This document shows positions 1 to 64,000 of a DNA stretch of 64,000 nucleotides, in pieces; the first letter of the stretch is position 1; every line of letters starts with the position of its first letter. Both the position numbers and the translations under genes were made by a program. A model generated the notes under the pieces. It was not told the DNA's origin and searched no databases. It worked only from the letters and a program-made list of their open reading frames with translations. Origin of the DNA: Crocinitomicaceae bacterium (GTDB lineage Bacteria; Bacteroidota; Bacteroidia; Flavobacteriales_D; Crocinitomicaceae); contig JABURP010000127.1 in NCBI GenBank assembly GCA_014762645.1, positions 44,379 through 108,378 of the forward strand, given 5' to 3'.

Positions 1-511
1 CAGTTTGTGCTGGGATGTCTATAACATTTCCGTTTATTTCTGCGATAACCGGGTCATCTTCAACCAACCACATTACCCGCTTGATATAAATTTGATTATT
101 TACTTCTTCAGATACCGTAACGGTAGTGTTATAGGTATTAAATGTTGAGGTTCCTGAGCATGTAGGAGTAGCCTGATAGGTTCCGATCATGTAATCCGAC
201 TCGTTAACAACTTGTACATATCGCGTAGCTGTTGCAGCTTTATTACCTTCAGAATCCTGAACATCATAATACTTTCTGTACTCTCCTTTGAGATTTGTAT
301 TGACAGTTCCAGAAATAACTACTTTATCAGAGATATCACCATCTTCATTGTCCATGGCTGTTGCTCCGGCCTCTGAGTATGTTCCGTTAAGCGCAACTGA
401 TTGCTCGATATTTCCATTCAATGTAATTACGGGTTGAATGGTGTCTTCTTTCTTACACGAAAAAGACATTGCGGTTAGAACCCCGAGTGCGATAATTGTG
501 TTTTTCTTCAT
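1..511 (-). CDS. Lipoprotein with DUF5011/Ig-like domain (partial, runs off window start)
   Basis: Reverse-strand ATG at 509-511 translates as MKKNTIIALGVLTAMSFSCKKEDTIQPVITLNGN..., with a lipobox-like SFSC; frame open to base 1; 'GATAMDNEDGDISDKV' resembles DUF5011. Confidence 0.75.
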   Translation of the reverse strand, partial: MKKNTIIALGVLTAMSFSCKKEDTIQPVITLNGNIEQSVALNGTYSEAGATAMDNEDGDISDKVVISGTVNTNLKGEYRKYYDVQDSEGNKAATATRYVQVVNESDYMIGTYQATPTCSGTSTFNTYNTTVTVSEEVNNQIYIKRVMWLVEDDPVIAEINGNVIDIPAQT

Positions 512-600
512 TCTTATTGAATTTGTTCTGGGTCAGCAGAATAGATTAGAACGCAATTTAATCTGATTTATTGAAACGGACAAATAAGCGTTGAGGTTTT

Positions 601-1809
601 TTATTGTCTTCTATTAGCCAGTAAGGGAGGAGGGTCTCCGTTAAAAGGATTCCATCTACCAATGCTTTTGGCGTTTAACCCGGAGGCACGCATAATGGAA
701 CGATCCCCGAAACGCTCACGAATATGGTCCATGGCCTGGTAAAGATTAATAATATTTGAGTCCTCAAACAAATTGATTTGATGTCCTCCTTCTACCAGGT
801 GACTGAAACGTACCCCCACAAGCCGAACAAGTAAGCGTCTGTGATATAACTGCCTGAAAAGTTCAATCGTCAAAGGAATAATCGTATTGTCAGAGGCGGA
901 ATAAGGAATGCGTCTTTGCAAGGTATAGGTTTGAAAATCTGAATACCTGATTTTGACAGTAACGCAAGCGGTGAGTTTGTTTCCCCGCCGTAATTGATAC
1001 ACCAGGTTTTCAGCCATGGCGGTTAAAATGCTCTCCAGTTTTACAACATCAATGGTGTCTTTGTCAAAGGTTCTTTCTGTGGAGATAGACTTGCGCTCAT
1101 GGTACTGAATTACCGGTGAATTGTCAATACCGTTGGCTTTTTTCCACATGATGATCCCATTCTTTCCAAATACCCGTTCCATTACTTCTACAGGCATTTC
1201 CTGAATGGTTTTAATGCGTTTAACACCCAGGTTGCAAAGTGAACGGTACGTTTTATCACCAATCATAGGGATTTTTTTGACTGATAAAGGAGCCAAAAAT
1301 GGTTTTTCAGTTCCTTTTATTACCCTGATTTCATTGTTGGGTTTGGCTTCTCCCGTGGCAATTTTAGATACGGTTTTATTAATGGATAAGCCAAATGAAA
1401 TGGGTAAACCGGTTTCCCGAATAATGCGTTGGCGTAATTCGGAAGCAAATTTATGACACCCATAAAAGCGATCCATCCCAGTGAGATCAGCATAAAATTC
1501 ATCTACAGATGTTTTTTCATAAATAGGAACGGACTCTTTTATAATATCAGTTACTGCATTTGAATATTTGCTGTAGACACCAGAGTTTCCACGTAAAATA
1601 ATAGCTTCAGGGCAAAGTTGCCGGGCCATTCGCATAGGCATGGCCGAGTGAATACCAAAGCGGCGTGCTTCGTACGAACAGGAAGCGACAACACCTCTGT
1701 CAGAAGTACCACCAATAAGCACAGGTTTTCCGTTGAGCCGACTGTCTATCAACCGCTCACACGACACGAAAAAAGTGTCCAGATCCAGATGTATTATTGC
1801 ATTGTCCAT
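601..1809 (-). CDS. dinB: DNA polymerase IV (Y-family)
   Basis: IIHLDLDTFFVSCE, SVDEFYADLTG and GLSINKTVSKIAT motifs of Y-family polymerases. Confidence 0.93.
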   Translation of the reverse strand: MDNAIIHLDLDTFFVSCERLIDSRLNGKPVLIGGTSDRGVVASCSYEARRFGIHSAMPMRMARQLCPEAIILRGNSGVYSKYSNAVTDIIKESVPIYEKTSVDEFYADLTGMDRFYGCHKFASELRQRIIRETGLPISFGLSINKTVSKIATGEAKPNNEIRVIKGTEKPFLAPLSVKKIPMIGDKTYRSLCNLGVKRIKTIQEMPVEVMERVFGKNGIIMWKKANGIDNSPVIQYHERKSISTERTFDKDTIDVVKLESILTAMAENLVYQLRRGNKLTACVTVKIRYSDFQTYTLQRRIPYSASDNTIIPLTIELFRQLYHRRLLVRLVGVRFSHLVEGGHQINLFEDSNIINLYQAMDHIRERFGDRSIMRASGLNAKSIGRWNPFNGDPPPLLANRRQ

Positions 1810-1893
1810 TAAATCGCCCTAATTAATGCCCGCCAACACCACTCAAAAATGTCGGGATTAGCTTTCTTCAATCATTTATTTTTCCTTCCGCTC

Positions 1894-4800
1894 TTATCCC
1901 CAATAATTTATTCTCCTGTTTCGTGTTACTACTTTCTTCTCTTTCTCTTTATCTCTTACTTCTGAATATCTCGGATCCTCTATTACATCCATTTTTTCCA
2001 TGTATTCGGCTTCAACAGTGATACAATCGTAATCTTCAATCACTCTGCCTTTTACTTTGTAAACACCAACACCCCTAAAGGGATATTTTGCTGCAACCTG
2101 TGGAAAATGGACTGTATCCAGCCAGTGTCCTTCTTTATCCAGAAAAGTTCCGAAAAACATAGTTTTGCCACTTTTGGTTGATGTGTGTTTACGGTGAATG
2201 AGGTAACCTTTTATCCATACACTTTTTCCAATATGATTGGGGAGATCTTTTGCTAACACGTGTGGAGTATTATCCGATCGGGTAATACTAAAAGGTGAGT
2301 GAAGAGGGAAACCGAGCAATTCTATTTGATCAAATGTATCTTCCTGCCAGGAGTTTTCTAACTGGGGTATTTCATATTCAGGGCGCTGGATGCGAAAAAG
2401 ATCCCGTACCTGATAATTGTCAAATGAACCTTTAGCTTTTTGTTTGCTGTTTGTGTTCCCAAGTTTGAAATGTGCCTCCCATAACAGGCTGCGCTTGTCT
2501 TTATCTGTAAATCGGAAGGCATCAATGCGAATCAAAATACTGATCTGTTCCAGTGAAATAGCAACGCGATCCAAAAAATCATTAAACCCTTTGAAAAGGC
2601 CATTTTCATTCCGTTCGTTGAGGATTGAAATCGCTGTTTTGTATTCAAAAGAATGCAGCTGATTAAACCCAAGGACAATGTCTTTTTCATAAAGAACCGT
2701 TTCATAAAAACTTCGGTTAACGCATGGCGGATGAATCTTACCTCCGTGCATTCTAGCTTCATGCACATAGAGTTCTGTACGATAAAATCCCCCAAAATTA
2801 TTGATGGTAGCAACCATATATTCTAATGGATAGTATGCCTTCAGGAATAAACTCTGGTAACTTTCTACTGCGTAAGAGGCAGAATGTCCTTTGGCAAAAG
2901 CATACCCGGCAAAGCTTTCGGTTTGTCGCCACACCTCTGCAGTAAGCTCAGGAGAATGCCCCTTTTCATGAATGCAATTGTGAAAAAATTTCTCTTTGAT
3001 CTGTTCAAACTCTTCTCTTGACCGGTACTTTCCCGACATTCCCCGGCGCATTTTATCTGCTTCCCCAAGTGTAAGCCCTGCAAAGTAATGAGCCACTTTG
3101 ATTACATCCTCCTGATATACCATTACACCATACGTTTCGGGCATGAGCTCCAATAACACCGGATGCGCATCTTTACGCTTTTCAGGATTGCGATAACGTT
3201 GAATGTATTCCTGCATCATCCCTGATTGTGCTACCCCGGGGCGAATTACAGAGCTGGCAGCTACCAGGCCCAGATAATGGTCAACCCGTAGCTTGCGTAA
3301 AAGCATCCGCATAGCAGGAGACTCTACATAAAAACACCCGATAGCTTTGGCCTGACTGAGCATTTTTTTAATCCGCACATCTCGCTTAAAACGCTTCATG
3401 TCATGAATGTCGATTTCTTGATTTTCCTTCCCCGATTTATAGATGATTTCAAGCGTGTCTTTGATCTTTCCCAACCCCCGTTGACTGAGAATATCAAACT
3501 TGTACAAACCAACATCTTCTGCAATGTGCATGTCAAATTGAATAGTGGGATACCCTTTCGGAGGCATGAAGGTAGGAGTGAAATAATGAATGGGCTTTTC
3601 GGCAATGAGTATACCACTGGCATGAATACTTAAATGACTGGGAAACCCGTGAATATAATTGCTGTATTTGACCACTAAATCTGTCAAGTGATTCAATTCC
3701 CACGTCTGGATGTAATTTTTACTCAGTTTGTCGATCTCAGCTTTGGGTAAACCAAAAACTTTGCCCAGTTCACGCCGAACAGACCTCGCTTTGAAGGTGT
3801 TATATGTTGCCACCAATGCCACATTTTTAAAGCGATTAAAAATGTATTTTGTAACATCATCCCGGTCTGTCCATGAAAAATCTATATCAAAATCAGGAGG
3901 ATTTAGCCGATAAAGATTAATGAATCGCTCAAAGAATAAATCAAGCTCAATGGGGTCCACATCTGTAATTCGCAATAAATAAGCAATTACGGAATTTGCA
4001 CCACTTCCTCTGCCAACATAAAAGTAACCTTTCGACCGGGCGTAAGAAACAATGTCCCAGTTAATAAGAAAATAGGAGATGAATCCCATTTTTCGGATGG
4101 TGTCTAACTCTTTTTTTACCCGTGCGCGAATTTCAGCTGTTTCTTCGGGGTAACGATATTTTATTCCTTTTTCACAAAGATTCAACAAGAGCTTTTCGTC
4201 TTCTTCAGCACTGCCGGTATAATGTTTTTGATTTTGCGGAGGAGCAGTATCTGAAAGATCAAAATGAATGGATGATTCATTCAGGATTTTTTGGGTATTG
4301 GATATGATGTTGGGAAAAGGCGCGTATAGGTTTAGCAACTCATTTTCAGAAAGCATTTTATGCTTGGGGCTGGCTTGTTCAGATTTTGGCAGCTTGCTTA
4401 ATAGTGTGTTTTTGTCAATAGCTCTGAGTAGACGGTGTGCATTAAAATCTTTTTTGTTTCGGAAAGTAACAGTTTGTAAGATCACCATTTTTGAAGTGTC
4501 TATTTTTTTGATGCGGATGAAATCCAAATCTTCTGGGGTGACACCTACATATTCATTCGGTTGAAGGGAGTGTTTTTTGAAAGTGCTACGGCTGCGGTTG
4601 AAAGGATAGACGACAAATGCATTTCGAAACGCCGGAGCTTGTGCAGGAATTTCTTTGATACCATTTTCAATAACTGTTTTGTTGAGTAGAAAAGGAGAGA
4701 GGTATTCGTTTATTTCCTGAAATCCGGTATTGTTTTTGGCAATAGCAACAAAAAGCTGATGGACACCATTTCTGAAATCAATGCCAAAAACAGGACGAAT

Positions 4801-4965
4801 ACCAAAATTTGGTGCTTCACGAAGAATACTCAAACACGCTGAAGTGTTATTGATATCTGTAATAGCAAAAGAAGTAATGCCATTTTGTTGGGCAAGCTTT
4901 AACAGATCTTTCGGGCTGATGGTTCCATAGCGCAAACTGTAATATGTGTGCGTGTTTAAATACAT
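1894..4965 (-). CDS. dnaE: DNA polymerase III alpha subunit, short (1023 aa) second-copy type
   Basis: PHP-like N-terminus, VGRGSGANSVIAYLL, catalytic PDFDIDF, GYAFAKGHSASYA; OB-fold C-terminus; upstream of dinB in the same direction. Confidence 0.9.
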   Translation of the reverse strand: MYLNTHTYYSLRYGTISPKDLLKLAQQNGITSFAITDINNTSACLSILREAPNFGIRPVFGIDFRNGVHQLFVAIAKNNTGFQEINEYLSPFLLNKTVIENGIKEIPAQAPAFRNAFVVYPFNRSRSTFKKHSLQPNEYVGVTPEDLDFIRIKKIDTSKMVILQTVTFRNKKDFNAHRLLRAIDKNTLLSKLPKSEQASPKHKMLSENELLNLYAPFPNIISNTQKILNESSIHFDLSDTAPPQNQKHYTGSAEEDEKLLLNLCEKGIKYRYPEETAEIRARVKKELDTIRKMGFISYFLINWDIVSYARSKGYFYVGRGSGANSVIAYLLRITDVDPIELDLFFERFINLYRLNPPDFDIDFSWTDRDDVTKYIFNRFKNVALVATYNTFKARSVRRELGKVFGLPKAEIDKLSKNYIQTWELNHLTDLVVKYSNYIHGFPSHLSIHASGILIAEKPIHYFTPTFMPPKGYPTIQFDMHIAEDVGLYKFDILSQRGLGKIKDTLEIIYKSGKENQEIDIHDMKRFKRDVRIKKMLSQAKAIGCFYVESPAMRMLLRKLRVDHYLGLVAASSVIRPGVAQSGMMQEYIQRYRNPEKRKDAHPVLLELMPETYGVMVYQEDVIKVAHYFAGLTLGEADKMRRGMSGKYRSREEFEQIKEKFFHNCIHEKGHSPELTAEVWRQTESFAGYAFAKGHSASYAVESYQSLFLKAYYPLEYMVATINNFGGFYRTELYVHEARMHGGKIHPPCVNRSFYETVLYEKDIVLGFNQLHSFEYKTAISILNERNENGLFKGFNDFLDRVAISLEQISILIRIDAFRFTDKDKRSLLWEAHFKLGNTNSKQKAKGSFDNYQVRDLFRIQRPEYEIPQLENSWQEDTFDQIELLGFPLHSPFSITRSDNTPHVLAKDLPNHIGKSVWIKGYLIHRKHTSTKSGKTMFFGTFLDKEGHWLDTVHFPQVAAKYPFRGVGVYKVKGRVIEDYDCITVEAEYMEKMDVIEDPRYSEVRDKEKEKKVVTRNRRINYWG

Positions 4966-5198
4966 AATATGTCTTAGCTACTTCTACCAAAAAAGTGTCT
5001 TTTGTCTTTATACCGTCCGCTTTTTAGTTCTTAAATCTTCGTCCCTATAAAACCTCCCGATACAATTATTTCTTTACCCATTACAGGTTAAAGGATTAAG
5101 TTTTCTACACAAAAATATTAAAAAATCGTCAATAAAATGATTAAAAAATAATCAAAATAGTATTCTTCATTTGTAATTCCTACATTTAGATTTATACA

Positions 5199-5807
5199 TT
5201 GTTGACTATGAGATCACTGCTCGTAATACTGCTTTCACTTATGTTGAGTGAGGCGTATGCACAAACAGATCAAATCGAAAAGATTTGTAAGGAATATGAT
5301 GAAAAACTTTCCAGGGCTGCCGAAGAAGAAATACCGGAATCTGTTCCAAATTTAAAAGTGAACTGTACACTTACTAAAAGAGCGATAGGTCCGGTAGATC
5401 ATCAAATCACCATTTATTTTGATGAGCATGAGCACGAAGTTGAAGATATGGGAGATGAGCTCATGAAAGAGGCAGTAATAAGAAAGGTTGAGTTCGAAAT
5501 AAGTGCGGCTTCTTACACTGTCAATTACAGTTATTACTTTAATGAAGCTGGTTTATTGATTAAATATGTGGAACGAAGTATCGGTTACGAGTGTTTTCTC
5601 AAACAGGTATATTTCAATGAAAAATTACCCGTCCGCATCCAACAGGATAAAATAACAGGCGATAATTGTATGTCTGAAAAGGAAGCGGAGGTGTATGACC
5701 ACACCGAACTTTCAAAAAAGGAAAAAGCATCAGCCACATGGTTACTGGAAGATGCCGATAAATTCAGGCAAATTCTCTTCGCGAACTACGAATTATTTAA
5801 AGATTAA
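5199..5807 (+). CDS. Hypothetical secreted protein
   Basis: ORF with N-terminal signal peptide (MRSLLVILLSLMLSEAYAQ); no recognised family. Confidence 0.7.
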   Translation: MLTMRSLLVILLSLMLSEAYAQTDQIEKICKEYDEKLSRAAEEEIPESVPNLKVNCTLTKRAIGPVDHQITIYFDEHEHEVEDMGDELMKEAVIRKVEFEISAASYTVNYSYYFNEAGLLIKYVERSIGYECFLKQVYFNEKLPVRIQQDKITGDNCMSEKEAEVYDHTELSKKEKASATWLLEDADKFRQILFANYELFKD

Positions 5808-5846
5808 AAACGCGGGGTAGAAATAGACGTACTCTAACTACAGTAA

Positions 5847-6773
5847 TTACAGTCTCGGGAATCCAATTGTTTGGTTAGAACCACCTAATTTGTACACCAT
5901 CAACACCTCATGCGTGCCACTGTAGAAATTATTAAGGGCTGAAAAGCCATATTCATAACCATAAGACAACAACAACTGCGGCACAATGTAAATCTGCATA
6001 CTGGCCATCAGGTCATTACTTGATCTGTAAGAAAGTCCAATTCCAAACCTATCTTTAAACATGGTGTTGATATTGAAATCTACCTGTAAAGGAGCTCCGG
6101 AAACTTGCTTCAGTAAAGTTGAGAAAATGACATTGTGCTTTTCTTTAATGGTCCATTTATATCCACCGTGTAAATAGTAGTGGATGTCCTTGGCATTAAA
6201 TTTCACCTCTCCTGATGGTCCACCATTCACTTCAACTACTCTGTTTTGTAGAATATTTGGCATCACAAATCCTACATAAAAGCTGTTACGGTAAAAGTAA
6301 GAGCTGAACTTAAAGTTTGGCAAAGCAAAAACCGGTGTGTTATTGGTATACAAAGGGTCGTTAGGATCTGTAGTAACAATTTCGTCCAGGTTGGCCCTTA
6401 TTAGGTTCAAATCAGCAGAAGCACTTAAAATCCACCTGCTGTTTTCTCCAGTCTTTATTTTATAAGCGTAAGAAAGCGCAATGTCTGTAGAATTATTCAC
6501 ACCTACCTGATCCATAATAGCTGTAAGACCTATAAAATGCGATTTCTTCTTATTCAAAGGCATGTTGTAGTTAACACCACCCAAATGCGGAGCTCCTTCA
6601 AAACCTACCCATTGATTTTTGTAGATCAGGGACATGTTAATCTCATCCATTGTTCCAATTGAAGCAGGATTCAAAAATGGTTGATGAATCGTGTATTGTC
6701 CAATATGGAACTGATTCTGAGCTTGACCGCCGAATCCAATGCAAACTGCTATAACTACTAATATCTTCTTCAT
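5847..6773 (-). CDS. PorP/SprF family type IX secretion system membrane protein
   Basis: QFHIGQYTIHQPFLNPASIGTMDEINMSLIYKNQWVGFEGAP is typical of the PorP/SprF N-terminus. Confidence 0.92.
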   Translation of the reverse strand: MKKILVVIAVCIGFGGQAQNQFHIGQYTIHQPFLNPASIGTMDEINMSLIYKNQWVGFEGAPHLGGVNYNMPLNKKKSHFIGLTAIMDQVGVNNSTDIALSYAYKIKTGENSRWILSASADLNLIRANLDEIVTTDPNDPLYTNNTPVFALPNFKFSSYFYRNSFYVGFVMPNILQNRVVEVNGGPSGEVKFNAKDIHYYLHGGYKWTIKEKHNVIFSTLLKQVSGAPLQVDFNINTMFKDRFGIGLSYRSSNDLMASMQIYIVPQLLLSYGYEYGFSALNNFYSGTHEVLMVYKLGGSNQTIGFPRL

Positions 6774-6775
6774 CT

Positions 6776-9700
6776 TTATTTTCTTCTTAGGTCAATAAAT
6801 CCGTTAATTGGCTCATCACCATTACCGAGGTCCAGGACGAAGTAGTAAGTTCCATCCACTACTTCATCTCCCATGATCGTCATTTTAGCACCGGCCGAGC
6901 TTCCATCCCAGTCATTTAAATAAGGTGAGGCTTCATATACTTTATCTCCCCAACGGTTGAATATCACAATTGAATTGTCAGGGTATTGTTCAAGATATTG
7001 GATCACAAATGTATCATTGAAGCCATCTCCGTTCGGTGTAAATCCATTTGGTATACCCACTGGTAATTGATCTTGTACTGTGAAATATATCGTAGCTCGT
7101 TCACAAATACTTGCGCATGTTTGATCACAAATTTCATAAACGAGACTGTCGGCTCCTGTGAAGCCAGTATTCGGAATGTATTCAAACTCGCCATTACCAA
7201 GGTATGAAGCTGAACCATTCACTGGATTGTCAATAATGGTAATTGTGTTAACATCACCTGTATCATTGGTGTACGCATTAATAGTGACTGGGGTATTTGG
7301 ATAGGTCGAAATATAATCATCATTTGCAGCCAGGTTGGACAGGTCCGAAAAGCCAACCGATACTTGCCAGGTATTATCACAACCATTACCATCCGTTACG
7401 GTTAACGTATATGTTCCGGCATCTAAATCTCCAACAGAAAGTGTATTGCCAACGTTATTTAATCCATCATTCCACAGATAAGTATAAGAAGGTGTACCAA
7501 TTACTGTCAATCCACTAATTGTTCCTCCACCATTAATACAATTTGCATTACTAATCTGCACGCTTGACGTATCAATTTGTGGAAGATCATTTACAGTGAC
7601 AACTAAAGAATCCTGTCCTTCACAACCATTGGCATCAGAGCCGGTTACTGTATATGTAGTAGTAACACCTGGTGTAACAGTCACATTTTGTCCCGGGAAT
7701 GTTGCACCTGTACTTGCGTCCCAGTTATAGGTAGAAACACCTGTTCCGTTTGCAGATAAATTAACAGATTCGCCAAGGCAAATAGTTTCATCTGCACTTG
7801 CCAATACAGTTGGTAGAGGATTTACAGTGACCACAATGTCATCCGTGTCCGTACAGTTGTTAGCATCTGTTACAGTAACAATATATGTTGTGGTTGAAGA
7901 TGGAGAGACACTTTGATTTTGACCTGCTCCTAAACCGTTATCCCAACTATAACTTGTACCTCCTGAGGCGGATAGATTGGCAGTTTCACCTTCACATATT
8001 GCAATGTCTGTTCCTGCATTTGCAGTAGGTAACGGGTTAACTGTAATAGTTACTGAGGCTGAACCTGAGCAACCACCGCCATCATCTACATTAACCGTAT
8101 AAGTTGTCGTAGAAGTTGGTGAAATTACATGTGTGGCACCAGCACCCAGGCCATTGTCCCAGGTATAGTTAACACCTCCTGAAGCGGATAATGTATACGA
8201 TTCACCCTGACAAATATCTGCATCTGATCCTGCATCCGGCGAAAGTGCGGCTCCCACGTCAATAAATATATCGTCAGTGTCCACACAGCCATTGGCATCA
8301 GTTACCGTTACGGTGTAAGTCACTGGGCTGGTAATATTGGTAAGGTTTTGGGTTGCCCCTGCTCCTAAACCACCATCCCACATATAAGATACACCACCGG
8401 TTGCAGTAATTGTTGCGCTACCACCATTACAAACCGTAATATCGTTTCCTGCAAAGGCATTTGGTAATGGGTTTACGGTAACTAAAACATCATCCGTATC
8501 CTGACAACCGAAGCCATTACTTACAGTAACAGTGTAAGTTGTGCTGGAAGCTGGTGAAACATTTTCTGTTGCATTAGTTCCACCTGAACTCCATGAATAT
8601 CCGGTTCCTCCGGATGCCGTTAGTGTTGCAGTTTGTCCTACGCAAATTGCCTGATCAGTGCCGGCATTAGCATTAGGAGCTGGGTTTACATTCACAGTGA
8701 CAGCATCTACATCCTGGCATCCATTACCGTCAGTTACAGTGACATTATAGGTAGTGGTTGAGTTTGGAGATACAGTTTGATTCGATCCACTAGCTGGTAT
8801 ATCCCAGTTATATGAATAAGATCCATCTCCACCGTTTGCCGTAGCTGCTAAATTCGCTGACTCATTATCACAAATGGTTTGGTCAGAACCTGCGTTTGCA
8901 GTAGGGTTATCATTAACGGTAACATAAACAGATGCCGAAGTGGTGGTTCCACACAAGCCCTGTATTTCTACCATGTACTCTGTACTTTGAGTCGGAGATA
9001 CTGTTTCTGATGCATTGGTTGAACTAAATCCAGGAGGATTAGAGGACCAGTTATAGGTGTATGGACCGGGTCCGTCAACAAGAGCAGTTATGGCTGTTGA
9101 AGATCCATCACAGATAAATTCCTGTGCGGCTACAGCCTCTACCACCTGAACTCCTGAAGTTGCTGTAATGGTATAAGAACAAATATCTCCGGCAAATCCA
9201 TCAACTACAATGTAATAGGTGTTTCCAATTGTGAGGCCGGTAGCTAAAACCGTTTGTGAACTGGTAGTTTCAAGAAAATTTGAAACGGCTACGAAATTTG
9301 TACAGTTGGTTCCTTCAAAAATCTGCATTTGCATTCCATTACCATTTTGACAGGAAGAAATCTCAACGAACAATTCAGCAGTTGTTGCACTGGCTGTAAA
9401 TTGTAGCCAACTGTTATTATCAATTTGAACAGGAGATGTGCCTGTGTATCCTGTCCCGAAAACGCAACCTGGTGTTGGACTCGCCGGGTTTCCGATACCA
9501 CACATATTATCAGGTGTATCTATCGTGTAGGCACTTGAAGTTACTCCACCGTAACCGTTCAGGTCACATATTTGTTGTGCATTTGCACAGTTATCATTAT
9601 CCGGTGAGGTTACACAAATTTGAAATTCACCATTATTGTTGTTACCGTATTCCCAAACACGAATGAACATAGTAGCACCTGGGACAAGTCCGGTTTGATA

Positions 9701-10489
9701 GATGTGTGGCATTAAAATCCCATCTCCGGGTTCTCCATCATCATCACAAGCTACTAGTGTTGGTGATCCACAAGGGCCAGAATACAACGCCATAGCTCCG
9801 TCTGAAAAATCAACAGATGCAGTGTGGATATCCAATTGTCCGCTGGCAGGTACCACAACTGAGAACCAAACATCTCCGCCGGCGTAACCTCCCTGATAAG
9901 GAGAAGATCCACCACAACCAGAAGGGGTTCCAACGCTTGAGCCAATAGAACCGGCATTTGTGAACGTAAGGTAGTTACAAGATGGTGTTACATCTGGCAA
10001 TGAATAGGCCGAGCACGGTTCGTTATTGTCTGGTGGCGCCAAACCTGTTACGCACACCTGAAATGTTGATGTTCCTGAACCTACGCCATAATGATATACT
10101 CTGAAATAATAGGTGTTTCCCGGAGTAAGCCCTGTAGCCTGAAGTACTTCAAGTCCATTTAAACCATTGACGTCCTGACAGTAAACACTGGTTAATGAAC
10201 CACAAGTTCCGGAATACAATTGAATAACCGCATCATAGCCTACCGTTGGACTCACCGTAATATCCATTTCGGAGCTATTGGCGACAAAGGAGTACCAAAC
10301 ATCATCATCTGCGTTTCCACCACCCGAACAAGTAGGATAGGATTGTGTTGCATTTCCAGAAGTTCCTGCTTGAAATGAACATTGAGTCAGGGTGGGAGTG
10401 ATGGCAACAGCATCTAAACATTCATCCCCCTGGGCAAATATCATTCCCGTAATTGCAGAGAATGAAATAAGAGTTAATAGCTTTTTCAT
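6776..10489 (-). CDS. Large secreted repeat protein with gliding-motility-associated C-terminal domain
   Basis: Signal peptide; three N-terminal pre-peptidase C-like repeats; tandem Ig/PKD-like repeats ('NAGTDQAICVGQTATLTASGG...TTYTVTV'); C-terminal 'GIPNGFTPNGDGFNDTFVIQYLEQYPDNSIVIFNRWGDKVYEA'. Confidence 0.92.
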   Translation of the reverse strand: MKKLLTLISFSAITGMIFAQGDECLDAVAITPTLTQCSFQAGTSGNATQSYPTCSGGGNADDDVWYSFVANSSEMDITVSPTVGYDAVIQLYSGTCGSLTSVYCQDVNGLNGLEVLQATGLTPGNTYYFRVYHYGVGSGTSTFQVCVTGLAPPDNNEPCSAYSLPDVTPSCNYLTFTNAGSIGSSVGTPSGCGGSSPYQGGYAGGDVWFSVVVPASGQLDIHTASVDFSDGAMALYSGPCGSPTLVACDDDGEPGDGILMPHIYQTGLVPGATMFIRVWEYGNNNNGEFQICVTSPDNDNCANAQQICDLNGYGGVTSSAYTIDTPDNMCGIGNPASPTPGCVFGTGYTGTSPVQIDNNSWLQFTASATTAELFVEISSCQNGNGMQMQIFEGTNCTNFVAVSNFLETTSSQTVLATGLTIGNTYYIVVDGFAGDICSYTITATSGVQVVEAVAAQEFICDGSSTAITALVDGPGPYTYNWSSNPPGFSSTNASETVSPTQSTEYMVEIQGLCGTTTSASVYVTVNDNPTANAGSDQTICDNESANLAATANGGDGSYSYNWDIPASGSNQTVSPNSTTTYNVTVTDGNGCQDVDAVTVNVNPAPNANAGTDQAICVGQTATLTASGGTGYSWSSGGTNATENVSPASSTTYTVTVSNGFGCQDTDDVLVTVNPLPNAFAGNDITVCNGGSATITATGGVSYMWDGGLGAGATQNLTNITSPVTYTVTVTDANGCVDTDDIFIDVGAALSPDAGSDADICQGESYTLSASGGVNYTWDNGLGAGATHVISPTSTTTYTVNVDDGGGCSGSASVTITVNPLPTANAGTDIAICEGETANLSASGGTSYSWDNGLGAGQNQSVSPSSTTTYIVTVTDANNCTDTDDIVVTVNPLPTVLASADETICLGESVNLSANGTGVSTYNWDASTGATFPGQNVTVTPGVTTTYTVTGSDANGCEGQDSLVVTVNDLPQIDTSSVQISNANCINGGGTISGLTVIGTPSYTYLWNDGLNNVGNTLSVGDLDAGTYTLTVTDGNGCDNTWQVSVGFSDLSNLAANDDYISTYPNTPVTINAYTNDTGDVNTITIIDNPVNGSASYLGNGEFEYIPNTGFTGADSLVYEICDQTCASICERATIYFTVQDQLPVGIPNGFTPNGDGFNDTFVIQYLEQYPDNSIVIFNRWGDKVYEASPYLNDWDGSSAGAKMTIMGDEVVDGTYYFVLDLGNGDEPINGFIDLRRK
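7560..8960 (-). repeat. Tandem Ig/PKD-like protein-coding repeats inside the large secreted protein
   Basis: Recurring units 'DADICQGESYTLSASGGVNYTWDNGLGAGATHVISPTSTTTYTVNVDDGGGCSG' of roughly 75-85 aa; boundaries approximate. Confidence 0.8.
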
Positions 10490-10812
10490 ATTTCTTTGCG
10501 ATTTACGTTCACGATTTCAGCACCATTTTCAACAATAATGGCTTTTATCCTGTCCATGATCAAATAATCATACAAATCATGATTTGTACAGGAAAAAATG
10601 AGGGTATAATCAGTCAGAACAAGTTGACAGTCTTTAATTCCCGGAAGGCTTTTTACTTCAGTACGGATATCAGATGCCTGTTGTTCTGTTTTTAATTTAT
10701 TGATGGATATAGAAAATTCAAATGTCTTTAATGGAGCTTCTTCCTGAGCTGTAGTATTGAATACAGAAAACAAGAAAAATAGACAGAAAGTCAATAGATG
10801 CTTTTGCTTCAT
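10486..10812 (-). CDS. Small secreted hypothetical protein (HMA-like ferredoxin fold possible)
   Basis: Likely start at MKQKHLLTFCLFFLFSVFNTTAQ (10812); 4-bp overlap with the downstream adhesin gene. Confidence 0.7.
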   Translation of the reverse strand: MKQKHLLTFCLFFLFSVFNTTAQEEAPLKTFEFSISINKLKTEQQASDIRTEVKSLPGIKDCQLVLTDYTLIFSCTNHDLYDYLIMDRIKAIIVENGAEIVNVNRKEI

Positions 10813-10938
10813 GTTTGAGTTTTTTATTTGAGTAAGTAATTTCAAATGCGACTGCAAATGTACGGTATCCGCGCTACAGAAGCAAATAAAATTAATTGTG
10901 TACGAATCAATTAGATAAACTAAAACGATTGAGTAATG

Positions 10939-12282
10939 TTAAATATTCAGCATTACCAAACGCGCGGTTTCACGTGTTCTTTGTTCAAGAATTACGCGTT
11001 TATCTGTAGTAACACGTTTTATAGTGGCATCATCATAATGCCTGATTGTCACCAACTCTAGTGGCTCATTATATTTAACGATATAGCTTTCCTTAAAATG
11101 AGTAATCAACCGGTCAATATCAATAACAGATTTGTCACAACAAAAGGAAAAACTTACCGCGGAATTCTGCATGATGTTCATCCGGATACCTTCCTGATTG
11201 AGGTAAGCAAAAATCTCCTCAAGGTTTTCTTCCACGACAAAAGAAAAATCAATAGGTGACAACGAAATTAAAACCTGGTCCATTTTAAAAATGAAGGATG
11301 GAATTTTACTATCATTTTCCTCTGAACTTTGAATCACAGATCCTTTAGATTCAGGATTAACAAAAGACTTAATGTATAGTGGAATGTTCTTTCTTTTTAA
11401 TGGCTGTAGAGTTCTTGGGTGAATTACTGATGCACCAAAATAGGCAAGTTCTATGGCTTCTCTAAACGAGATTTTTTCAAGCAAAATGGTGTTATCAAAC
11501 CATTTTGGATCTGCATTAAGCATTCCTGGCACATCTTTCCAAATTGTCACCTCATCTGCATCTAGTACATAAGCAAATATTGCAGCTGAGAAATCGGAAC
11601 CTTCACGTCCAAGTGTGGTTGTGAACCCTTCAGGTGTATGACCTATAAATCCTTGTGAAATAATGATTCGATTGTCTTTTGACAGCTCATTTTTTACGGA
11701 AGTCACCACTTTCCCTTTTGTGGAATCCCATTCTATTCGCGCCTCCCTCCATTTATCATTAGTAGCAATTACTTTTCGGGCATCCAACCATGAGCTGCTT
11801 AACTCAATACTGTTGAGGTAAGCTTGTACAATTTTCGTTGAAATCACTTCTCCCAAAGAAACAATCTGATCGTATTCAAAGTGATAATTATCAGATGGTT
11901 CGGCGGTACATTTTTCTGCTAATTCATTAAAGAGAATTTCCAGTTCAGTAGAAATATACTCGGAACTACTGCCAAATAAATCAGTAATTATATCACGGTG
12001 AAAAGCTTTTAAGTTTTCTACCAGTTTTTTACAATCTCCTGATTTATCCCAATAAGCCTGAAGAATAGCTTCAAGAGCATTGGTGGTCTTTCCCATAGCG
12101 GAGATGACCACAATAAGATCATCATTTGGAAACCTCTTTAAGATATCCGCAACATTTCTCACAGCATCTGCATCCTTTACAGACGCTCCTCCAAACTTAA
12201 AAACACGTAGCATGCTTTGGTTTTTGTTCACTTTTTCAGCTTTTCGGCTGATCTTGGTTATAAAACGGCGAAAATAGCCCAT
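10939..12282 (-). CDS. lysC: Aspartate kinase
   Basis: VFKFGGASVKDADAV, GREGSDFSAA, IWKDVPGMLNADP motifs; true start may be at MLRVFKFGG (about 12213). Confidence 0.9.
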   Translation of the reverse strand: MGYFRRFITKISRKAEKVNKNQSMLRVFKFGGASVKDADAVRNVADILKRFPNDDLIVVISAMGKTTNALEAILQAYWDKSGDCKKLVENLKAFHRDIITDLFGSSSEYISTELEILFNELAEKCTAEPSDNYHFEYDQIVSLGEVISTKIVQAYLNSIELSSSWLDARKVIATNDKWREARIEWDSTKGKVVTSVKNELSKDNRIIISQGFIGHTPEGFTTTLGREGSDFSAAIFAYVLDADEVTIWKDVPGMLNADPKWFDNTILLEKISFREAIELAYFGASVIHPRTLQPLKRKNIPLYIKSFVNPESKGSVIQSSEENDSKIPSFIFKMDQVLISLSPIDFSFVVEENLEEIFAYLNQEGIRMNIMQNSAVSFSFCCDKSVIDIDRLITHFKESYIVKYNEPLELVTIRHYDDATIKRVTTDKRVILEQRTRETARLVMLNI

Positions 12283-12364
12283 TCACTTAAAACAATGAGA
12301 ACAAATGCCCGATTTTCTATTTTTTATCACATCTCTCATATTATTTGTGATATTTATTGTCTGA

Positions 12365-12718
12365 ATGGAATTGCCAAATCACAAGGATGATCTCATGACC
12401 TTCTTTGACAAAGAAGAATTTGTTGTGGCTTGCTGCGAACAGATTAGAAAAGATTTATTAGGACTTACCAATAATCCGCCCCAATTTGATATTCATCTGG
12501 ATGAGGATGTACTCGATCAGCTAACTGCACAATTGGCCGTAACCTTGACAACCATGTCATCACAGCAATTGCAGCAATTCATTTATAAAGTAGATTTACC
12601 GGAAAAACAATATCTGCAGGCCATAACAAAGCAGGATGATATGAATGAGCTCTCGTACTTTGTCATTCGCCGTGAAGCACAAAAAGTATATTTACGCCGA
12701 AAATTTTCAAGTAGATAA
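12365..12718 (+). CDS. Hypothetical protein
   Basis: 117-aa ORF without antisense competitor; no recognised family. Confidence 0.55.
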   Translation: MELPNHKDDLMTFFDKEEFVVACCEQIRKDLLGLTNNPPQFDIHLDEDVLDQLTAQLAVTLTTMSSQQLQQFIYKVDLPEKQYLQAITKQDDMNELSYFVIRREAQKVYLRRKFSSR

Positions 12719-12850
12719 TTTCAGAATGACGTATCTACCAATGTGTGTCAGGATTGTACTCGTTAACCCTGCCAATCTTGGATCTTAGATTAAATTCTCA
12801 CCCCGATTACACAGACCATGCTACAGCTTGGTGGTGTTCTTAGGCGTTCG

Positions 12851-15800
12851 CTATATGCGAACACCAATCACACACACGTCATCAATTTGGTCTGATGTTC
12901 CCCTCCATTTTTCAAATGTGTTATGGAGCAATGCTTTTTGTTCCTCTACAGGAAATGATTTAATGCGTTCAAGCTCCGTTTTCATGTTTTGAATTTTGAA
13001 CTTTCTACCAGTTTCGTGCCCGAATTGGTCAGCATATCCATCTGTAAATAAATAGATCATATCCCCTTTCTGTAGTTGGACCTTATGAGATAGAAAAGGC
13101 CTTTTTTTCGGGTGATTGCCTATGGGTTGTTTATCTCCTTTATAAAAAACAAACTCATCTCCCCTGAAGATCCAAAGTGGATTATTAGCTCCGGCCCATT
13201 GCAATTCATTGGTCGTTTTGTTGAGCATGCAAAAAGAGATATCCATACCGTCTCTTATTACACTTAACGCAGAAAAGTAGTCCTCTTCTTCTTGCTTTTC
13301 TTTGGATAGTTGTTCAATGACAATTTCTCGTGTGTGATCTAAAAATTTTCCGGGTTCGGTGAGACCTTCTTCCCTCAATGTACGGTTAAGAGCATTGCTA
13401 CATACTACACTGACCATAGCTCCCGGAACGCCATGTCCCGTACAATCGGCTACGGCAAAAAACAAATGATCACCTTTCTCTTTCATCCAGTAAAAATCAC
13501 CTGCAACTATATCTTTGGGTTTATATAAGATAAAGGAGTCCGGAAGTTGATCGTAAAAATAGTCGTCATCCGGAAGAATGGCCATCTGAATTCTTTTGGC
13601 ATAGGCAATACTGTCAGTGATTTCCTTTTGTTTTAATTCAACCAGCTCCCTTTGATAATCGGCTTCTTTTTTCTGTTCAACAACTTCTAGTGTTCGTTCT
13701 TTTACAGCTTTTTCAAGCCTCAAACTACGGTTTTTCAATACGCGTTCTCTTCTTTTAATATAAGCAAAGAGTATACTCAGAAATGCAAATGTTATCAGCA
13801 GATAAAACCATATCGTACGGTAATATGGTTTTTCTATCGTGAAGGGTATGGATAAAATGTTGCTGTTATTGCCATAAGCACTCTTGGCGAAAACTTCCAG
13901 TTTGTATTTTCCATAACCCAGACCCGGCAAACGAATTTTATTGGATTTTCCATTGTCTATCCATTGGGTGCCTTGCCCAATAAGTCGGTATTTGAATTGG
14001 TGAGGAATGAGGTTGAATAAATGATTTGTAGAGAACTCAAAGGTCAGATAGTTCTCTTCCCACCCAAACTCATAGCCTCCATTTTCTATTTTACCCAGCC
14101 GTGTAAAGTCACAAATACTGTCATTCACCCAAACGTCAGACAAAAAGATTTCTAATTCCTGATCCAGATTGAGCACCTTTTCCGGGTTAAAGGATAGCAA
14201 TCCGTTAACAGTCTGAAAATAGAGTTTACCCGCATCATCCTTCATTACTTTGGAGGGTAGAAACTCGCCAATGGACAATCCGTAATTGGATCCATACCGC
14301 ATTTGAATACCTTTGACGCGATTGTAGCAATAAAGCTCATTTTTCAACCCCAACCAAAAGGTGCCCTCATCATCCACGTAGATAGTATTCACCGATTCGC
14401 TCTCAGTTAGTCCGAGCTTTAGGTTTAATTTTTCATAATATCCACTATTTGGATCAAAGGAATAAATACCACTTGCTGTACCTAACCAAAGGTCCTTGTC
14501 TTTTGAAAACGAACATCTCACGGTGCTATCTGGAAAATGATTTGCAGCGCTTGAAGGAGAGTACAACTCATAAGTTTTTTCTTGAGGGTCAGCCACAACA
14601 AAGCGTCCAAAATACTCGGATAAAAGCCATTTTCCATTGGGCAGGACTTCTCCAAACTCAGATGTGACACCGATATCAAACCCCATCAGAACTTCCAGGT
14701 CTCGTTGAATTGTATCATAGATGTGGAAGGTTGAAAAGGTGGGAATTGATTCAACAAATACAATTGGTTCATTTTCCGTACTGTGTTTGAAAAGGACTTT
14801 AAAGGACAAAAATTTATCGGGCCAAATATCTGCAGTTCGGGAGTCGAGATGATAGACATGAGGTGATTCATGCACAATAATAGCCAGGTGATCTCCACAG
14901 AACTTAAAATCTCTTGAATAACAATCTAATCGAACTGGACTTAAATAAGCCTTTGGAAAAAACAACTCGTCTTTTGTTTCAGAGTTCAAATTGTATGTTC
15001 GAACACCATCTCCATGACTAATGTAAACGGTGTTGTCAATAATTTGTACATGACTTGCCGGAATAGGTTGGTCTGATCTGTCTACGTGAGAAAGATCAAA
15101 GAGGCCCCAGGGGCGCAAGTGAAATTCTTGTAATTCTTCCTGATAGATATTGATGTTCCCTGATCGGGTCATGATCCATATCTCACCGAGTGAATTTTTA
15201 CTGATAGTGATCAGACGATTATCACTTATGCTTCTGTCAGAGTCAATATCGGTCTTATAATACTTCACATTTTGAGTATTGATATTAGCAACCATTAAGC
15301 CTTCATTGGGCGTTGTGATCCATAACTCGTCTTTGTGACGAACAAATTTTCTGGTATTGACAACATTTTGCCGGTGTAGTTCCGTTTTATCTGCTACTAC
15401 CCGGTCAAGTGTACTGTCCTTTACATCCAGTCGTATTAGTCCACTATAGGAACCAAACCAGATATGATCATACTCATCCTGATAGGAGAAATTGACAATC
15501 CTGCTGGAAAGTTCAACCCTCGAACGCACAAAAACATCCTTAATGTGGCTTGAGTACTTGTCAATATTCATTTTTTGGAAGGTGTTCTCTTCGACATTAT
15601 AGATAATTGGCCAGGAATCTCTGAATCCACTTTCATAAAAGAATGAAATCAACATTCTACCATCATTCAACTCAATTATATCACTGACACACATAGGAAA
15701 AGTGGCACCATTTTTCTCTGCTGGAAGTTGAATCTTAGTGCATTCACCGGTTTTAGGATCTAATTGATAAAGCCCTTTTCCCCAGGTGCAGAGCCAGTAA

Positions 15801-16261
15801 ATATCACGACTATCCTTAAATATTTTGACAATATAACTCGTAGGGATACTAGAAGCATTATTCGTGTCTGCGTGAAAGTGTTGAAATTCAAATTTTAAAG
15901 GATCAAACCGGCTAAGGATATGGTCGTTAATATAGCTGATCCAAAAAACATTTTCTCCGGTTTTGGAAATGGATAGAATATTTGATTCTTTGAACAAAGC
16001 AGGATGTTCTGCAACTCCTTTGAAAACACGGGAGGAATATCCGTTAAAATGCACGAGTCCTTTTTCACTGGCTGCCCACAAACTCCCTCTTGAATCCCAT
16101 TGATGTGAAAAGAATGTTCCTCCTTTTAACTCTCCTGAGTTAATGTGTTTGAATAAAACACCTTCTCTCTGGCCGTAAGAGACACAGACAATGAAGACGA
16201 AATAATAAACAATTAACCGACACATACTACTGAAGGAGAGATGAATAAAACTGAAAATCAC
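12851..16261 (-). CDS. Two-component-regulator-propeller sensor with SpoIIE/PP2C phosphatase output
   Basis: N-terminal propeller repeats ('DSRGSLWAASEKGLVHFNGYSS'), Y_Y_Y-like domain, TM helix, coiled coil, SpoIIE motif 'GDFYWMKEKGDHLFFAVADCTGHGVPGAMVS'. Confidence 0.9.
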   Translation of the reverse strand: MIFSFIHLSFSSMCRLIVYYFVFIVCVSYGQREGVLFKHINSGELKGGTFFSHQWDSRGSLWAASEKGLVHFNGYSSRVFKGVAEHPALFKESNILSISKTGENVFWISYINDHILSRFDPLKFEFQHFHADTNNASSIPTSYIVKIFKDSRDIYWLCTWGKGLYQLDPKTGECTKIQLPAEKNGATFPMCVSDIIELNDGRMLISFFYESGFRDSWPIIYNVEENTFQKMNIDKYSSHIKDVFVRSRVELSSRIVNFSYQDEYDHIWFGSYSGLIRLDVKDSTLDRVVADKTELHRQNVVNTRKFVRHKDELWITTPNEGLMVANINTQNVKYYKTDIDSDRSISDNRLITISKNSLGEIWIMTRSGNINIYQEELQEFHLRPWGLFDLSHVDRSDQPIPASHVQIIDNTVYISHGDGVRTYNLNSETKDELFFPKAYLSPVRLDCYSRDFKFCGDHLAIIVHESPHVYHLDSRTADIWPDKFLSFKVLFKHSTENEPIVFVESIPTFSTFHIYDTIQRDLEVLMGFDIGVTSEFGEVLPNGKWLLSEYFGRFVVADPQEKTYELYSPSSAANHFPDSTVRCSFSKDKDLWLGTASGIYSFDPNSGYYEKLNLKLGLTESESVNTIYVDDEGTFWLGLKNELYCYNRVKGIQMRYGSNYGLSIGEFLPSKVMKDDAGKLYFQTVNGLLSFNPEKVLNLDQELEIFLSDVWVNDSICDFTRLGKIENGGYEFGWEENYLTFEFSTNHLFNLIPHQFKYRLIGQGTQWIDNGKSNKIRLPGLGYGKYKLEVFAKSAYGNNSNILSIPFTIEKPYYRTIWFYLLITFAFLSILFAYIKRRERVLKNRSLRLEKAVKERTLEVVEQKKEADYQRELVELKQKEITDSIAYAKRIQMAILPDDDYFYDQLPDSFILYKPKDIVAGDFYWMKEKGDHLFFAVADCTGHGVPGAMVSVVCSNALNRTLREEGLTEPGKFLDHTREIVIEQLSKEKQEEEDYFSALSVIRDGMDISFCMLNKTTNELQWAGANNPLWIFRGDEFVFYKGDKQPIGNHPKKRPFLSHKVQLQKGDMIYLFTDGYADQFGHETGRKFKIQNMKTELERIKSFPVEEQKALLHNTFEKWRGTSDQIDDVCVIGVRI

Positions 16262-16442
16262 ATATACACGGTGATCAAGATAACAAATTATAATTTTAGT
16301 TTAATGGATTTGGCTATTATTATTAAATGTTGCCAAAGCAGGAATTAAGGCTTTTTAGATGTCAATTTATTAATTGTTTGAAATCGTCATGCGTGTTTAT
16401 TTAATTTTTAGTTTTGTATATAGAGGTTAGAAATGTACATCC

Positions 16443-19160
16443 ATGGATAAATTCACCTATGTTGGGAATAGTGATGTAAACGCAATAGACGATTTATATC
16501 AAAAATATATCGAAAATCCGGAGTCCGTTGATATCCAGTGGGCACGATTTTTTGAAGGAGTTGATTTTGCTAAAACTGATTTTGAATCAGGTGGAATTCC
16601 TGAAAATTTTCAGAAAGAGTTTAAAGTAATTAATCTCATTAATGGCTATCGCTCCAGAGGGCATCTATTTACTAAGACAAATCCTGTAAGAGAGCGGAGA
16701 AAATATGCTCCAACGCTGGATATTGAAAACTTTGGTCTTGAGAAGGCAGATCTGCAAACAACGTTTCAGGCTGGAAGTGAAATTGGAATTGGACCAGCAA
16801 CTTTACAGGAAATTGTAGACCATCTGGAGATGACCTACTGTCAATCCATAGGGATTGAGTTTGCGTACATGCGTGAACCAGAACGATATGGTTGGTTTAA
16901 AGAACGAATTGAAGTTAAGAACCGTCCGAAGTTTACAGACGACGAGAAGCGACATATCTTTAAAAAAATCAGCTCAGCTACATTGTTTGAGCAGTTTCTT
17001 GCTAAAAAATATGTTGGGCAAAAACGGTTCTCTATTGAGGGTGGTGAGTCACTGATACCTGCATTGGATGTAATCGTTCAAAAGGCAGGTGAGTATGAGG
17101 TAATGGAAGTAGTTATGGGAATGGCTCACAGAGGCAGGTTAAATACCCTGGTCAATATCTTTGAGAAAGATCACAAATCTATTTTTAACGAGTTTGACGG
17201 CAAACAATTTGATTCACACGAAACGTTTGATGGAGATGTGAAATACCATCTTGGATATTCAACAGACGTAAAAACGATTAGTGGAAATAGTGTTCACCTT
17301 ACCATTGCTCCTAACCCGTCACACCTTGAAGCTGTTGACCCTGTTGTGCAAGGAATTGCCAGAGCAAAAATTGATAGTTACCTTGAAGATGAATCGAAAA
17401 TTATTCCTGTAGCTATTCACGGGGATGCGGCAATAGCTGCACAAGGAGTCGTGTACGAAGTTGTACAGATGGCTCAATTAGATGGTTACAGAACGGGAGG
17501 AACAATTCATATTGTGGTCAATAATCAGGTAGGGTTTACCACAAACTACCTGGACGCCCGATCATCTACTTACTGTACGGATGTAGGGAAAACAACTTTA
17601 TGTCCTGTATTTCATGTAAATGCTGATGACGTTGAAGCTGTTGTGCAAACGTTGAGTATAGCTGTTTCCTACAGGCAAAAATTTCACCGGGACATTTTTA
17701 TAGATATGCTTGGTTACCGTAAGTATGGACACAATGAAGGTGATGAACCAAAATTTACCCAGCCTAAACTATACAAGATCATAGCAAAGCATCCGAGCCC
17801 GAGAGAAATTTATCTGAAACAATTGATCGAGGAAGGAATTCTTACTGAAGAAGAAGGAAAGAAGAATGAAGAGGAAGAAATGGAAAAGCTGGATGCCGCC
17901 TATGAATCTTCTAAAAAACAGGATCGTACTACCGTATTAAACTTCATGGCCAGAACCTGGAAAGGGTACCGTCATGGAAAGGATAAGGATTTTGAAACAT
18001 CACCCGACACCTCAGTTTCAATTGGGAAACTTAAAGATCTAGGAAAAAAATTGGCGACACTGCCTGATGGCTACAAATACTTTAGAAAAATCACCAAACT
18101 TCTTAAAGAAAGAGAAGAGCAGATAGAGAAAAATGAGTTGGATTGGGGAATGGCCGAAATGTTAGCTTATGCAACGTTGCTAGATGAAGGCCATACCGTA
18201 AGAATTACTGGTCAGGATGTGGAAAGAGGTACATTCTCGCACCGTCATGCTGTGGTAAAGTCAGAAGATGATGAAACAGAAATTATCACCCTTAATCGTC
18301 TCAGTGAAAGTCAGGGGCAGTTTCACATTTATAACTCACTGCTCTCCGAATACGGCGTATTGGGATTTGAATATGGGTATTCACTTGCTACCCCAGGTGC
18401 TTTGACAATTTGGGAAGCACAATTTGGTGATTTTTACAACGGTGCACAGATCATGGTAGACCAATTTATTTCTTCGGGAGAAGATAAATGGTTTGTACAA
18501 TCTGGTTTGGTAATGTTGTTACCGCATGGTTACGAAGGAATGGGAGGAGAACACTCATCTGCACGTATTGAACGGTTCTTACAGCAATCGGCAGATTTGA
18601 ACTGGCAGATTTGTAACCCGACCACACCGGCTAATCATTTCCACTTGTTGAGAAGGCAACTTCACCGGGAATTTAGAAAACCTCTCGTGGTTTTCTCTCC
18701 GAAAATGTTATTGAGATATCCAAAAGCTGTTTCTAAACTAGAAGATATGGCAAACGGAAGTTTTCAGGAAGTGTTGGATGATGATGTAACAAAATCAAAA
18801 GTTGATATCGTGGTGCTTTGCTCAGGTAAATTCTATTACGAAGCAAAAGAAGAAGCCGAAAAGAGAGAGGTAACTAATGCTGCCTTTATCCGAATTGAAC
18901 AGATGTATCCATTCCCACAAAAACAACTGGGGACAATATTGAAAAAATACAAGAATGCCAAACGGTTTTTATGGGCTCAGGAAGAACCAGAGAATATGGG
19001 GCCTTGGCGTTATATGGCACTTGCTTTAAGAGAGATGAACCTGGATGTGGTAGCACGTCCTGCTTCTGCTGCACCAGCTGCAGGCTCAAGTGAAACACAT
19101 AAACGTAGATTAGCGGATCTTTTTGAAAACCTTTTTAAGAAGATCACTGAAAAAAAATAA
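16443..19160 (+). CDS. sucA: 2-oxoglutarate dehydrogenase E1 component
   Basis: Full-length E1: 'MGMAHRGRLNTLVNI', 'GYSTDVKT', 'NPSHLEAVDPVVQG', 'HGDAAIAAQGVVYEV', 'LPHGYEGMGGEHSSARIERFLQ'. Confidence 0.97.
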   Translation: MDKFTYVGNSDVNAIDDLYQKYIENPESVDIQWARFFEGVDFAKTDFESGGIPENFQKEFKVINLINGYRSRGHLFTKTNPVRERRKYAPTLDIENFGLEKADLQTTFQAGSEIGIGPATLQEIVDHLEMTYCQSIGIEFAYMREPERYGWFKERIEVKNRPKFTDDEKRHIFKKISSATLFEQFLAKKYVGQKRFSIEGGESLIPALDVIVQKAGEYEVMEVVMGMAHRGRLNTLVNIFEKDHKSIFNEFDGKQFDSHETFDGDVKYHLGYSTDVKTISGNSVHLTIAPNPSHLEAVDPVVQGIARAKIDSYLEDESKIIPVAIHGDAAIAAQGVVYEVVQMAQLDGYRTGGTIHIVVNNQVGFTTNYLDARSSTYCTDVGKTTLCPVFHVNADDVEAVVQTLSIAVSYRQKFHRDIFIDMLGYRKYGHNEGDEPKFTQPKLYKIIAKHPSPREIYLKQLIEEGILTEEEGKKNEEEEMEKLDAAYESSKKQDRTTVLNFMARTWKGYRHGKDKDFETSPDTSVSIGKLKDLGKKLATLPDGYKYFRKITKLLKEREEQIEKNELDWGMAEMLAYATLLDEGHTVRITGQDVERGTFSHRHAVVKSEDDETEIITLNRLSESQGQFHIYNSLLSEYGVLGFEYGYSLATPGALTIWEAQFGDFYNGAQIMVDQFISSGEDKWFVQSGLVMLLPHGYEGMGGEHSSARIERFLQQSADLNWQICNPTTPANHFHLLRRQLHREFRKPLVVFSPKMLLRYPKAVSKLEDMANGSFQEVLDDDVTKSKVDIVVLCSGKFYYEAKEEAEKREVTNAAFIRIEQMYPFPQKQLGTILKKYKNAKRFLWAQEEPENMGPWRYMALALREMNLDVVARPASAAPAAGSSETHKRRLADLFENLFKKITEKK

Positions 19161-19207
19161 ACTTTGCCCGCATTCGTGCGGCATAAAACAAACGAAAGAC
19201 TAAAAAC

Positions 19208-20494
19208 ATGTCTGTACTAGAAATGAAAGTACCTTCACCAGGAGAGTCAATTTCTGAAGTAGAAATTGCAGAATGGCTCGTATCAGATGGTGATTATGTT
19301 GAAAAAGATCAGGCCATTGCTGAGGTTGATTCTGACAAAGCCACATTGGAATTGCCAGCGGAGGCATCTGGAACAATAACCCTTAAAGCTGAAGAGGGTG
19401 ATGCGGTTGCTGTAGGTGCCGTAGTTTGCCTTATTGATACTTCTGCTGAAAAACCGGAAGGACACGAATCAAAGAAAGAAAAAGTAGAGGCTGAGGTAGA
19501 AGAGAAGTCGGAGAAGAAAGAAGAAAAAGCAGAAAAGAAACCAGACCCATCTCCGGCCAAAAAAGAAAAAGAAGCACCTGCTAAAAGTGATTCTTATGCT
19601 ACCGGACACGCATCACCAGCTGCATCCAAATTGATGAATGAAAATGGCATCAAAGCGAATCAGGTGAATGGATCCGGAAAAGATGGCAGGATTACCAAAC
19701 AAGATGTATTAGCAGTGATGGCTGGAGGATTTTCAGGTGAAGATGCTTCTGGATGGGGTGGAACCAGAGACACTTCAGCTAAGAAAATGTCCATGCTGCG
19801 ACGTAAAGTAGCTGAACGATTGGTAGCGGTTAAGAATGAAACGGCAATGCTCACCACATTTAATGAGGTGGATATGAAACCGATCATGGATATCCGAGCA
19901 AAATACAAAAAGACCTTCGGAGAAACTCACGACATTGGATTGGGCTTTATGTCTTTCTTTACTAAAGCAGTTACAGAAGCCTTGCACAAATTCCCTGCAG
20001 TTAACGCAATGATTGACGGCAAAGAAATGATCATGCATGATTATGCAGATATAGGTATCGCTGTTTCATCACCAAAAGGGTTAATGGTTCCGATTATTCG
20101 AAATGCAGAACAAATGAGCCTGGCTGAAATTGAGAAGGAGATAAAAAGATTAGCTGTTAGAGCAAGAGATGGAGAAATCACACCAGATGAAATGACCGGA
20201 GGCACTTTTACCATCACAAATGGAGGTGTTTTTGGATCAATGTTGTCAACTCCTATTATTAACCCACCACAATCTGCTATATTAGGGATGCACAACATTG
20301 TTGAAAGACCGGTCGTGATAGATGGAGAAATTGTAGTACGCCCAATTATGTATGTGGCGCTATCCTACGATCACAGAATTATAGATGGTAAAGAATCAGT
20401 AAGTTTCTTATATTCCATCAAAGAAATGTTAGAAAACCCTGAGAGCATGATATTTGGCGGAAAAGATCCGGTTGAAGTCTTGCTCGGATTATAA
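19208..20494 (+). CDS. sucB: Dihydrolipoyllysine-residue succinyltransferase (E2)
   Basis: Lipoyl domain '[13 protein letters not shown]', E3-binding domain, catalytic '[13 protein letters not shown]'; follows sucA. Confidence 0.96.
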
Positions 20495-20510
20495 ATTAAA
20501 AAGAGAACCT

Positions 20511-21137
20511 ATGAAACGACAAATACACATTTTAATGGGCACACTGCTCATGACAATTATATTGGCTTCCTGCGGAACAGGAAGAATGATGCCCAACTCC
20601 AAAATGATAGATCACGAAAGTCATTGCGGATTTGGAGATCAGGCAGATGCTGAGACGAATAAAGAAGAAGTCAAAAGCAACTCAGATGTTGAAGTAACTG
20701 AGCGTGCTGCTCCAGCTGCGGATAGAGGTAATAAATTGGACAAAGAAACAGCTCCAACGGTTACAGATCAAAATCTTGCTTCGGCTAATGATTCAGAGGA
20801 ATCAGAAGAAACTACAGAGACGAAGATTAAAAGATCTGATGTTAAAGTAGGAGCAAAAAAGAAAAGCAAGTTCAAAGCCATTGTCAAAGCGGTAAAAAAA
20901 TACAAGAAGAACAAGCGAGAAAGTGGAGCAATGCTTGTATTGCTAATTATTCTGGCCATTATTCTTCCTCCTCTTGCCGTAGGAATTTACGAAGGAATTA
21001 CCGGAAGATTCTGGTTAGTACTCGTTTTATGGATCCTTGGATGGGGAGTTGGATGGTGGTTGCTAGGTGGCCTTGGTGGTTTGTGCTCATTAGTAGCAGT
21101 CGTCCTGGCCTTACTAATTGTACTCGGAGTTTGGTAA
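20511..21137 (+). CDS. Putative lipoprotein with C-terminal YqaE/Pmp3-like hydrophobic domain
   Basis: Start at MKRQIHILMGTLLMTIILASCGTG (lipobox); C-terminus 'ILAIILPPLAVGIYEGITGRFWLVLVLWILGWGVGWW' resembles YqaE/Pmp3. Confidence 0.7.
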   Translation: MKRQIHILMGTLLMTIILASCGTGRMMPNSKMIDHESHCGFGDQADAETNKEEVKSNSDVEVTERAAPAADRGNKLDKETAPTVTDQNLASANDSEESEETTETKIKRSDVKVGAKKKSKFKAIVKAVKKYKKNKRESGAMLVLLIILAIILPPLAVGIYEGITGRFWLVLVLWILGWGVGWWLLGGLGGLCSLVAVVLALLIVLGVW

Positions 21138-21159
21138 AGACAATTATTAATTAATTAAG

Positions 21160-21193
21160 ATGGGGTTTGCTTGTATAAGTAACCCCATTTTTA
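21160..21193. terminator. Bidirectional intrinsic terminator between convergent genes
   Basis: TGGGGTT...AACCCCA stem followed by TTTTTATT, between the YqaE-like gene and dprA. Confidence 0.7.
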
Positions 21194-22285
21194 TTACAAT
21201 AAAGTGTATCGTTTTCCCGGAAGTGTTTTGATCAACCCTTTCATTTCTAAATTGAACAGATGAACGGAAACATTTGAAGAATCCATATTGGCGGCCTGAG
21301 CGAGGGTATCAAAATCTATATCCCCCCTTTCCATAAAGAGAGATACAAGTTGAGATTCGGTCTCACTTAGATCTTCAAGAAGCTCTTGTTTAATTTCCTC
21401 TTTGCTCTCTTTCCGTTTCCATCCTAAAACTCCAACGAGATCATTGCCTTCAGTAATTAGATGCGCTCTTGATCGCTTAATGAGATTATTACAACCGGAC
21501 GAATATTCTTTATTAGCATTTCCAGGGAAAGCAAATACCTCACGGTTATAATCATTGGCCAGATTTGCTGTTATCATGGACCCACCCATTTCAGAACTCT
21601 CAACAACAACTGTGGCTTCACTTAATCCTGCTACAATTCTATTCCTCTTTGGAAAATTACTGGGTTCACCAATAGTGCCTGAAATGAATTCCGTTACTAA
21701 TCCACCATTTTCCATCATTCTACGAGCAAGCTGACGGTGAGCTGCGGGGTACATAGTATCCAGGCCATGACCAAGAACACCAATTGTTGAAAGGTTGTTA
21801 TGAATAGCCGCCTCATGAGCAGCTTTGTCAATTCCGTGTGCCAATCCGCTTATAATCTGAACCTGATGAGGAGCCAGATCACGGACTAAATTATCCGTCA
21901 TTATTTTTCCATAACTCGTTGATTTACGCGTTCCGACTATGGAAACATTTTTTTGGTTAAAGTGAACCATCCCCATGGTATAAAGAACAATCGGTGCATC
22001 TACGCATTGTTTTAAAAGTTGCGGGTAATTCGGGTCCTGAAAATAATAAAGTTGAATATTGTTCTTCTCAATAAAATCTAATTCCTGCTCTGCCCTAATT
22101 AAACATGCCTCACGGTTTAGACCCTTTGAAAAATCAATCCGTAAATCATGAAAATGACGAAAATTAGATTCCTTTTCTTTGAAAACTCCTTCCAAACTTC
22201 CAACAGCATTCAATAGCTGCTTTGCCGTGATAGGACCAAGACCATTAAGGATACTTAAAGCTATTTGATAAATGCGTTCGTCCAC
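21194..22285 (-). CDS. dprA: DNA-processing protein DprA
   Basis: 'VSIVGTRKSTSYGK', 'IISGLAHGIDKAAHEAAI', 'GHGLDTMYPAAHRQLA', 'FPKRNRIVAGLSEATVVVE'. Confidence 0.95.
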   Translation of the reverse strand: MDERIYQIALSILNGLGPITAKQLLNAVGSLEGVFKEKESNFRHFHDLRIDFSKGLNREACLIRAEQELDFIEKNNIQLYYFQDPNYPQLLKQCVDAPIVLYTMGMVHFNQKNVSIVGTRKSTSYGKIMTDNLVRDLAPHQVQIISGLAHGIDKAAHEAAIHNNLSTIGVLGHGLDTMYPAAHRQLARRMMENGGLVTEFISGTIGEPSNFPKRNRIVAGLSEATVVVESSEMGGSMITANLANDYNREVFAFPGNANKEYSSGCNNLIKRSRAHLITEGNDLVGVLGWKRKESKEEIKQELLEDLSETESQLVSLFMERGDIDFDTLAQAANMDSSNVSVHLFNLEMKGLIKTLPGKRYTLL

Positions 22286-22624
22286 CCGACAAAAATATAA
22301 AAATGGTTAAATTATCGTCAATAAATGATGAATAATTAGACAAAAAATTTGCGGTTAATAAAATGCTACTGTTGACTATCTGTAAGATACACTTTAATCA
22401 ATACTGTCAAAATAAATTTTTTCTATACGTACCTTGGCACTATCCCATTACAACCCAAAAACAAGGAAAGGTCATTACTTGATATGGTCCAATTCCCTTT
22501 TGCCTCTTTCTATTCGAATCTATAAATGTACCTGAACCAACCAATCCCGGATCATCAGTTATTGCTGAAATTCTCGCTTTTGCACAAATTTTGTGCCATT
22601 TGTTCGGCAAACCTATATGTTTTG

Positions 22625-22632
22625 TATATTTG
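22625..22632 (+). promoter_or_regulatory. Bacteroidetes -7 promoter motif upstream of rpoN
   Basis: TATATTTG (TAnnTTTG) 20 nt before the ATG, with an upstream TTG. Confidence 0.5.
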
Positions 22633-22651
22633 AGATAATACGCTACACAAA

Positions 22652-24106
22652 ATGTTAAAACAACAACTCAGTCAAAAACTATTACAAAAATTATCGCCGC
22701 AGCAAATTCAATTGATGAAACTGTTGCAGGTTCCTACTATGGAACTTGAGCAACGTATTAAAGAAGAAATTGAAGAAAATCCTGCTTTAGAAGAAGGTGC
22801 TGAAGAATCGGAAGATGATTACGGTGATGAGTATGATGATGACCTGGGTGAAGTGAGCGAATCACAGGAAGATTTTGATATCAACGACTATCTGGATGAT
22901 GATCTTCCTCAATATAAAACGTCTGTATCTAATAAAGGAAGAGATGAAGACGAAAAAGCAATACCAATTTCAGGCGGAGCATCCTTTCATGAGATTTTAA
23001 AAAGCCAGCTCATGCTGCGCAAAATGACAGAAAAGGAACGCGCAATTGCTGATAACATTATTGGTAATATAGATGATGATGGTTACCTGAGAAGAGAAAT
23101 TGAAGCCATTGTAGATGACCTTGCTTTTACGCAAAATGTTATGGCAACTGAAGAAGAAGTGGAGGATGTGTTGTTTCTGGTTCAGGATCTTGAACCGGCT
23201 GGAGTAGGAGCCAGGGATTTACGAGAGTGTCTTTTGCTTCAACTTGAAAGAAGACATCACGGTGATATCCCCGTTTATACAGCCAAAAAAATTCTTGAAA
23301 AGAGCTTTGACGAATTTACCAAAAAGCACTACGATAAGATCAAATCAAAGTTTGAAATTGATGATGATGATCTCAAAGATGCTATTGATGTTATCACCAG
23401 GCTCAACCCAAAGCCAGGAAACTCTTTGAAAGATTCAACCAACTCAAAAAATATTCAACAAATAATCCCTGATTTTATCCTTACGGAAGAAGAAGGTGAG
23501 TTGAGTCTCTCTTTAAACAGTAGAAATGCTCCGCAACTGAAAGTGAGTAAGTCCTATGAAACTATGCTTAGGAATTATGCTGAGGGTGCTAAAAGCACGA
23601 AAGCTGATAAAGAGGCGATTACTTTTGTGAAGCAAAAACTAGATGCCGCTAAATGGTTCATTGATGCTATTTACCAGAGACAGCAAACTTTGATGCTAAC
23701 CATGAAAGCTATTTTGGAATATCAAAAAGAATACTTTTTAACTGGAGATGAAACAAATCTCAGACCCATGATATTAAAAGATATTGCTGACATTGTTGGT
23801 ATGGATATCTCAACTATTTCAAGGGTGGCAAACAGTAAGTATATCCAAACACCATATGGAATCATGTCTCTGAAGTATTTCTTCTCAGAGTCACTTTCTA
23901 CTTCATCAGGTGAAGAGGTTTCAACGCGTGAGGTTAAGAAAATTCTTGAGGATGCTATTAATAATGAAAATAAGAAAAAACCGTTAACCGATCAAAAATT
24001 AACGGACCTGCTGAAAGAGAAAGGCTATAACATTGCGCGTAGAACCGTTGCTAAATACCGGGAACAACTTAATATTCCGGTGGCACGTTTGAGAAAGGAA
24101 CTCTGA
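22652..24106 (+). CDS. rpoN: RNA polymerase sigma-54 factor
   Basis: N-terminal 'QQLSQKLLQKLSPQQIQLMKLLQVPTMELEQRIKEEIEENPALEE'; 'DIADIVGMDISTISRVANSKYIQTPYGIMSLKYFFS'; RpoN-box-like 'NIARRTVAKYREQLNIP'. Confidence 0.96.
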   Translation: MLKQQLSQKLLQKLSPQQIQLMKLLQVPTMELEQRIKEEIEENPALEEGAEESEDDYGDEYDDDLGEVSESQEDFDINDYLDDDLPQYKTSVSNKGRDEDEKAIPISGGASFHEILKSQLMLRKMTEKERAIADNIIGNIDDDGYLRREIEAIVDDLAFTQNVMATEEEVEDVLFLVQDLEPAGVGARDLRECLLLQLERRHHGDIPVYTAKKILEKSFDEFTKKHYDKIKSKFEIDDDDLKDAIDVITRLNPKPGNSLKDSTNSKNIQQIIPDFILTEEEGELSLSLNSRNAPQLKVSKSYETMLRNYAEGAKSTKADKEAITFVKQKLDAAKWFIDAIYQRQQTLMLTMKAILEYQKEYFLTGDETNLRPMILKDIADIVGMDISTISRVANSKYIQTPYGIMSLKYFFSESLSTSSGEEVSTREVKKILEDAINNENKKKPLTDQKLTDLLKEKGYNIARRTVAKYREQLNIPVARLRKEL

Positions 24107-24759
24107 TGAAGTATTTCTTCCATGCCGTTTCGTTCGTTTTTCATCCCCTGTTGATGCCAATGCTGGGGCTTTTTATATTATTCGAATCACCGACACTACC
24201 CAACAGTCTTATCACCTTAGATGCCCTTTATTATTTTCCGGATCAGGCCAAAACAGTACTTTATATAGTTCTGGGGATCCTGACGTTTTTAGCCCCCGGA
24301 TTGAGTCTGCTAATCATGTATTGGAATAAAATGATCACCAGCCTTAACCTCAAAGAAAGGAAAGAACGGTTTTACCCATTTATTTTGGTGATGTTCTATT
24401 ATGCTTTAGCGTATGGATACCTTAAACTCCGACTTCCTGAGTATCTTCAACATCCTGCCCTAATGGGCTTTATTTTTGGGATTGTCCTGGTTTTTATCGT
24501 CTCATTTTTCCTGAATTTTTATATAAAGTTGAGCATGCATGCGGCAGGTATCTTTGGCTTGTGTGGAATGTTACTGGCGTATGATCAGTCGCAAATAGAA
24601 AGTAACCTGCCCTTTTTGTTGTACCTGATTTGTATCGGTGGAATCGTTGCGGGTTCACGCATATACCTGGGCGCTCATACCCTAAAGGAAACATTAGCAG
24701 GGATGGCAGTTGGTTTTTTTGTGCTATTTCTGACCGTTAAGTTTTCTTTGTTTATCTAA
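24106..24759 (+). CDS. Integral membrane protein, PAP2-like
   Basis: Multiple TM segments; C-terminal 'SRIYLGAHTLKETLAGMAVG' resembles the PAP2 motif; start overlaps the rpoN stop. Confidence 0.65.
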   Translation: MKYFFHAVSFVFHPLLMPMLGLFILFESPTLPNSLITLDALYYFPDQAKTVLYIVLGILTFLAPGLSLLIMYWNKMITSLNLKERKERFYPFILVMFYYALAYGYLKLRLPEYLQHPALMGFIFGIVLVFIVSFFLNFYIKLSMHAAGIFGLCGMLLAYDQSQIESNLPFLLYLICIGGIVAGSRIYLGAHTLKETLAGMAVGFFVLFLTVKFSLFI

Positions 24760-24839
24760 GCTGATAAGTAAATGGATCAAACCTCTAATCAGTTGTTGTA
24801 TTAAGGCATCATATTTGTAATTTTAAATTAGAAACTAAT

Positions 24840-25673
24840 ATGTTTGCAAGGCATATAAAACCAGAAACTATGTATAAACAGTTAATGATACCGTTTGTGC
24901 TTGCTGTTGTCTTATCAGCATGTGGAACAGGTAAAGAAGGAAAGGAAGATAAGCCGGGAGGATTTAATTTGTTTCCGGTAGAAAAAGATGTAGAATTAGG
25001 TGCTCAGGTAGCAAAGGAGATAGAAAGTAAACCGGAAGATTTTCCCATTCTGGATTCAGCTTCAAATGTACAGGCTTATAAGTACCTTTATGGAGTAAGA
25101 GATAAAATTCTGGCAACCGGACTCGTTGAACATAAAGATGATTTTAGATGGCAGATTAGAATAGTCAATGATGATGAAACATTGAATGCCTTCTGTACAC
25201 CAGGAGGGTATATCTATTTCTATACCGGAATCATTAAATATCTTGAAAATGAAGCGCAATTGGCCGGAGTAATGGGGCATGAAATGGCACATGCAGACCT
25301 TAGACATTCCACCCGACAAATGACAAAACAATTTGGTGTGCAGTTATTGTTAAGTGCTATTTTGGGAGATGAATCGGCGCTTTCAAAAATTACCGGTGGA
25401 CTGATTTCTTTGCAGTTTTCTAGATCACATGAAACAGAGGCTGATCAAATGTCTGTGAGTTATTTGTGCCCAACGCATTGGCCAGCGGATGGCGGAGCAG
25501 GATTTTTTGAAAAAATTCAGGAGTCGGGCTCCTTACGCCCACCTGAATTTCTGAGCACACACCCTAGCCCTGAAAACAGAATTGAGAATTATCACAGATG
25601 GGCAGAAGAAAAGGGTTGTGGAGGATCAAATGAAAATATTACAGCCTTTCAAAAATTTCAAAGTCTGTTTTAG
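24840..25673 (+). CDS. M48 family metalloprotease, lipoprotein
   Basis: Lipobox 'VVLSACGTG', 'GVMGHEMAHADLRH' (HExxH), 'SRSHETEADQMSV', 'STHPSPENRI'. Confidence 0.92.
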   Translation: MFARHIKPETMYKQLMIPFVLAVVLSACGTGKEGKEDKPGGFNLFPVEKDVELGAQVAKEIESKPEDFPILDSASNVQAYKYLYGVRDKILATGLVEHKDDFRWQIRIVNDDETLNAFCTPGGYIYFYTGIIKYLENEAQLAGVMGHEMAHADLRHSTRQMTKQFGVQLLLSAILGDESALSKITGGLISLQFSRSHETEADQMSVSYLCPTHWPADGGAGFFEKIQESGSLRPPEFLSTHPSPENRIENYHRWAEEKGCGGSNENITAFQKFQSLF

Positions 25674-25683
25674 ATACAAAAAA

Positions 25684-25703
25684 CCCCGGATGTACGTCCG
25701 GGG
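25684..25703 (-). terminator. Intrinsic terminator for the reverse-strand gene
   Basis: CCCCGGA-TGTACG-TCCGGGG; read on the - strand it is followed by TTTTTT. Confidence 0.65.
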
Positions 25704-25725
25704 TCTAAACCTTAAAACTAAAGGA

Positions 25726-25752
25726 AGTAGTGCTTTAAAGCACTACTTTTTT
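25726..25752 (+). terminator. Intrinsic terminator for the forward-strand M48 gene
   Basis: AGTAGTGC-TTTAAA-GCACTACT followed by a T run; overlaps the stop codon of the convergent gene. Confidence 0.7.
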
Positions 25753-26595
25753 TGTGGTAATCAATTTGTCATCCTGTATAATGGTGACAAAATAAATGCC
25801 GGCAGGTACGTCTGCGACAAATCGCCTGCTACCTTTCGACTTCTCCTTAAAGACGACCTGACCGAGCAAATTGCTTAACACAAATTCATAATCTTTTTCG
25901 TTCCTGGTCTCCACATTAATCCTCTTATCATACGTGAATACGAAGAACTCGTCCTTCATTTGAATTGCGGCCGGGCCATAAGAAACCGGCGTCAGGTTAT
26001 TTTTAGTTGATACTACTCCTGTCGATAGTGGAGTTTTTTTAGATCTCTTGTTGTAATCACCGTAAACTGCTAATCGGTTCATTCTAAATCTACCTTCCTG
26101 AAAAAAGGTAATGTCTGCAACTACTTTTACAAACATATATTCCATTTTTTCGGCATAGATATCCGATCCTGTTCTAACGTCTTTTTGTAAGGGAATCCAG
26201 GTTTTCCCATCACGCGAAACATAGGCAGTGGCATAGTTTACCAAGCAGTTTTCTATGGCATCAATATCTGCTGAAAGACGGAGGTCGGTATATCCAACCA
26301 TGTCTTCAATTTTCTTTTCAAAACCAATAGAATAATTTCCGGGATTGTGTTGGAAAAGTTCAATGTGATCCTTTTCAAACCAGGTGATAGTTTCGTGGGA
26401 TAAACCATTCAGTTTCCATCCTTCGAAACCTCTTTCAGTGCCTACTCCACACTGAAATAGTGTCTTCATTTGTTCGTGACCTGCTGAGTTAAGGGATTCT
26501 CCACAAACTCCTTTCGAAGCTGATTTTGCAGAGGTTGATGCTAATAGTGCGTAGGTAGTACAACTCAGCAGAACGGTTAGTGTTAAGCGTTTCAT
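25735..26595 (-). CDS. Secreted protein with T9SS type A sorting domain
   Basis: Signal peptide; C-terminal 'YEFVLSNLLGQVVFKEKSKGSRRFVADVPAGIYFVTIIQDDKLITTKKVVL'. Confidence 0.85.
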   Translation of the reverse strand: MKRLTLTVLLSCTTYALLASTSAKSASKGVCGESLNSAGHEQMKTLFQCGVGTERGFEGWKLNGLSHETITWFEKDHIELFQHNPGNYSIGFEKKIEDMVGYTDLRLSADIDAIENCLVNYATAYVSRDGKTWIPLQKDVRTGSDIYAEKMEYMFVKVVADITFFQEGRFRMNRLAVYGDYNKRSKKTPLSTGVVSTKNNLTPVSYGPAAIQMKDEFFVFTYDKRINVETRNEKDYEFVLSNLLGQVVFKEKSKGSRRFVADVPAGIYFVTIIQDDKLITTKKVVL

Positions 26596-26814
26596 ATATT
26601 GAGGTTCTAATTTCGTCTGCTATATAGCATAACACATAAGTATCAACTTGGTTACATAACAATAGGATATATTATATAATACTAACCTAATTATATGATT
26701 ATCAGATCAACCATCAATTTTTCTTAAAAAATCTTAAAGGTACCTGAACAATAATGCTTCCCATTTGTTTTTGTGATAGTAATGCTATTATTTATGTAAG
26801 TACAACATGACATT

Positions 26815-27492
26815 ATGGAACCGTTACTATCAAACGTACAGATTAAAGTGTTGGCACAGGTCTATCTTAAAGATCCTGAATCAAGTGAGCTTGGTAAGCG
26901 AATAGTTTCAGGAGGAATTGAACTTATAGATGAACTGGGTTTTGAACGGTTTACATTTAAAAAGTTGGCCCAAAAAATTGGTTCAACAGAAGCCTCCATT
27001 TACAGGTACTTTTTAGATAAACATCATTTGCTAGTTTATTTTACCCTATGGTACTGGGGTTGGATGGAGTATCGCTTGGTGTTTGGCTTAACGAATATTG
27101 AGTCTCCAACTGACCGCCTGAAAAAGGCAATCAAAATACTCACAGAGAAAATTGAACAAGACTCAGATTTTTCCCACATAAATGAAGTGAAACTTAACAG
27201 GATAGTTATAGCTGAATCTTCAAAAATCTATTTCAATAAAAATGTGGATCAGGATAACTCAGAAGGATATTTTGTAGCTTATAAAAACCTGGTTCAACGT
27301 GTAAGTGATATCATATTAGAAATCAACGAAGAGTTTAAATACCCGCACATGTTGGTTTCAACAATAATTGAAGGAGCACACCACCAAAGATATTTTGCCG
27401 AACACTTACCGAGATTAACCGACGTGATACAAGGCGAGGATGCTGTCATCACATTTTATCAAAAAATAGCACTTAACGCATTGAAACAATAA
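26815..27492 (+). CDS. TetR/AcrR family transcriptional regulator
   Basis: N-terminal HTH 'GGIELIDELGFERFTFKKLAQKIGSTEASIYRYFLDKHHLL'. Confidence 0.85.
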   Translation: MEPLLSNVQIKVLAQVYLKDPESSELGKRIVSGGIELIDELGFERFTFKKLAQKIGSTEASIYRYFLDKHHLLVYFTLWYWGWMEYRLVFGLTNIESPTDRLKKAIKILTEKIEQDSDFSHINEVKLNRIVIAESSKIYFNKNVDQDNSEGYFVAYKNLVQRVSDIILEINEEFKYPHMLVSTIIEGAHHQRYFAEHLPRLTDVIQGEDAVITFYQKIALNALKQ

Positions 27493-27495
27493 AGT

Positions 27496-29202
27496 ATGCA
27501 AGCAATAGATGTGAAACAACCGGTAAGAAGATTTTGGGCACTGCTCAAACCTGATAAATTAGAAATCAGGAATGTATACCTATATGCACTTTTCAACGGT
27601 CTTGTATACCTTTCACTACCCATTGGAATCCAGGCCATAATAAATCTTATTCAAGGTGGTAGGGTCAGTACATCATTTATTGTATTAGTAATCTTTGTAA
27701 TTCTTGGTATAGCGATAAATGGAATTCTCACCATCAGTCAAATGCGAATTGTTGAGAATCTTCAACAACGAATCTTTACAAGGGCTGCATTCGAATTTGC
27801 CTATAGAATTCCACGCGTAAAACTTGAAGCATTATATAAATACTATGCACCCGAGTTGATGAACCGATTTTTTGATATCATTTCGGTTCAAAAAGGTTTG
27901 GCAAAAATATTAATAGACTTTACAACAGCTAGTATTCAGGTCTTATTCGGCCTCATTCTCTTATCATTTTACCATCCGTTCTTTATCATTTTTAGTTTAA
28001 TACTGGTCATACTGATTTATTTCATTTTCAAGATCACTGCTAGAAAAGGACTTGAAACAAGTCTTGAAGAGTCTAGAAGTAAATATAAAGTAGCTCACTG
28101 GTTAGAAGAAATGGCAAGAAACAATGTCACATTTAAATTGGCCGGAGAGACAAACCTTCCTCTTGAACGCACAGATAAAGAGGTGGAAAACTATGTTGAT
28201 TTTAGAGAAAAACACTTTAAAGTTCTCATCCAGCAATTCTCCTTAATGGTAGGATTTAAAGTAATGGTGGCCTTAGGTTTACTGGCTATTGGTGGTGTGT
28301 TGGTTATGGAACAACAAATGAATATTGGACAATTTGTTGCAGCCGAAATTATCATTTTGATGGTACTTGGAGCAGTTGAAAAACTCATTCTCTCATTGGA
28401 GACCATTTATGATGTGCTCACTTCTCTGGAAAAAATTGCGCAGGTAACTGATTTAGAACTGGAGCCTGAAAGAGGAGCAAAGATATCGGAACACTGTAAT
28501 AATCAAGGATTGGAAATCGAATTATCCAATGTCACTTTTGGTTATCCTGACTCAAGAGTTCCAATATTAAATGATGTGGATTTAAAAATTGAGCCAAACG
28601 AAAAAGTGTTAATTGTTGGACAGAATAATTCAGGAAAATCAACGCTGCTACACTTAATATCGGGGGTGTACGCTCCCAGCTTAGGTTATATTGCCTATAA
28701 CGGTTTCGGGCAAGGTAGTCTGGATTTACAAAACCTTAGATCTGTTATAGGGGATTGTCTTATGGAAGAACAATTATTTGAAGGGACGGTTTATGAAAAT
28801 ATTGCCATGGGACGTAAAGGTGCAACAATGCAAAACGTCAGGTGGGCCATTAAACACCTGGGACTTGAAGATTTTATTAAGTCCTTACCCAAAGGCTACG
28901 AAACGAATATTGACCCTGAAGGGCGAAAATTCTCTAAAGGAATTGTACACAAATTGTTACTGGCAAGGAGTATAGCTGATCTGCCAAAACTACTCTTAAT
29001 TAAAGATGCTTTTCAATCTATTAGAGCAGATGAGCGTAGAAAAATCATTGATTTTATCACCCATAAAGATCGCCCATGGTCTTTGGTAATTGTGTCATCA
29101 GATCCATACTTAGCGCAAAAAGTTGATACAATTATTTGGCTGGAAAATGGACAATTAGCCGGGCGTGGAACCTATGAAGAAATGAAAGATAAATTGATTT
29201 GA
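27496..29202 (+). CDS. ABC transporter, fused permease-ATPase with degenerate nucleotide-binding domain
   Basis: Six-TM type N-terminus; Walker A 'GQNNSGKSTLL'; other NBD motifs divergent; in operon with HlyD and TolC homologs. Confidence 0.85.
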   Translation: MQAIDVKQPVRRFWALLKPDKLEIRNVYLYALFNGLVYLSLPIGIQAIINLIQGGRVSTSFIVLVIFVILGIAINGILTISQMRIVENLQQRIFTRAAFEFAYRIPRVKLEALYKYYAPELMNRFFDIISVQKGLAKILIDFTTASIQVLFGLILLSFYHPFFIIFSLILVILIYFIFKITARKGLETSLEESRSKYKVAHWLEEMARNNVTFKLAGETNLPLERTDKEVENYVDFREKHFKVLIQQFSLMVGFKVMVALGLLAIGGVLVMEQQMNIGQFVAAEIIILMVLGAVEKLILSLETIYDVLTSLEKIAQVTDLELEPERGAKISEHCNNQGLEIELSNVTFGYPDSRVPILNDVDLKIEPNEKVLIVGQNNSGKSTLLHLISGVYAPSLGYIAYNGFGQGSLDLQNLRSVIGDCLMEEQLFEGTVYENIAMGRKGATMQNVRWAIKHLGLEDFIKSLPKGYETNIDPEGRKFSKGIVHKLLLARSIADLPKLLLIKDAFQSIRADERRKIIDFITHKDRPWSLVIVSSDPYLAQKVDTIIWLENGQLAGRGTYEEMKDKLI

Positions 29203-29203
29203 T

Positions 29204-30562
29204 ATGTTAAATATCTCTGAACATAGCGTTAGTAAAGCAGTACATAAACTCGGGCTTAAAACATTAAAACGAGTTGAAGAAAGGAAATCAAGCCGTGTTT
29301 TATTACGACTGGTTGGTGGCACTTTTATATTGGGGCTGATCATCATGTTTATTCCATGGACTCAGAATATTAGATCTCATGGAAACGTGACAACTATTAG
29401 CCCTGATCAGCGACCGCAAACGATTCATTCAGTAATACCCGGAAGAATTGAAAAATGGTACGTCAAAGAAGGAGATCATGTGAAGAAAGGCGATACAATT
29501 GCGTTTATTTCAGAGATCAAGCCAGAATATTTTGATGAAAAATTGCTCGAAAGAACCCAACAACAAACCGATTATAAGAAGCTCTCTGTTACCTCTTATG
29601 AAGAAAAAGTGAACGCATTGGATCAACAAGTAAATGCCCTGGCGACACAACGAGACTTGAAGTTAAATCAAGGCCAAATTAAGTTGAAACAAGCTCAGTT
29701 AAACGTAACCAATGATAGTATTGCATTGAATGCCGCAAGGGTTAACTATGAAACAGCACAGGAGCAATATGAGCGTATGTTATCATTGTATGAGCAAGGT
29801 CTAAAGTCAAAAACAGATCTTGAAAATAGAAATGTAAAGGTGCAGGATAGCTATTCCAAATACGTTGAAGCACAAAATAAATACCTGGCCAGTCAAGCTG
29901 AGTTGTTGGCTGTAAAAATTGAACTGTCTAACATAAAAATGAAGTATCGAACAGATATTGCGAAAGCACAATCTGAAAAATACTCTGCCCTATCCGGGAA
30001 ATTAGATTCAGAAGGCGAAGTCACTAAACTCGAAAATCAGTTTGCAAATTATCAGAAACGGAACAATTTCTACTATATCCTTGCGCCACAAGATTGTTAC
30101 ATCACACAATTAATAGCCAATGGTATCGGCGAAACTGTAAAAGAAGGGGCCCCAATTTTAAAAATAATGCCGACCAACTATACGCTGGCGGTAGAAATGT
30201 ATGTTGATCCGTTGGATCTACCCCTTTTAAGAGTGGGAGAACATGTTCGCCTTCAATTTGATGGGTGGCCGGCTGTTGTATTCTCAGGTTGGCCCAATGT
30301 AAGTTATGGGACATACGGCGGAAGAATTTATGCCATTGATCAGTATATCAGTGATAACGGGAAGTTCAGAGTTCTGGTAGAACAGGATCCAAATGATCAC
30401 CCCTGGCCGGATGCTTTAAGATATGGCGGAGGTGCAAATGCCATGATCCTGCTGGATGACGTTCCAATTTGGTATGAGTTATGGCGAAAAATTAACGGCT
30501 TCCCACCAAATTATTATAAAGAAGTTGAAAAAGATAAGAAGACTGATAAAGAACCGCATTAA
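29204..30562 (+). CDS. HlyD family periplasmic adaptor
   Basis: 'VIPGRIEKWYVKEGDHVKKGDTIAFISEIKPEYFDE', long coiled coil, C-terminal beta-barrel. Confidence 0.9.
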   Translation: MLNISEHSVSKAVHKLGLKTLKRVEERKSSRVLLRLVGGTFILGLIIMFIPWTQNIRSHGNVTTISPDQRPQTIHSVIPGRIEKWYVKEGDHVKKGDTIAFISEIKPEYFDEKLLERTQQQTDYKKLSVTSYEEKVNALDQQVNALATQRDLKLNQGQIKLKQAQLNVTNDSIALNAARVNYETAQEQYERMLSLYEQGLKSKTDLENRNVKVQDSYSKYVEAQNKYLASQAELLAVKIELSNIKMKYRTDIAKAQSEKYSALSGKLDSEGEVTKLENQFANYQKRNNFYYILAPQDCYITQLIANGIGETVKEGAPILKIMPTNYTLAVEMYVDPLDLPLLRVGEHVRLQFDGWPAVVFSGWPNVSYGTYGGRIYAIDQYISDNGKFRVLVEQDPNDHPWPDALRYGGGANAMILLDDVPIWYELWRKINGFPPNYYKEVEKDKKTDKEPH

Positions 30563-30567
30563 TCCTA

Positions 30568-31977
30568 ATGTATAGATTGATTTCCATATTGCTTGTGATT
30601 CTGCCAATGATCTCTCATGGCCAGGATAGCCTGTTGGCAAATATGATGACATTTCAACAGTACATAACGCTTGTGAAACAACACCATCCCATGTCTCAGC
30701 AGGCGCGATTGAATAAAGACTTAGGAGACGCTTATTTATCCAGGTCTAAAGGTGTTTTTGATCCCGTATTAACTGGAAATGCAAATCAAAAGTATTTTAA
30801 CGAGCAGCAATATTATAGTATTATAAATGGCCAATTAAAAATACCAACCTGGTTTGGTGTTTCATTTAACTCAGGATACGATATCAACTCAGGAGCTTAT
30901 CTAAACCCAGAGCGAACACTTCCAGACGCCGGACTGTGGTACGCCGGATTAAATGTAGCGCTTGGTAAAGGACTAATCATAGATGAGCGGCGCGCAGAAT
31001 ACAAGAAAGCCCAGATTTTTGCAGAAAGTGCTTTGCAGCAACAAATCATTCTTTTGAATGAACTCTACCTAGAAGCATCAATGGCCTACTGGGACTGGTG
31101 TAAATCATATAATAAACTACTTGTGTACCAGGATGCTGTAGACAATGCCAATACGCGATTTGAAAACATAAAACAAAGCGCGATTGCTGGAGATAAACCT
31201 TTTATTGATACGCTTGAAGCCCATGTCCAATTACAAAGATGGCTTTACCACCTGTTGGATGCAGAGCTTGAGTATTTAAACAGCACGGCTTTATTAGAAA
31301 TATATATGTGGCAAGATGGTTATATACCTGTTGAATTGGATACGACTATAATACCCCCTGCCATTTCTGAGATATCCATTAATAATGTGAATCCTGAAAT
31401 AGCGCTTAGAGTTGACTCGCTTAAAAACTCACATCCCGAATTGCTATTAACTCAGTATAAAATAAATCAGAAAAAAGTGGATATTGATCTGAGCAGGAAC
31501 AATTTACTACCAGATATCAACCTTAAATATAACGCGCTAACTCATGCGGGTGATGGTGATCTTTCAGATAATTTTAGTTTAAATAACTATACCTGGGGAG
31601 CTCAGGTGAAGATACCTATGTTACTTAGAAAAGAGCGAAATGATCTACGCATCAATAAAGTAAAACTAGAGATGCTTCAAAATGATTTGGAATTTAAGCG
31701 AGAGCAGGTTGAATACAAAATTGAAGCTTCTTTGAATACTTGGGCAACGAGTTACGAGCAACTTAAGTTGTGGCAACAGACAACTCAGAACTATAAACGA
31801 TTACTTGAAAGTGAAGAGGTACTTTTCAAAATTGGAGAAAGTAGCCTTTTTATGGTTAATAGTAGGGAACAAGCATATATTAAAGCCCAATTGAAGCTGA
31901 TAGATACCATGATCAATAATAAAAAAGCAGCTTTAAAGTCGTTGTATGCTTTCGGAGTTATTCATAATGAAATTTGA
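30568..31977 (+). CDS. TolC family outer membrane protein
   Basis: Signal peptide; outer-membrane efflux protein architecture ('LLTQYKINQKKVDIDLSRNNLLPDINLKY'); last in the export operon. Confidence 0.88.
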   Translation: MYRLISILLVILPMISHGQDSLLANMMTFQQYITLVKQHHPMSQQARLNKDLGDAYLSRSKGVFDPVLTGNANQKYFNEQQYYSIINGQLKIPTWFGVSFNSGYDINSGAYLNPERTLPDAGLWYAGLNVALGKGLIIDERRAEYKKAQIFAESALQQQIILLNELYLEASMAYWDWCKSYNKLLVYQDAVDNANTRFENIKQSAIAGDKPFIDTLEAHVQLQRWLYHLLDAELEYLNSTALLEIYMWQDGYIPVELDTTIIPPAISEISINNVNPEIALRVDSLKNSHPELLLTQYKINQKKVDIDLSRNNLLPDINLKYNALTHAGDGDLSDNFSLNNYTWGAQVKIPMLLRKERNDLRINKVKLEMLQNDLEFKREQVEYKIEASLNTWATSYEQLKLWQQTTQNYKRLLESEEVLFKIGESSLFMVNSREQAYIKAQLKLIDTMINNKKAALKSLYAFGVIHNEI

Positions 31978-32058
31978 TACCGTATTCCGTTTCAGTGATC
32001 CAGAAAAATAAGTCAGAATAAAGCAAGTAAAGTAAGTTCGGTTTTTCATTGAATTATA

Positions 32059-32066
32059 TATCTTTG
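32059..32066 (+). promoter_or_regulatory. Bacteroidetes -7 promoter motif for tRNA-Ala
   Basis: TATCTTTG (TAnnTTTG) 12 nt before the mature tRNA 5' end. Confidence 0.55.
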
Positions 32067-32078
32067 CCGGACTGTATT

Positions 32079-32152
32079 GGGGATGTAGCTCAGTTGGCTA
32101 GAGCGTTTGACTGGCAGTCAAGAGGTCGTGGGTTCGAATCCCATCTTCTCCA
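32079..32152 (+). tRNA. tRNA-Ala (anticodon GGC)
   Basis: GGGGATG TA GCTC AGTTGGCTA GAGC G TTTGA CTGGCAG TCAAG AGGTC GTGGG TTCGAAT CCCAT CTTCTCC A; loop CTGGCAG gives anticodon GGC; G3:U70 pair (Ala identity element); one T6-T67 acceptor mismatch; CCA not encoded. Confidence 0.92.
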
Positions 32153-32155
32153 CGA

Positions 32156-32183
32156 AAGCACAACTCTTTGTTGTGCTTTTTTT
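32156..32183 (+). terminator. Intrinsic terminator after tRNA-Ala
   Basis: AGCACAAC-TCTTT-GTTGTGCT followed by a T run. Confidence 0.75.
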
Positions 32184-32186
32184 ATT

Positions 32187-32456
32187 ATGTATTATATGTA
32201 TATCCTATATTCTACTTCAAAGGACCGATATTATGTCGGGCAATCTGATAATCTTGAAGAAAGGTTAAAATCTCATAATTCCGGGATTTCCAGATATACA
32301 GCTATTGCTAGGGATTGGGAGATTGTTCATACTGAGAAATTCGAGAATAGAACCGACGCTATCAAAAGAGAACGCCAAATCAAAAAGAAGAAAAGCAGAA
32401 AATACATTGAGTACCTGATTAGCTCAGTTGGTCCCGAAGAATTTCGGGACGTTTGA
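32187..32456 (+). CDS. Small GIY-YIG nuclease family protein
   Basis: MYYMYILYSTSKDRYYVGQSDNLEERLKSHNSGISRYTAIARDWEIVHTEKFENRTDAIKRERQIKKKKSRKYIEYLI...; YIL/YVG GIY-YIG motif; start inferred at 32187 (the longer track ORF translates the tRNA). Confidence 0.88.
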   Translation: MYYMYILYSTSKDRYYVGQSDNLEERLKSHNSGISRYTAIARDWEIVHTEKFENRTDAIKRERQIKKKKSRKYIEYLISSVGPEEFRDV

Positions 32457-32500
32457 CTGGCAGTCAAGAGGTCGTGGGTTCGAGTCCCATCTTCTCCACG
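32420..32500 (+). repeat. tRNA-Ala-derived duplicate (tRNA-like remnant with altered D-arm)
   Basis: TAGCTCAGTTGG + hairpin GTCCCGAAGAATTTCGGGAC + GTTTGACTGGCAGTCAAGAGGTCGTGGGTTCGAGTCCCATCTTCTCCA; 3' part identical to the tRNA at 32104-32152 except one A->G in the T loop. Confidence 0.88.
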
Positions 32501-32501
32501 A

Positions 32502-32530
32502 AAGCACAACTCTTTGTTGTGCTTTTTTTT
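32502..32530 (+). terminator. Duplicated copy of the tRNA-Ala terminator
   Basis: Same GAAAGCACAACTCTTTGTTGTGCTTTTTTTT as at 32156-32183. Confidence 0.75.
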
Positions 32531-32641
32531 GTGCGTACCTGGCACCCTCTATTAGTTTGAAAAGATAAAATTATCACGTTATTACAAATCTTTCAAAATA
32601 AATTCTGAAATTATATACCCAACTAAAGCTGCTATTAAATA

Positions 32642-33145
32642 ATGAAAATAGAATTGATACAGGGAGACATAACAAAAATAGAAACAGATGCCATTGTTAA
32701 TGCGGCGAATAATTCTCTGATGGGAGGCGGTGGTGTCGACGGTGCCATTCACCGAGCGGGAGGGAAAGCTATCCTGGAAGAATGCATGCAAATAAGAAAG
32801 CGCCAGGGAGGCTGCGAAACCGGTGAAGCTGTGATTACCACAGCCGGGGAATTACCGGCAAAATATGTTATTCATACGGTTGGTCCTATTTGGAACGGAG
32901 GTGAATCTGGTGAAAGAAATCTGTTGGCTAATTGTTATGTCAATAGCCTTAAAGTAGCAGAAAATAATCAGGTCAAAACAATTGCTTTTCCAAATATCAG
33001 TACCGGTGTTTACAAATTTCCAAAACAACTTGCTGCAGAAATTGCCATAAATACGGTAAGGGAAAATCAATTAGTGGATAAGGTTATTTTCGTCTGTTTT
33101 GATGATGAAAATTATGACATATACAAAGAGATACTTGAAGCCTAA
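32642..33145 (+). CDS. Macrodomain protein, O-acetyl-ADP-ribose deacetylase type
   Basis: '[26 protein letters not shown]', 'IHTVGPIW', '[12 protein letters not shown]'. Confidence 0.95.
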
Positions 33146-33237
33146 TAAGAGATAAACCCTGTGTGCCCTGATCGATTCCAAGAAGAAATTGATACCTTTA
33201 ATAACTCAATCACGTCTGAAAAACGAGTAGATACGCA

Positions 33238-33828
33238 ATGAAAAATTACATTCTTACAACGTTGTTAAGTTCCATTTTATTAGTGGGCTGCATGTCGGAT
33301 AATGGAAGCGGATATGACGGGGATGATGAAGAAGAGGAGGAGGAGGAAATAGAAGAGCTTTCGGAGTTTGGAGAGCTCGTTCAGGATAAGTTTGCTGAGG
33401 GTGATTTTCCGCATGAGTGCAAAGTTGATTTTGACAATTATGACCCAAAGGATTTCCTTACCAAAAAGGAATTCAGGTTGCTGGAATTATATATGGTGTT
33501 CCCGGGAGGATATATGGAGGAACGATACTCTGCACGGAACAAAATCACAATGGATAATGGAATCACTTTACTGACGGTAACCTCATTGGATAATGAAAAT
33601 GAACTGTCAACCTATTTGGTCACTTATGATGAAGAGGAATGGTACATAGACAATGTTCGCATAGGGTATGATGAAAGCGCAGAAGGTTTTCTAAAAATTT
33701 ACTCAAATGTAGATGGCGATACCATTACCAGAACAACTTCTATTTCGTTTGACGGTGAAGAGATGCTTGAAGTGGAACATTATTACATTCAGGATGATGG
33801 TAAAATAATTTGGGAACAGGATATGTAA
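33238..33828 (+). CDS. Hypothetical lipoprotein with acidic linker
   Basis: Lipobox 'SILLVGCMSD' then 'DDEEEEEEEIEE'. Confidence 0.7.
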   Translation: MKNYILTTLLSSILLVGCMSDNGSGYDGDDEEEEEEEIEELSEFGELVQDKFAEGDFPHECKVDFDNYDPKDFLTKKEFRLLELYMVFPGGYMEERYSARNKITMDNGITLLTVTSLDNENELSTYLVTYDEEEWYIDNVRIGYDESAEGFLKIYSNVDGDTITRTTSISFDGEEMLEVEHYYIQDDGKIIWEQDM

Positions 33829-33861
33829 ACCAAAATGCTACTTTCCTGTTCTTTACTTAGT

Positions 33862-34344
33862 ATGGCACTTTATCAAATCAAAAAAGAACAGAAAATCCCG
33901 GTATCGGTAGAAGAACTATGGGAGTTTATTTCTTCTCCCAGAAACCTGGCTAAAATAACACCAGAGAAAATGAGGTTTGAGATAAAAACCAAAAACCTAC
34001 CTGAAAAAGTATATCCCGGATTGATCATTACGTATAAAGTAAGACCTATCGGCGGAATAAAAATGACTTGGGTTACTGAGATTACCCACGTATCCGAGTT
34101 CAATTACTTTGTAGATGAACAACGTAAGGGTCCGTATAAACTTTGGCATCACGAACATCATATCATTCCCGTTGATGGAGGCGTACTCATGAAAGATGTA
34201 ATCTCTTATATTCCTCCGTTTGGCTTTTTGGGAAGAATTGCAAATAAGTTATTCATTCAAAAGCAGCTGAATGAGATCTTTGAATTCCGGGAAAAATCCC
34301 TGGAAAATATTTTTGGGCATAATAATAAAGTAAAGGTCTCATGA
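33862..34344 (+). CDS. SRPBCC family protein
   Basis: 'IKKEQKIPVSVEELWEFISSPRNLAKITPEKMRFEI' typical of the SRPBCC/ligand-binding fold; track ORF begins at 33835, MALYQIKKEQ more likely. Confidence 0.8.
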   Translation: MALYQIKKEQKIPVSVEELWEFISSPRNLAKITPEKMRFEIKTKNLPEKVYPGLIITYKVRPIGGIKMTWVTEITHVSEFNYFVDEQRKGPYKLWHHEHHIIPVDGGVLMKDVISYIPPFGFLGRIANKLFIQKQLNEIFEFREKSLENIFGHNNKVKVS

Positions 34345-35612
34345 AAGTATCTGTTTTTTGGTTCAGAAGAGATTTACGCCTGGAAGACAATGTTGGTTTA
34401 CATCATGCCTTAAAATCCGGAATGCCAATAGTCCCCATTTTTATATTTGATGAAAATATTCTGGATGACTTGCCGGTGGATGATCCAAGGGTAAACTTCA
34501 TTTATGACGAACTAAAAGAAATTCACATCCGGCTGCAACGCTTTGATAGTGGGTTACATATTTTTTACGGTCAACCGATTGACATTTGGGAACAAATAGT
34601 TGATCAATTTGAAATTGCTCAAGTCTTTTGTAATAGAGATTACGAACCATACGCGCATAAAAGAGATGCTGAGGTGGAAGAATTTCTACAGAGTAAGGGA
34701 ATTCAACTCAAGCAGTATAAAGACCAGGTCATTTTTGAAGAATTTGATGTCGTAAAGGATGATGGTACACCATATACGGTTTACACTCCTTACATGAAAA
34801 AATGGAAAACGACCTATGCTGAAAATCCACCTAAAAAATTATCAGCTAATAATTACAACCATCTTTATCCTGGCGTAAAACCATTCCCAACAAAACAAGC
34901 ATTGAATATTAAGGATTCTGGTATCAAGGTGCTGCCTGCAGATTTCTCCAGGTTAAAAAATTACCAAAAAAACCGTGACATACCTGAGTTTGACACAACT
35001 GGTTTAGGTCCACATTTGAGGTTTGGCACCGTAAGTATTCGTAAAATATTTGAAATGCTGGGGGATAAACATGAAACCTTTCAAAATGAATTAATCTGGC
35101 GAGAGTTTTTTATGCAGATCCTATTTCATTATCCAAAATCTGTTAAGCAAAACTTTAAACGAAAGTATGACCAGGTAGATTGGCGGAATAATACTTCAGA
35201 ATTTGAAAAATGGTGCCAGGGGAAAACGGGTTATCCCATGGTGGATGCAGGGATGCGCCAGTTGAATGAAACGGGATATATGCATGGAAGGGCACGGATG
35301 ATTACAGCAAGTTTTTTAGTCAAACATTTACTGGTAGATTGGCGCTGGGGTGAAGCCTACTTTGCAAAAAAACTGTTGGATTTTGAACTCGCATCAAACG
35401 TTGGTAACTGGCAATGGGTAGCAGGCACAGGATGTGATGCAGCACCCTATTTCCGCATCTTTAATCCAATCGAACAGCAAAAGAAATTTGATCCTAAAAA
35501 ACTTTATATCAATAAGTGGATTCCTGAACTGGAGAAAAAATCTTATCCCAAACCCATGGTAGAACACAAAATTGCTCGTGAACGTTGCTTAAAAGCTTAT
35601 AGGATAAATTAA
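34341..35612 (+). CDS. Deoxyribodipyrimidine photolyase / cryptochrome family
   Basis: 'VFWFRRDLRLEDNVGLHHAL', 'GYPMVDAGMRQLNETGYMHGRARMITASFLVKHLLVDWRWGEAYFAKKLLDFELASNVGNWQW'. Confidence 0.95.
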   Translation: MKVSVFWFRRDLRLEDNVGLHHALKSGMPIVPIFIFDENILDDLPVDDPRVNFIYDELKEIHIRLQRFDSGLHIFYGQPIDIWEQIVDQFEIAQVFCNRDYEPYAHKRDAEVEEFLQSKGIQLKQYKDQVIFEEFDVVKDDGTPYTVYTPYMKKWKTTYAENPPKKLSANNYNHLYPGVKPFPTKQALNIKDSGIKVLPADFSRLKNYQKNRDIPEFDTTGLGPHLRFGTVSIRKIFEMLGDKHETFQNELIWREFFMQILFHYPKSVKQNFKRKYDQVDWRNNTSEFEKWCQGKTGYPMVDAGMRQLNETGYMHGRARMITASFLVKHLLVDWRWGEAYFAKKLLDFELASNVGNWQWVAGTGCDAAPYFRIFNPIEQQKKFDPKKLYINKWIPELEKKSYPKPMVEHKIARERCLKAYRIN

Positions 35613-35670
35613 CTGTTTTTAGGAGGTAATTTATTGGTGTTGAGCTGTTTTTTCGTATCTTATAGATAAG

Positions 35671-36012
35671 ATGAGCACACAAAATGAACATACCATGTAT
35701 AGCGATAAAACTCTTGTAGAAGCAATAAAAGAGTACGAGCAACAGGGGTATAAGATTGAATTTAAGCTAACAGAGAAATGCCTCCAGGATGTCGGTTCTG
35801 GTAAAGAATATGATCCTCAAAGTTTTTCTATAGTTGGCGTACACAGATTTGACGGTATGACCAATATTGATGATGAGGCCGTACTGTACGTTATTGAAGC
35901 GGATGAAGGTAAAACAAAAGGATTATTGATAGATGCCTATGGAGCTTATTCAGACTCCTTGTCATTTGAAATGATTCAAAAGTTGGCTACGCATCACAAC
36001 GATAGCAATTAA
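35671..36012 (+). CDS. Hypothetical small protein
   Basis: 113-aa ORF; no clear domain. Confidence 0.6.
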   Translation: MSTQNEHTMYSDKTLVEAIKEYEQQGYKIEFKLTEKCLQDVGSGKEYDPQSFSIVGVHRFDGMTNIDDEAVLYVIEADEGKTKGLLIDAYGAYSDSLSFEMIQKLATHHNDSN

Positions 36013-37715
36013 TCGGAGACAAATTCAATTTCTATTCTTCTGTTAATATCGCGGCCCCATTTGTACCGGTTAGGTGCAATAGGATTTTCTGATCCCCAAC
36101 CTTGATGATATAAACGACTTTCTGAAATGCCATTGGCAATCAGGTACTCGTATACAGCTTTAGCACGTTGCTGTGATAGAACCTTATTGTTTTCTTCAAT
36201 ACCAGAAGCATCAGTATAGCCATTGATCATAATCTTGACATACTTGTGTTCATTAAGGTAATTGATAAGTTCGTTGAGTACAACAAGACCATAACTATCA
36301 CCTGGAATTTCAGCACTGGATGAATTGAAAATTAGCGAATCTATGATATAGGTACTGCCCATATCCTGACTGTCCACGTTGCTTAAGAAATAGGACAGAT
36401 ACGATTTTTCCATATCTTCTGGATTGAAGACATTCGGATTCGAATAAATATCTTCATTCACCAGATTGTCACCACCATGTACAGTTTTGTTGAGAATCTT
36501 TATTTCAATTCTTCGGTTTCCTTCTCGGGTTGAACGATACCTGTTACTGTAGATCGGTTTTTTAGGACCATATCCGGCATAAGAAATCCGTTCTGGAGAA
36601 TAGCCGGAAGCAATTAGGTGATCGTAAACAAACTTGGCCCGGTTCTTAGAAATTGCCACATTTTTGGCATAGGAGCCCGAGTTGTCTGTATATCCACCTA
36701 CCTCAATAACCAAATTGGGATCCTGATCAAGTGCTTTCTTAAGGTTTACTATATCTGGATTAGAAGAAATTCTGGGGAATGTAGATTTACCCGGACCGAA
36801 ATTCACATTATACAATACAATATCAAACCCAATAGGGATTGCCTCCGGAACAACAACCAGGTGTTCAATTTCAATATGAAGTTGACTACTGTCAATATTC
36901 TCCGGCATAGGCGGACACAAACATTGTTTCAACGAATCATTAATCATGAACTCTTCGTACGGCTGAAACTCTTTTATTCGCTCTCTTTGTGTTTGATATC
37001 TTGGGCTGGTATTGGCTCCGTCTGTACCCAAATCCCAGTAGTTTACAGCATCCCAACTGGAGTAGCCACAAAATTGCTTTAAAATCACTGCAGATATATA
37101 CCCGGAAGCATGCCATCCATTCCAGCAATGAAGATATACCGGACCAACATCATCTCTGGTTGCAGCTTCATAAGTCATTTTCAACATTTCATACACATGG
37201 GTTGAATCGTAATAATCATACTGATAGTAGTTGAACTTATTCCAACTCTCATTCACACAATTACACGTATCTCCCAAAGGTGATAATTCGAAGTTATTGC
37301 GGTACAGGTAAACTCCAGCTGAAAATCCCTCCTGACATAATCCATGCATACCATCTAAAGGAAGTGGGTTTTGATTTTTGCGCTTGTCAGTTTTGTGAAA
37401 GTAATTGTTAGCGCCACCTCTGTAGGCAACTCCGTGAAGTACTGGACGTAAATTCCGCGTACCGTATAGACTGTCAAAACCATCCCCTTTATTATTGGTG
37501 ATCTTGTACATCAGGTCCGTCTCTACATATCGTTGCTTGTAAAAATTATAATCCAACTTTACTTTGCCTTCTACCGCTAAGAGGGAGTCATAATTTATAT
37601 GTTGATTGGAATCAACCAATACGTACGCACCAAGACCAACCCGTACCGTATCCTTTTGAGAGAATACAAGTCCGGAAGTAAGTAGTAATATTCCCAAGAG
37701 CCACTTCATCATCAC
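36009..37715 (-). CDS. Secreted protein: tyrosine-phosphatase-like domain plus two OmpA-like domains
   Basis: Signal peptide; 'GVAYRGGANN...VYLHCWNGWHASGYISAVIL' PTP-loop-like; two OmpA motifs 'GGYTDNSGSYAKNVAISKNRAKFVYDHLIASG' and 'NGYTDASGIEENNKVLSQQRAKAVYEYLIANG'. Confidence 0.8.
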   Translation of the reverse strand: MMMKWLLGILLLTSGLVFSQKDTVRVGLGAYVLVDSNQHINYDSLLAVEGKVKLDYNFYKQRYVETDLMYKITNNKGDGFDSLYGTRNLRPVLHGVAYRGGANNYFHKTDKRKNQNPLPLDGMHGLCQEGFSAGVYLYRNNFELSPLGDTCNCVNESWNKFNYYQYDYYDSTHVYEMLKMTYEAATRDDVGPVYLHCWNGWHASGYISAVILKQFCGYSSWDAVNYWDLGTDGANTSPRYQTQRERIKEFQPYEEFMINDSLKQCLCPPMPENIDSSQLHIEIEHLVVVPEAIPIGFDIVLYNVNFGPGKSTFPRISSNPDIVNLKKALDQDPNLVIEVGGYTDNSGSYAKNVAISKNRAKFVYDHLIASGYSPERISYAGYGPKKPIYSNRYRSTREGNRRIEIKILNKTVHGGDNLVNEDIYSNPNVFNPEDMEKSYLSYFLSNVDSQDMGSTYIIDSLIFNSSSAEIPGDSYGLVVLNELINYLNEHKYVKIMINGYTDASGIEENNKVLSQQRAKAVYEYLIANGISESRLYHQGWGSENPIAPNRYKWGRDINRRIEIEFVSD

Positions 37716-37879
37716 AAATTTACATCCCTTCCTTTCCTTAACAGCAAAGGTCGTGCTAAAGTTTTACACAGCTTTTTATTCGTAATCCCCGCAAAATTAT
37801 TCGTTATTTTTCAATCAATCAAATTGTTTCTACAGCAACCAAAGAAAATTTCGGAACAGATATCGCGTTTTTCGTCGTA

Positions 37880-38473
37880 CTAGGATAACATACCTTGCAC
37901 CGACAACATCTTTTTGACATATTTCCCGATAATATCAAATTCGAGATTTACACGGGTTCCTTTTTTTAAGTGCTTGAAGTTTGTGTGTTCAAGTGTAAAC
38001 GGGATAATATGCACTGAAAATAACCTGGCTTCTGATTGCACCACTGTTAAACTAACACCATTAACTGTTATGGATCCTTTGGCAACTGTGACTTCGTCGA
38101 AATCATAGTGAAATACGAATTCCTTGCTTCCATCCATATCAATAATATCTACGCATTCAGCAGTCGTATCTACATGCCCCTGAACAATATGGCCGTCCAG
38201 TCGTCCTCCCATTTGCATACAACGTTCAACATTGACCTCATCCCCGATTTCTAAATCTCCGAGGTTAGTTTTTTTTAATGTTTCGTCAATGGCAGTTACC
38301 GTATAGTTGTTACCAGAAATTCCAACTATAGTGAGACAACAGCCATTATGGGCAACGCTCTGATCTATTTTTAACTCTTGGGTAAAAGGACAGCTAAATG
38401 TGAAGTGGGTATTGCTTCCTTCGCTCTCTATTTTTTCAACTTTCGCAAGTGCTTCGATTATTCCTGTAAACAT
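37880..38473 (-). CDS. ribE: Riboflavin synthase alpha chain
   Basis: 'MFTGIIEALAKVEKI', 'HNGCCLTIVGI', 'GRLDGHIVQGHVDTTAEC', 'GSITVNGVSLTVV'. Confidence 0.95.
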   Translation of the reverse strand: MFTGIIEALAKVEKIESEGSNTHFTFSCPFTQELKIDQSVAHNGCCLTIVGISGNNYTVTAIDETLKKTNLGDLEIGDEVNVERCMQMGGRLDGHIVQGHVDTTAECVDIIDMDGSKEFVFHYDFDEVTVAKGSITVNGVSLTVVQSEARLFSVHIIPFTLEHTNFKHLKKGTRVNLEFDIIGKYVKKMLSVQGMLS

Positions 38474-38476
38474 GAA

Positions 38477-41107
38477 TTAGTGCGAATTAATTATGTGGAT
38501 GTTTCCCTGAAACTCTCTGGGAACTAAACCAGCTAATTTAATCTCATAAACGATTACTTTATAAAAGTAAACTCCATCATTACACTTTTTACCATTTAGA
38601 TTGTAACCGTTCCAATTAATGTCCGGGTCAGTAGTTTCAAAAACCAAATCTCCCCAACGGTTAAAAACCTGAAGATCTATGTGGTCAACGAATTTATACG
38701 GTAGTATGGGGTGGTAAAGATCATTCACTCCAGACCCATCCGGAGTAAACACATTAGGTAATTCATATAAACCGTCGCAATTGTCTATACAGGCAATGTT
38801 AGAAGGGTCAGATTCATTCCCGTACTGAGCGGAATCTACCGCAGTGACATAATAACAGCCGGCGATACTGCCTCTGTCTGCGTGAGTAAAACTCGTGTCA
38901 AGCGCCGAATTAAAAGAAGTTAAGAAGATAAGACTATCGCCTTCAAATGGTGCAAAATATAGGTTATAACTCATTACGTCATCCGCACATGAGTTATTCG
39001 GATTTGTCCAGCTGAGGTAAGTTTCTTCAAGTTCACAATCTCCGTCAATTGAGATCACAGGTGGACAAGGAGGCGTTAAATCTACCGGGATATCGCACAC
39101 TTCTTGCGACCAATTTTCCAAAGGATTGGCAATTCCAGAGGAAGTATATCCACCGATTGTCTTGATCTTATAGCAGTATTCAGCACCATTAACTAATCCG
39201 GTATCTATATATCCAATTGAATTTGTAGTACCAATTAAATTAAACACTGTACTTCCAGGTGATGTTTCCCGGTATACTTCATAAGTATTATTGGTCCATG
39301 GGATGGCTTCCACCCAATTCAACTCAATTTGATTGTCATTAGGAGTTGTGGTTAAATAAATAGACGAAGCTGTTAATGAAGATCCAATTAGCAGATTGTC
39401 ACTGTATAATTCAACTCTGTAGGTGTAAGGGTTATTCTCTGTATCCAAACCGGTATCTTCAAAAGTAGTATCCGGATTTATTATGGATGCTTGCTGCGGC
39501 GTAGTAAGAACCAATGTCTCCGCTCCTTGATATCCTTCAATACGGTAGAGCTGATAATGGTATGGACCGGGAAACGTGGTTGTGTTTAATTCTTTAGGAT
39601 AGGACCATTTTACTGTATCTGTACCTACAGCAGGGTCAGTTGTATTGATAGAAACATTCGTTAAAACCGGAATTTCAAAATTTAAATGCTCACAATCCAC
39701 ATTAGACAGACAACTTTCAACACCACTGGTTGTAACGGCTGTCACTAGATAACAGTATTCATTACCCACTACCAGTCCACTGTTGTCCACAAAACTATTG
39801 GTAGTTGACGTTCCGATTAGTTCATACCCAATAGATCCTGCCGCACCTGGCGAACAACAGGTTTCATCAGCCAGGGTTAAGGAATCAAGGTTTCGATAAA
39901 TATTATAATGATCGATATTTCCGCAAATGGAAGGATCCCAATTGATGGTCATAGTGCTGCCGGTTGGAGTAACCACCACATTTTGAACAGGTGGTATATT
40001 TACTTTAATTCGGAAGGTTGAAAGATCTTCAAGGGGCACTATCGGATCATCATCCACTGCATGAATGATAACTGTGTAATAGGAATTACTGGCTTCTTCA
40101 CATCCCGGAGCCCATTGAAAATGTCCAACAGCTGTATCTACAGCAACCGAATCTACGAATATGGCAGGGTTGTTTCCAACATTGAAAACAGCTCCGGTGG
40201 CAGTAACCGTAACTACATCTCCCGGATTTGGATCATGCGCAACAAAAGGAATATCTACAACAGTTCCTGCAAAAACACAGGTGTCAACCACATCTTCTAT
40301 TATTGGGGGATCATTATTACATGCGCGAACGGTAAGCTGCATATCCTGGATTACCGAGCCAACATAAAAGCCATTCCGCCACTCTGAAATTCGGATAGCA
40401 AGGTTATACTCACCTTGAAATTGCGGTGCATCCCAGCATAAAGTACCCGATACTGGGTCAATCGTCATAATTCCACCTCCAACTTCATCCGGGTATCGAT
40501 AAATTTCGGGTATCGCCATCTCAAGGCAATCTTCACCACGACACGGCACCAACGAATAACTCAAGCTATCACCGTCAGGGTCATACGCCGAAAGGTTATA
40601 ACAGTATAATTTATTTTGACACGCAAACTCTGGGCAGGGGCAATCCTCAATAACAAGTGAATTGTTCGGCGTACCGATAAATGGAGAGATAATTAATTCG
40701 GTTTGAATGCAGAAAACTTTATCAACGGAGTTAGTAATGTTTAGAACCCCGGCATTCCTGTTGGGGTCTTCTACTGAAATAATGTATGAAGCCGGCCCGG
40801 TAAATGTGTGACTTCCTATGTACGTATTGATCTGAACATCATAATTTGGGTCAAAATCTATACTTTGCCTGGGAATAGTATCTACAGTTCCATCTCCCCA
40901 ATTCACCTCAAGTTCAGGTCGGTCTGCATCACTGGATGTTTTCGTACAGGTCTTGATCGTAAATTCATAAGTGTTACCGCTAATATGAACGTAAGTTATT
41001 GAACCAGAACGGTTATGCGTAGCGTTTGCACCAAATGCCCACAACACAATCAAAAGGGTATATGTAATGTTCCGTATCAATTTTTGACGATAAACTTTTA
41101 TTCTCAA
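38477..41107 (-). CDS. Large secreted protein with Fn3-like repeats and gliding-motility-associated C-terminal domain
   Basis: Signal peptide; Fn3-like repeats; C-terminal 'ELPNVFTPDGSGVNDLYHPILPYKFVDHIDLQVFNRWGDLVFETTDPDINWNGYNLNGKKCNDGVYFYKVIVYE'. Confidence 0.9.
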   Translation of the reverse strand: MRIKVYRQKLIRNITYTLLIVLWAFGANATHNRSGSITYVHISGNTYEFTIKTCTKTSSDADRPELEVNWGDGTVDTIPRQSIDFDPNYDVQINTYIGSHTFTGPASYIISVEDPNRNAGVLNITNSVDKVFCIQTELIISPFIGTPNNSLVIEDCPCPEFACQNKLYCYNLSAYDPDGDSLSYSLVPCRGEDCLEMAIPEIYRYPDEVGGGIMTIDPVSGTLCWDAPQFQGEYNLAIRISEWRNGFYVGSVIQDMQLTVRACNNDPPIIEDVVDTCVFAGTVVDIPFVAHDPNPGDVVTVTATGAVFNVGNNPAIFVDSVAVDTAVGHFQWAPGCEEASNSYYTVIIHAVDDDPIVPLEDLSTFRIKVNIPPVQNVVVTPTGSTMTINWDPSICGNIDHYNIYRNLDSLTLADETCCSPGAAGSIGYELIGTSTTNSFVDNSGLVVGNEYCYLVTAVTTSGVESCLSNVDCEHLNFEIPVLTNVSINTTDPAVGTDTVKWSYPKELNTTTFPGPYHYQLYRIEGYQGAETLVLTTPQQASIINPDTTFEDTGLDTENNPYTYRVELYSDNLLIGSSLTASSIYLTTTPNDNQIELNWVEAIPWTNNTYEVYRETSPGSTVFNLIGTTNSIGYIDTGLVNGAEYCYKIKTIGGYTSSGIANPLENWSQEVCDIPVDLTPPCPPVISIDGDCELEETYLSWTNPNNSCADDVMSYNLYFAPFEGDSLIFLTSFNSALDTSFTHADRGSIAGCYYVTAVDSAQYGNESDPSNIACIDNCDGLYELPNVFTPDGSGVNDLYHPILPYKFVDHIDLQVFNRWGDLVFETTDPDINWNGYNLNGKKCNDGVYFYKVIVYEIKLAGLVPREFQGNIHIINSH

Positions 41108-41283
41108 GCCGTAGCCGGACTACCAAAGGTACAAAAATCATGAGCTGTACCCTATAGAAACAACGCAAAAAGAGAGCGTTTAGTTGAACGAACATCAAAT
41201 TTATATTTTTAAGTCTCCGAGAGGGATCACTAATTTCATAGAGGATAAAAAAAAGACTAACTTTAACCGCAAATTTTTCATAC

Positions 41284-42690
41284 ATGGTTTTATATCCGGA
41301 ATATCACAAAGACATACAAAGTAACAACACAGTTTATCTTATTCGAAGCACGAAAGATTTATCTGATTTAAAGCTGTCGCAAAAACAAATCAAATACATT
41401 GAGAAAGGCCTGAAAGATGGCGGATCTTGTACGATAAACAATTACGGAAAATTTCTTGGGGTAATGAAACCAGGCAAATTAAAACAGCCTGCTGATCGTG
41501 AGGCAATTCGTAAGTTCGGAGCTTCAGTTTATGATGAAGTTGCGAAGGTCTGTGACAAAATACAGGTGGAAAGTGATTCTGCTGATGCCATTGAGCTTTT
41601 CCTTGAAGGGTTTTGTTTGGCTTCCTACTCATTCGATAAATATTTCACTAAAAAGAAAGAGAGAGTACTCAAAGGTGTGTACACTTCCAATGCAAAAGTC
41701 AATGTTGAAGATGTTCAGCATATAGTTGATGCTACCTGTTGGGCTAGAACATTGGTGAATGAACCAGTTTCTTATTTGAATTCACCGCAACTAAGTAAGG
41801 ATATTGAAGCAAAATGTGTAGATACGGATATCAAGGTTGAAGTTTTTGAAAAGCAAAAGATTGAAAGTCTGAAAATGGGTGGATTGCTCGCCGTAAATAA
41901 AGGGTCAGTAGATCCTCCCACTTTTACGATAATGGAGTGGAAGCCGAAGAACGCAAAGAATAAGAAACCTATTGTCCTGGTGGGTAAAGGAATAGTCTAT
42001 GATACAGGAGGATTGAGTCTGAAGCCCACGGCCAATTCAATGGATTTTATGAAGAGTGATATGGGGGGCGCGGCTGCAATGGTAGCAACTACTTATGCAG
42101 CATGCAAACTTAAAATCCCGCTTCACATCATCACCTTAATCCCTTCTACTGACAACAGGCCAGGAGGGAATGCTTATGCACCGGGAGACGTAATAACTAT
42201 GTTCAACGGAATGAGCGTGGAAGTGTTAAATACAGATGCTGAAGGAAGAATGGCCCTCGCAGATGCGCTTTCGTATGGAAATAAATATAAACCGGAGCTT
42301 GTAATTGATGCAGCAACGCTGACAGGAGCGGCAGCAAGAGCAATTGGAACCATGGCGTCGTGCGTAATGGGGAATGCAAAGGATGAAGAAATTAATGCAA
42401 TGATTGAGGCCGGTGATGCTACCTACGACCGTGTTGTGAAATTCCCTTTTTGGGATGAATACAAAGAAGAATTAAAATCTACAATAGCCGACATTAAAAA
42501 TTTGGGCGGTCCAAATGCGGGAATGATCACTGCCGGAAAGTTTTTAGAGCATTTTACAGATTATCCGTTTATTCATCTGGATATTGCGGGGCCCGCATTT
42601 TTTCATAAAAAGGACAGTTACAGAGGACAGGGTGGAACTGGAGCAGGTGTTAGGTTATTAGTAGAGTTCTTAAAAAGAAAGGCAAAATAA
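41284..42690 (+). CDS. pepA: Leucyl aminopeptidase (M17)
   Basis: 'VGKGIVYDTGGLSLKPT', 'MKSDMGGAAAM', 'NTDAEGRMALADAL', 'DAATLTGA'. Confidence 0.95.
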   Translation: MVLYPEYHKDIQSNNTVYLIRSTKDLSDLKLSQKQIKYIEKGLKDGGSCTINNYGKFLGVMKPGKLKQPADREAIRKFGASVYDEVAKVCDKIQVESDSADAIELFLEGFCLASYSFDKYFTKKKERVLKGVYTSNAKVNVEDVQHIVDATCWARTLVNEPVSYLNSPQLSKDIEAKCVDTDIKVEVFEKQKIESLKMGGLLAVNKGSVDPPTFTIMEWKPKNAKNKKPIVLVGKGIVYDTGGLSLKPTANSMDFMKSDMGGAAAMVATTYAACKLKIPLHIITLIPSTDNRPGGNAYAPGDVITMFNGMSVEVLNTDAEGRMALADALSYGNKYKPELVIDAATLTGAAARAIGTMASCVMGNAKDEEINAMIEAGDATYDRVVKFPFWDEYKEELKSTIADIKNLGGPNAGMITAGKFLEHFTDYPFIHLDIAGPAFFHKKDSYRGQGGTGAGVRLLVEFLKRKAK

Positions 42691-43736
42691 TGAGTGATTT
42701 GATAAGAGTTGGAATTACTGTAGGAGATATTAATGGAGTTGGACTTGAGGTTATAATTAAAACCTTGCGTGATTCGTCGGTCTATAGTAATTCAATTCCC
42801 ATTATTTATGGATCTTCAAAGGCGATTACATTTCATAAAAATGCGTCTGATATTGAAGAATTCAATTTTATGGCAATTAAAGATGCTTCTGAAGCAAAGC
42901 CGAAGAAGATAAATGTGATCAACTGTTGGAAAGAGGAGGTTAATATCATCCTTGGAGAAAAAAATGCCAATGGAGGTAAATATGCGCTAAAATCATTAGA
43001 GGCAGCTACCGCAGATTTAAAGTCGGGAAAGGTAGATGTGCTGGTAACAGCTCCTATTAATAAAGACTGTGTAAAAGAAGCCGGGTTTGAATTTGCCGGA
43101 CATACGGAGTACCTTGCTCATCAGAGTGAAAAAGAAGATGTACTGATGTTTATGATTGCAGGAGATTTGCGAGTAGGTGTTGTAACAGGGCATATACCAC
43201 TGAAAGATGTTGCAGCCAATATTACGCAGGAAGCCGTGGAGAAAAAATTACGGATGATGCTGGAATCATTGCGCATGGATTTTCTCATTCCAAAACCACG
43301 TATTGCTGTGTTAGGGTTGAATCCGCATGCTGGTGATCGGGGAACCATTGGTCAGGAAGAAATTGATATAATCAATCCGGTTATTACAAAATTAAGAGAT
43401 GAAGGTGAACTCATTTACGGATCCTATTCGGCAGATGGTTTCTTCGGATCTTCAAATGTTAAAATATTTGATGCTATTCTCTCCATGTATCATGATCAGG
43501 GGCTGACTGGATTTAAGTCTATTTCATTTGATGAAGGGGTTAATTATACCGCCGGACTTCCTATTATCAGAACCTCTCCAGACCACGGAACTGCCTACGA
43601 TATAGCGGGAAAAGGAAAAGCTTCCGAGCGATCTTTTAGAAATGCTTATTTCCTGGCATGTGACGTTTATAGCAGAAGAAAACGGTATGCCGAATTGCAT
43701 GCAAATCCGTTGCAAAAGCAAACGGCTAAAAAATAG
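42690..43736 (+). CDS. pdxA: 4-hydroxythreonine-4-phosphate dehydrogenase
   Basis: 'VGITVGDINGVGLEV', 'TAPINKDCVKEAGFEFAGHTEYLA', 'GLNPHAGDRGTIGQEE', 'MYHDQGLTGFK'. Confidence 0.96.
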   Translation: MSDLIRVGITVGDINGVGLEVIIKTLRDSSVYSNSIPIIYGSSKAITFHKNASDIEEFNFMAIKDASEAKPKKINVINCWKEEVNIILGEKNANGGKYALKSLEAATADLKSGKVDVLVTAPINKDCVKEAGFEFAGHTEYLAHQSEKEDVLMFMIAGDLRVGVVTGHIPLKDVAANITQEAVEKKLRMMLESLRMDFLIPKPRIAVLGLNPHAGDRGTIGQEEIDIINPVITKLRDEGELIYGSYSADGFFGSSNVKIFDAILSMYHDQGLTGFKSISFDEGVNYTAGLPIIRTSPDHGTAYDIAGKGKASERSFRNAYFLACDVYSRRKRYAELHANPLQKQTAKK

Positions 43737-43760
43737 CTTTGTACATTTAATTTTTATAAT

Positions 43761-43768
43761 TACCTTTG
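43761..43768 (+). promoter_or_regulatory. Bacteroidetes -7 promoter motif upstream of the DUF177 gene
   Basis: TACCTTTG (TAnnTTTG) with an upstream TTG at about 43738. Confidence 0.5.
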
Positions 43769-43818
43769 CACCCCCGTCTTCCAAGGCAATTTGCTGCGGT
43801 CGACCCAACAGTGTAGTG

Positions 43819-44358
43819 ATGGAGGCAAATCTGAACATACAATTCTCTGGATTGAAAGAAGGTTTGCACGATTTTCACTTTGATGTTGGAAATGCGTTCT
43901 TTGAGCAACTTGATTACTCTGAAATTCAAAAAGCTGAATTAAGTATTGACATTCAGCTGGAGAAGCAAACAAATATGCTGATTCTGAATTTTGAGATTAA
44001 AGGTAGGGTTATGGTGATGTGCGATAAGTGCACAGACGATTTTTACCTGGATATAAACACAAATGAAGAACTGATCTATAAGTTTAGTGATGGGTTTTCA
44101 GATGACGAAAAGATTGTTTTTATTCCAGAGAATGAAGTGAAAATTGATATTTCACAACCTATTTATGAATTAACCATTACGGCAATACCCTCAAAAAGAG
44201 TACACCCTGATGGAAAGTGTAATCAAGAAATGCTGGAAGCAATGGATGATTATCTGATGGTAGAAACTGATGAGGCAGAACCGGATGATGATGATACAAA
44301 GTCAGATGATCAGGATATTGACCCGAGATGGGAAGAATTGAAAAAGTTAAAGAAATAA
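43819..44358 (+). CDS. DUF177 (YceD-like) protein
   Basis: 'CDKCTDDFYLDINTNEELIYKF', 'DISQPIYELTITAIPSKRVHPDGKCN'; adjacent to rpmF as is usual; start set at MEANLNIQFSG rather than the track start 43642. Confidence 0.85.
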   Translation: MEANLNIQFSGLKEGLHDFHFDVGNAFFEQLDYSEIQKAELSIDIQLEKQTNMLILNFEIKGRVMVMCDKCTDDFYLDINTNEELIYKFSDGFSDDEKIVFIPENEVKIDISQPIYELTITAIPSKRVHPDGKCNQEMLEAMDDYLMVETDEAEPDDDDTKSDDQDIDPRWEELKKLKK

Positions 44359-44467
44359 ATTAGTTATAGTATAATAGAACATAGACGAAAGAGAAAAGAC
44401 ACGGACAAATGACACAGATAATGTGTAGTCTTTGATCTTAGTTCCAACGTCTTAAATCTGAATAAAA

Positions 44468-44659
44468 ATGGCACATCCAAAGAGAAAGACTTCGAAGCAA
44501 AGAAGAGACAAGAGAAGAACGCATGTTAAGGCAGTTGCAGACAATATCTCAACTTGTCCAACTACTGGTCAGCCACATCTTTATCACCGTGCCTACTGGC
44601 ATGAAGGGAAACTTTACTATAAAGGTAAAGTAGTGATGGAAAAAGACGTTGCTGTTTAA
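44468..44659 (+). CDS. rpmF: 50S ribosomal protein L32
   Basis: '[19 protein letters not shown]', '[15 protein letters not shown]'. Confidence 0.96.
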
Positions 44660-44683
44660 TTAAAGATATTTACAGAATACTTC

Positions 44684-44718
44684 AAGGATGATCTTGTTTT
44701 CAGGATCATCCTTTTTTT
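44684..44718 (+). terminator. Intrinsic terminator after rpmF
   Basis: AAGGATGATC-loop-GATCATCCTTTTTTTG. Confidence 0.75.
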
Positions 44719-44926
44719 GTAAGGATCCTATCTGATTTTATCAAATGTATTTTGTAACTGTTTTTATCAAAACAATTGATTTTTAGACCAAAAACAACCG
44801 ATTTTCACTCGTTTTTAATCAGAAATGAATAAAATCTAACCATTGTCGTCTTTTTTTTGATAAATTTAACCCCTGTTTTATAACTGGATCAATCGTTTTG
44901 ATTCGGATAAAAGTTGAACACAAACC

Positions 44927-45913
44927 ATGAGCAAAACCACTGCTGCAATTACTGCCGTTCACGGATACGTTCCTGAAAATATTTTATCCAACAAGGATTT
45001 GGAAAAAATGGTTGATACCAATGATGAATGGATCACCACCCGAACTGGGATAAAAGAAAGGAGAATTGCTAAAAAAGGGGAAGCACTTTCTGATTTTGGT
45101 AAAGAAATCGTGGACGGAATACTTGAAAAAAGAGGAATAGCGCCAGAAGAGATTGATATGGTGATTGTAGGTTCCATAACAGGTGATTATCGATTTCCGA
45201 GCACATCTAATGTTATTTGTGATAAATGTGGATTAACAAACGCATGGGGATTTGATATCAGTGCCGCCTGCTCCGGATTCTTATACGCCCTTGATATTGG
45301 TCGTGTTTATGTAGAAAATGGCACGCATAAAAAGGTAATTGTCATTGGTGGAGATGTCATGTCCAGTATCATTAATTATAAAGATAGAGCAACCTGTATC
45401 ATTTTTGGAGATGGTGGCGGAGGAGTCCTACTTGAACCAAATGAAGAAGGACTGGGTATTCAGGATTCTATTCTAAAGTCGGATGGAGCTGGAAGAGAAT
45501 TCCTCTTACAGAAAATTGGAGGATCTCTTGCGCCAATTACAAAAGAAAACGTTGAATCAGAAGATCAATATGTTTACCAGGAAGGTAAAACCGTATTTAA
45601 GCATGCGGTAAAAAATATGGCTGATGTTGCCGTTGAGATCATGGAAAGAAATAACCTCACTGCAGATGACGTTGCATGGTTAGCGCCGCATCAGGCAAAT
45701 CTTCGGATAATTGATGCTACGGCTAATCGTATGGGGTTGAATAATGATAAAATCATGATTAATATTGAGAAATTCGGAAATACCACAGCAGGTACTATTC
45801 CGTTGCTCTTATGGGAATATGAAAAAAAGTTGAAAAAAGGAGATAATATCATTTTGGCCGCATTTGGGGGTGGATTCACTTGGGGATCTATTTACCTGAA
45901 ATGGGCCTATTAA
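44927..45913 (+). CDS. fabH: Beta-ketoacyl-ACP synthase III
   Basis: 'ISAACSGFLYALD' (catalytic Cys), 'WLAPHQANLRII', 'NIEKFGNTTAGTIPL'. Confidence 0.95.
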   Translation: MSKTTAAITAVHGYVPENILSNKDLEKMVDTNDEWITTRTGIKERRIAKKGEALSDFGKEIVDGILEKRGIAPEEIDMVIVGSITGDYRFPSTSNVICDKCGLTNAWGFDISAACSGFLYALDIGRVYVENGTHKKVIVIGGDVMSSIINYKDRATCIIFGDGGGGVLLEPNEEGLGIQDSILKSDGAGREFLLQKIGGSLAPITKENVESEDQYVYQEGKTVFKHAVKNMADVAVEIMERNNLTADDVAWLAPHQANLRIIDATANRMGLNNDKIMINIEKFGNTTAGTIPLLLWEYEKKLKKGDNIILAAFGGGFTWGSIYLKWAY

Positions 45914-45938
45914 ATTAAATGGATACTAATTTCAGATT

Positions 45939-46439
45939 ATGGATATAAAGGAAATTCAAAACCTGATCAAATTTGTTGCTAAATCTGGTGTAACAGAAGT
46001 AGCAATTGAAGAAGGTGATTTTAAAATCACTATTAAATCAGAGCAAGAAGGTGAACAAGTAGTTGTTCAACAAGCTCCTGTAGCGGTAAGCCAACCACAA
46101 CCGGTTGCAGCTCCGCAAGCCACACAAGCTGCTCCTGTAGCGACTGAAACTCCAGCTAAAGAAGCAACTGAGGCTGCAACTGAAGGAACATCAGGAAACC
46201 TCATAGAAATTAAATCACCAATGATTGGTACATTTTATAGAAAAAGTGCACCTGATAAACCGGCATTAGTAAATGTGGGTGATACCATTAAACCAGGTGA
46301 TGTTTTGTGTATTGTTGAAGCAATGAAACTCTTCAATGAAATAGAATCTGAAGTTTCTGGTAAAGTTGTTAAAGTGCTGGTAGAAGATACCAGTCCTATT
46401 GAATACGATCAGCCTTTATTCCTGGTTGAGCCGGCTTAA
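45939..46439 (+). CDS. accB: Acetyl-CoA carboxylase biotin carboxyl carrier protein
   Basis: 'CIVEAMKLFNEIESEVSGKV' biotinylation motif, Ala/Pro linker. Confidence 0.96.
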   Translation: MDIKEIQNLIKFVAKSGVTEVAIEEGDFKITIKSEQEGEQVVVQQAPVAVSQPQPVAAPQATQAAPVATETPAKEATEAATEGTSGNLIEIKSPMIGTFYRKSAPDKPALVNVGDTIKPGDVLCIVEAMKLFNEIESEVSGKVVKVLVEDTSPIEYDQPLFLVEPA

Positions 46440-46469
46440 ACCAATTGGGCTTTAGGTTCAGTTCTAGAT

Positions 46470-46988
46470 GTGATGAGAAGAAAACTTATAAGGTATTCAC
46501 TACTGACCTTCATGATGTTGGTGTTGACGGCTTGCCCGTATCAGAGCAAGGTGCCAATCACAAAACCTCAGGAAAAAGTAGACAAAGACCTTTTAGGTGA
46601 GTGGATCTCTACACAGGAACTGGAAATTGAGAACCCAAAATACTTTAGTATAAATAAGTTCGATAAAACGAAGTACGAGATTATAGAAATGAGTTATAGC
46701 TCATACGATACGGCATACTCCAGTAAAACCTATTTCATGCATACATCAACAATAAAAGACAGATTGTTTCTCAATGTTGAAGATGCAAGTCAGGGCGGCG
46801 GGTATTACTTGTATTATCTCGAAAAAGGATCGAATGAGTTTACACTTTTCGAGGTGTCTGACAACATAGATGAGCAATTTGCTTCATCAGAGGATCTTCG
46901 AAAATTTGTAGAAAAACACATGAATTTGAGCTTTTTTTATTCTAAAGATGAATTAAAGTACATCAGAAAGTCAAAAACAAAAAAGTAA
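46470..46988 (+). CDS. Hypothetical lipoprotein
   Basis: Lipobox '[12 protein letters not shown]'; located between accB and accC. Confidence 0.75.
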
Positions 46989-47004
46989 AACAAACTTAGC
47001 ATAC

Positions 47005-48342
47005 ATGTTTGATAAAATATTAATAGCAAATAGAGGTGAAATCGCGTTACGCGTTTTACGTACATGCAAAGAAATGGGTATCAAAACAGTTGCTGTGTAT
47101 TCAACGGCTGATAGAGATAGCTTACACGTAAGATTTGCTGATGAGGCGGTTTGCATAGGACCACCACAAAGTGCAGAATCATATCTGGATATACCTAAAA
47201 TTATTGCAGCCTGTGAAATCACGAATGCTGACGCGGTGCACCCGGGTTATGGGTTCCTGTCTGAAAATGCTAACTTTTCTAAGATCTGCTCCGAAAACGG
47301 CATCAAATTTATTGGTGCTTCTCCGGAAATGATTGAAGGGATGGGAGATAAGGCAGCTGCTAAAGCAACCATGGAAAAAGCAGGTGTTCCGTGTATTCCG
47401 GGTTCAAAAGGCTTGTTGAAAGACCTAAAAGACGCAAAATCAACAGCAAAAGTAGTTGAGTACCCAATAATGCTGAAAGCCACAGCTGGTGGAGGCGGTA
47501 AAGGAATGCGTGTTGTTTGGACAGAAGAAGAATTGGAAGACGCATGGAATTCTGCAAGACAGGAGGCCGGAGCCGCTTTTGGGAACGACGGCATGTATAT
47601 GGAGAAGTTCATTGAAGAACCACGACACATTGAAATCCAAATTGCAGGAGATAAATATGGAAATGCCTGTCATTTATCAGAGAGAGACTGCTCCATCCAA
47701 AGAAGACACCAAAAGCTAGTAGAAGAAACGCCTTCTCCATTTATGACTCAAAAATTGAGAAAAGCAATGGGTAGGGCAGCAATAAAGGCAGCCAAAGCAG
47801 TAAAATATGAAGGAGTGGGTACGGTTGAGTTCCTAGTGGATAAACACCGTAATTTCTATTTTATGGAAATGAATACCCGTATTCAGGTTGAACATACAAT
47901 CACAGAAGAAGTAATCAACTATGACCTGATTAAAGAACAAATAAAATTAGCTGCCGGAGAAAAAATTGAAGGAAAAGAGTACTTCCCTCAACTTCATGCA
48001 ATACAATGTAGAATCAATGCTGAAGATCCGTATAATGACTTTAGACCATGTCCTGGTAAGATTACGGATTATCATGAGCCCGGTGGCCACGGTATTCGAA
48101 TAGATACCCACGTTTACGCCGGTTACGTAATTCCACCGTATTATGACTCCATGATCTCGAAACTCATTACTGTTGCTCAAACCCGTGAAGAAGCTATAAC
48201 TAAGATGGAAAGGGCACTGGATGAGTACTTCATTGAAGGGATTAAAACGACAATTCCTTTTCATCAACAATTGATGAAAGATGAGAATTTTAGAAAAGGA
48301 AACTTTACGACTAAATTCATGGAAACATTTAAGTTAAAGTGA
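47005..48342 (+). CDS. accC: Acetyl-CoA carboxylase biotin carboxylase subunit
   Basis: '[26 protein letters not shown]', '[10 protein letters not shown]', '[18 protein letters not shown]'. Confidence 0.97.
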
Positions 48343-48463
48343 TCCTTAAAAGACCTTGATGGAAAAATGCCGCTTACCCCTTTGGTTATGCGGCTTTTTT
48401 TATTGTGAGAATAAGTAACAAAAGAGTAACTTTATTTGTTATACGTAGTATATATCTACAGGT

Positions 48464-49522
48464 TTGATTAAAAAATTAAGCTATATCCTCCTATTCTGCA
48501 TACCATTCAATATGAATGGACAGGATATCCATTTTTCTCAAACTACGCGATCATCATTTCAAATCAACCCTGGTTTTACAGGTGCGTTTAGTGGAAATAT
48601 CAGGGCTGAAATGAATTGGAAAGACCAATGGCAATCAATCAATAATACATACCGAACATTCGGAGCTTCCGTGCAGTACTCCTTTGGTAAAGGGAATCCT
48701 AAAGTGCCTCTTTTTTATGCGGTAGGATTACAAGCATTTAAGGATGTCGCAGGAGATGTTGAAATTGGCAATACTACTGCCGGAGCAACCTTTACCACCT
48801 TTGTGAAATTAAGTAGAAATGCAAGACTCTCATTAGGAGTTCAGGGGAATTACGGAATTACCGGCCTGGATCCTTCCAAAATGCAATGGGGAAGTCAGTA
48901 CAATGGTCTCAACTTTGACCCGACATTGACCAACGGGTCCGGAATTGATTTCCAGGGGTTTTCATACTTTGACATGGCAGCCGGAGTTGGCTACTGGTAC
49001 AGCAAGAACGATAGAAATGTTATTGCCTCAGCCCCGCAAGACGCTAAAATTGGTTTAGCAGTTTACCATATCAATCAGCCAAAATTTAGCTATGGCTCGG
49101 ACAAATCCAATAAACTGAAGATGCGCTATGTGTTGCATGGATCGGCAATTTTTTCAAGTGGAATAGAAGACTTGTATTGGTATCCCAATCTTAATGTTAT
49201 GGTTCAAGGTGCACAACACGAAGTACTCGTTGGGTGCCTGGCAAAATATCGTCTAAGGTCAGCATCAAAAATTACAGGCTTTAACCAGGAATGGTCAGTT
49301 ACAGGTGGTTTGGATTTTAGAATTACGAATGTGGTGGATGCTATTGTCCCGCAGTTCTATTTAGGAATTCATCACTTTTCAATAGGGGTGTCATATGATG
49401 TGAATGTATCTAAATTGAATACGGCATCAAATTACCGTGGAGGCTTTGAACTATCTCTGCGTTTCACGAACCCGGATGCCTATATACACAGGAATCCATA
49501 CAGACGTGGAATCTCTATTTAA
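48464..49522 (+). CDS. PorP/SprF family type IX secretion system membrane protein
   Basis: 'QDIHFSQTTRSSFQINPGFTGAFSGNIRAEMNWKDQWQSI'; TTG start in the track ORF. Confidence 0.92.
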   Translation: MIKKLSYILLFCIPFNMNGQDIHFSQTTRSSFQINPGFTGAFSGNIRAEMNWKDQWQSINNTYRTFGASVQYSFGKGNPKVPLFYAVGLQAFKDVAGDVEIGNTTAGATFTTFVKLSRNARLSLGVQGNYGITGLDPSKMQWGSQYNGLNFDPTLTNGSGIDFQGFSYFDMAAGVGYWYSKNDRNVIASAPQDAKIGLAVYHINQPKFSYGSDKSNKLKMRYVLHGSAIFSSGIEDLYWYPNLNVMVQGAQHEVLVGCLAKYRLRSASKITGFNQEWSVTGGLDFRITNVVDAIVPQFYLGIHHFSIGVSYDVNVSKLNTASNYRGGFELSLRFTNPDAYIHRNPYRRGISI

Positions 49523-49559
49523 ACTGTTTAAATCTGTAGAACGATCTGTAATAAATTTA

Positions 49560-49567
49560 TATATTTG
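49560..49567 (+). promoter_or_regulatory. Bacteroidetes -7 promoter motif
   Basis: TATATTTG about 22 nt before the SBP start codon. Confidence 0.5.
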
Positions 49568-49589
49568 TTTTTCGCCAAAATCAAGCTAA

Positions 49590-51377
49590 ATGAAGTCATT
49601 TAATAAATTCCTTTTAAGCGCAACATTCCTTGGGTTGGTTATCTCTTGCGGAGGATCAGGTGAGTCGGATGATGAAGAGAATATTGACCCCAATGAATTG
49701 GTAAAAGTTGAAGGTGGTAAATACAAAGGAGGTATTTTAAGGCTCAACTCAATTGAAGATTACACGTCTCTGTTTCCTGTAGGAGGAAATGATGTGTATT
49801 CAACACACATTGCCGGAAATGCATACGAAGGCCTTTTCAGATTTAACCAAAAAACACTTGAAACTGAGCCAAATCTGGCTGAGAGCTTTGATATTGATCA
49901 GTCAAAAACTGTCTATACTTTTAAGATTAGAAAAGGAGTAAAATTTCATGATGATGAGTGTTTTGATGGTGGTGAAGGAAGAGAAGTAACCGCAAGTGAT
50001 TTTAAGTATTGTCTTGACTTCGTTTGTACTGATCACGCATCTAATAAATGGAGCTCGTTATTCTCAGATATTATTAAAGGAGTAGATGATTTCAAAGCAG
50101 GAAAGACAGATGATGTTTCAGGTATAGTTGTGAAAGATAAACACACGCTGGAGATTACTTTGGAAAACCCTTTGGCAGCTTTTACCGATATGTTGGCCTT
50201 ACTTTCAACAGCAGTATACCCGAAAGAAGCAGTTGAACACTACGGTTATGACGGTATGAATGATCATATGGTAGGTACAGGACCTTTCGTTCCGGTTGAA
50301 GTATCTAATGGTACGGTTGTTAAGTTTAAGAGAAATAAAAACTATTGGAGAAAGGATGATTTTGGTAACCAGCTACCATTGCTAAGTGAAGTTCACATTT
50401 CTTTTATTAAAGATAAAAAAGAAGAATTGGATGCCTTTAAAAATGAAGAGCTGGATATGGTTTGGGGATTACCGGTAGAGGAAATTCCAAATATTATGGG
50501 AACGCTTGACGAAGCCAAGGAAGGTAAAAACAGAGAGTTTGAAGTACAATCGGTTAATGCCCTGAATATACAGTACTACGGATTTAAAAACACCAGCGAA
50601 GTATTTGGTGACATCAATGTTAGACGTGCTTTTAATTATGCAATTGATAGAGATTCACTCGTTGAATTTGTACTGGACGGTGAAGGAATTGCTGCACACA
50701 ATGGATTTGTGCCACCAATGACAGGTTATCCGTACGAGTCAGTTAAAGGATTTGAATACAACCCTAAGCGAGCCAAACAACTTATGGCTAAAGCTGGTTA
50801 TGCCGGAGGCAAAGGATTTCCTAAATCAACATTATATATCACTACAAGTGGTGGTGTTAATGTTAAGATTGCCGAATTTGTAAGAGAGCAGCTAAAAGCT
50901 AACCTTGGGGTAGATATTGAAATGGAATCTATGCCAATGTCTGAGCTATATCCAAAAGTTGAATCTCATGAACTAGACTTCTGGCGTTTTGGTTGGATTG
51001 CAGATTATCCTGACCCTGCTACCTTCTTGCATCTTTTCCACAGCACAAACTTTGGAGAAGGAGGGAACTACTTTGATTATACCAGTGAGGAGTTTGATAA
51101 AATGTATGAATCTGCCGTAAAAGAAATTGATCCGGAAAAGAGAAATGCTTTATACGCAAAAGCGGACCAAATCATAATTGATGATGCAGTTGTGATGCCG
51201 TTGATGTTTACCGTAGGTATTCGTTTGATCAATCCTCAGATAAAGAACTTTGATATCAACCAAATGGAATATCGTGACCTCTCAGTTGTTTATATGAAGG
51301 AGAAAGCAAAATCCAAAACACGCGTATACGATAATCTTGGAGAGGAAGAAGAAGGGTATGTTCCTGTAGTAGAATAA
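49590..51377 (+). CDS. ABC transporter substrate-binding lipoprotein (peptide-type, SBP family 5)
   Basis: Lipobox 'LVISCGGSG'; 'YEGLFRFNQKTLETEPNLAESFDIDQSKTVYTFKIRKGVKFHD'; 'VRRAFNYAIDRDSLVE'. Confidence 0.92.
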   Translation: MKSFNKFLLSATFLGLVISCGGSGESDDEENIDPNELVKVEGGKYKGGILRLNSIEDYTSLFPVGGNDVYSTHIAGNAYEGLFRFNQKTLETEPNLAESFDIDQSKTVYTFKIRKGVKFHDDECFDGGEGREVTASDFKYCLDFVCTDHASNKWSSLFSDIIKGVDDFKAGKTDDVSGIVVKDKHTLEITLENPLAAFTDMLALLSTAVYPKEAVEHYGYDGMNDHMVGTGPFVPVEVSNGTVVKFKRNKNYWRKDDFGNQLPLLSEVHISFIKDKKEELDAFKNEELDMVWGLPVEEIPNIMGTLDEAKEGKNREFEVQSVNALNIQYYGFKNTSEVFGDINVRRAFNYAIDRDSLVEFVLDGEGIAAHNGFVPPMTGYPYESVKGFEYNPKRAKQLMAKAGYAGGKGFPKSTLYITTSGGVNVKIAEFVREQLKANLGVDIEMESMPMSELYPKVESHELDFWRFGWIADYPDPATFLHLFHSTNFGEGGNYFDYTSEEFDKMYESAVKEIDPEKRNALYAKADQIIIDDAVVMPLMFTVGIRLINPQIKNFDINQMEYRDLSVVYMKEKAKSKTRVYDNLGEEEEGYVPVVE

Positions 51378-51401
51378 TTCTTCAACTAACCACATAATAT
51401 T

Positions 51402-51434
51402 AAATCCGGGTCTTTTTTAGATCCGGATTTTTTT
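51402..51434. terminator. Bidirectional intrinsic terminator between convergent genes
   Basis: AAATCCGGGTC-loop-GATCCGGATTTTTTT. Confidence 0.7.
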
Positions 51435-52428
51435 ATGCAGAAGGGACCAGTTGTTTCTCAATGATATACTGAGCAATCTGAACCGCATTCGTTGCCGCAC
51501 CTTTTCTCAGGTTATCAGCTACAATCCATAGATTAAGGGTGTTTTCCTGACTTTCGTCCCTGCGTATTCTTCCTACAAAAACATCATTTTTACCCTTTGC
51601 GTAAAGCGGCATTGGATAAGTATTAGTTTCAGGATTATCCTTTAAAGTTACACCTTCAGTATTGTTAAGTATCTGACGTACTTCATTCAGGTCAAAATCT
51701 TCTTCAAATTCAATGTTTACAGCTTCGGAATGTCCACCAGAAACCGGAACCCTAACAGCCGTTGCAGTAACTTGAATATTTGGATCCAGAATTTTTTTGG
51801 TCTCATTCGTGAGTTTCATTTCTTCCTTGGTGTATCCATTCTCAAGAAAGACATCACAATGTGGTAAACAATTCTCTTCAATTGGATATGGATATGCCAT
51901 TTCTCCCTTCTCACCGGATTTCTCATTGCGCATTTGAATGATTGCTTTCATTCCAGTTCCGGATATTGACTGATAGGTAGAAACCACCACACGCTTTATC
52001 TTGTATTTAGCATGTAATGGAGCCAATACCATCACCAATTGAATGGTAGAGCAGTTTGGATTCGCAATAATTTTGTCGTTATCAGTCAGCAAATTTGCGT
52101 TGATCTCTGGTACTATTAGTTGATGATCTGGAGACATTCTCCATGCAGAAGAATTGTCGATAACCGTCGTTCCAACTTCAGCAAATTTTGGAGCCCACTC
52201 TAAAGACGTACTACCACCTGCACTGAAAATTGCTATTTCCGGCTTTCGGTCAATCGCTTCCTGCATCCCAATAATAGAATGACTCTTACCCTTAAATGTT
52301 AGTGTTTTACCTACTGATCGTTCTGATGCAACCAATAGTAACTCAGTAATCTCTAGTTGAAACTCTTCCAACACCTTTAAAATCTCTCCGCCAACCAATC
52401 CGGTGGCTCCGATAATTGCAATTTTCAT
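51433..52428 (-). CDS. asd: Aspartate-semialdehyde dehydrogenase
   Basis: 'MKIAIIGATGLVGGEIL', 'IIANPNCSTIQLVMVLAPL', 'VSTYQSISGTG'; start at 52428 rather than track start 52479. Confidence 0.95.
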   Translation of the reverse strand: MKIAIIGATGLVGGEILKVLEEFQLEITELLLVASERSVGKTLTFKGKSHSIIGMQEAIDRKPEIAIFSAGGSTSLEWAPKFAEVGTTVIDNSSAWRMSPDHQLIVPEINANLLTDNDKIIANPNCSTIQLVMVLAPLHAKYKIKRVVVSTYQSISGTGMKAIIQMRNEKSGEKGEMAYPYPIEENCLPHCDVFLENGYTKEEMKLTNETKKILDPNIQVTATAVRVPVSGGHSEAVNIEFEEDFDLNEVRQILNNTEGVTLKDNPETNTYPMPLYAKGKNDVFVGRIRRDESQENTLNLWIVADNLRKGAATNAVQIAQYIIEKQLVPSA

Positions 52429-52490
52429 ATCAAAATAATAGTTCTGTAGCGCAAAAATACTACATTTAACACTGATCAAGAGCCAGTTTC

Positions 52491-55046
52491 ATGCGATTTT
52501 GTTTAACATTTTTATTATTTGCTGTTAATCCTATTTTATGGGGGCAGTTCTCTGATGATTTTGAAGATGGCGATTTTTCAAACGCTCCAACCTGGACAGG
52601 AAACACAGCAAACTTTATCGTAAATGGCAATAATGAATTGCAACTTAATGCCCCAGCTGTAACGGATACATCTTACCTTTCTGTTCCAACAACAAATATC
52701 TCAAACACCACCTGGGACTTCTATGTGCGAATGGAGTTTAATCCTTCCAGTTCAAATTTTAGCCGTGTGTATCTGGTGTCCGACAATACCGATTTAAAAG
52801 GCTCGCTCAATGGATATTATGTCATGTTAGGAGGAACAACAGACGAAATAAGTTTATACCGACAGGACGGACTGGCAACAACAGAAATTCTTGATGGTCT
52901 GGATGGTGCATTAAACAGTGATCCTTCTATATCCAGAGTAAGGGTAACTCGTGATGGAGCAGGGAATTGGGAACTGTTGAGAGATACAACAGGAGGATAT
53001 AACTTCATCAGTGAAGGAACTGTTTCAGACGCTACACATACAACTAATTCGAATTTTGGTGTTTTTTGCAGATATACCTCCACGCGTTCAACGGATTTTT
53101 ACTTTGATAATTTGGGAGATCCATATATCGATAGTGTGATACCAACGATAGATACAGTCATAGTTATCTCTTCCACTGAACTGGATGTACAGTTTTCTGA
53201 AGCCATGGATCAGGGAACTGCTGAAACAACAACCAATTACAGTCTGGATCAGGGAATTGGTTCGCCAGTAAGTACCCTTCAGGATGCAGGAGATCCTGCT
53301 TTAATCCACCTGACTTTTGGAACTCCTTTTGTCAGTGGCACCAATTATATACTCACCGTAAGTAATGTTGAAGATCTTGGAGGAAATGCTGTAAATAATC
53401 CCACAACTTATCCGTTTGATTATTTTGTTCCTGACGTGCCATTGCCTGGTGAGTTATTGATAACGGAATTTATGGCGGATCCTACACCTTCTGTTGGATT
53501 ACCTGAAGTAGAATATATTGAACTATTTAATCCCACAACTAAGTTCTTTGACCTGTCAGGTTGGACATTATCTGATGGTAGTTCAACCGGGGTGTTGAAT
53601 TCATACATAATTGGTCCGTTACAATATGTATTAATTTGCAATACAGGTGATTGCGGACAGTTTTTTGTGACCAACTTTACGGAAACCAGCTTGCCTTCTC
53701 TCAATAATTCGGCAGACAATATTGTGCTGAAATATATCGACGGAACCACCATTGATTCATTGAGTTTTGATCTGAGTTGGTATAACGACCCGTCAAAAGA
53801 GGATGGAGGATGGTCCATTGAAAAGAAATATTATACGGCACCTTGTCAGGTAGCGACAAACTGGGCCGCCTCAACTGATCCACTGGGCGGCACACCGGCT
53901 ACACAAAATTCGGTCTATACCAATCAACCGGATAATGTCCCTCCGGCTATTTCAAATTATACCGTTAACGGAGATAGTAATGTGGTCGTCGTTTTTAATG
54001 AAGTACTAGATACTTCGTATACCGCAATTGTTGGCATTTCTCCTTCCGTTTCTTCTTTGAGTTGGAATTATAATTCGCTCATGGAATTGAATATTGATAT
54101 CCAGACATTAGCCGTCAATCAGATTTATGAAATTACGATTTCAGGAGCTACGGATTGTTCGGCTAATCCTATGAACACATCTCTCATTGATGTGGGAATT
54201 CCGGACACTATAGTTCAGGGAGACATAATACTCAATGAGGTTATGTTCAATCCTTTAACCGGTGGATCGGATTATGTGGAGGTGTATAATCACTCTGATA
54301 AAATACTCGATTTACAGGAGGTGTTTTTAGCCAACTGGGATGATTCTATTGCCAATTACAAATCGTTGATTACTGAGCAATATCTTTTCCTTCCTGGGGA
54401 GTATGTCTTGATTACTGAGGATACGAATGATATTATCAATGATTTCACCATTTACGGAGTAGGAACATTTATTGAGGCTGATTTACCAACTTATCCGAAC
54501 GATTCAGGCACGGTTTATTTATTGTCCAAGGATTCGCTATTGTTGGATTATTTCCATTATGACGAAGATTATCACTTTGATCTGATTTCTGACGAAGACG
54601 GTAAATCACTGGAACGTTTATCTTTTGATGGCGCTATGAATGATCCGGATATCTGGCATACCGCGGCTGAATATGTGGAGTGGGGAACGCCGGGTTATGA
54701 AAATTCGCAGCAACTGAACCCGGAAATTGATGGGGAAGTGAGTATTGATCCCAAAATATTCTCACCGGACAATGATGGGTATCAGGATGTCATAAGCATT
54801 AACGTGGCTCTGACAAGTACTGATAATGTAGTGGATGTAGAGATATTTGATAATCGTGGACGGCTTATCCGTCTTTTAAAGGATAATTATTTTGTAGGAA
54901 ATGAAGCCACATTTACCTGGGACGGCATCAATGATGAAGGGGAGAAAGCAACTATAGGAACGTACATCATACTTGTATCCGTAGTGGATGAAAATGGAAA
55001 TCAGCAGCAATATAAGTTGGTAGCCGTATTAGCAGGGAAATTATAA
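52491..55046 (+). CDS. Secreted lamin-tail-domain protein with FlgD-Ig-like C-terminus
   Basis: Two LTD-like regions ('LLITEFMADPTPSVGLPEVEYIELFNPT', 'IILNEVMFNPLTGGSDYVEVYNHS'); C-terminal 'IFSPDNDGYQDVISINVAL...FTWDGINDEGEKATIGTYIILVSVVDENG'. Confidence 0.85.
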   Translation: MRFCLTFLLFAVNPILWGQFSDDFEDGDFSNAPTWTGNTANFIVNGNNELQLNAPAVTDTSYLSVPTTNISNTTWDFYVRMEFNPSSSNFSRVYLVSDNTDLKGSLNGYYVMLGGTTDEISLYRQDGLATTEILDGLDGALNSDPSISRVRVTRDGAGNWELLRDTTGGYNFISEGTVSDATHTTNSNFGVFCRYTSTRSTDFYFDNLGDPYIDSVIPTIDTVIVISSTELDVQFSEAMDQGTAETTTNYSLDQGIGSPVSTLQDAGDPALIHLTFGTPFVSGTNYILTVSNVEDLGGNAVNNPTTYPFDYFVPDVPLPGELLITEFMADPTPSVGLPEVEYIELFNPTTKFFDLSGWTLSDGSSTGVLNSYIIGPLQYVLICNTGDCGQFFVTNFTETSLPSLNNSADNIVLKYIDGTTIDSLSFDLSWYNDPSKEDGGWSIEKKYYTAPCQVATNWAASTDPLGGTPATQNSVYTNQPDNVPPAISNYTVNGDSNVVVVFNEVLDTSYTAIVGISPSVSSLSWNYNSLMELNIDIQTLAVNQIYEITISGATDCSANPMNTSLIDVGIPDTIVQGDIILNEVMFNPLTGGSDYVEVYNHSDKILDLQEVFLANWDDSIANYKSLITEQYLFLPGEYVLITEDTNDIINDFTIYGVGTFIEADLPTYPNDSGTVYLLSKDSLLLDYFHYDEDYHFDLISDEDGKSLERLSFDGAMNDPDIWHTAAEYVEWGTPGYENSQQLNPEIDGEVSIDPKIFSPDNDGYQDVISINVALTSTDNVVDVEIFDNRGRLIRLLKDNYFVGNEATFTWDGINDEGEKATIGTYIILVSVVDENGNQQQYKLVAVLAGKL

Positions 55047-57386
55047 GTCTCCTTTAACATTTATTTGACCCCAACAATCGTGGCTATCGTACTCCTGGTG
55101 TTGAATTGGACCACTATAATTTGGGTCATTTGCTGAATCATTATCAACCACTGTCCATTTCTCACCTTTTTTGCAATAATGGTCCATATATACCACTTTA
55201 GGGTGTTGCTTGTCGTTGGTCGTTTTATCATAACGCATAAAACAAGATAGCACCCCTGATTCACGACTTTTGTTAGTATCATCATCCAATTCAAAATCAA
55301 AATGCTCGCGGATGCCTAAGCCGTGTCCCACCTCATGAATTACCGTATTCTCCATTAGTTTTTCGAGAATTATTGCTTTATTTTCCTCACTTACATCAAG
55401 ATTTTTTACGTATTTGTGAATCCCGCTAGGGGAAATATTAATTACGTACCTGCACCTTAAGGGGTGATCAGGTCGTTTATAGTTGCTGCATACCGACTGC
55501 TGTAGGGTGAATGTGCGATTTATTTCATCATTCTCAAAAAATATCTTGCCCAGGCTATTCGCAATCCCTTGTTCATTGTCGTCAGACCAGCTCTTGACGT
55601 ACATGGCGTATTGTTTTCTAAAATAATGCTTTTCCGAGGTGTTGTAGTTGATCCAGCGGTGTTCAAATGAAGTTGGTTCCGCAGGAGTGAATTTCTTCAT
55701 GTTTTTTGGAGAAATGCAATGCCAATTTAATTCTGCTGGGTTTTGTGAGGTATAATATTTTTTGAAAAGACCATCCTGATCATATACGAACACATCTTTA
55801 TGTCTGGGATCCATTCTAAAATGATGATCTTTTGTTAGAAGAACATTCTTACCGTTTTGAAGGGTGTGAGATATAGCTTTAAACCCTCTGTATTCCTCAT
55901 ACAACGTAAATCCATCCCCCGGTGAGTCCTGACCTTCCGGAAAAGGATCTTCGTCCCATTCATCCGGATAACCTTTTTCAAGCACGCCTACTAGCTTTTC
56001 CCATTCGTCGGCAATGAAATTTTGATTATCATCAAATGGTACATCCACCCTCGTCCTGTTTTCATCATCCTTGTTTTTAGCAGGATACCATACGCCATCA
56101 ACCTTAATTTCTGCAGTGACGTCACCATACGCCCCGTAGTCATGTGATAACAGGAGTAATTCTTCTTCAGATGAACTCACGGATTTCTTGGTTGCAATAA
56201 CACGTGAACCGTCCTGTGTGATGACGAATCCCTGATTTTTCATTTCAGGATGAATTTCAAGATCAGGTTTTTCAGAATCTTTAACCTCGTCATTTAAACA
56301 TTCTCCCGGCTCTGCAGAGATATCTGCCAGGGTAAAGCGAATTTCTGATGGCGTTACATTTTCCCAACTGAGTTTAACACCAACACTTTTATCCGGTTCA
56401 GGAATCCAGGTTTTATCATCAATTTCAAGCGTTGCTTCTGGTAACTCCATATCTGAAGGGTAGAAGATCCAGGACACCTGAACAGGGATATTTTTCTTAC
56501 TATAAATACCATCTTTTTCTTCCATGACACATATTGTATCTATAACGCTTGATCCCATCAATACTAACCCTTCTTGGGGTAGTTGTAACCGGGTAAGACG
56601 AATTTCACCGGGTTTTTCAGATAAGAAATTATCCGGAAATTCCGATTTCATTTCATCCACGTTTTCATACGTATGCCCTGTTTTTTCGCAATTATTGGGA
56701 TTATATACCGCTCTGTGTTTGAATTCTGCTCCCTCCGGAATAGAAGAGGACGACATAAATCCATAGACATTATCTTTTGTGTTGACAGAGATCATTATGG
56801 TGCCAATATTTGCTTTATGGCTGGAAGTCCAATCCTCACGGAGGTTTACTTCACAGCAATTGGCACAACCCTCTATGGAATTCACCCAGGATTCGTTTTT
56901 TTTGGCTTTAATTTCTGTTACTGTTTTTGCAGATGATTCCGGAAGCATGGTTGGGTCCGCAGTCCACATTTTATAGCTGTCCATGGAAACTTTCATTTGC
57001 TCCATCATCTCGGTAGGATCAACTGTACCATTCTGAAGGTCCTCCATGTTTACACCATAAGGATTATTTGTTTGACTCGCTGTGGTATTGAGTGGATCCA
57101 TCATTTGTTTTTGACCCTCATCCGTAACAAAATCCAGCTCCTGTTCAAAATGTACGTTCTTAGTAATGCGATAGTCATCCTGAGAACCACTATTCATACC
57201 AACATAGGAAACGGTCACTTCTCCTTTCCAGGAAGCAACATTTAAAAAACGTTGACTTTTTTCATTGTCTTCTGTGGTTATTGGGGGTGTCTTATTTTCT
57301 TTCGGATGCTCATTATTTTCCGGTATACTGAAAGCCAAAAAAAATGAACTGATAAGAAGTAGAAGGATGAGTTTGTTCTTTTTCAT
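55041..57386 (-). CDS. Large secreted protein with metzincin-type zinc-binding motif
   Basis: Signal peptide; 'TVIHEVGHGLGIREHFDF' = HExxHxxGxxxH near the C-terminus. Confidence 0.75.
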   Translation of the reverse strand: MKKNKLILLLLISSFFLAFSIPENNEHPKENKTPPITTEDNEKSQRFLNVASWKGEVTVSYVGMNSGSQDDYRITKNVHFEQELDFVTDEGQKQMMDPLNTTASQTNNPYGVNMEDLQNGTVDPTEMMEQMKVSMDSYKMWTADPTMLPESSAKTVTEIKAKKNESWVNSIEGCANCCEVNLREDWTSSHKANIGTIMISVNTKDNVYGFMSSSSIPEGAEFKHRAVYNPNNCEKTGHTYENVDEMKSEFPDNFLSEKPGEIRLTRLQLPQEGLVLMGSSVIDTICVMEEKDGIYSKKNIPVQVSWIFYPSDMELPEATLEIDDKTWIPEPDKSVGVKLSWENVTPSEIRFTLADISAEPGECLNDEVKDSEKPDLEIHPEMKNQGFVITQDGSRVIATKKSVSSSEEELLLLSHDYGAYGDVTAEIKVDGVWYPAKNKDDENRTRVDVPFDDNQNFIADEWEKLVGVLEKGYPDEWDEDPFPEGQDSPGDGFTLYEEYRGFKAISHTLQNGKNVLLTKDHHFRMDPRHKDVFVYDQDGLFKKYYTSQNPAELNWHCISPKNMKKFTPAEPTSFEHRWINYNTSEKHYFRKQYAMYVKSWSDDNEQGIANSLGKIFFENDEINRTFTLQQSVCSNYKRPDHPLRCRYVINISPSGIHKYVKNLDVSEENKAIILEKLMENTVIHEVGHGLGIREHFDFELDDDTNKSRESGVLSCFMRYDKTTNDKQHPKVVYMDHYCKKGEKWTVVDNDSANDPNYSGPIQHQEYDSHDCWGQINVKGDL

Positions 57387-57596
57387 GATTGTAAGGGAAT
57401 TAGGTAAAGTACCAAGTTAAAGTATTTATGCGTACATTCAAAAACAAATACAACTCACTGGTAAGCAGCCAATCATGACCTTTATTTTCAATCGACTTTA
57501 GTGGTTATTATCATGGTGATTAGTGATAAAAATCGTATATTATCGGAAAAGGTTGAAGTATTTTTAGAACCTCAAAAACTAAGAAAAAACTAAATA

Positions 57597-57986
57597 ATGG
57601 ATAGTAAACAAAGTTTATATTATGCGTTGGGGATTTTTGCCTATGGTATAGCAAAAGCAGATGGTAAAATCCAACATGAAGAAAAAGAAGAACTACATAA
57701 GATAGTACAGGAAGAAACCGATCACAACATGGACTTCCAGTATGTAGAGATCATTTTCAACATCTTACAAAAAGATAAAGCTGGTTTTGATGACATCCAC
57801 AAATGGGCGCTGGATGCTTTGGAAAAAGGGAAGTACCACCTGACCTCTGATATAAAAGATCAATTCATTAATGTAATGAAGCGGGTAGCAGATGCTTTCC
57901 CTCCAAAAACAGATGAAGAGCACGAATTGATCAATACATTTATTCAGGAAATTCGTGATTTCAAAGTGAACATGACCATAGATTAG
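57597..57986 (+). CDS. TerB-like domain protein
   Basis: 'GIFAYGIAKADGKIQHEEKEELHKIV' resembles the TerB/DjlA N-terminal fold. Confidence 0.6.
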   Translation: MDSKQSLYYALGIFAYGIAKADGKIQHEEKEELHKIVQEETDHNMDFQYVEIIFNILQKDKAGFDDIHKWALDALEKGKYHLTSDIKDQFINVMKRVADAFPPKTDEEHELINTFIQEIRDFKVNMTID

Positions 57987-58882
57987 AGAATGTCGTCCAG
58001 AACTTCCTGGTTGTCTTCCTTTTTAGGTTCTTTTATATAGGTAGTATTGTCCGGTTGACCTAAAATTCGGGCTTTGCCACCTATCGTGAATATTCCTATA
58101 AACGAAACAATCAAAAGGGCAATGATATTCTTAATGGTCTTATCTTCAAACAAAACGGCAAATAACCCTGAAATGATCTGACTGAGAATATTTCCGAATT
58201 CGATTAAAATATTTACACACGCCATTAACAGAATCATCCCTGCCAGGACATTGAGAATTTTACCCCTTGCAGAAAAATCAAATTTGTTTGATCCTAATTG
58301 AACACATAAGGAAGCAAAAAAGTAAGGCAGGAGCGTAAAAATTGAATGCAATACTCCATCCACCCACATTTTCATGACTGATTTTGGAGCCATGTAGTCA
58401 TAGCTAATCCAGGAAGTATCGTATATATAGTAGTAAAAGTTGGTAATCGTGTCAGGAAGAATTAAGGTGAACAGCAGAATGATCCCAAAACTAATAGATA
58501 GATTAATTAATACTTGTCCATTTACATTATTCAGAAGACCTTTAAGAGATATGTTTTTGCTGGTGTCTTCTTTTGAAATCATTAGGGCAAACAGGGCTAT
58601 TCCTAAAATAAAAAACGACCGTCCGGAACCTGAATAATTGGCATATTCCACGTACTCCATCCATTTAATTTCAGTACCAGATAATAACCCTGATTTATCA
58701 AAAATTGCCAGAACATTTTCCCATATCATTCCAATAAAAACGGCCCCGATTACCAGTATCGCTGAGTAAGTAAAGTAAACTCCAAAATTGCCAAAATTGA
58801 AGTGCCTAAAAAATGCCGTAAAAGCCTTGAAGTTATAATCAAGTGTACTAAAAAATGAATTATTGTTGCTGGGTTCAGACAT
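57983..58882 (-). CDS. Integral membrane protein, unknown function
   Basis: Several predicted TM helices; downstream of pyk on the same strand. Confidence 0.7.
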   Translation of the reverse strand: MSEPSNNNSFFSTLDYNFKAFTAFFRHFNFGNFGVYFTYSAILVIGAVFIGMIWENVLAIFDKSGLLSGTEIKWMEYVEYANYSGSGRSFFILGIALFALMISKEDTSKNISLKGLLNNVNGQVLINLSISFGIILLFTLILPDTITNFYYYIYDTSWISYDYMAPKSVMKMWVDGVLHSIFTLLPYFFASLCVQLGSNKFDFSARGKILNVLAGMILLMACVNILIEFGNILSQIISGLFAVLFEDKTIKNIIALLIVSFIGIFTIGGKARILGQPDNTTYIKEPKKEDNQEVLDDIL

Positions 58883-58888
58883 TGAATT

Positions 58889-60304
58889 TTATACGTAGCT
58901 CAATTTAAGCATATTTGATTGACCACGCTCTTCCATTGGAATCGACGCAATATTAATAACAAGGTCACCTTTTTTTACAAGACCTTTTTTCTCAAGTATG
59001 GATTTACAGTCCTTTATCGTATGATCTGTTGAAACCATTTTGTCGTAGTAGAACCCCTCAACACCCCAAACCAGGTTAAGTTGCGCAAGAATTTGTCTGT
59101 TTTCTGTAAAAACAAATGTGTTTGCTTTTGGTCGTTGGGAGGATATCTTATAGGCGGTATAACCTGAAAATGTCATGGTAATAATTCCGGTTGCTTCCAC
59201 TCGTTGAGCTAAACGTGCGGCATTAAAGCAGACAGAATCAGTAATAAATCGTTCCTGGTTTTTTTCCGGCACTTCTTCCTGGTGATAAATGATATCATTG
59301 GTTTCTACTTCTTCAATGATTTTATTCATGGCTTTAATCACTTCTACCGGATGATCTCCAATGGAGGTTTCGCCTGATAACATTACAGCATCAGTTCCAT
59401 CCATTACGGCGTTTGCCACATCATTTACTTCTGCCCTTGTAGGCCGGAAGTTCTTGATCATGCTTTCCATCATCTGAGTTGCAACTATGGTCGGTTTGGC
59501 ATGTAGCAAACACTGCTTAATGATCATTTTCTGTAAGTTGGGTACCTTTTCCATTGGTACTTCCACTCCCAGATCTCCCCGGGCTACCATCATGGCGTCT
59601 GCCTCTAGAACAATGTCTTCAATTTCCCAAATTGCTTCGGGTTTCTCAATCTTCGCAACCACCTTTGCATGCTTTTTCCGTGCTGAAATAATTGATTTTA
59701 ACTCAATAATATCCCGCGCAGAACGAACAAAAGATAATCCCACCCAATCAACATCATGGTCCAGGGCAAATTCAAGATCCTCTCTGTCTTTCTTTGTTAA
59801 TGAAGGTAGGGAAATAGAAGTGTTAGGTAGATTCACCCCTTTTTTTGAGCTCAAAATTCCACCGTGTAATACAACAGTTTTTACCTCCTTTTTCTTATCG
59901 GTAGATAAAACCTTAAGCTGAAACTTTCCATCATCTACCAACAACAGATCACCTACTGCTACATCTTTTGGGAAGGTCTCATAACTCAGGTATAGCTTTT
60001 CTTTCGTTCCGAGGCATTTTTCTGTGGTGATGACAATTTCATCTCCGTCTTCGAGTAAAATTCCATTGTTTTCAACCTCACCAATTCTAATTTTTGGCCC
60101 TTGTAAATCTGCCAAAACAGCTACGTTCAAACCAAGTTCTTCATTGATCTCTCTCACTGTAGTTATCACATCTGCATGATCCTCATAACTCCCATGTGAA
60201 AAATTGATCCGGCATACATTAACACCTTCTTTGATCATTTCTCTCAATGTCTCTTTTGAACTGGAAGCTGGCCCTATCGTCGCTACAATCTTTGTCTTCT
60301 TCAT
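58889..60304 (-). CDS. pyk: Pyruvate kinase
   Basis: 'KIVATIGPASSSKETL', 'CRINFSHGSYEDH', 'MVARGDLGVEVP', 'DVANAVMDGTDAVMLSGETSIGDHP'. Confidence 0.97.
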   Translation of the reverse strand: MKKTKIVATIGPASSSKETLREMIKEGVNVCRINFSHGSYEDHADVITTVREINEELGLNVAVLADLQGPKIRIGEVENNGILLEDGDEIVITTEKCLGTKEKLYLSYETFPKDVAVGDLLLVDDGKFQLKVLSTDKKKEVKTVVLHGGILSSKKGVNLPNTSISLPSLTKKDREDLEFALDHDVDWVGLSFVRSARDIIELKSIISARKKHAKVVAKIEKPEAIWEIEDIVLEADAMMVARGDLGVEVPMEKVPNLQKMIIKQCLLHAKPTIVATQMMESMIKNFRPTRAEVNDVANAVMDGTDAVMLSGETSIGDHPVEVIKAMNKIIEEVETNDIIYHQEEVPEKNQERFITDSVCFNAARLAQRVEATGIITMTFSGYTAYKISSQRPKANTFVFTENRQILAQLNLVWGVEGFYYDKMVSTDHTIKDCKSILEKKGLVKKGDLVINIASIPMEERGQSNMLKLSYV

Positions 60305-60321
60305 GTGTTTGTCTTCTTAAC

Positions 60322-60738
60322 TTAAAATACCAGGTTTGATTTTGATTTTAATTCACCGGGATCAAAAATAAAAGCCGTTAAAATACTTTCAATTTCCTTT
60401 AGTTGAATTAATATATCATTAATTTCTCTTACAAAATTGTTTTTAATAACCAGGAAATAGTCCACCTGATCCTTTTCTGGAATTAGTCGTTGATAATTAC
60501 TGGATACGTTCTTAATCAGATAGTATTCTATATGTTCCTCTTTGTCGTAATATTCATAGAATGAATGCAGGTGTTCCCCATCCTTTTTAGCCATCACCGA
60601 ATAGTCTTCCCCCTTGGTCAAATTTATGTGCAAAGCGTTATTTATTCCCCAACACAACCGGTAGTCGGAATGACTGGAGCATATCCCGATCAGTTGAAAA
60701 TCAAACTCATCATCCAAAGATAATTTGTGTTTTGCCAT
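60322..60738 (-). CDS. IPExxxVDY family protein
   Basis: Contains signature 'LIPEKDQVDYFLVIK'; upstream of pyk. Confidence 0.9.
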   Translation of the reverse strand: MAKHKLSLDDEFDFQLIGICSSHSDYRLCWGINNALHINLTKGEDYSVMAKKDGEHLHSFYEYYDKEEHIEYYLIKNVSSNYQRLIPEKDQVDYFLVIKNNFVREINDILIQLKEIESILTAFIFDPGELKSKSNLVF

Positions 60739-60786
60739 GAACAGTGAATATTACAAGAGTAAAGGTATTTAATTTATTTTAGCAGT

Positions 60787-61563
60787 ATGAATTTGTATCT
60801 CAACGAAAACGAGTTTATACGCACGGATAAACCTCTTGATATTTCCATCCCGATTCACAATAAAGAAAATCCGGTGTTGGCCTGGTACTGTGATCCCATT
60901 AAAATTGAGCCTGTTATGAACGATCAATTTGTTGGGGATGTCAACTTAGGAGGGTCCGTAAATTTCAGGAATATCTTTATAAACCCTCATGCACATGGGA
61001 CGCACACGGAATGTGTTGGTCATATTTCAAAAGAATATTATTCAATTAACCAACACCTGAAAGAATTTCATTTTGAGGCATTACTTATTAGTGTCGATCC
61101 TGAAACCATCTATAATGAAGAGTTTAAAGCAGAAGATCAGGTGGTAACTCCTGACTGCATACGTCAGGCAATTCGTGAATTTGAATCTCAAATACCCAAT
61201 GCAAAAGCGTTGGTGATTAGAACAACCCCAAACGGAGATTTCAAGCAATCAAAAAATTATTCAGGAACCAATCCAATCTATTATTCAAAGGAAGCAATTG
61301 AATTAATAAATGAGCTACATTTTGATCACCTGATTGTGGATCTACCCTCAATTGACCGGGAGCAGGATGGCGGTGAATTAACAGGCCACCACACGTTTTG
61401 GAATTATCCGTCTAATCCACAATTACATAAGACGATTACGGAGCTGGTTTATATTCCAGACGCCATTAAAGATGGCCGATACTTGTGCAATATTCAGATT
61501 ACTGCTTTAGAGAATGATGCCTCACCTTCTAAAATTGTCTTGTATAAAATCGAAAACCACTAG
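60787..61563 (+). CDS. Cyclase family protein (kynurenine formamidase-like)
   Basis: 'INPHAHGTHTECVGHI' (HxGTHxxxxxH), 'HLIVDLPSIDREQDGGELTGHHTFW'. Confidence 0.88.
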   Translation: MNLYLNENEFIRTDKPLDISIPIHNKENPVLAWYCDPIKIEPVMNDQFVGDVNLGGSVNFRNIFINPHAHGTHTECVGHISKEYYSINQHLKEFHFEALLISVDPETIYNEEFKAEDQVVTPDCIRQAIREFESQIPNAKALVIRTTPNGDFKQSKNYSGTNPIYYSKEAIELINELHFDHLIVDLPSIDREQDGGELTGHHTFWNYPSNPQLHKTITELVYIPDAIKDGRYLCNIQITALENDASPSKIVLYKIENH

Positions 61564-61611
61564 AATCTAAATACAGATAAGCGAATTACTTGTAGAAATA
61601 GGAATTATACT

Positions 61612-61619
61612 TATATTTG
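61612..61619 (+). promoter_or_regulatory. Bacteroidetes-type promoter of the rimP-nusA-infB operon
   Basis: TATATTTG with TTG at 61590-61592, 19-nt spacer. Confidence 0.65.
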
Positions 61620-61648
61620 TACCGTCAACATAAAGCAAAACACTATCG

Positions 61649-61674
61649 AGAGGGGACGAAAGTCCCCTCTTTTT
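61649..61674 (+). terminator. Intrinsic-terminator-like hairpin in the 5' leader of rimP-nusA-infB
   Basis: AGAGGGGAC-GAAA-GTCCCCTCT, 9-bp perfect stem, then TTTT; lies between the promoter motif and the rimP ATG. Confidence 0.75.
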
Positions 61675-61683
61675 GTACTCAAA

Positions 61684-62160
61684 ATGGTAGATAAGAAGCT
61701 GATTAGACAACTGGCAGAAGAACGGATTGCAGAGCGTGATTCAAGTCTGTATATTGTTGATATTGTGGTGAATAGCGGGAATCAAATCCTGGTGGAATTA
61801 GACCGTGAAGATGGTTCGGTTTCTATTGACGACTGTATCGCGGTAAGCAGAAATATTGAGCACAATCTGGACCGGGATGTAGAGGATTTTTCACTTGAAG
61901 TTTCGTCTGCCGGAGCCACAAAACCATTTAAAGTATTGAAACAATACCTCAAAAATGTTGGCAAAGAGGTAAAAGTGATACTTGTTGAGCATGGTAAGGC
62001 CCTGCAAGGCGTTATCAAATCCGCAAATGAAGACGGATTTGTGTTGGAGACTAAAGAGAAAAAAAGAGTAGAAGGAAAAAAGAAAAAAGAATGGGTGATC
62101 GAAGAGATCCCATTAAGTTATAACGAAGTAAAAGAAACAAAACTGATCATTACTTTTTAA
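61684..62160 (+). CDS. rimP: Ribosome maturation factor RimP
   Basis: 'VELDREDGSVSIDDCIAVSRNIEHNLDRDVEDFSLEVSSAGATKPFK'; followed by nusA. Confidence 0.93.
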   Translation: MVDKKLIRQLAEERIAERDSSLYIVDIVVNSGNQILVELDREDGSVSIDDCIAVSRNIEHNLDRDVEDFSLEVSSAGATKPFKVLKQYLKNVGKEVKVILVEHGKALQGVIKSANEDGFVLETKEKKRVEGKKKKEWVIEEIPLSYNEVKETKLIITF

Positions 62161-62172
62161 TTTAAATATGAT

Positions 62173-63408
62173 ATGAATGCGCTGGAATTAATTGAGTCGT
62201 TTTCTGAATTCAAAGAATTCAAAAACATTGACAGAGAGACTATGATGAACATCCTTCAGGATGTATTCCGATCAATGTTAAAGAAAAAGTATGGTACGGA
62301 TGAGCATATTGATGTAATTATCAACCCTGATAAAGGAGATGTTGAGATTTGGATCAATCGTGAAATCGTTCCTGACGGAGAAGTGGAAGACGAAAACATT
62401 GAAATTGCACTGTCAAAGGCGGTTGAAATTGAACCCGATTTTGAAGTGGGTGAAGAAGTAGCCGAAGAAGTTAAACTTGAAGACTTTGGAAGAAGAAACG
62501 TATTGTCACTTAGACAAAACCTGATCTCAAGAATTCTTGAGCTTGAAAAAGATCATATTTATAAAAAGTATAAAGAACGAATCGGGGAAATAATCACCGG
62601 TGAAGTTTATCAGGTTTGGAAGAGAGAAATACTTATTCTTGATGATGAAGGCAATGAGTTGATCCTACCTAAATCTGAACAAATCCCATCTGATTATTTC
62701 AAAAAAGGAGAGACAATCAGAGCAGTTGTTGCTCGTGTAGATTTGCGAAACAACTCTCCGATTATTATATTGTCAAGAACAGCACCGGAATTCCTTGAGC
62801 GATTATTTGAGCTTGAAGTTCCGGAAGTGTTTGATGGTTTGATTACCATTAAAAAGATTGTTCGTGAGCCAGGTGAAAGAGCCAAAGTGGCTGTGGAGTC
62901 TTATGACGACAGAATTGACCCGGTAGGTGCATGTGTAGGTATGAAAGGCGCCAGAATTCACGGTATTGTTCGTGAATTGAAAAATGAGAACATTGATGTA
63001 ATCAATTATACAAACAACGACAAGTTGTTTATTCAAAGGGCACTTTCTCCAGCAAAAATCACATCAATTGAAATTGATGAAACAACGGCAAGAGCGGATG
63101 TGTTCTTGAAACCTGACCAGGTATCATTGGCAATTGGTAAAGGAGGTCACAATATTAAATTGGCCGGAAAACTTACCGGATTTGAAATAGATGTGTACCG
63201 TGAAGGTGCTGAAGATATCGAAGATGTTGATCTGGATGAGTTCACTGATGAAATTGAAGAATGGGTGATCGAAGCACTGAAGGCTATCGGACTTGATTCT
63301 GCAAAAGCTGTAATTGAACTTGATAAAGAGGAGTTGATGAAGAGAACTGACCTGGAGGAAGAAACAATTGATGATGTAATGCAGATTTTGAGAGCTGAAT
63401 TTGAATAA
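62173..63408 (+). CDS. nusA: Transcription termination/antitermination protein NusA
   Basis: 'PEFLERLFELEVPEVFDGLITIKKIVREPGERAKVAVESYDDRIDPVGACVGMKGARIHGIVRELKNENIDVI'. Confidence 0.97.
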   Translation: MNALELIESFSEFKEFKNIDRETMMNILQDVFRSMLKKKYGTDEHIDVIINPDKGDVEIWINREIVPDGEVEDENIEIALSKAVEIEPDFEVGEEVAEEVKLEDFGRRNVLSLRQNLISRILELEKDHIYKKYKERIGEIITGEVYQVWKREILILDDEGNELILPKSEQIPSDYFKKGETIRAVVARVDLRNNSPIIILSRTAPEFLERLFELEVPEVFDGLITIKKIVREPGERAKVAVESYDDRIDPVGACVGMKGARIHGIVRELKNENIDVINYTNNDKLFIQRALSPAKITSIEIDETTARADVFLKPDQVSLAIGKGGHNIKLAGKLTGFEIDVYREGAEDIEDVDLDEFTDEIEEWVIEALKAIGLDSAKAVIELDKEELMKRTDLEEETIDDVMQILRAEFE

Positions 63409-63482
63409 TAATTTATTAATCAGGTAACCCAAACACAATTACATACGAAAAACAAGAAGCAGAAGTAATATAAATTTTATAA

Positions 63483-63929
63483 ATGGCAGGAAAAGCAAAA
63501 CGTTTAAACAAAGTAGCCAAGGAGTTCAATATTAGTATTTCCACTATTGTTGATTTCTTGAAGACTAAAGGCTTTGAAATTGACTCAAAACCGAATACCA
63601 AGATAGAAGGGGAAATCCTTACTGTCCTGGAAGAAGAATTTGCCGAAGACAAAGAAGCAAAGCAAAAATCGGAAGATGCTGTCGTAGGACGCGAAAAAAG
63701 AGAGTCACTTTCGATCAAAGACCTTAAAAAAGAAGAAGGCGAAGAGGAAGAAGACGAAGACAACGAAACGGATGACAAAGATGAGCCCGTAGCAAAACCT
63801 GCCGAAACTGCTACAGCTGATAAAAAAGTTGGTGTTTCTGTTGTTGGAAAAGTTGACCTGGATTCAATTAACCAAAAAACACGTCCTGATAAAAAGGCTA
63901 AGGTCGAAGAAGAGAAAGCCAAGAAGTAG
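63483..63929 (+). CDS. infB: Translation initiation factor IF-2, N-terminal part (frame interrupted by in-frame stops; gene continues beyond window)
   Basis: IF2_N-like 'MAGKAKRLNKVAKEFNISISTIVDFLKTKGFEIDSKPNTKIEGEILTVLEEEF' and Lys/Glu-rich linker; third gene of rimP-nusA-infB; stops TAG 63927 and TAA 63939. Confidence 0.8.
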   Translation: MAGKAKRLNKVAKEFNISISTIVDFLKTKGFEIDSKPNTKIEGEILTVLEEEFAEDKEAKQKSEDAVVGREKRESLSIKDLKKEEGEEEEDEDNETDDKDEPVAKPAETATADKKVGVSVVGKVDLDSINQKTRPDKKAKVEEEKAKK

Positions 63930-64000
63930 AAGGAAGAGTAAGAAAAAAAGAAAGCTGCTGAAGCTAAAAAGGAAGAAGTAGACGCGGCAAAGAAGAAAGC

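What the first reader, a model, noticed from the sequence alone, without database searches (positions are those of the whole stretch)
32079..32531. tRNA-Ala(GGC) - GIY-YIG nuclease - duplicated tRNA 3' half plus terminator: candidate tRNA-targeting mobile unit
A tRNA-Ala(GGC) gene with its terminator (32079-32183) is followed three nt later by an 89-codon GIY-YIG ORF (32187-32456). Next comes a second copy (32450-32530) of the tRNA segment from the anticodon stem through the T arm, discriminator base and terminator. The copies (32104-32183 vs 32450-32530) differ by one A->G in the T loop and one T in the T run. The nuclease ORF is thus bracketed by direct repeats of tRNA 3' sequence. This resembles the target-site duplication expected if a homing-type element inserts at a tRNA and rebuilds its 3' end. 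GIY-YIG is a known homing-endonuclease and repair nuclease fold; mobility at this tRNA is inference.
Basis: partly seen in the sequence, partly recalled or inferred. Interest (0 to 1): 0.8.

Follow-up and report, generated by a model that had tools for sequence, protein, structure and literature searches.

The report
Tiny nuclease elements invading tRNA genes
A gene for a very small DNA-cutting enzyme sits beside a tRNA gene, between an intact tRNA and a broken copy of it, and the same arrangement recurs at many different tRNA genes across the Bacteroidota, which points to a widespread, apparently undescribed family of mobile elements of about 270 bases that insert at tRNA genes without destroying them.

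Summary
The window holds tRNA-Ala(GGC) with its terminator, a GIY-YIG ORF, then an 80-bp repeat of the tRNA 3' part plus terminator (79/80 identical). Five of six GIY-YIG genes of this family in this genome lie next to a tRNA, each with a broken tRNA copy on its other side. In 80 named relatives of one clade, 58 sit just downstream of tRNA-Met(CAT). In 88 gaps inside broken tRNA copies, 75 are edge-to-edge hairpins; palindrome type and tRNA isotype follow the nuclease tree. One empty/occupied pair with both flanks matching shows a 341-bp insertion: a 270-bp core (ORF plus terminal palindrome) and a 71-bp duplication that leaves the tRNA intact. A same-genus relative has a syntenic, empty tRNA-Ala site for the window. 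Best reading: a homing-like selfish element. Cutting and transfer are inferred, not shown. It fails tested features of integrase elements, REP/RAYT and classical homing genes. I found no description of it in the paper library.

The parts
32079..32153 (+). intact tRNA-Ala(GGC), the target gene, still complete
   Evidence: syntenic ortholog without insertion in G004
32104..32183 (+). repeat copy 1: tRNA positions 26-75 plus terminator (80 bp)
32154..32183 (+). intrinsic terminator of the tRNA gene (GAAAGCACAACTCTTTGTTGTGC + T run), inside the repeat
   Evidence: sequence; terminators duplicated with the tRNA in 43 of 77 comparable loci against 0% in controls
32184..32449 (+). putative mobile core, 266 bp: GIY-YIG ORF followed by a D-arm fragment and the terminal palindrome
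   Evidence: core lies exactly between the two repeat copies and ends in the palindrome; compare the 270-bp core in the G001/G024 pair
32187..32456 (+). GIY-YIG nuclease ORF, 89 aa; conserved Y5, Y16, G18, R26, E62
   Evidence: profile similar to UPF0213 proteins and SLX1 structures
32420..32431 (+). tRNA positions 8-19 in the broken copy (TAGCTCAGTTGG)
32432..32449 (.). perfect palindrome TCCCGAAGAATTTCGGGA replacing tRNA positions 20-25 in the broken copy
32450..32529 (+). repeat copy 2: displaced tRNA 3' part plus terminator
30568..31977 (+). outer membrane efflux (OEP) gene upstream; synteny anchor, not part of the element
   Evidence: neighbour of the empty tRNA-Ala in G004

Best explanation
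The locus is one copy of a widespread family of very small mobile elements that target tRNA genes. The unit is about 270 bp: a GIY-YIG nuclease ORF with a clade-specific palindrome at one end (3' end in the type seen here, 5' end in a mirror-image type). It sits at a tRNA gene, flanked by a long direct repeat (71 bp in the best pair, 80 bp here) made of the tRNA part beyond the palindrome plus the terminator, so that one complete tRNA always remains and the displaced half is broken by the palindrome. Shown: the anatomy, its recurrence at many isotypes, the presence/absence pairs, and the co-variation of nuclease clade with isotype and palindrome type. Inferred mechanism: homing-like spread. 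The nuclease cuts a tRNA gene that lacks the unit, in or next to the arm that the palindrome replaces (positions 38-47 in tRNA-fMet). The left end (tRNA 1-37 plus upstream flank) then pairs with the intact copy of an occupied allele, synthesis copies the rest of the tRNA, terminator, ORF and palindrome, and the right end (position 48 onward) anneals to the displaced half. That yields exactly the observed product: intact tRNA, terminator, ORF, short tRNA piece, palindrome, host 3' half, terminator. The palindrome would keep the displaced half from being cut or from being a tRNA. Unequal recombination between repeats gives the tandem arrays.
For: Own genome: five of six full-length GIY-YIG genes of the family touch tRNAs, with broken tRNA copies on the other side. 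Family: 46 of 60 genomes have a match; most of the loci examined carry a tRNA and a broken copy. Phylum: 73 of 118 genomes at E<=1e-8, with the same layout at Asn, Asp, Ala, Ser, Val, Thr, Lys, Pro, Leu and Arg. 80 named relatives chosen by protein only: 58 lie just downstream of tRNA-Met(CAT); 59 of 62 with an upstream tRNA have a partial copy downstream. Empty/occupied pair G024/G001: matching upstream DNA and tRNA, 270-bp core plus 71-bp repeat, matching DNA beyond. One-sided pairs: window/G004, fMet G046/G030 and G017/G037, Val G030 or G058/G046. 75 of 88 gaps in broken copies are edge-to-edge hairpins; stem covariation 22 double changes, 144/144 cells paired. Nuclease tree: isotype 15 changes against 29.6 shuffled, palindrome type 22 against 39.7; Met-clade nucleases at tRNA-Val(GAC) or tRNA-Arg keep Met-type palindrome sequence (L198, L222, L213). 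About 9 nt left of the palindrome match the tRNA in at least 90% of 48 loci although the ORF stops earlier in 39, as expected of a homology arm. Tandem arrays of 3 and 8 units. Phage GIY-YIG SegB cuts inside tRNA genes and drives recombination-dependent tRNA amplification (PMC13096335).
Against: No cleavage, transfer or excision was observed. The retained tRNA is identical to the empty-site tRNA, so the resident nuclease should cut its own host gene unless the site extends further, expression is low, or cutting needs a DNA structure; classical homing genes disrupt their own site. An 85-89 aa protein has little room for a sequence-specific DNA-binding domain, and its closest solved relatives by sequence are UPF0213 and the structure-specific nuclease SLX1. 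No relative was found in IMG/VR viral contigs, and only weak, <60% identical matches in phages and plasmids, so no vector is known. The nuclease tree rests on about 80 columns and follows taxonomy partly, so part of the distribution may be vertical. In several loci the GIY-YIG gene has no tRNA nearby. GIY-less broken copies with palindromes also exist.
Confidence: 0.6

Rival explanations
1. Transposon-like insertion rather than homing: the nuclease makes two widely staggered nicks, one at a tRNA arm and one after the terminator hairpin, the ORF-plus-palindrome core joins there, and fill-in makes the 71-80 bp duplication. The hairpins would be recognised as DNA structures, as SLX1-type nucleases do.
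For: The core ends exactly at a palindrome and the repeat runs from there to the terminator. Closest solved relatives by sequence include SLX1. Insertion points lie in tRNA loops or arms (D, anticodon, T).
Against: I know of no enzyme that makes 70-80 nt staggers in this way. Only one end has a palindrome, and no joining activity is encoded. The tRNA-matching piece beside the palindrome is not needed in this model.
Confidence: 0.15
2. Mini integrative element: the repeats are attL/attR of a tyrosine-integrase system acting in trans, with the GIY-YIG gene as cargo.
For: Integrases use tRNA 3' ends and restore the gene. G111 appears to hold integrase-type islands in tRNA-fMet with a 3'-half copy at positions 32-74.
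Against: No integrase in the 266-270 bp unit. The repeat begins at a nuclease-clade-specific palindrome at varying tRNA positions (26, 44-50, 54-64), not at a fixed att core. Mirror-image 5' units exist. In G111 the island boundary (32) differs from the palindrome boundary (48).
Confidence: 0.08
3. In-place segmental duplication without true mobility: a resident nuclease breaks the tRNA region and recombination duplicates it, as SegB does in phage T6.
For: Tandem arrays; SegB precedent.
Against: The empty relative G024 has no trace of the 270-bp core at this site, so something came in or was wholly lost; duplication alone does not make clade-specific palindromes.
Confidence: 0.1
4. A vertically inherited, non-mobile gene that happens to sit beside tRNAs, with patchy loss.
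For: Nuclease clades partly follow taxonomy.
Against: Near-identical unconstrained terminators in both copies (30 of 77 at 90% or more) imply recent events or continued conversion. Many isotypes are occupied, presence is patchy among species of one genus, and tandem arrays occur.
Confidence: 0.07

Closest known systems
Phage T4/T6 SegB (free-standing GIY-YIG homing endonuclease beside tRNA genes; PMC13096335)
   Same: GIY-YIG nuclease gene next to tRNA genes; cuts inside tRNA genes; recombination makes tandem tRNA-containing repeats; many isotypes.
   Different: Phage-borne. The sections read describe no terminal palindrome, no tRNA arm replaced by a hairpin and no rebuilding of a chromosomal tRNA. 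The present family is chromosomal across Bacteroidota, about 85-89 aa, isotype-specific by clade.
UPF0213 (BH0048, EF2693) and SLX1 GIY-YIG domains
   Same: Closest solved structures by profile search (E about 1e-14 and 1e-8); minimal GIY-YIG domain.
   Different: Not known as mobile genes; SLX1 is a subunit of a structure-specific repair nuclease (own knowledge).
Integrative elements in tRNA genes (tyrosine integrases)
   Same: A copy of a tRNA end keeps the tRNA gene intact after insertion.
   Different: Those carry an integrase and kilobases of cargo; here about 270 bp and only a nuclease, boundary at a palindrome, and 5' units too.
REP / REPtron (RAYT) palindromes (PMC3733652)
   Same: Short palindromes linked to a mobility protein; that paper reports CGTC-tagged palindromes in Bacteroidetes and Chlorobi without a dedicated transposase.
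   Different: RAYTs are IS200-like transposases; here a GIY-YIG ORF, usually one palindrome per unit, inside tRNA copies.

Membership tests
Free-standing homing endonuclease gene | Encodes an endonuclease of a homing fold with intact catalytic residues | tested here: met
   PF01541 E 1.6e-16; Y5, Y16, G18, R26, E62 invariant in 22 sequences
Free-standing homing endonuclease gene | Present/absent at the same site in close relatives | tested here: met
   G001/G024 with both flanks; window/G004 upstream side only; further pairs
Free-standing homing endonuclease gene | Insertion removes its own recognition site from the occupied allele | tested here: not met
   The retained tRNA and terminator in G001 match the empty allele (one base differs just after the terminator hairpin); only the displaced copy is disrupted
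Free-standing homing endonuclease gene | Cuts the empty allele and is copied into it | not testable with these tools
   needs enzyme assay and crosses
Tyrosine-integrase integrative element | Integrase gene in the element | tested here: not met
   266-bp core holds only the GIY-YIG ORF
Tyrosine-integrase integrative element | tRNA-end repeat that restores the tRNA | tested here: met
REP/RAYT (REPtron) | IS200-like RAYT transposase in the unit | tested here: not met
   only PF01541 and the related PF10544 match; the 266-bp core has no room for a RAYT
Classical insertion sequence | Transposase, terminal inverted repeats, short target duplication | tested here: not met
   no transposase; palindrome at one end only; 71-80 bp repeat
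Group I intron with homing ORF | Intron RNA structure interrupting the tRNA | tested here: not met
   no intron family in Rfam scan of 31900-32700; the tRNA is uninterrupted
Phage Seg (SegB) family | Close sequence relationship to Seg proteins | not tested
   no tree with Seg proteins was made

The most novel reading that the evidence does not exclude
A categorically new class of mobile element: about 270 bp, a single ~85-residue GIY-YIG protein plus a cognate hairpin, moving into tRNA genes by an unknown mechanism in which the hairpin flanked by tRNA sequence is the working part, either as a structured DNA end or as a transcribed hairpin RNA whose flanking tRNA sequence guides the nuclease to the matching tRNA gene.
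Probability: 0.3. Interest if true: 0.93.

Novelty: new variant of a known kind. Interest (0 to 1): 0.82.

Why it matters
If right, a large share of Bacteroidota genomes (73 of 118 sampled match the nuclease at E<=1e-8) carry relatives of a selfish element that targets some of the most conserved genes of the cell and avoids killing the host by leaving a complete tRNA behind. At about 270 bp it would be among the smallest self-encoded mobile units. It would account for tRNA fragments and hairpins beside tRNA genes, and it gives a chromosomal counterpart to phage SegB. Clade-specific pairing of nuclease, palindrome and tRNA isotype makes the mechanism directly testable with a small protein and short DNA.

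Tried and rejected
Integrase-only origin: considered because G111 has island-type copies of tRNA-fMet, rejected for the GIY units because boundaries differ. Viral vector: two IMG/VR scans found nothing. Plasmid/phage carriage: only distant GIY-YIG proteins. A scan for a dead-Met signature used the pattern TTCATATCCG..CGGA, which fits elongator but not initiator tRNA-Met; its hits look like chance, so no prevalence was drawn from it. A named-genome scan with the broad alignment failed for lack of conserved stretches; the Met-clade alignment was used instead. Taxonomic incongruence of the nuclease tree is too weakly resolved to prove transfer. Control genomes without detected GIY (G022, G053) have 3 of 39 tRNAs with partial copies, all of a different 17-nt 3'-end type, against 8 of 32 in the window genome (Fisher p 0.055): suggestive only. 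Assembly artefact rejected because the layout recurs in many independent assemblies, including a single-contig genome (G058).

Full report
What is in the window. A tRNA-Ala(GGC) gene (32079-32153) with its terminator is followed by an 89-codon GIY-YIG ORF (32187-32456) and then by a second copy of tRNA positions 26-75 plus the terminator. The two copies, 32104-32183 and 32450-32529, are 79/80 identical. Between ORF and repeat lie a fragment of the tRNA D arm (32420-32431) and a perfect palindrome TCCCGAAGAATTTCGGGA (32432-32449), which replaces tRNA positions 20-25. The sequence between the two repeat copies, 32184-32449, is 266 bp and ends exactly with the palindrome.

The same genome. Six full-length relatives of the ORF exist in G000. 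Five lie directly beside a tRNA: Ala (window), Gly, Leu(TAA), Arg(CCT) and Pro. With about 36 tRNAs in 4.2 Mb this cannot be chance. In the other four tRNA-linked cases the order is mirrored: a broken 5' part of the tRNA, the ORF, then the intact tRNA. The broken 5' parts again carry inserted sequence at tRNA loops, for example CCTGCCTGCCGGCAGGCAGG in tRNA-Arg.

The family and the phylum. 46 of 60 genomes of the same family have a match. Mapping tRNAs and tRNA fragments around these shows two layouts: 3' type (intact tRNA, terminator, ORF, broken 3' part) and 5' type (broken 5' part, ORF, intact tRNA). In a phylum sample 73 of 118 genomes match at E<=1e-8, and the layouts recur for Asn, Asp, Ala, Ser, Val, Thr, Lys, Pro, Leu and Arg tRNAs, including arrays of 3 (L157) and 8 (L153) units. 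Some matches have no tRNA nearby, so the protein family is broader than the tRNA-linked elements. A protein-only search of named genomes with the Met clade returned 80 loci, among them Fluviicola, Gramella, Mucilaginibacter, Niastella, Pedobacter and Cyclobacterium, and also Ignavibacteria, Cloacimonadota and Chlorobiota bins. 58 of the 80 lie within 600 nt downstream of tRNA-Met(CAT); 59 of the 62 with an upstream tRNA have a partial tRNA copy downstream.

The palindrome. In the Met loci the broken copy reads ...GGGCTCATA, then a palindrome such as TCCGTCAGCTGACGGA, then position 48 onward. Across isotypes, 75 of 88 distinct gaps inside broken copies are hairpins that span the gap edge to edge, and 73 beat shuffles at p<=0.05. 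Twenty-four variants of the 16-nt form keep all six pairs in all sequences, with 22 cells changed on both sides; no shuffle reached this. The variants were collected as palindrome-like sequences, so the 100% pairing is partly by selection; the diversity of paired bases is the informative part. About 9 nt to the left of the palindrome match the tRNA in at least 90% of 48 loci, although the ORF has usually stopped before, so this looks like a DNA-level requirement.

Specificity. On the nuclease tree the tRNA isotype needs 15 changes against 29.6 when shuffled, and palindrome type 22 against 39.7. Nucleases of the Met clade that sit at tRNA-Val(GAC) (L198, L222) or tRNA-Arg (L213) have Met-type palindrome sequence. 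So the palindrome goes with the nuclease. Trees of 80 columns are weakly resolved and these counts show clustering only.

Insertion. At tRNA-fMet of two species of one genus (G001, G024) the upstream DNA and the tRNA match, and G001 has 341 extra bp: a 270-bp core beginning two bases before the ORF start and ending in the palindrome, and a 71-bp repeat of tRNA position 48 through the terminator; the DNA from the second tRNA part onward matches the empty genome at 93%. For the window, the same-genus genome G004 has the efflux gene, tRNA-Ala(GGC) and a terminator with neither ORF nor repeat, but the downstream DNA differs, so that pair is one-sided. Two of about 20 tRNA-Ala(GGC) loci examined in the family are occupied. 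More one-sided pairs. In 43 of 77 comparable loci the terminator is duplicated with the tRNA (identity at least 0.8; controls 0%). In most of 67 loci the core ends in a palindrome and the repeat starts at tRNA position 44-50, 54-64 or 26-32.

Mechanism. The ORF is a minimal GIY-YIG domain with conserved catalytic positions, nearest by profile to UPF0213 structures and SLX1. Phage SegB, a GIY-YIG homing endonuclease, cuts inside tRNA genes and drives recombination-dependent amplification of tRNA segments (PMC13096335). I therefore favour homing-like spread by break repair, as set out in the best explanation. This explains why the intact copy keeps the original promoter side, why positions 38-47 are missing only in the broken copy, and why the repeat includes the terminator. 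It does not yet explain how the occupied cell's own tRNA escapes cutting. Cleavage, transfer and the role of the palindrome are inferred.

Known families. The unit lacks an integrase, a RAYT or other transposase, terminal inverted repeats and an intron. Unlike classical homing genes it leaves the target gene essentially unchanged. So I do not file it in any of these families, though it probably works like a homing gene. Ten literature searches found no description of such elements; the library lacks many subscription papers, so novelty is provisional.

Limits. Most relatives are drafts or metagenome bins and some record names are doubtful. Many units lie at contig ends. Only one two-sided empty/occupied pair was found. 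GIY-less relatives exist and their origin is not settled.

Noticed in passing
L002 (after tRNA-Gly), L004 (after tRNA-Arg), L259, L263, L268, L329, L331, L354: Short GIY-less insertions (about 95-180 bp per unit) that repeat the last ~17 nt of a tRNA (from position 58/59); several share AGAAGTTTATCCCGA-like sequence; also present in genomes without detected GIY genes.
   Followed up: partly
own genome: L009 (tRNA-Val), L027 (tRNA-Asn), L028 (tRNA-Gln), L068 (tRNA-Leu CAA); G111 L289 (tRNA-fMet): GIY-less copies of tRNA 5' parts of about 80-120 bp, some in tandem, upstream of intact tRNAs; most carry a palindrome like the GIY units.
   Followed up: partly
L006 (own genome contig C123): Two tandem GIY-YIG genes with palindromes and a repeated terminator-like segment (CTGGAGGAATAGAAAACCCTGAGATG...), next to no recognisable tRNA; target not identified.
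   Followed up: partly
G111 C31:36911-69556 and C34:6889: What look like integrase-type islands in tRNA-fMet with a 3'-half copy at positions 32-74; one such copy is followed by the array of 8 GIY units.
   Followed up: partly
L002, tRNA-Gly and tRNA-Leu copies; L061 tRNA-Phe copy: Longer two-hairpin inserts (about 87 nt, with ...GAGAGTCCTC... or GGGATCCTC in the middle) in D or T loops of broken tRNA copies, shared between two isotypes in one genome and seen in another genome.
   Followed up: no
window 32642-33145: Macro-domain protein (PF01661, E 5e-49) just downstream of the element.
   Followed up: no
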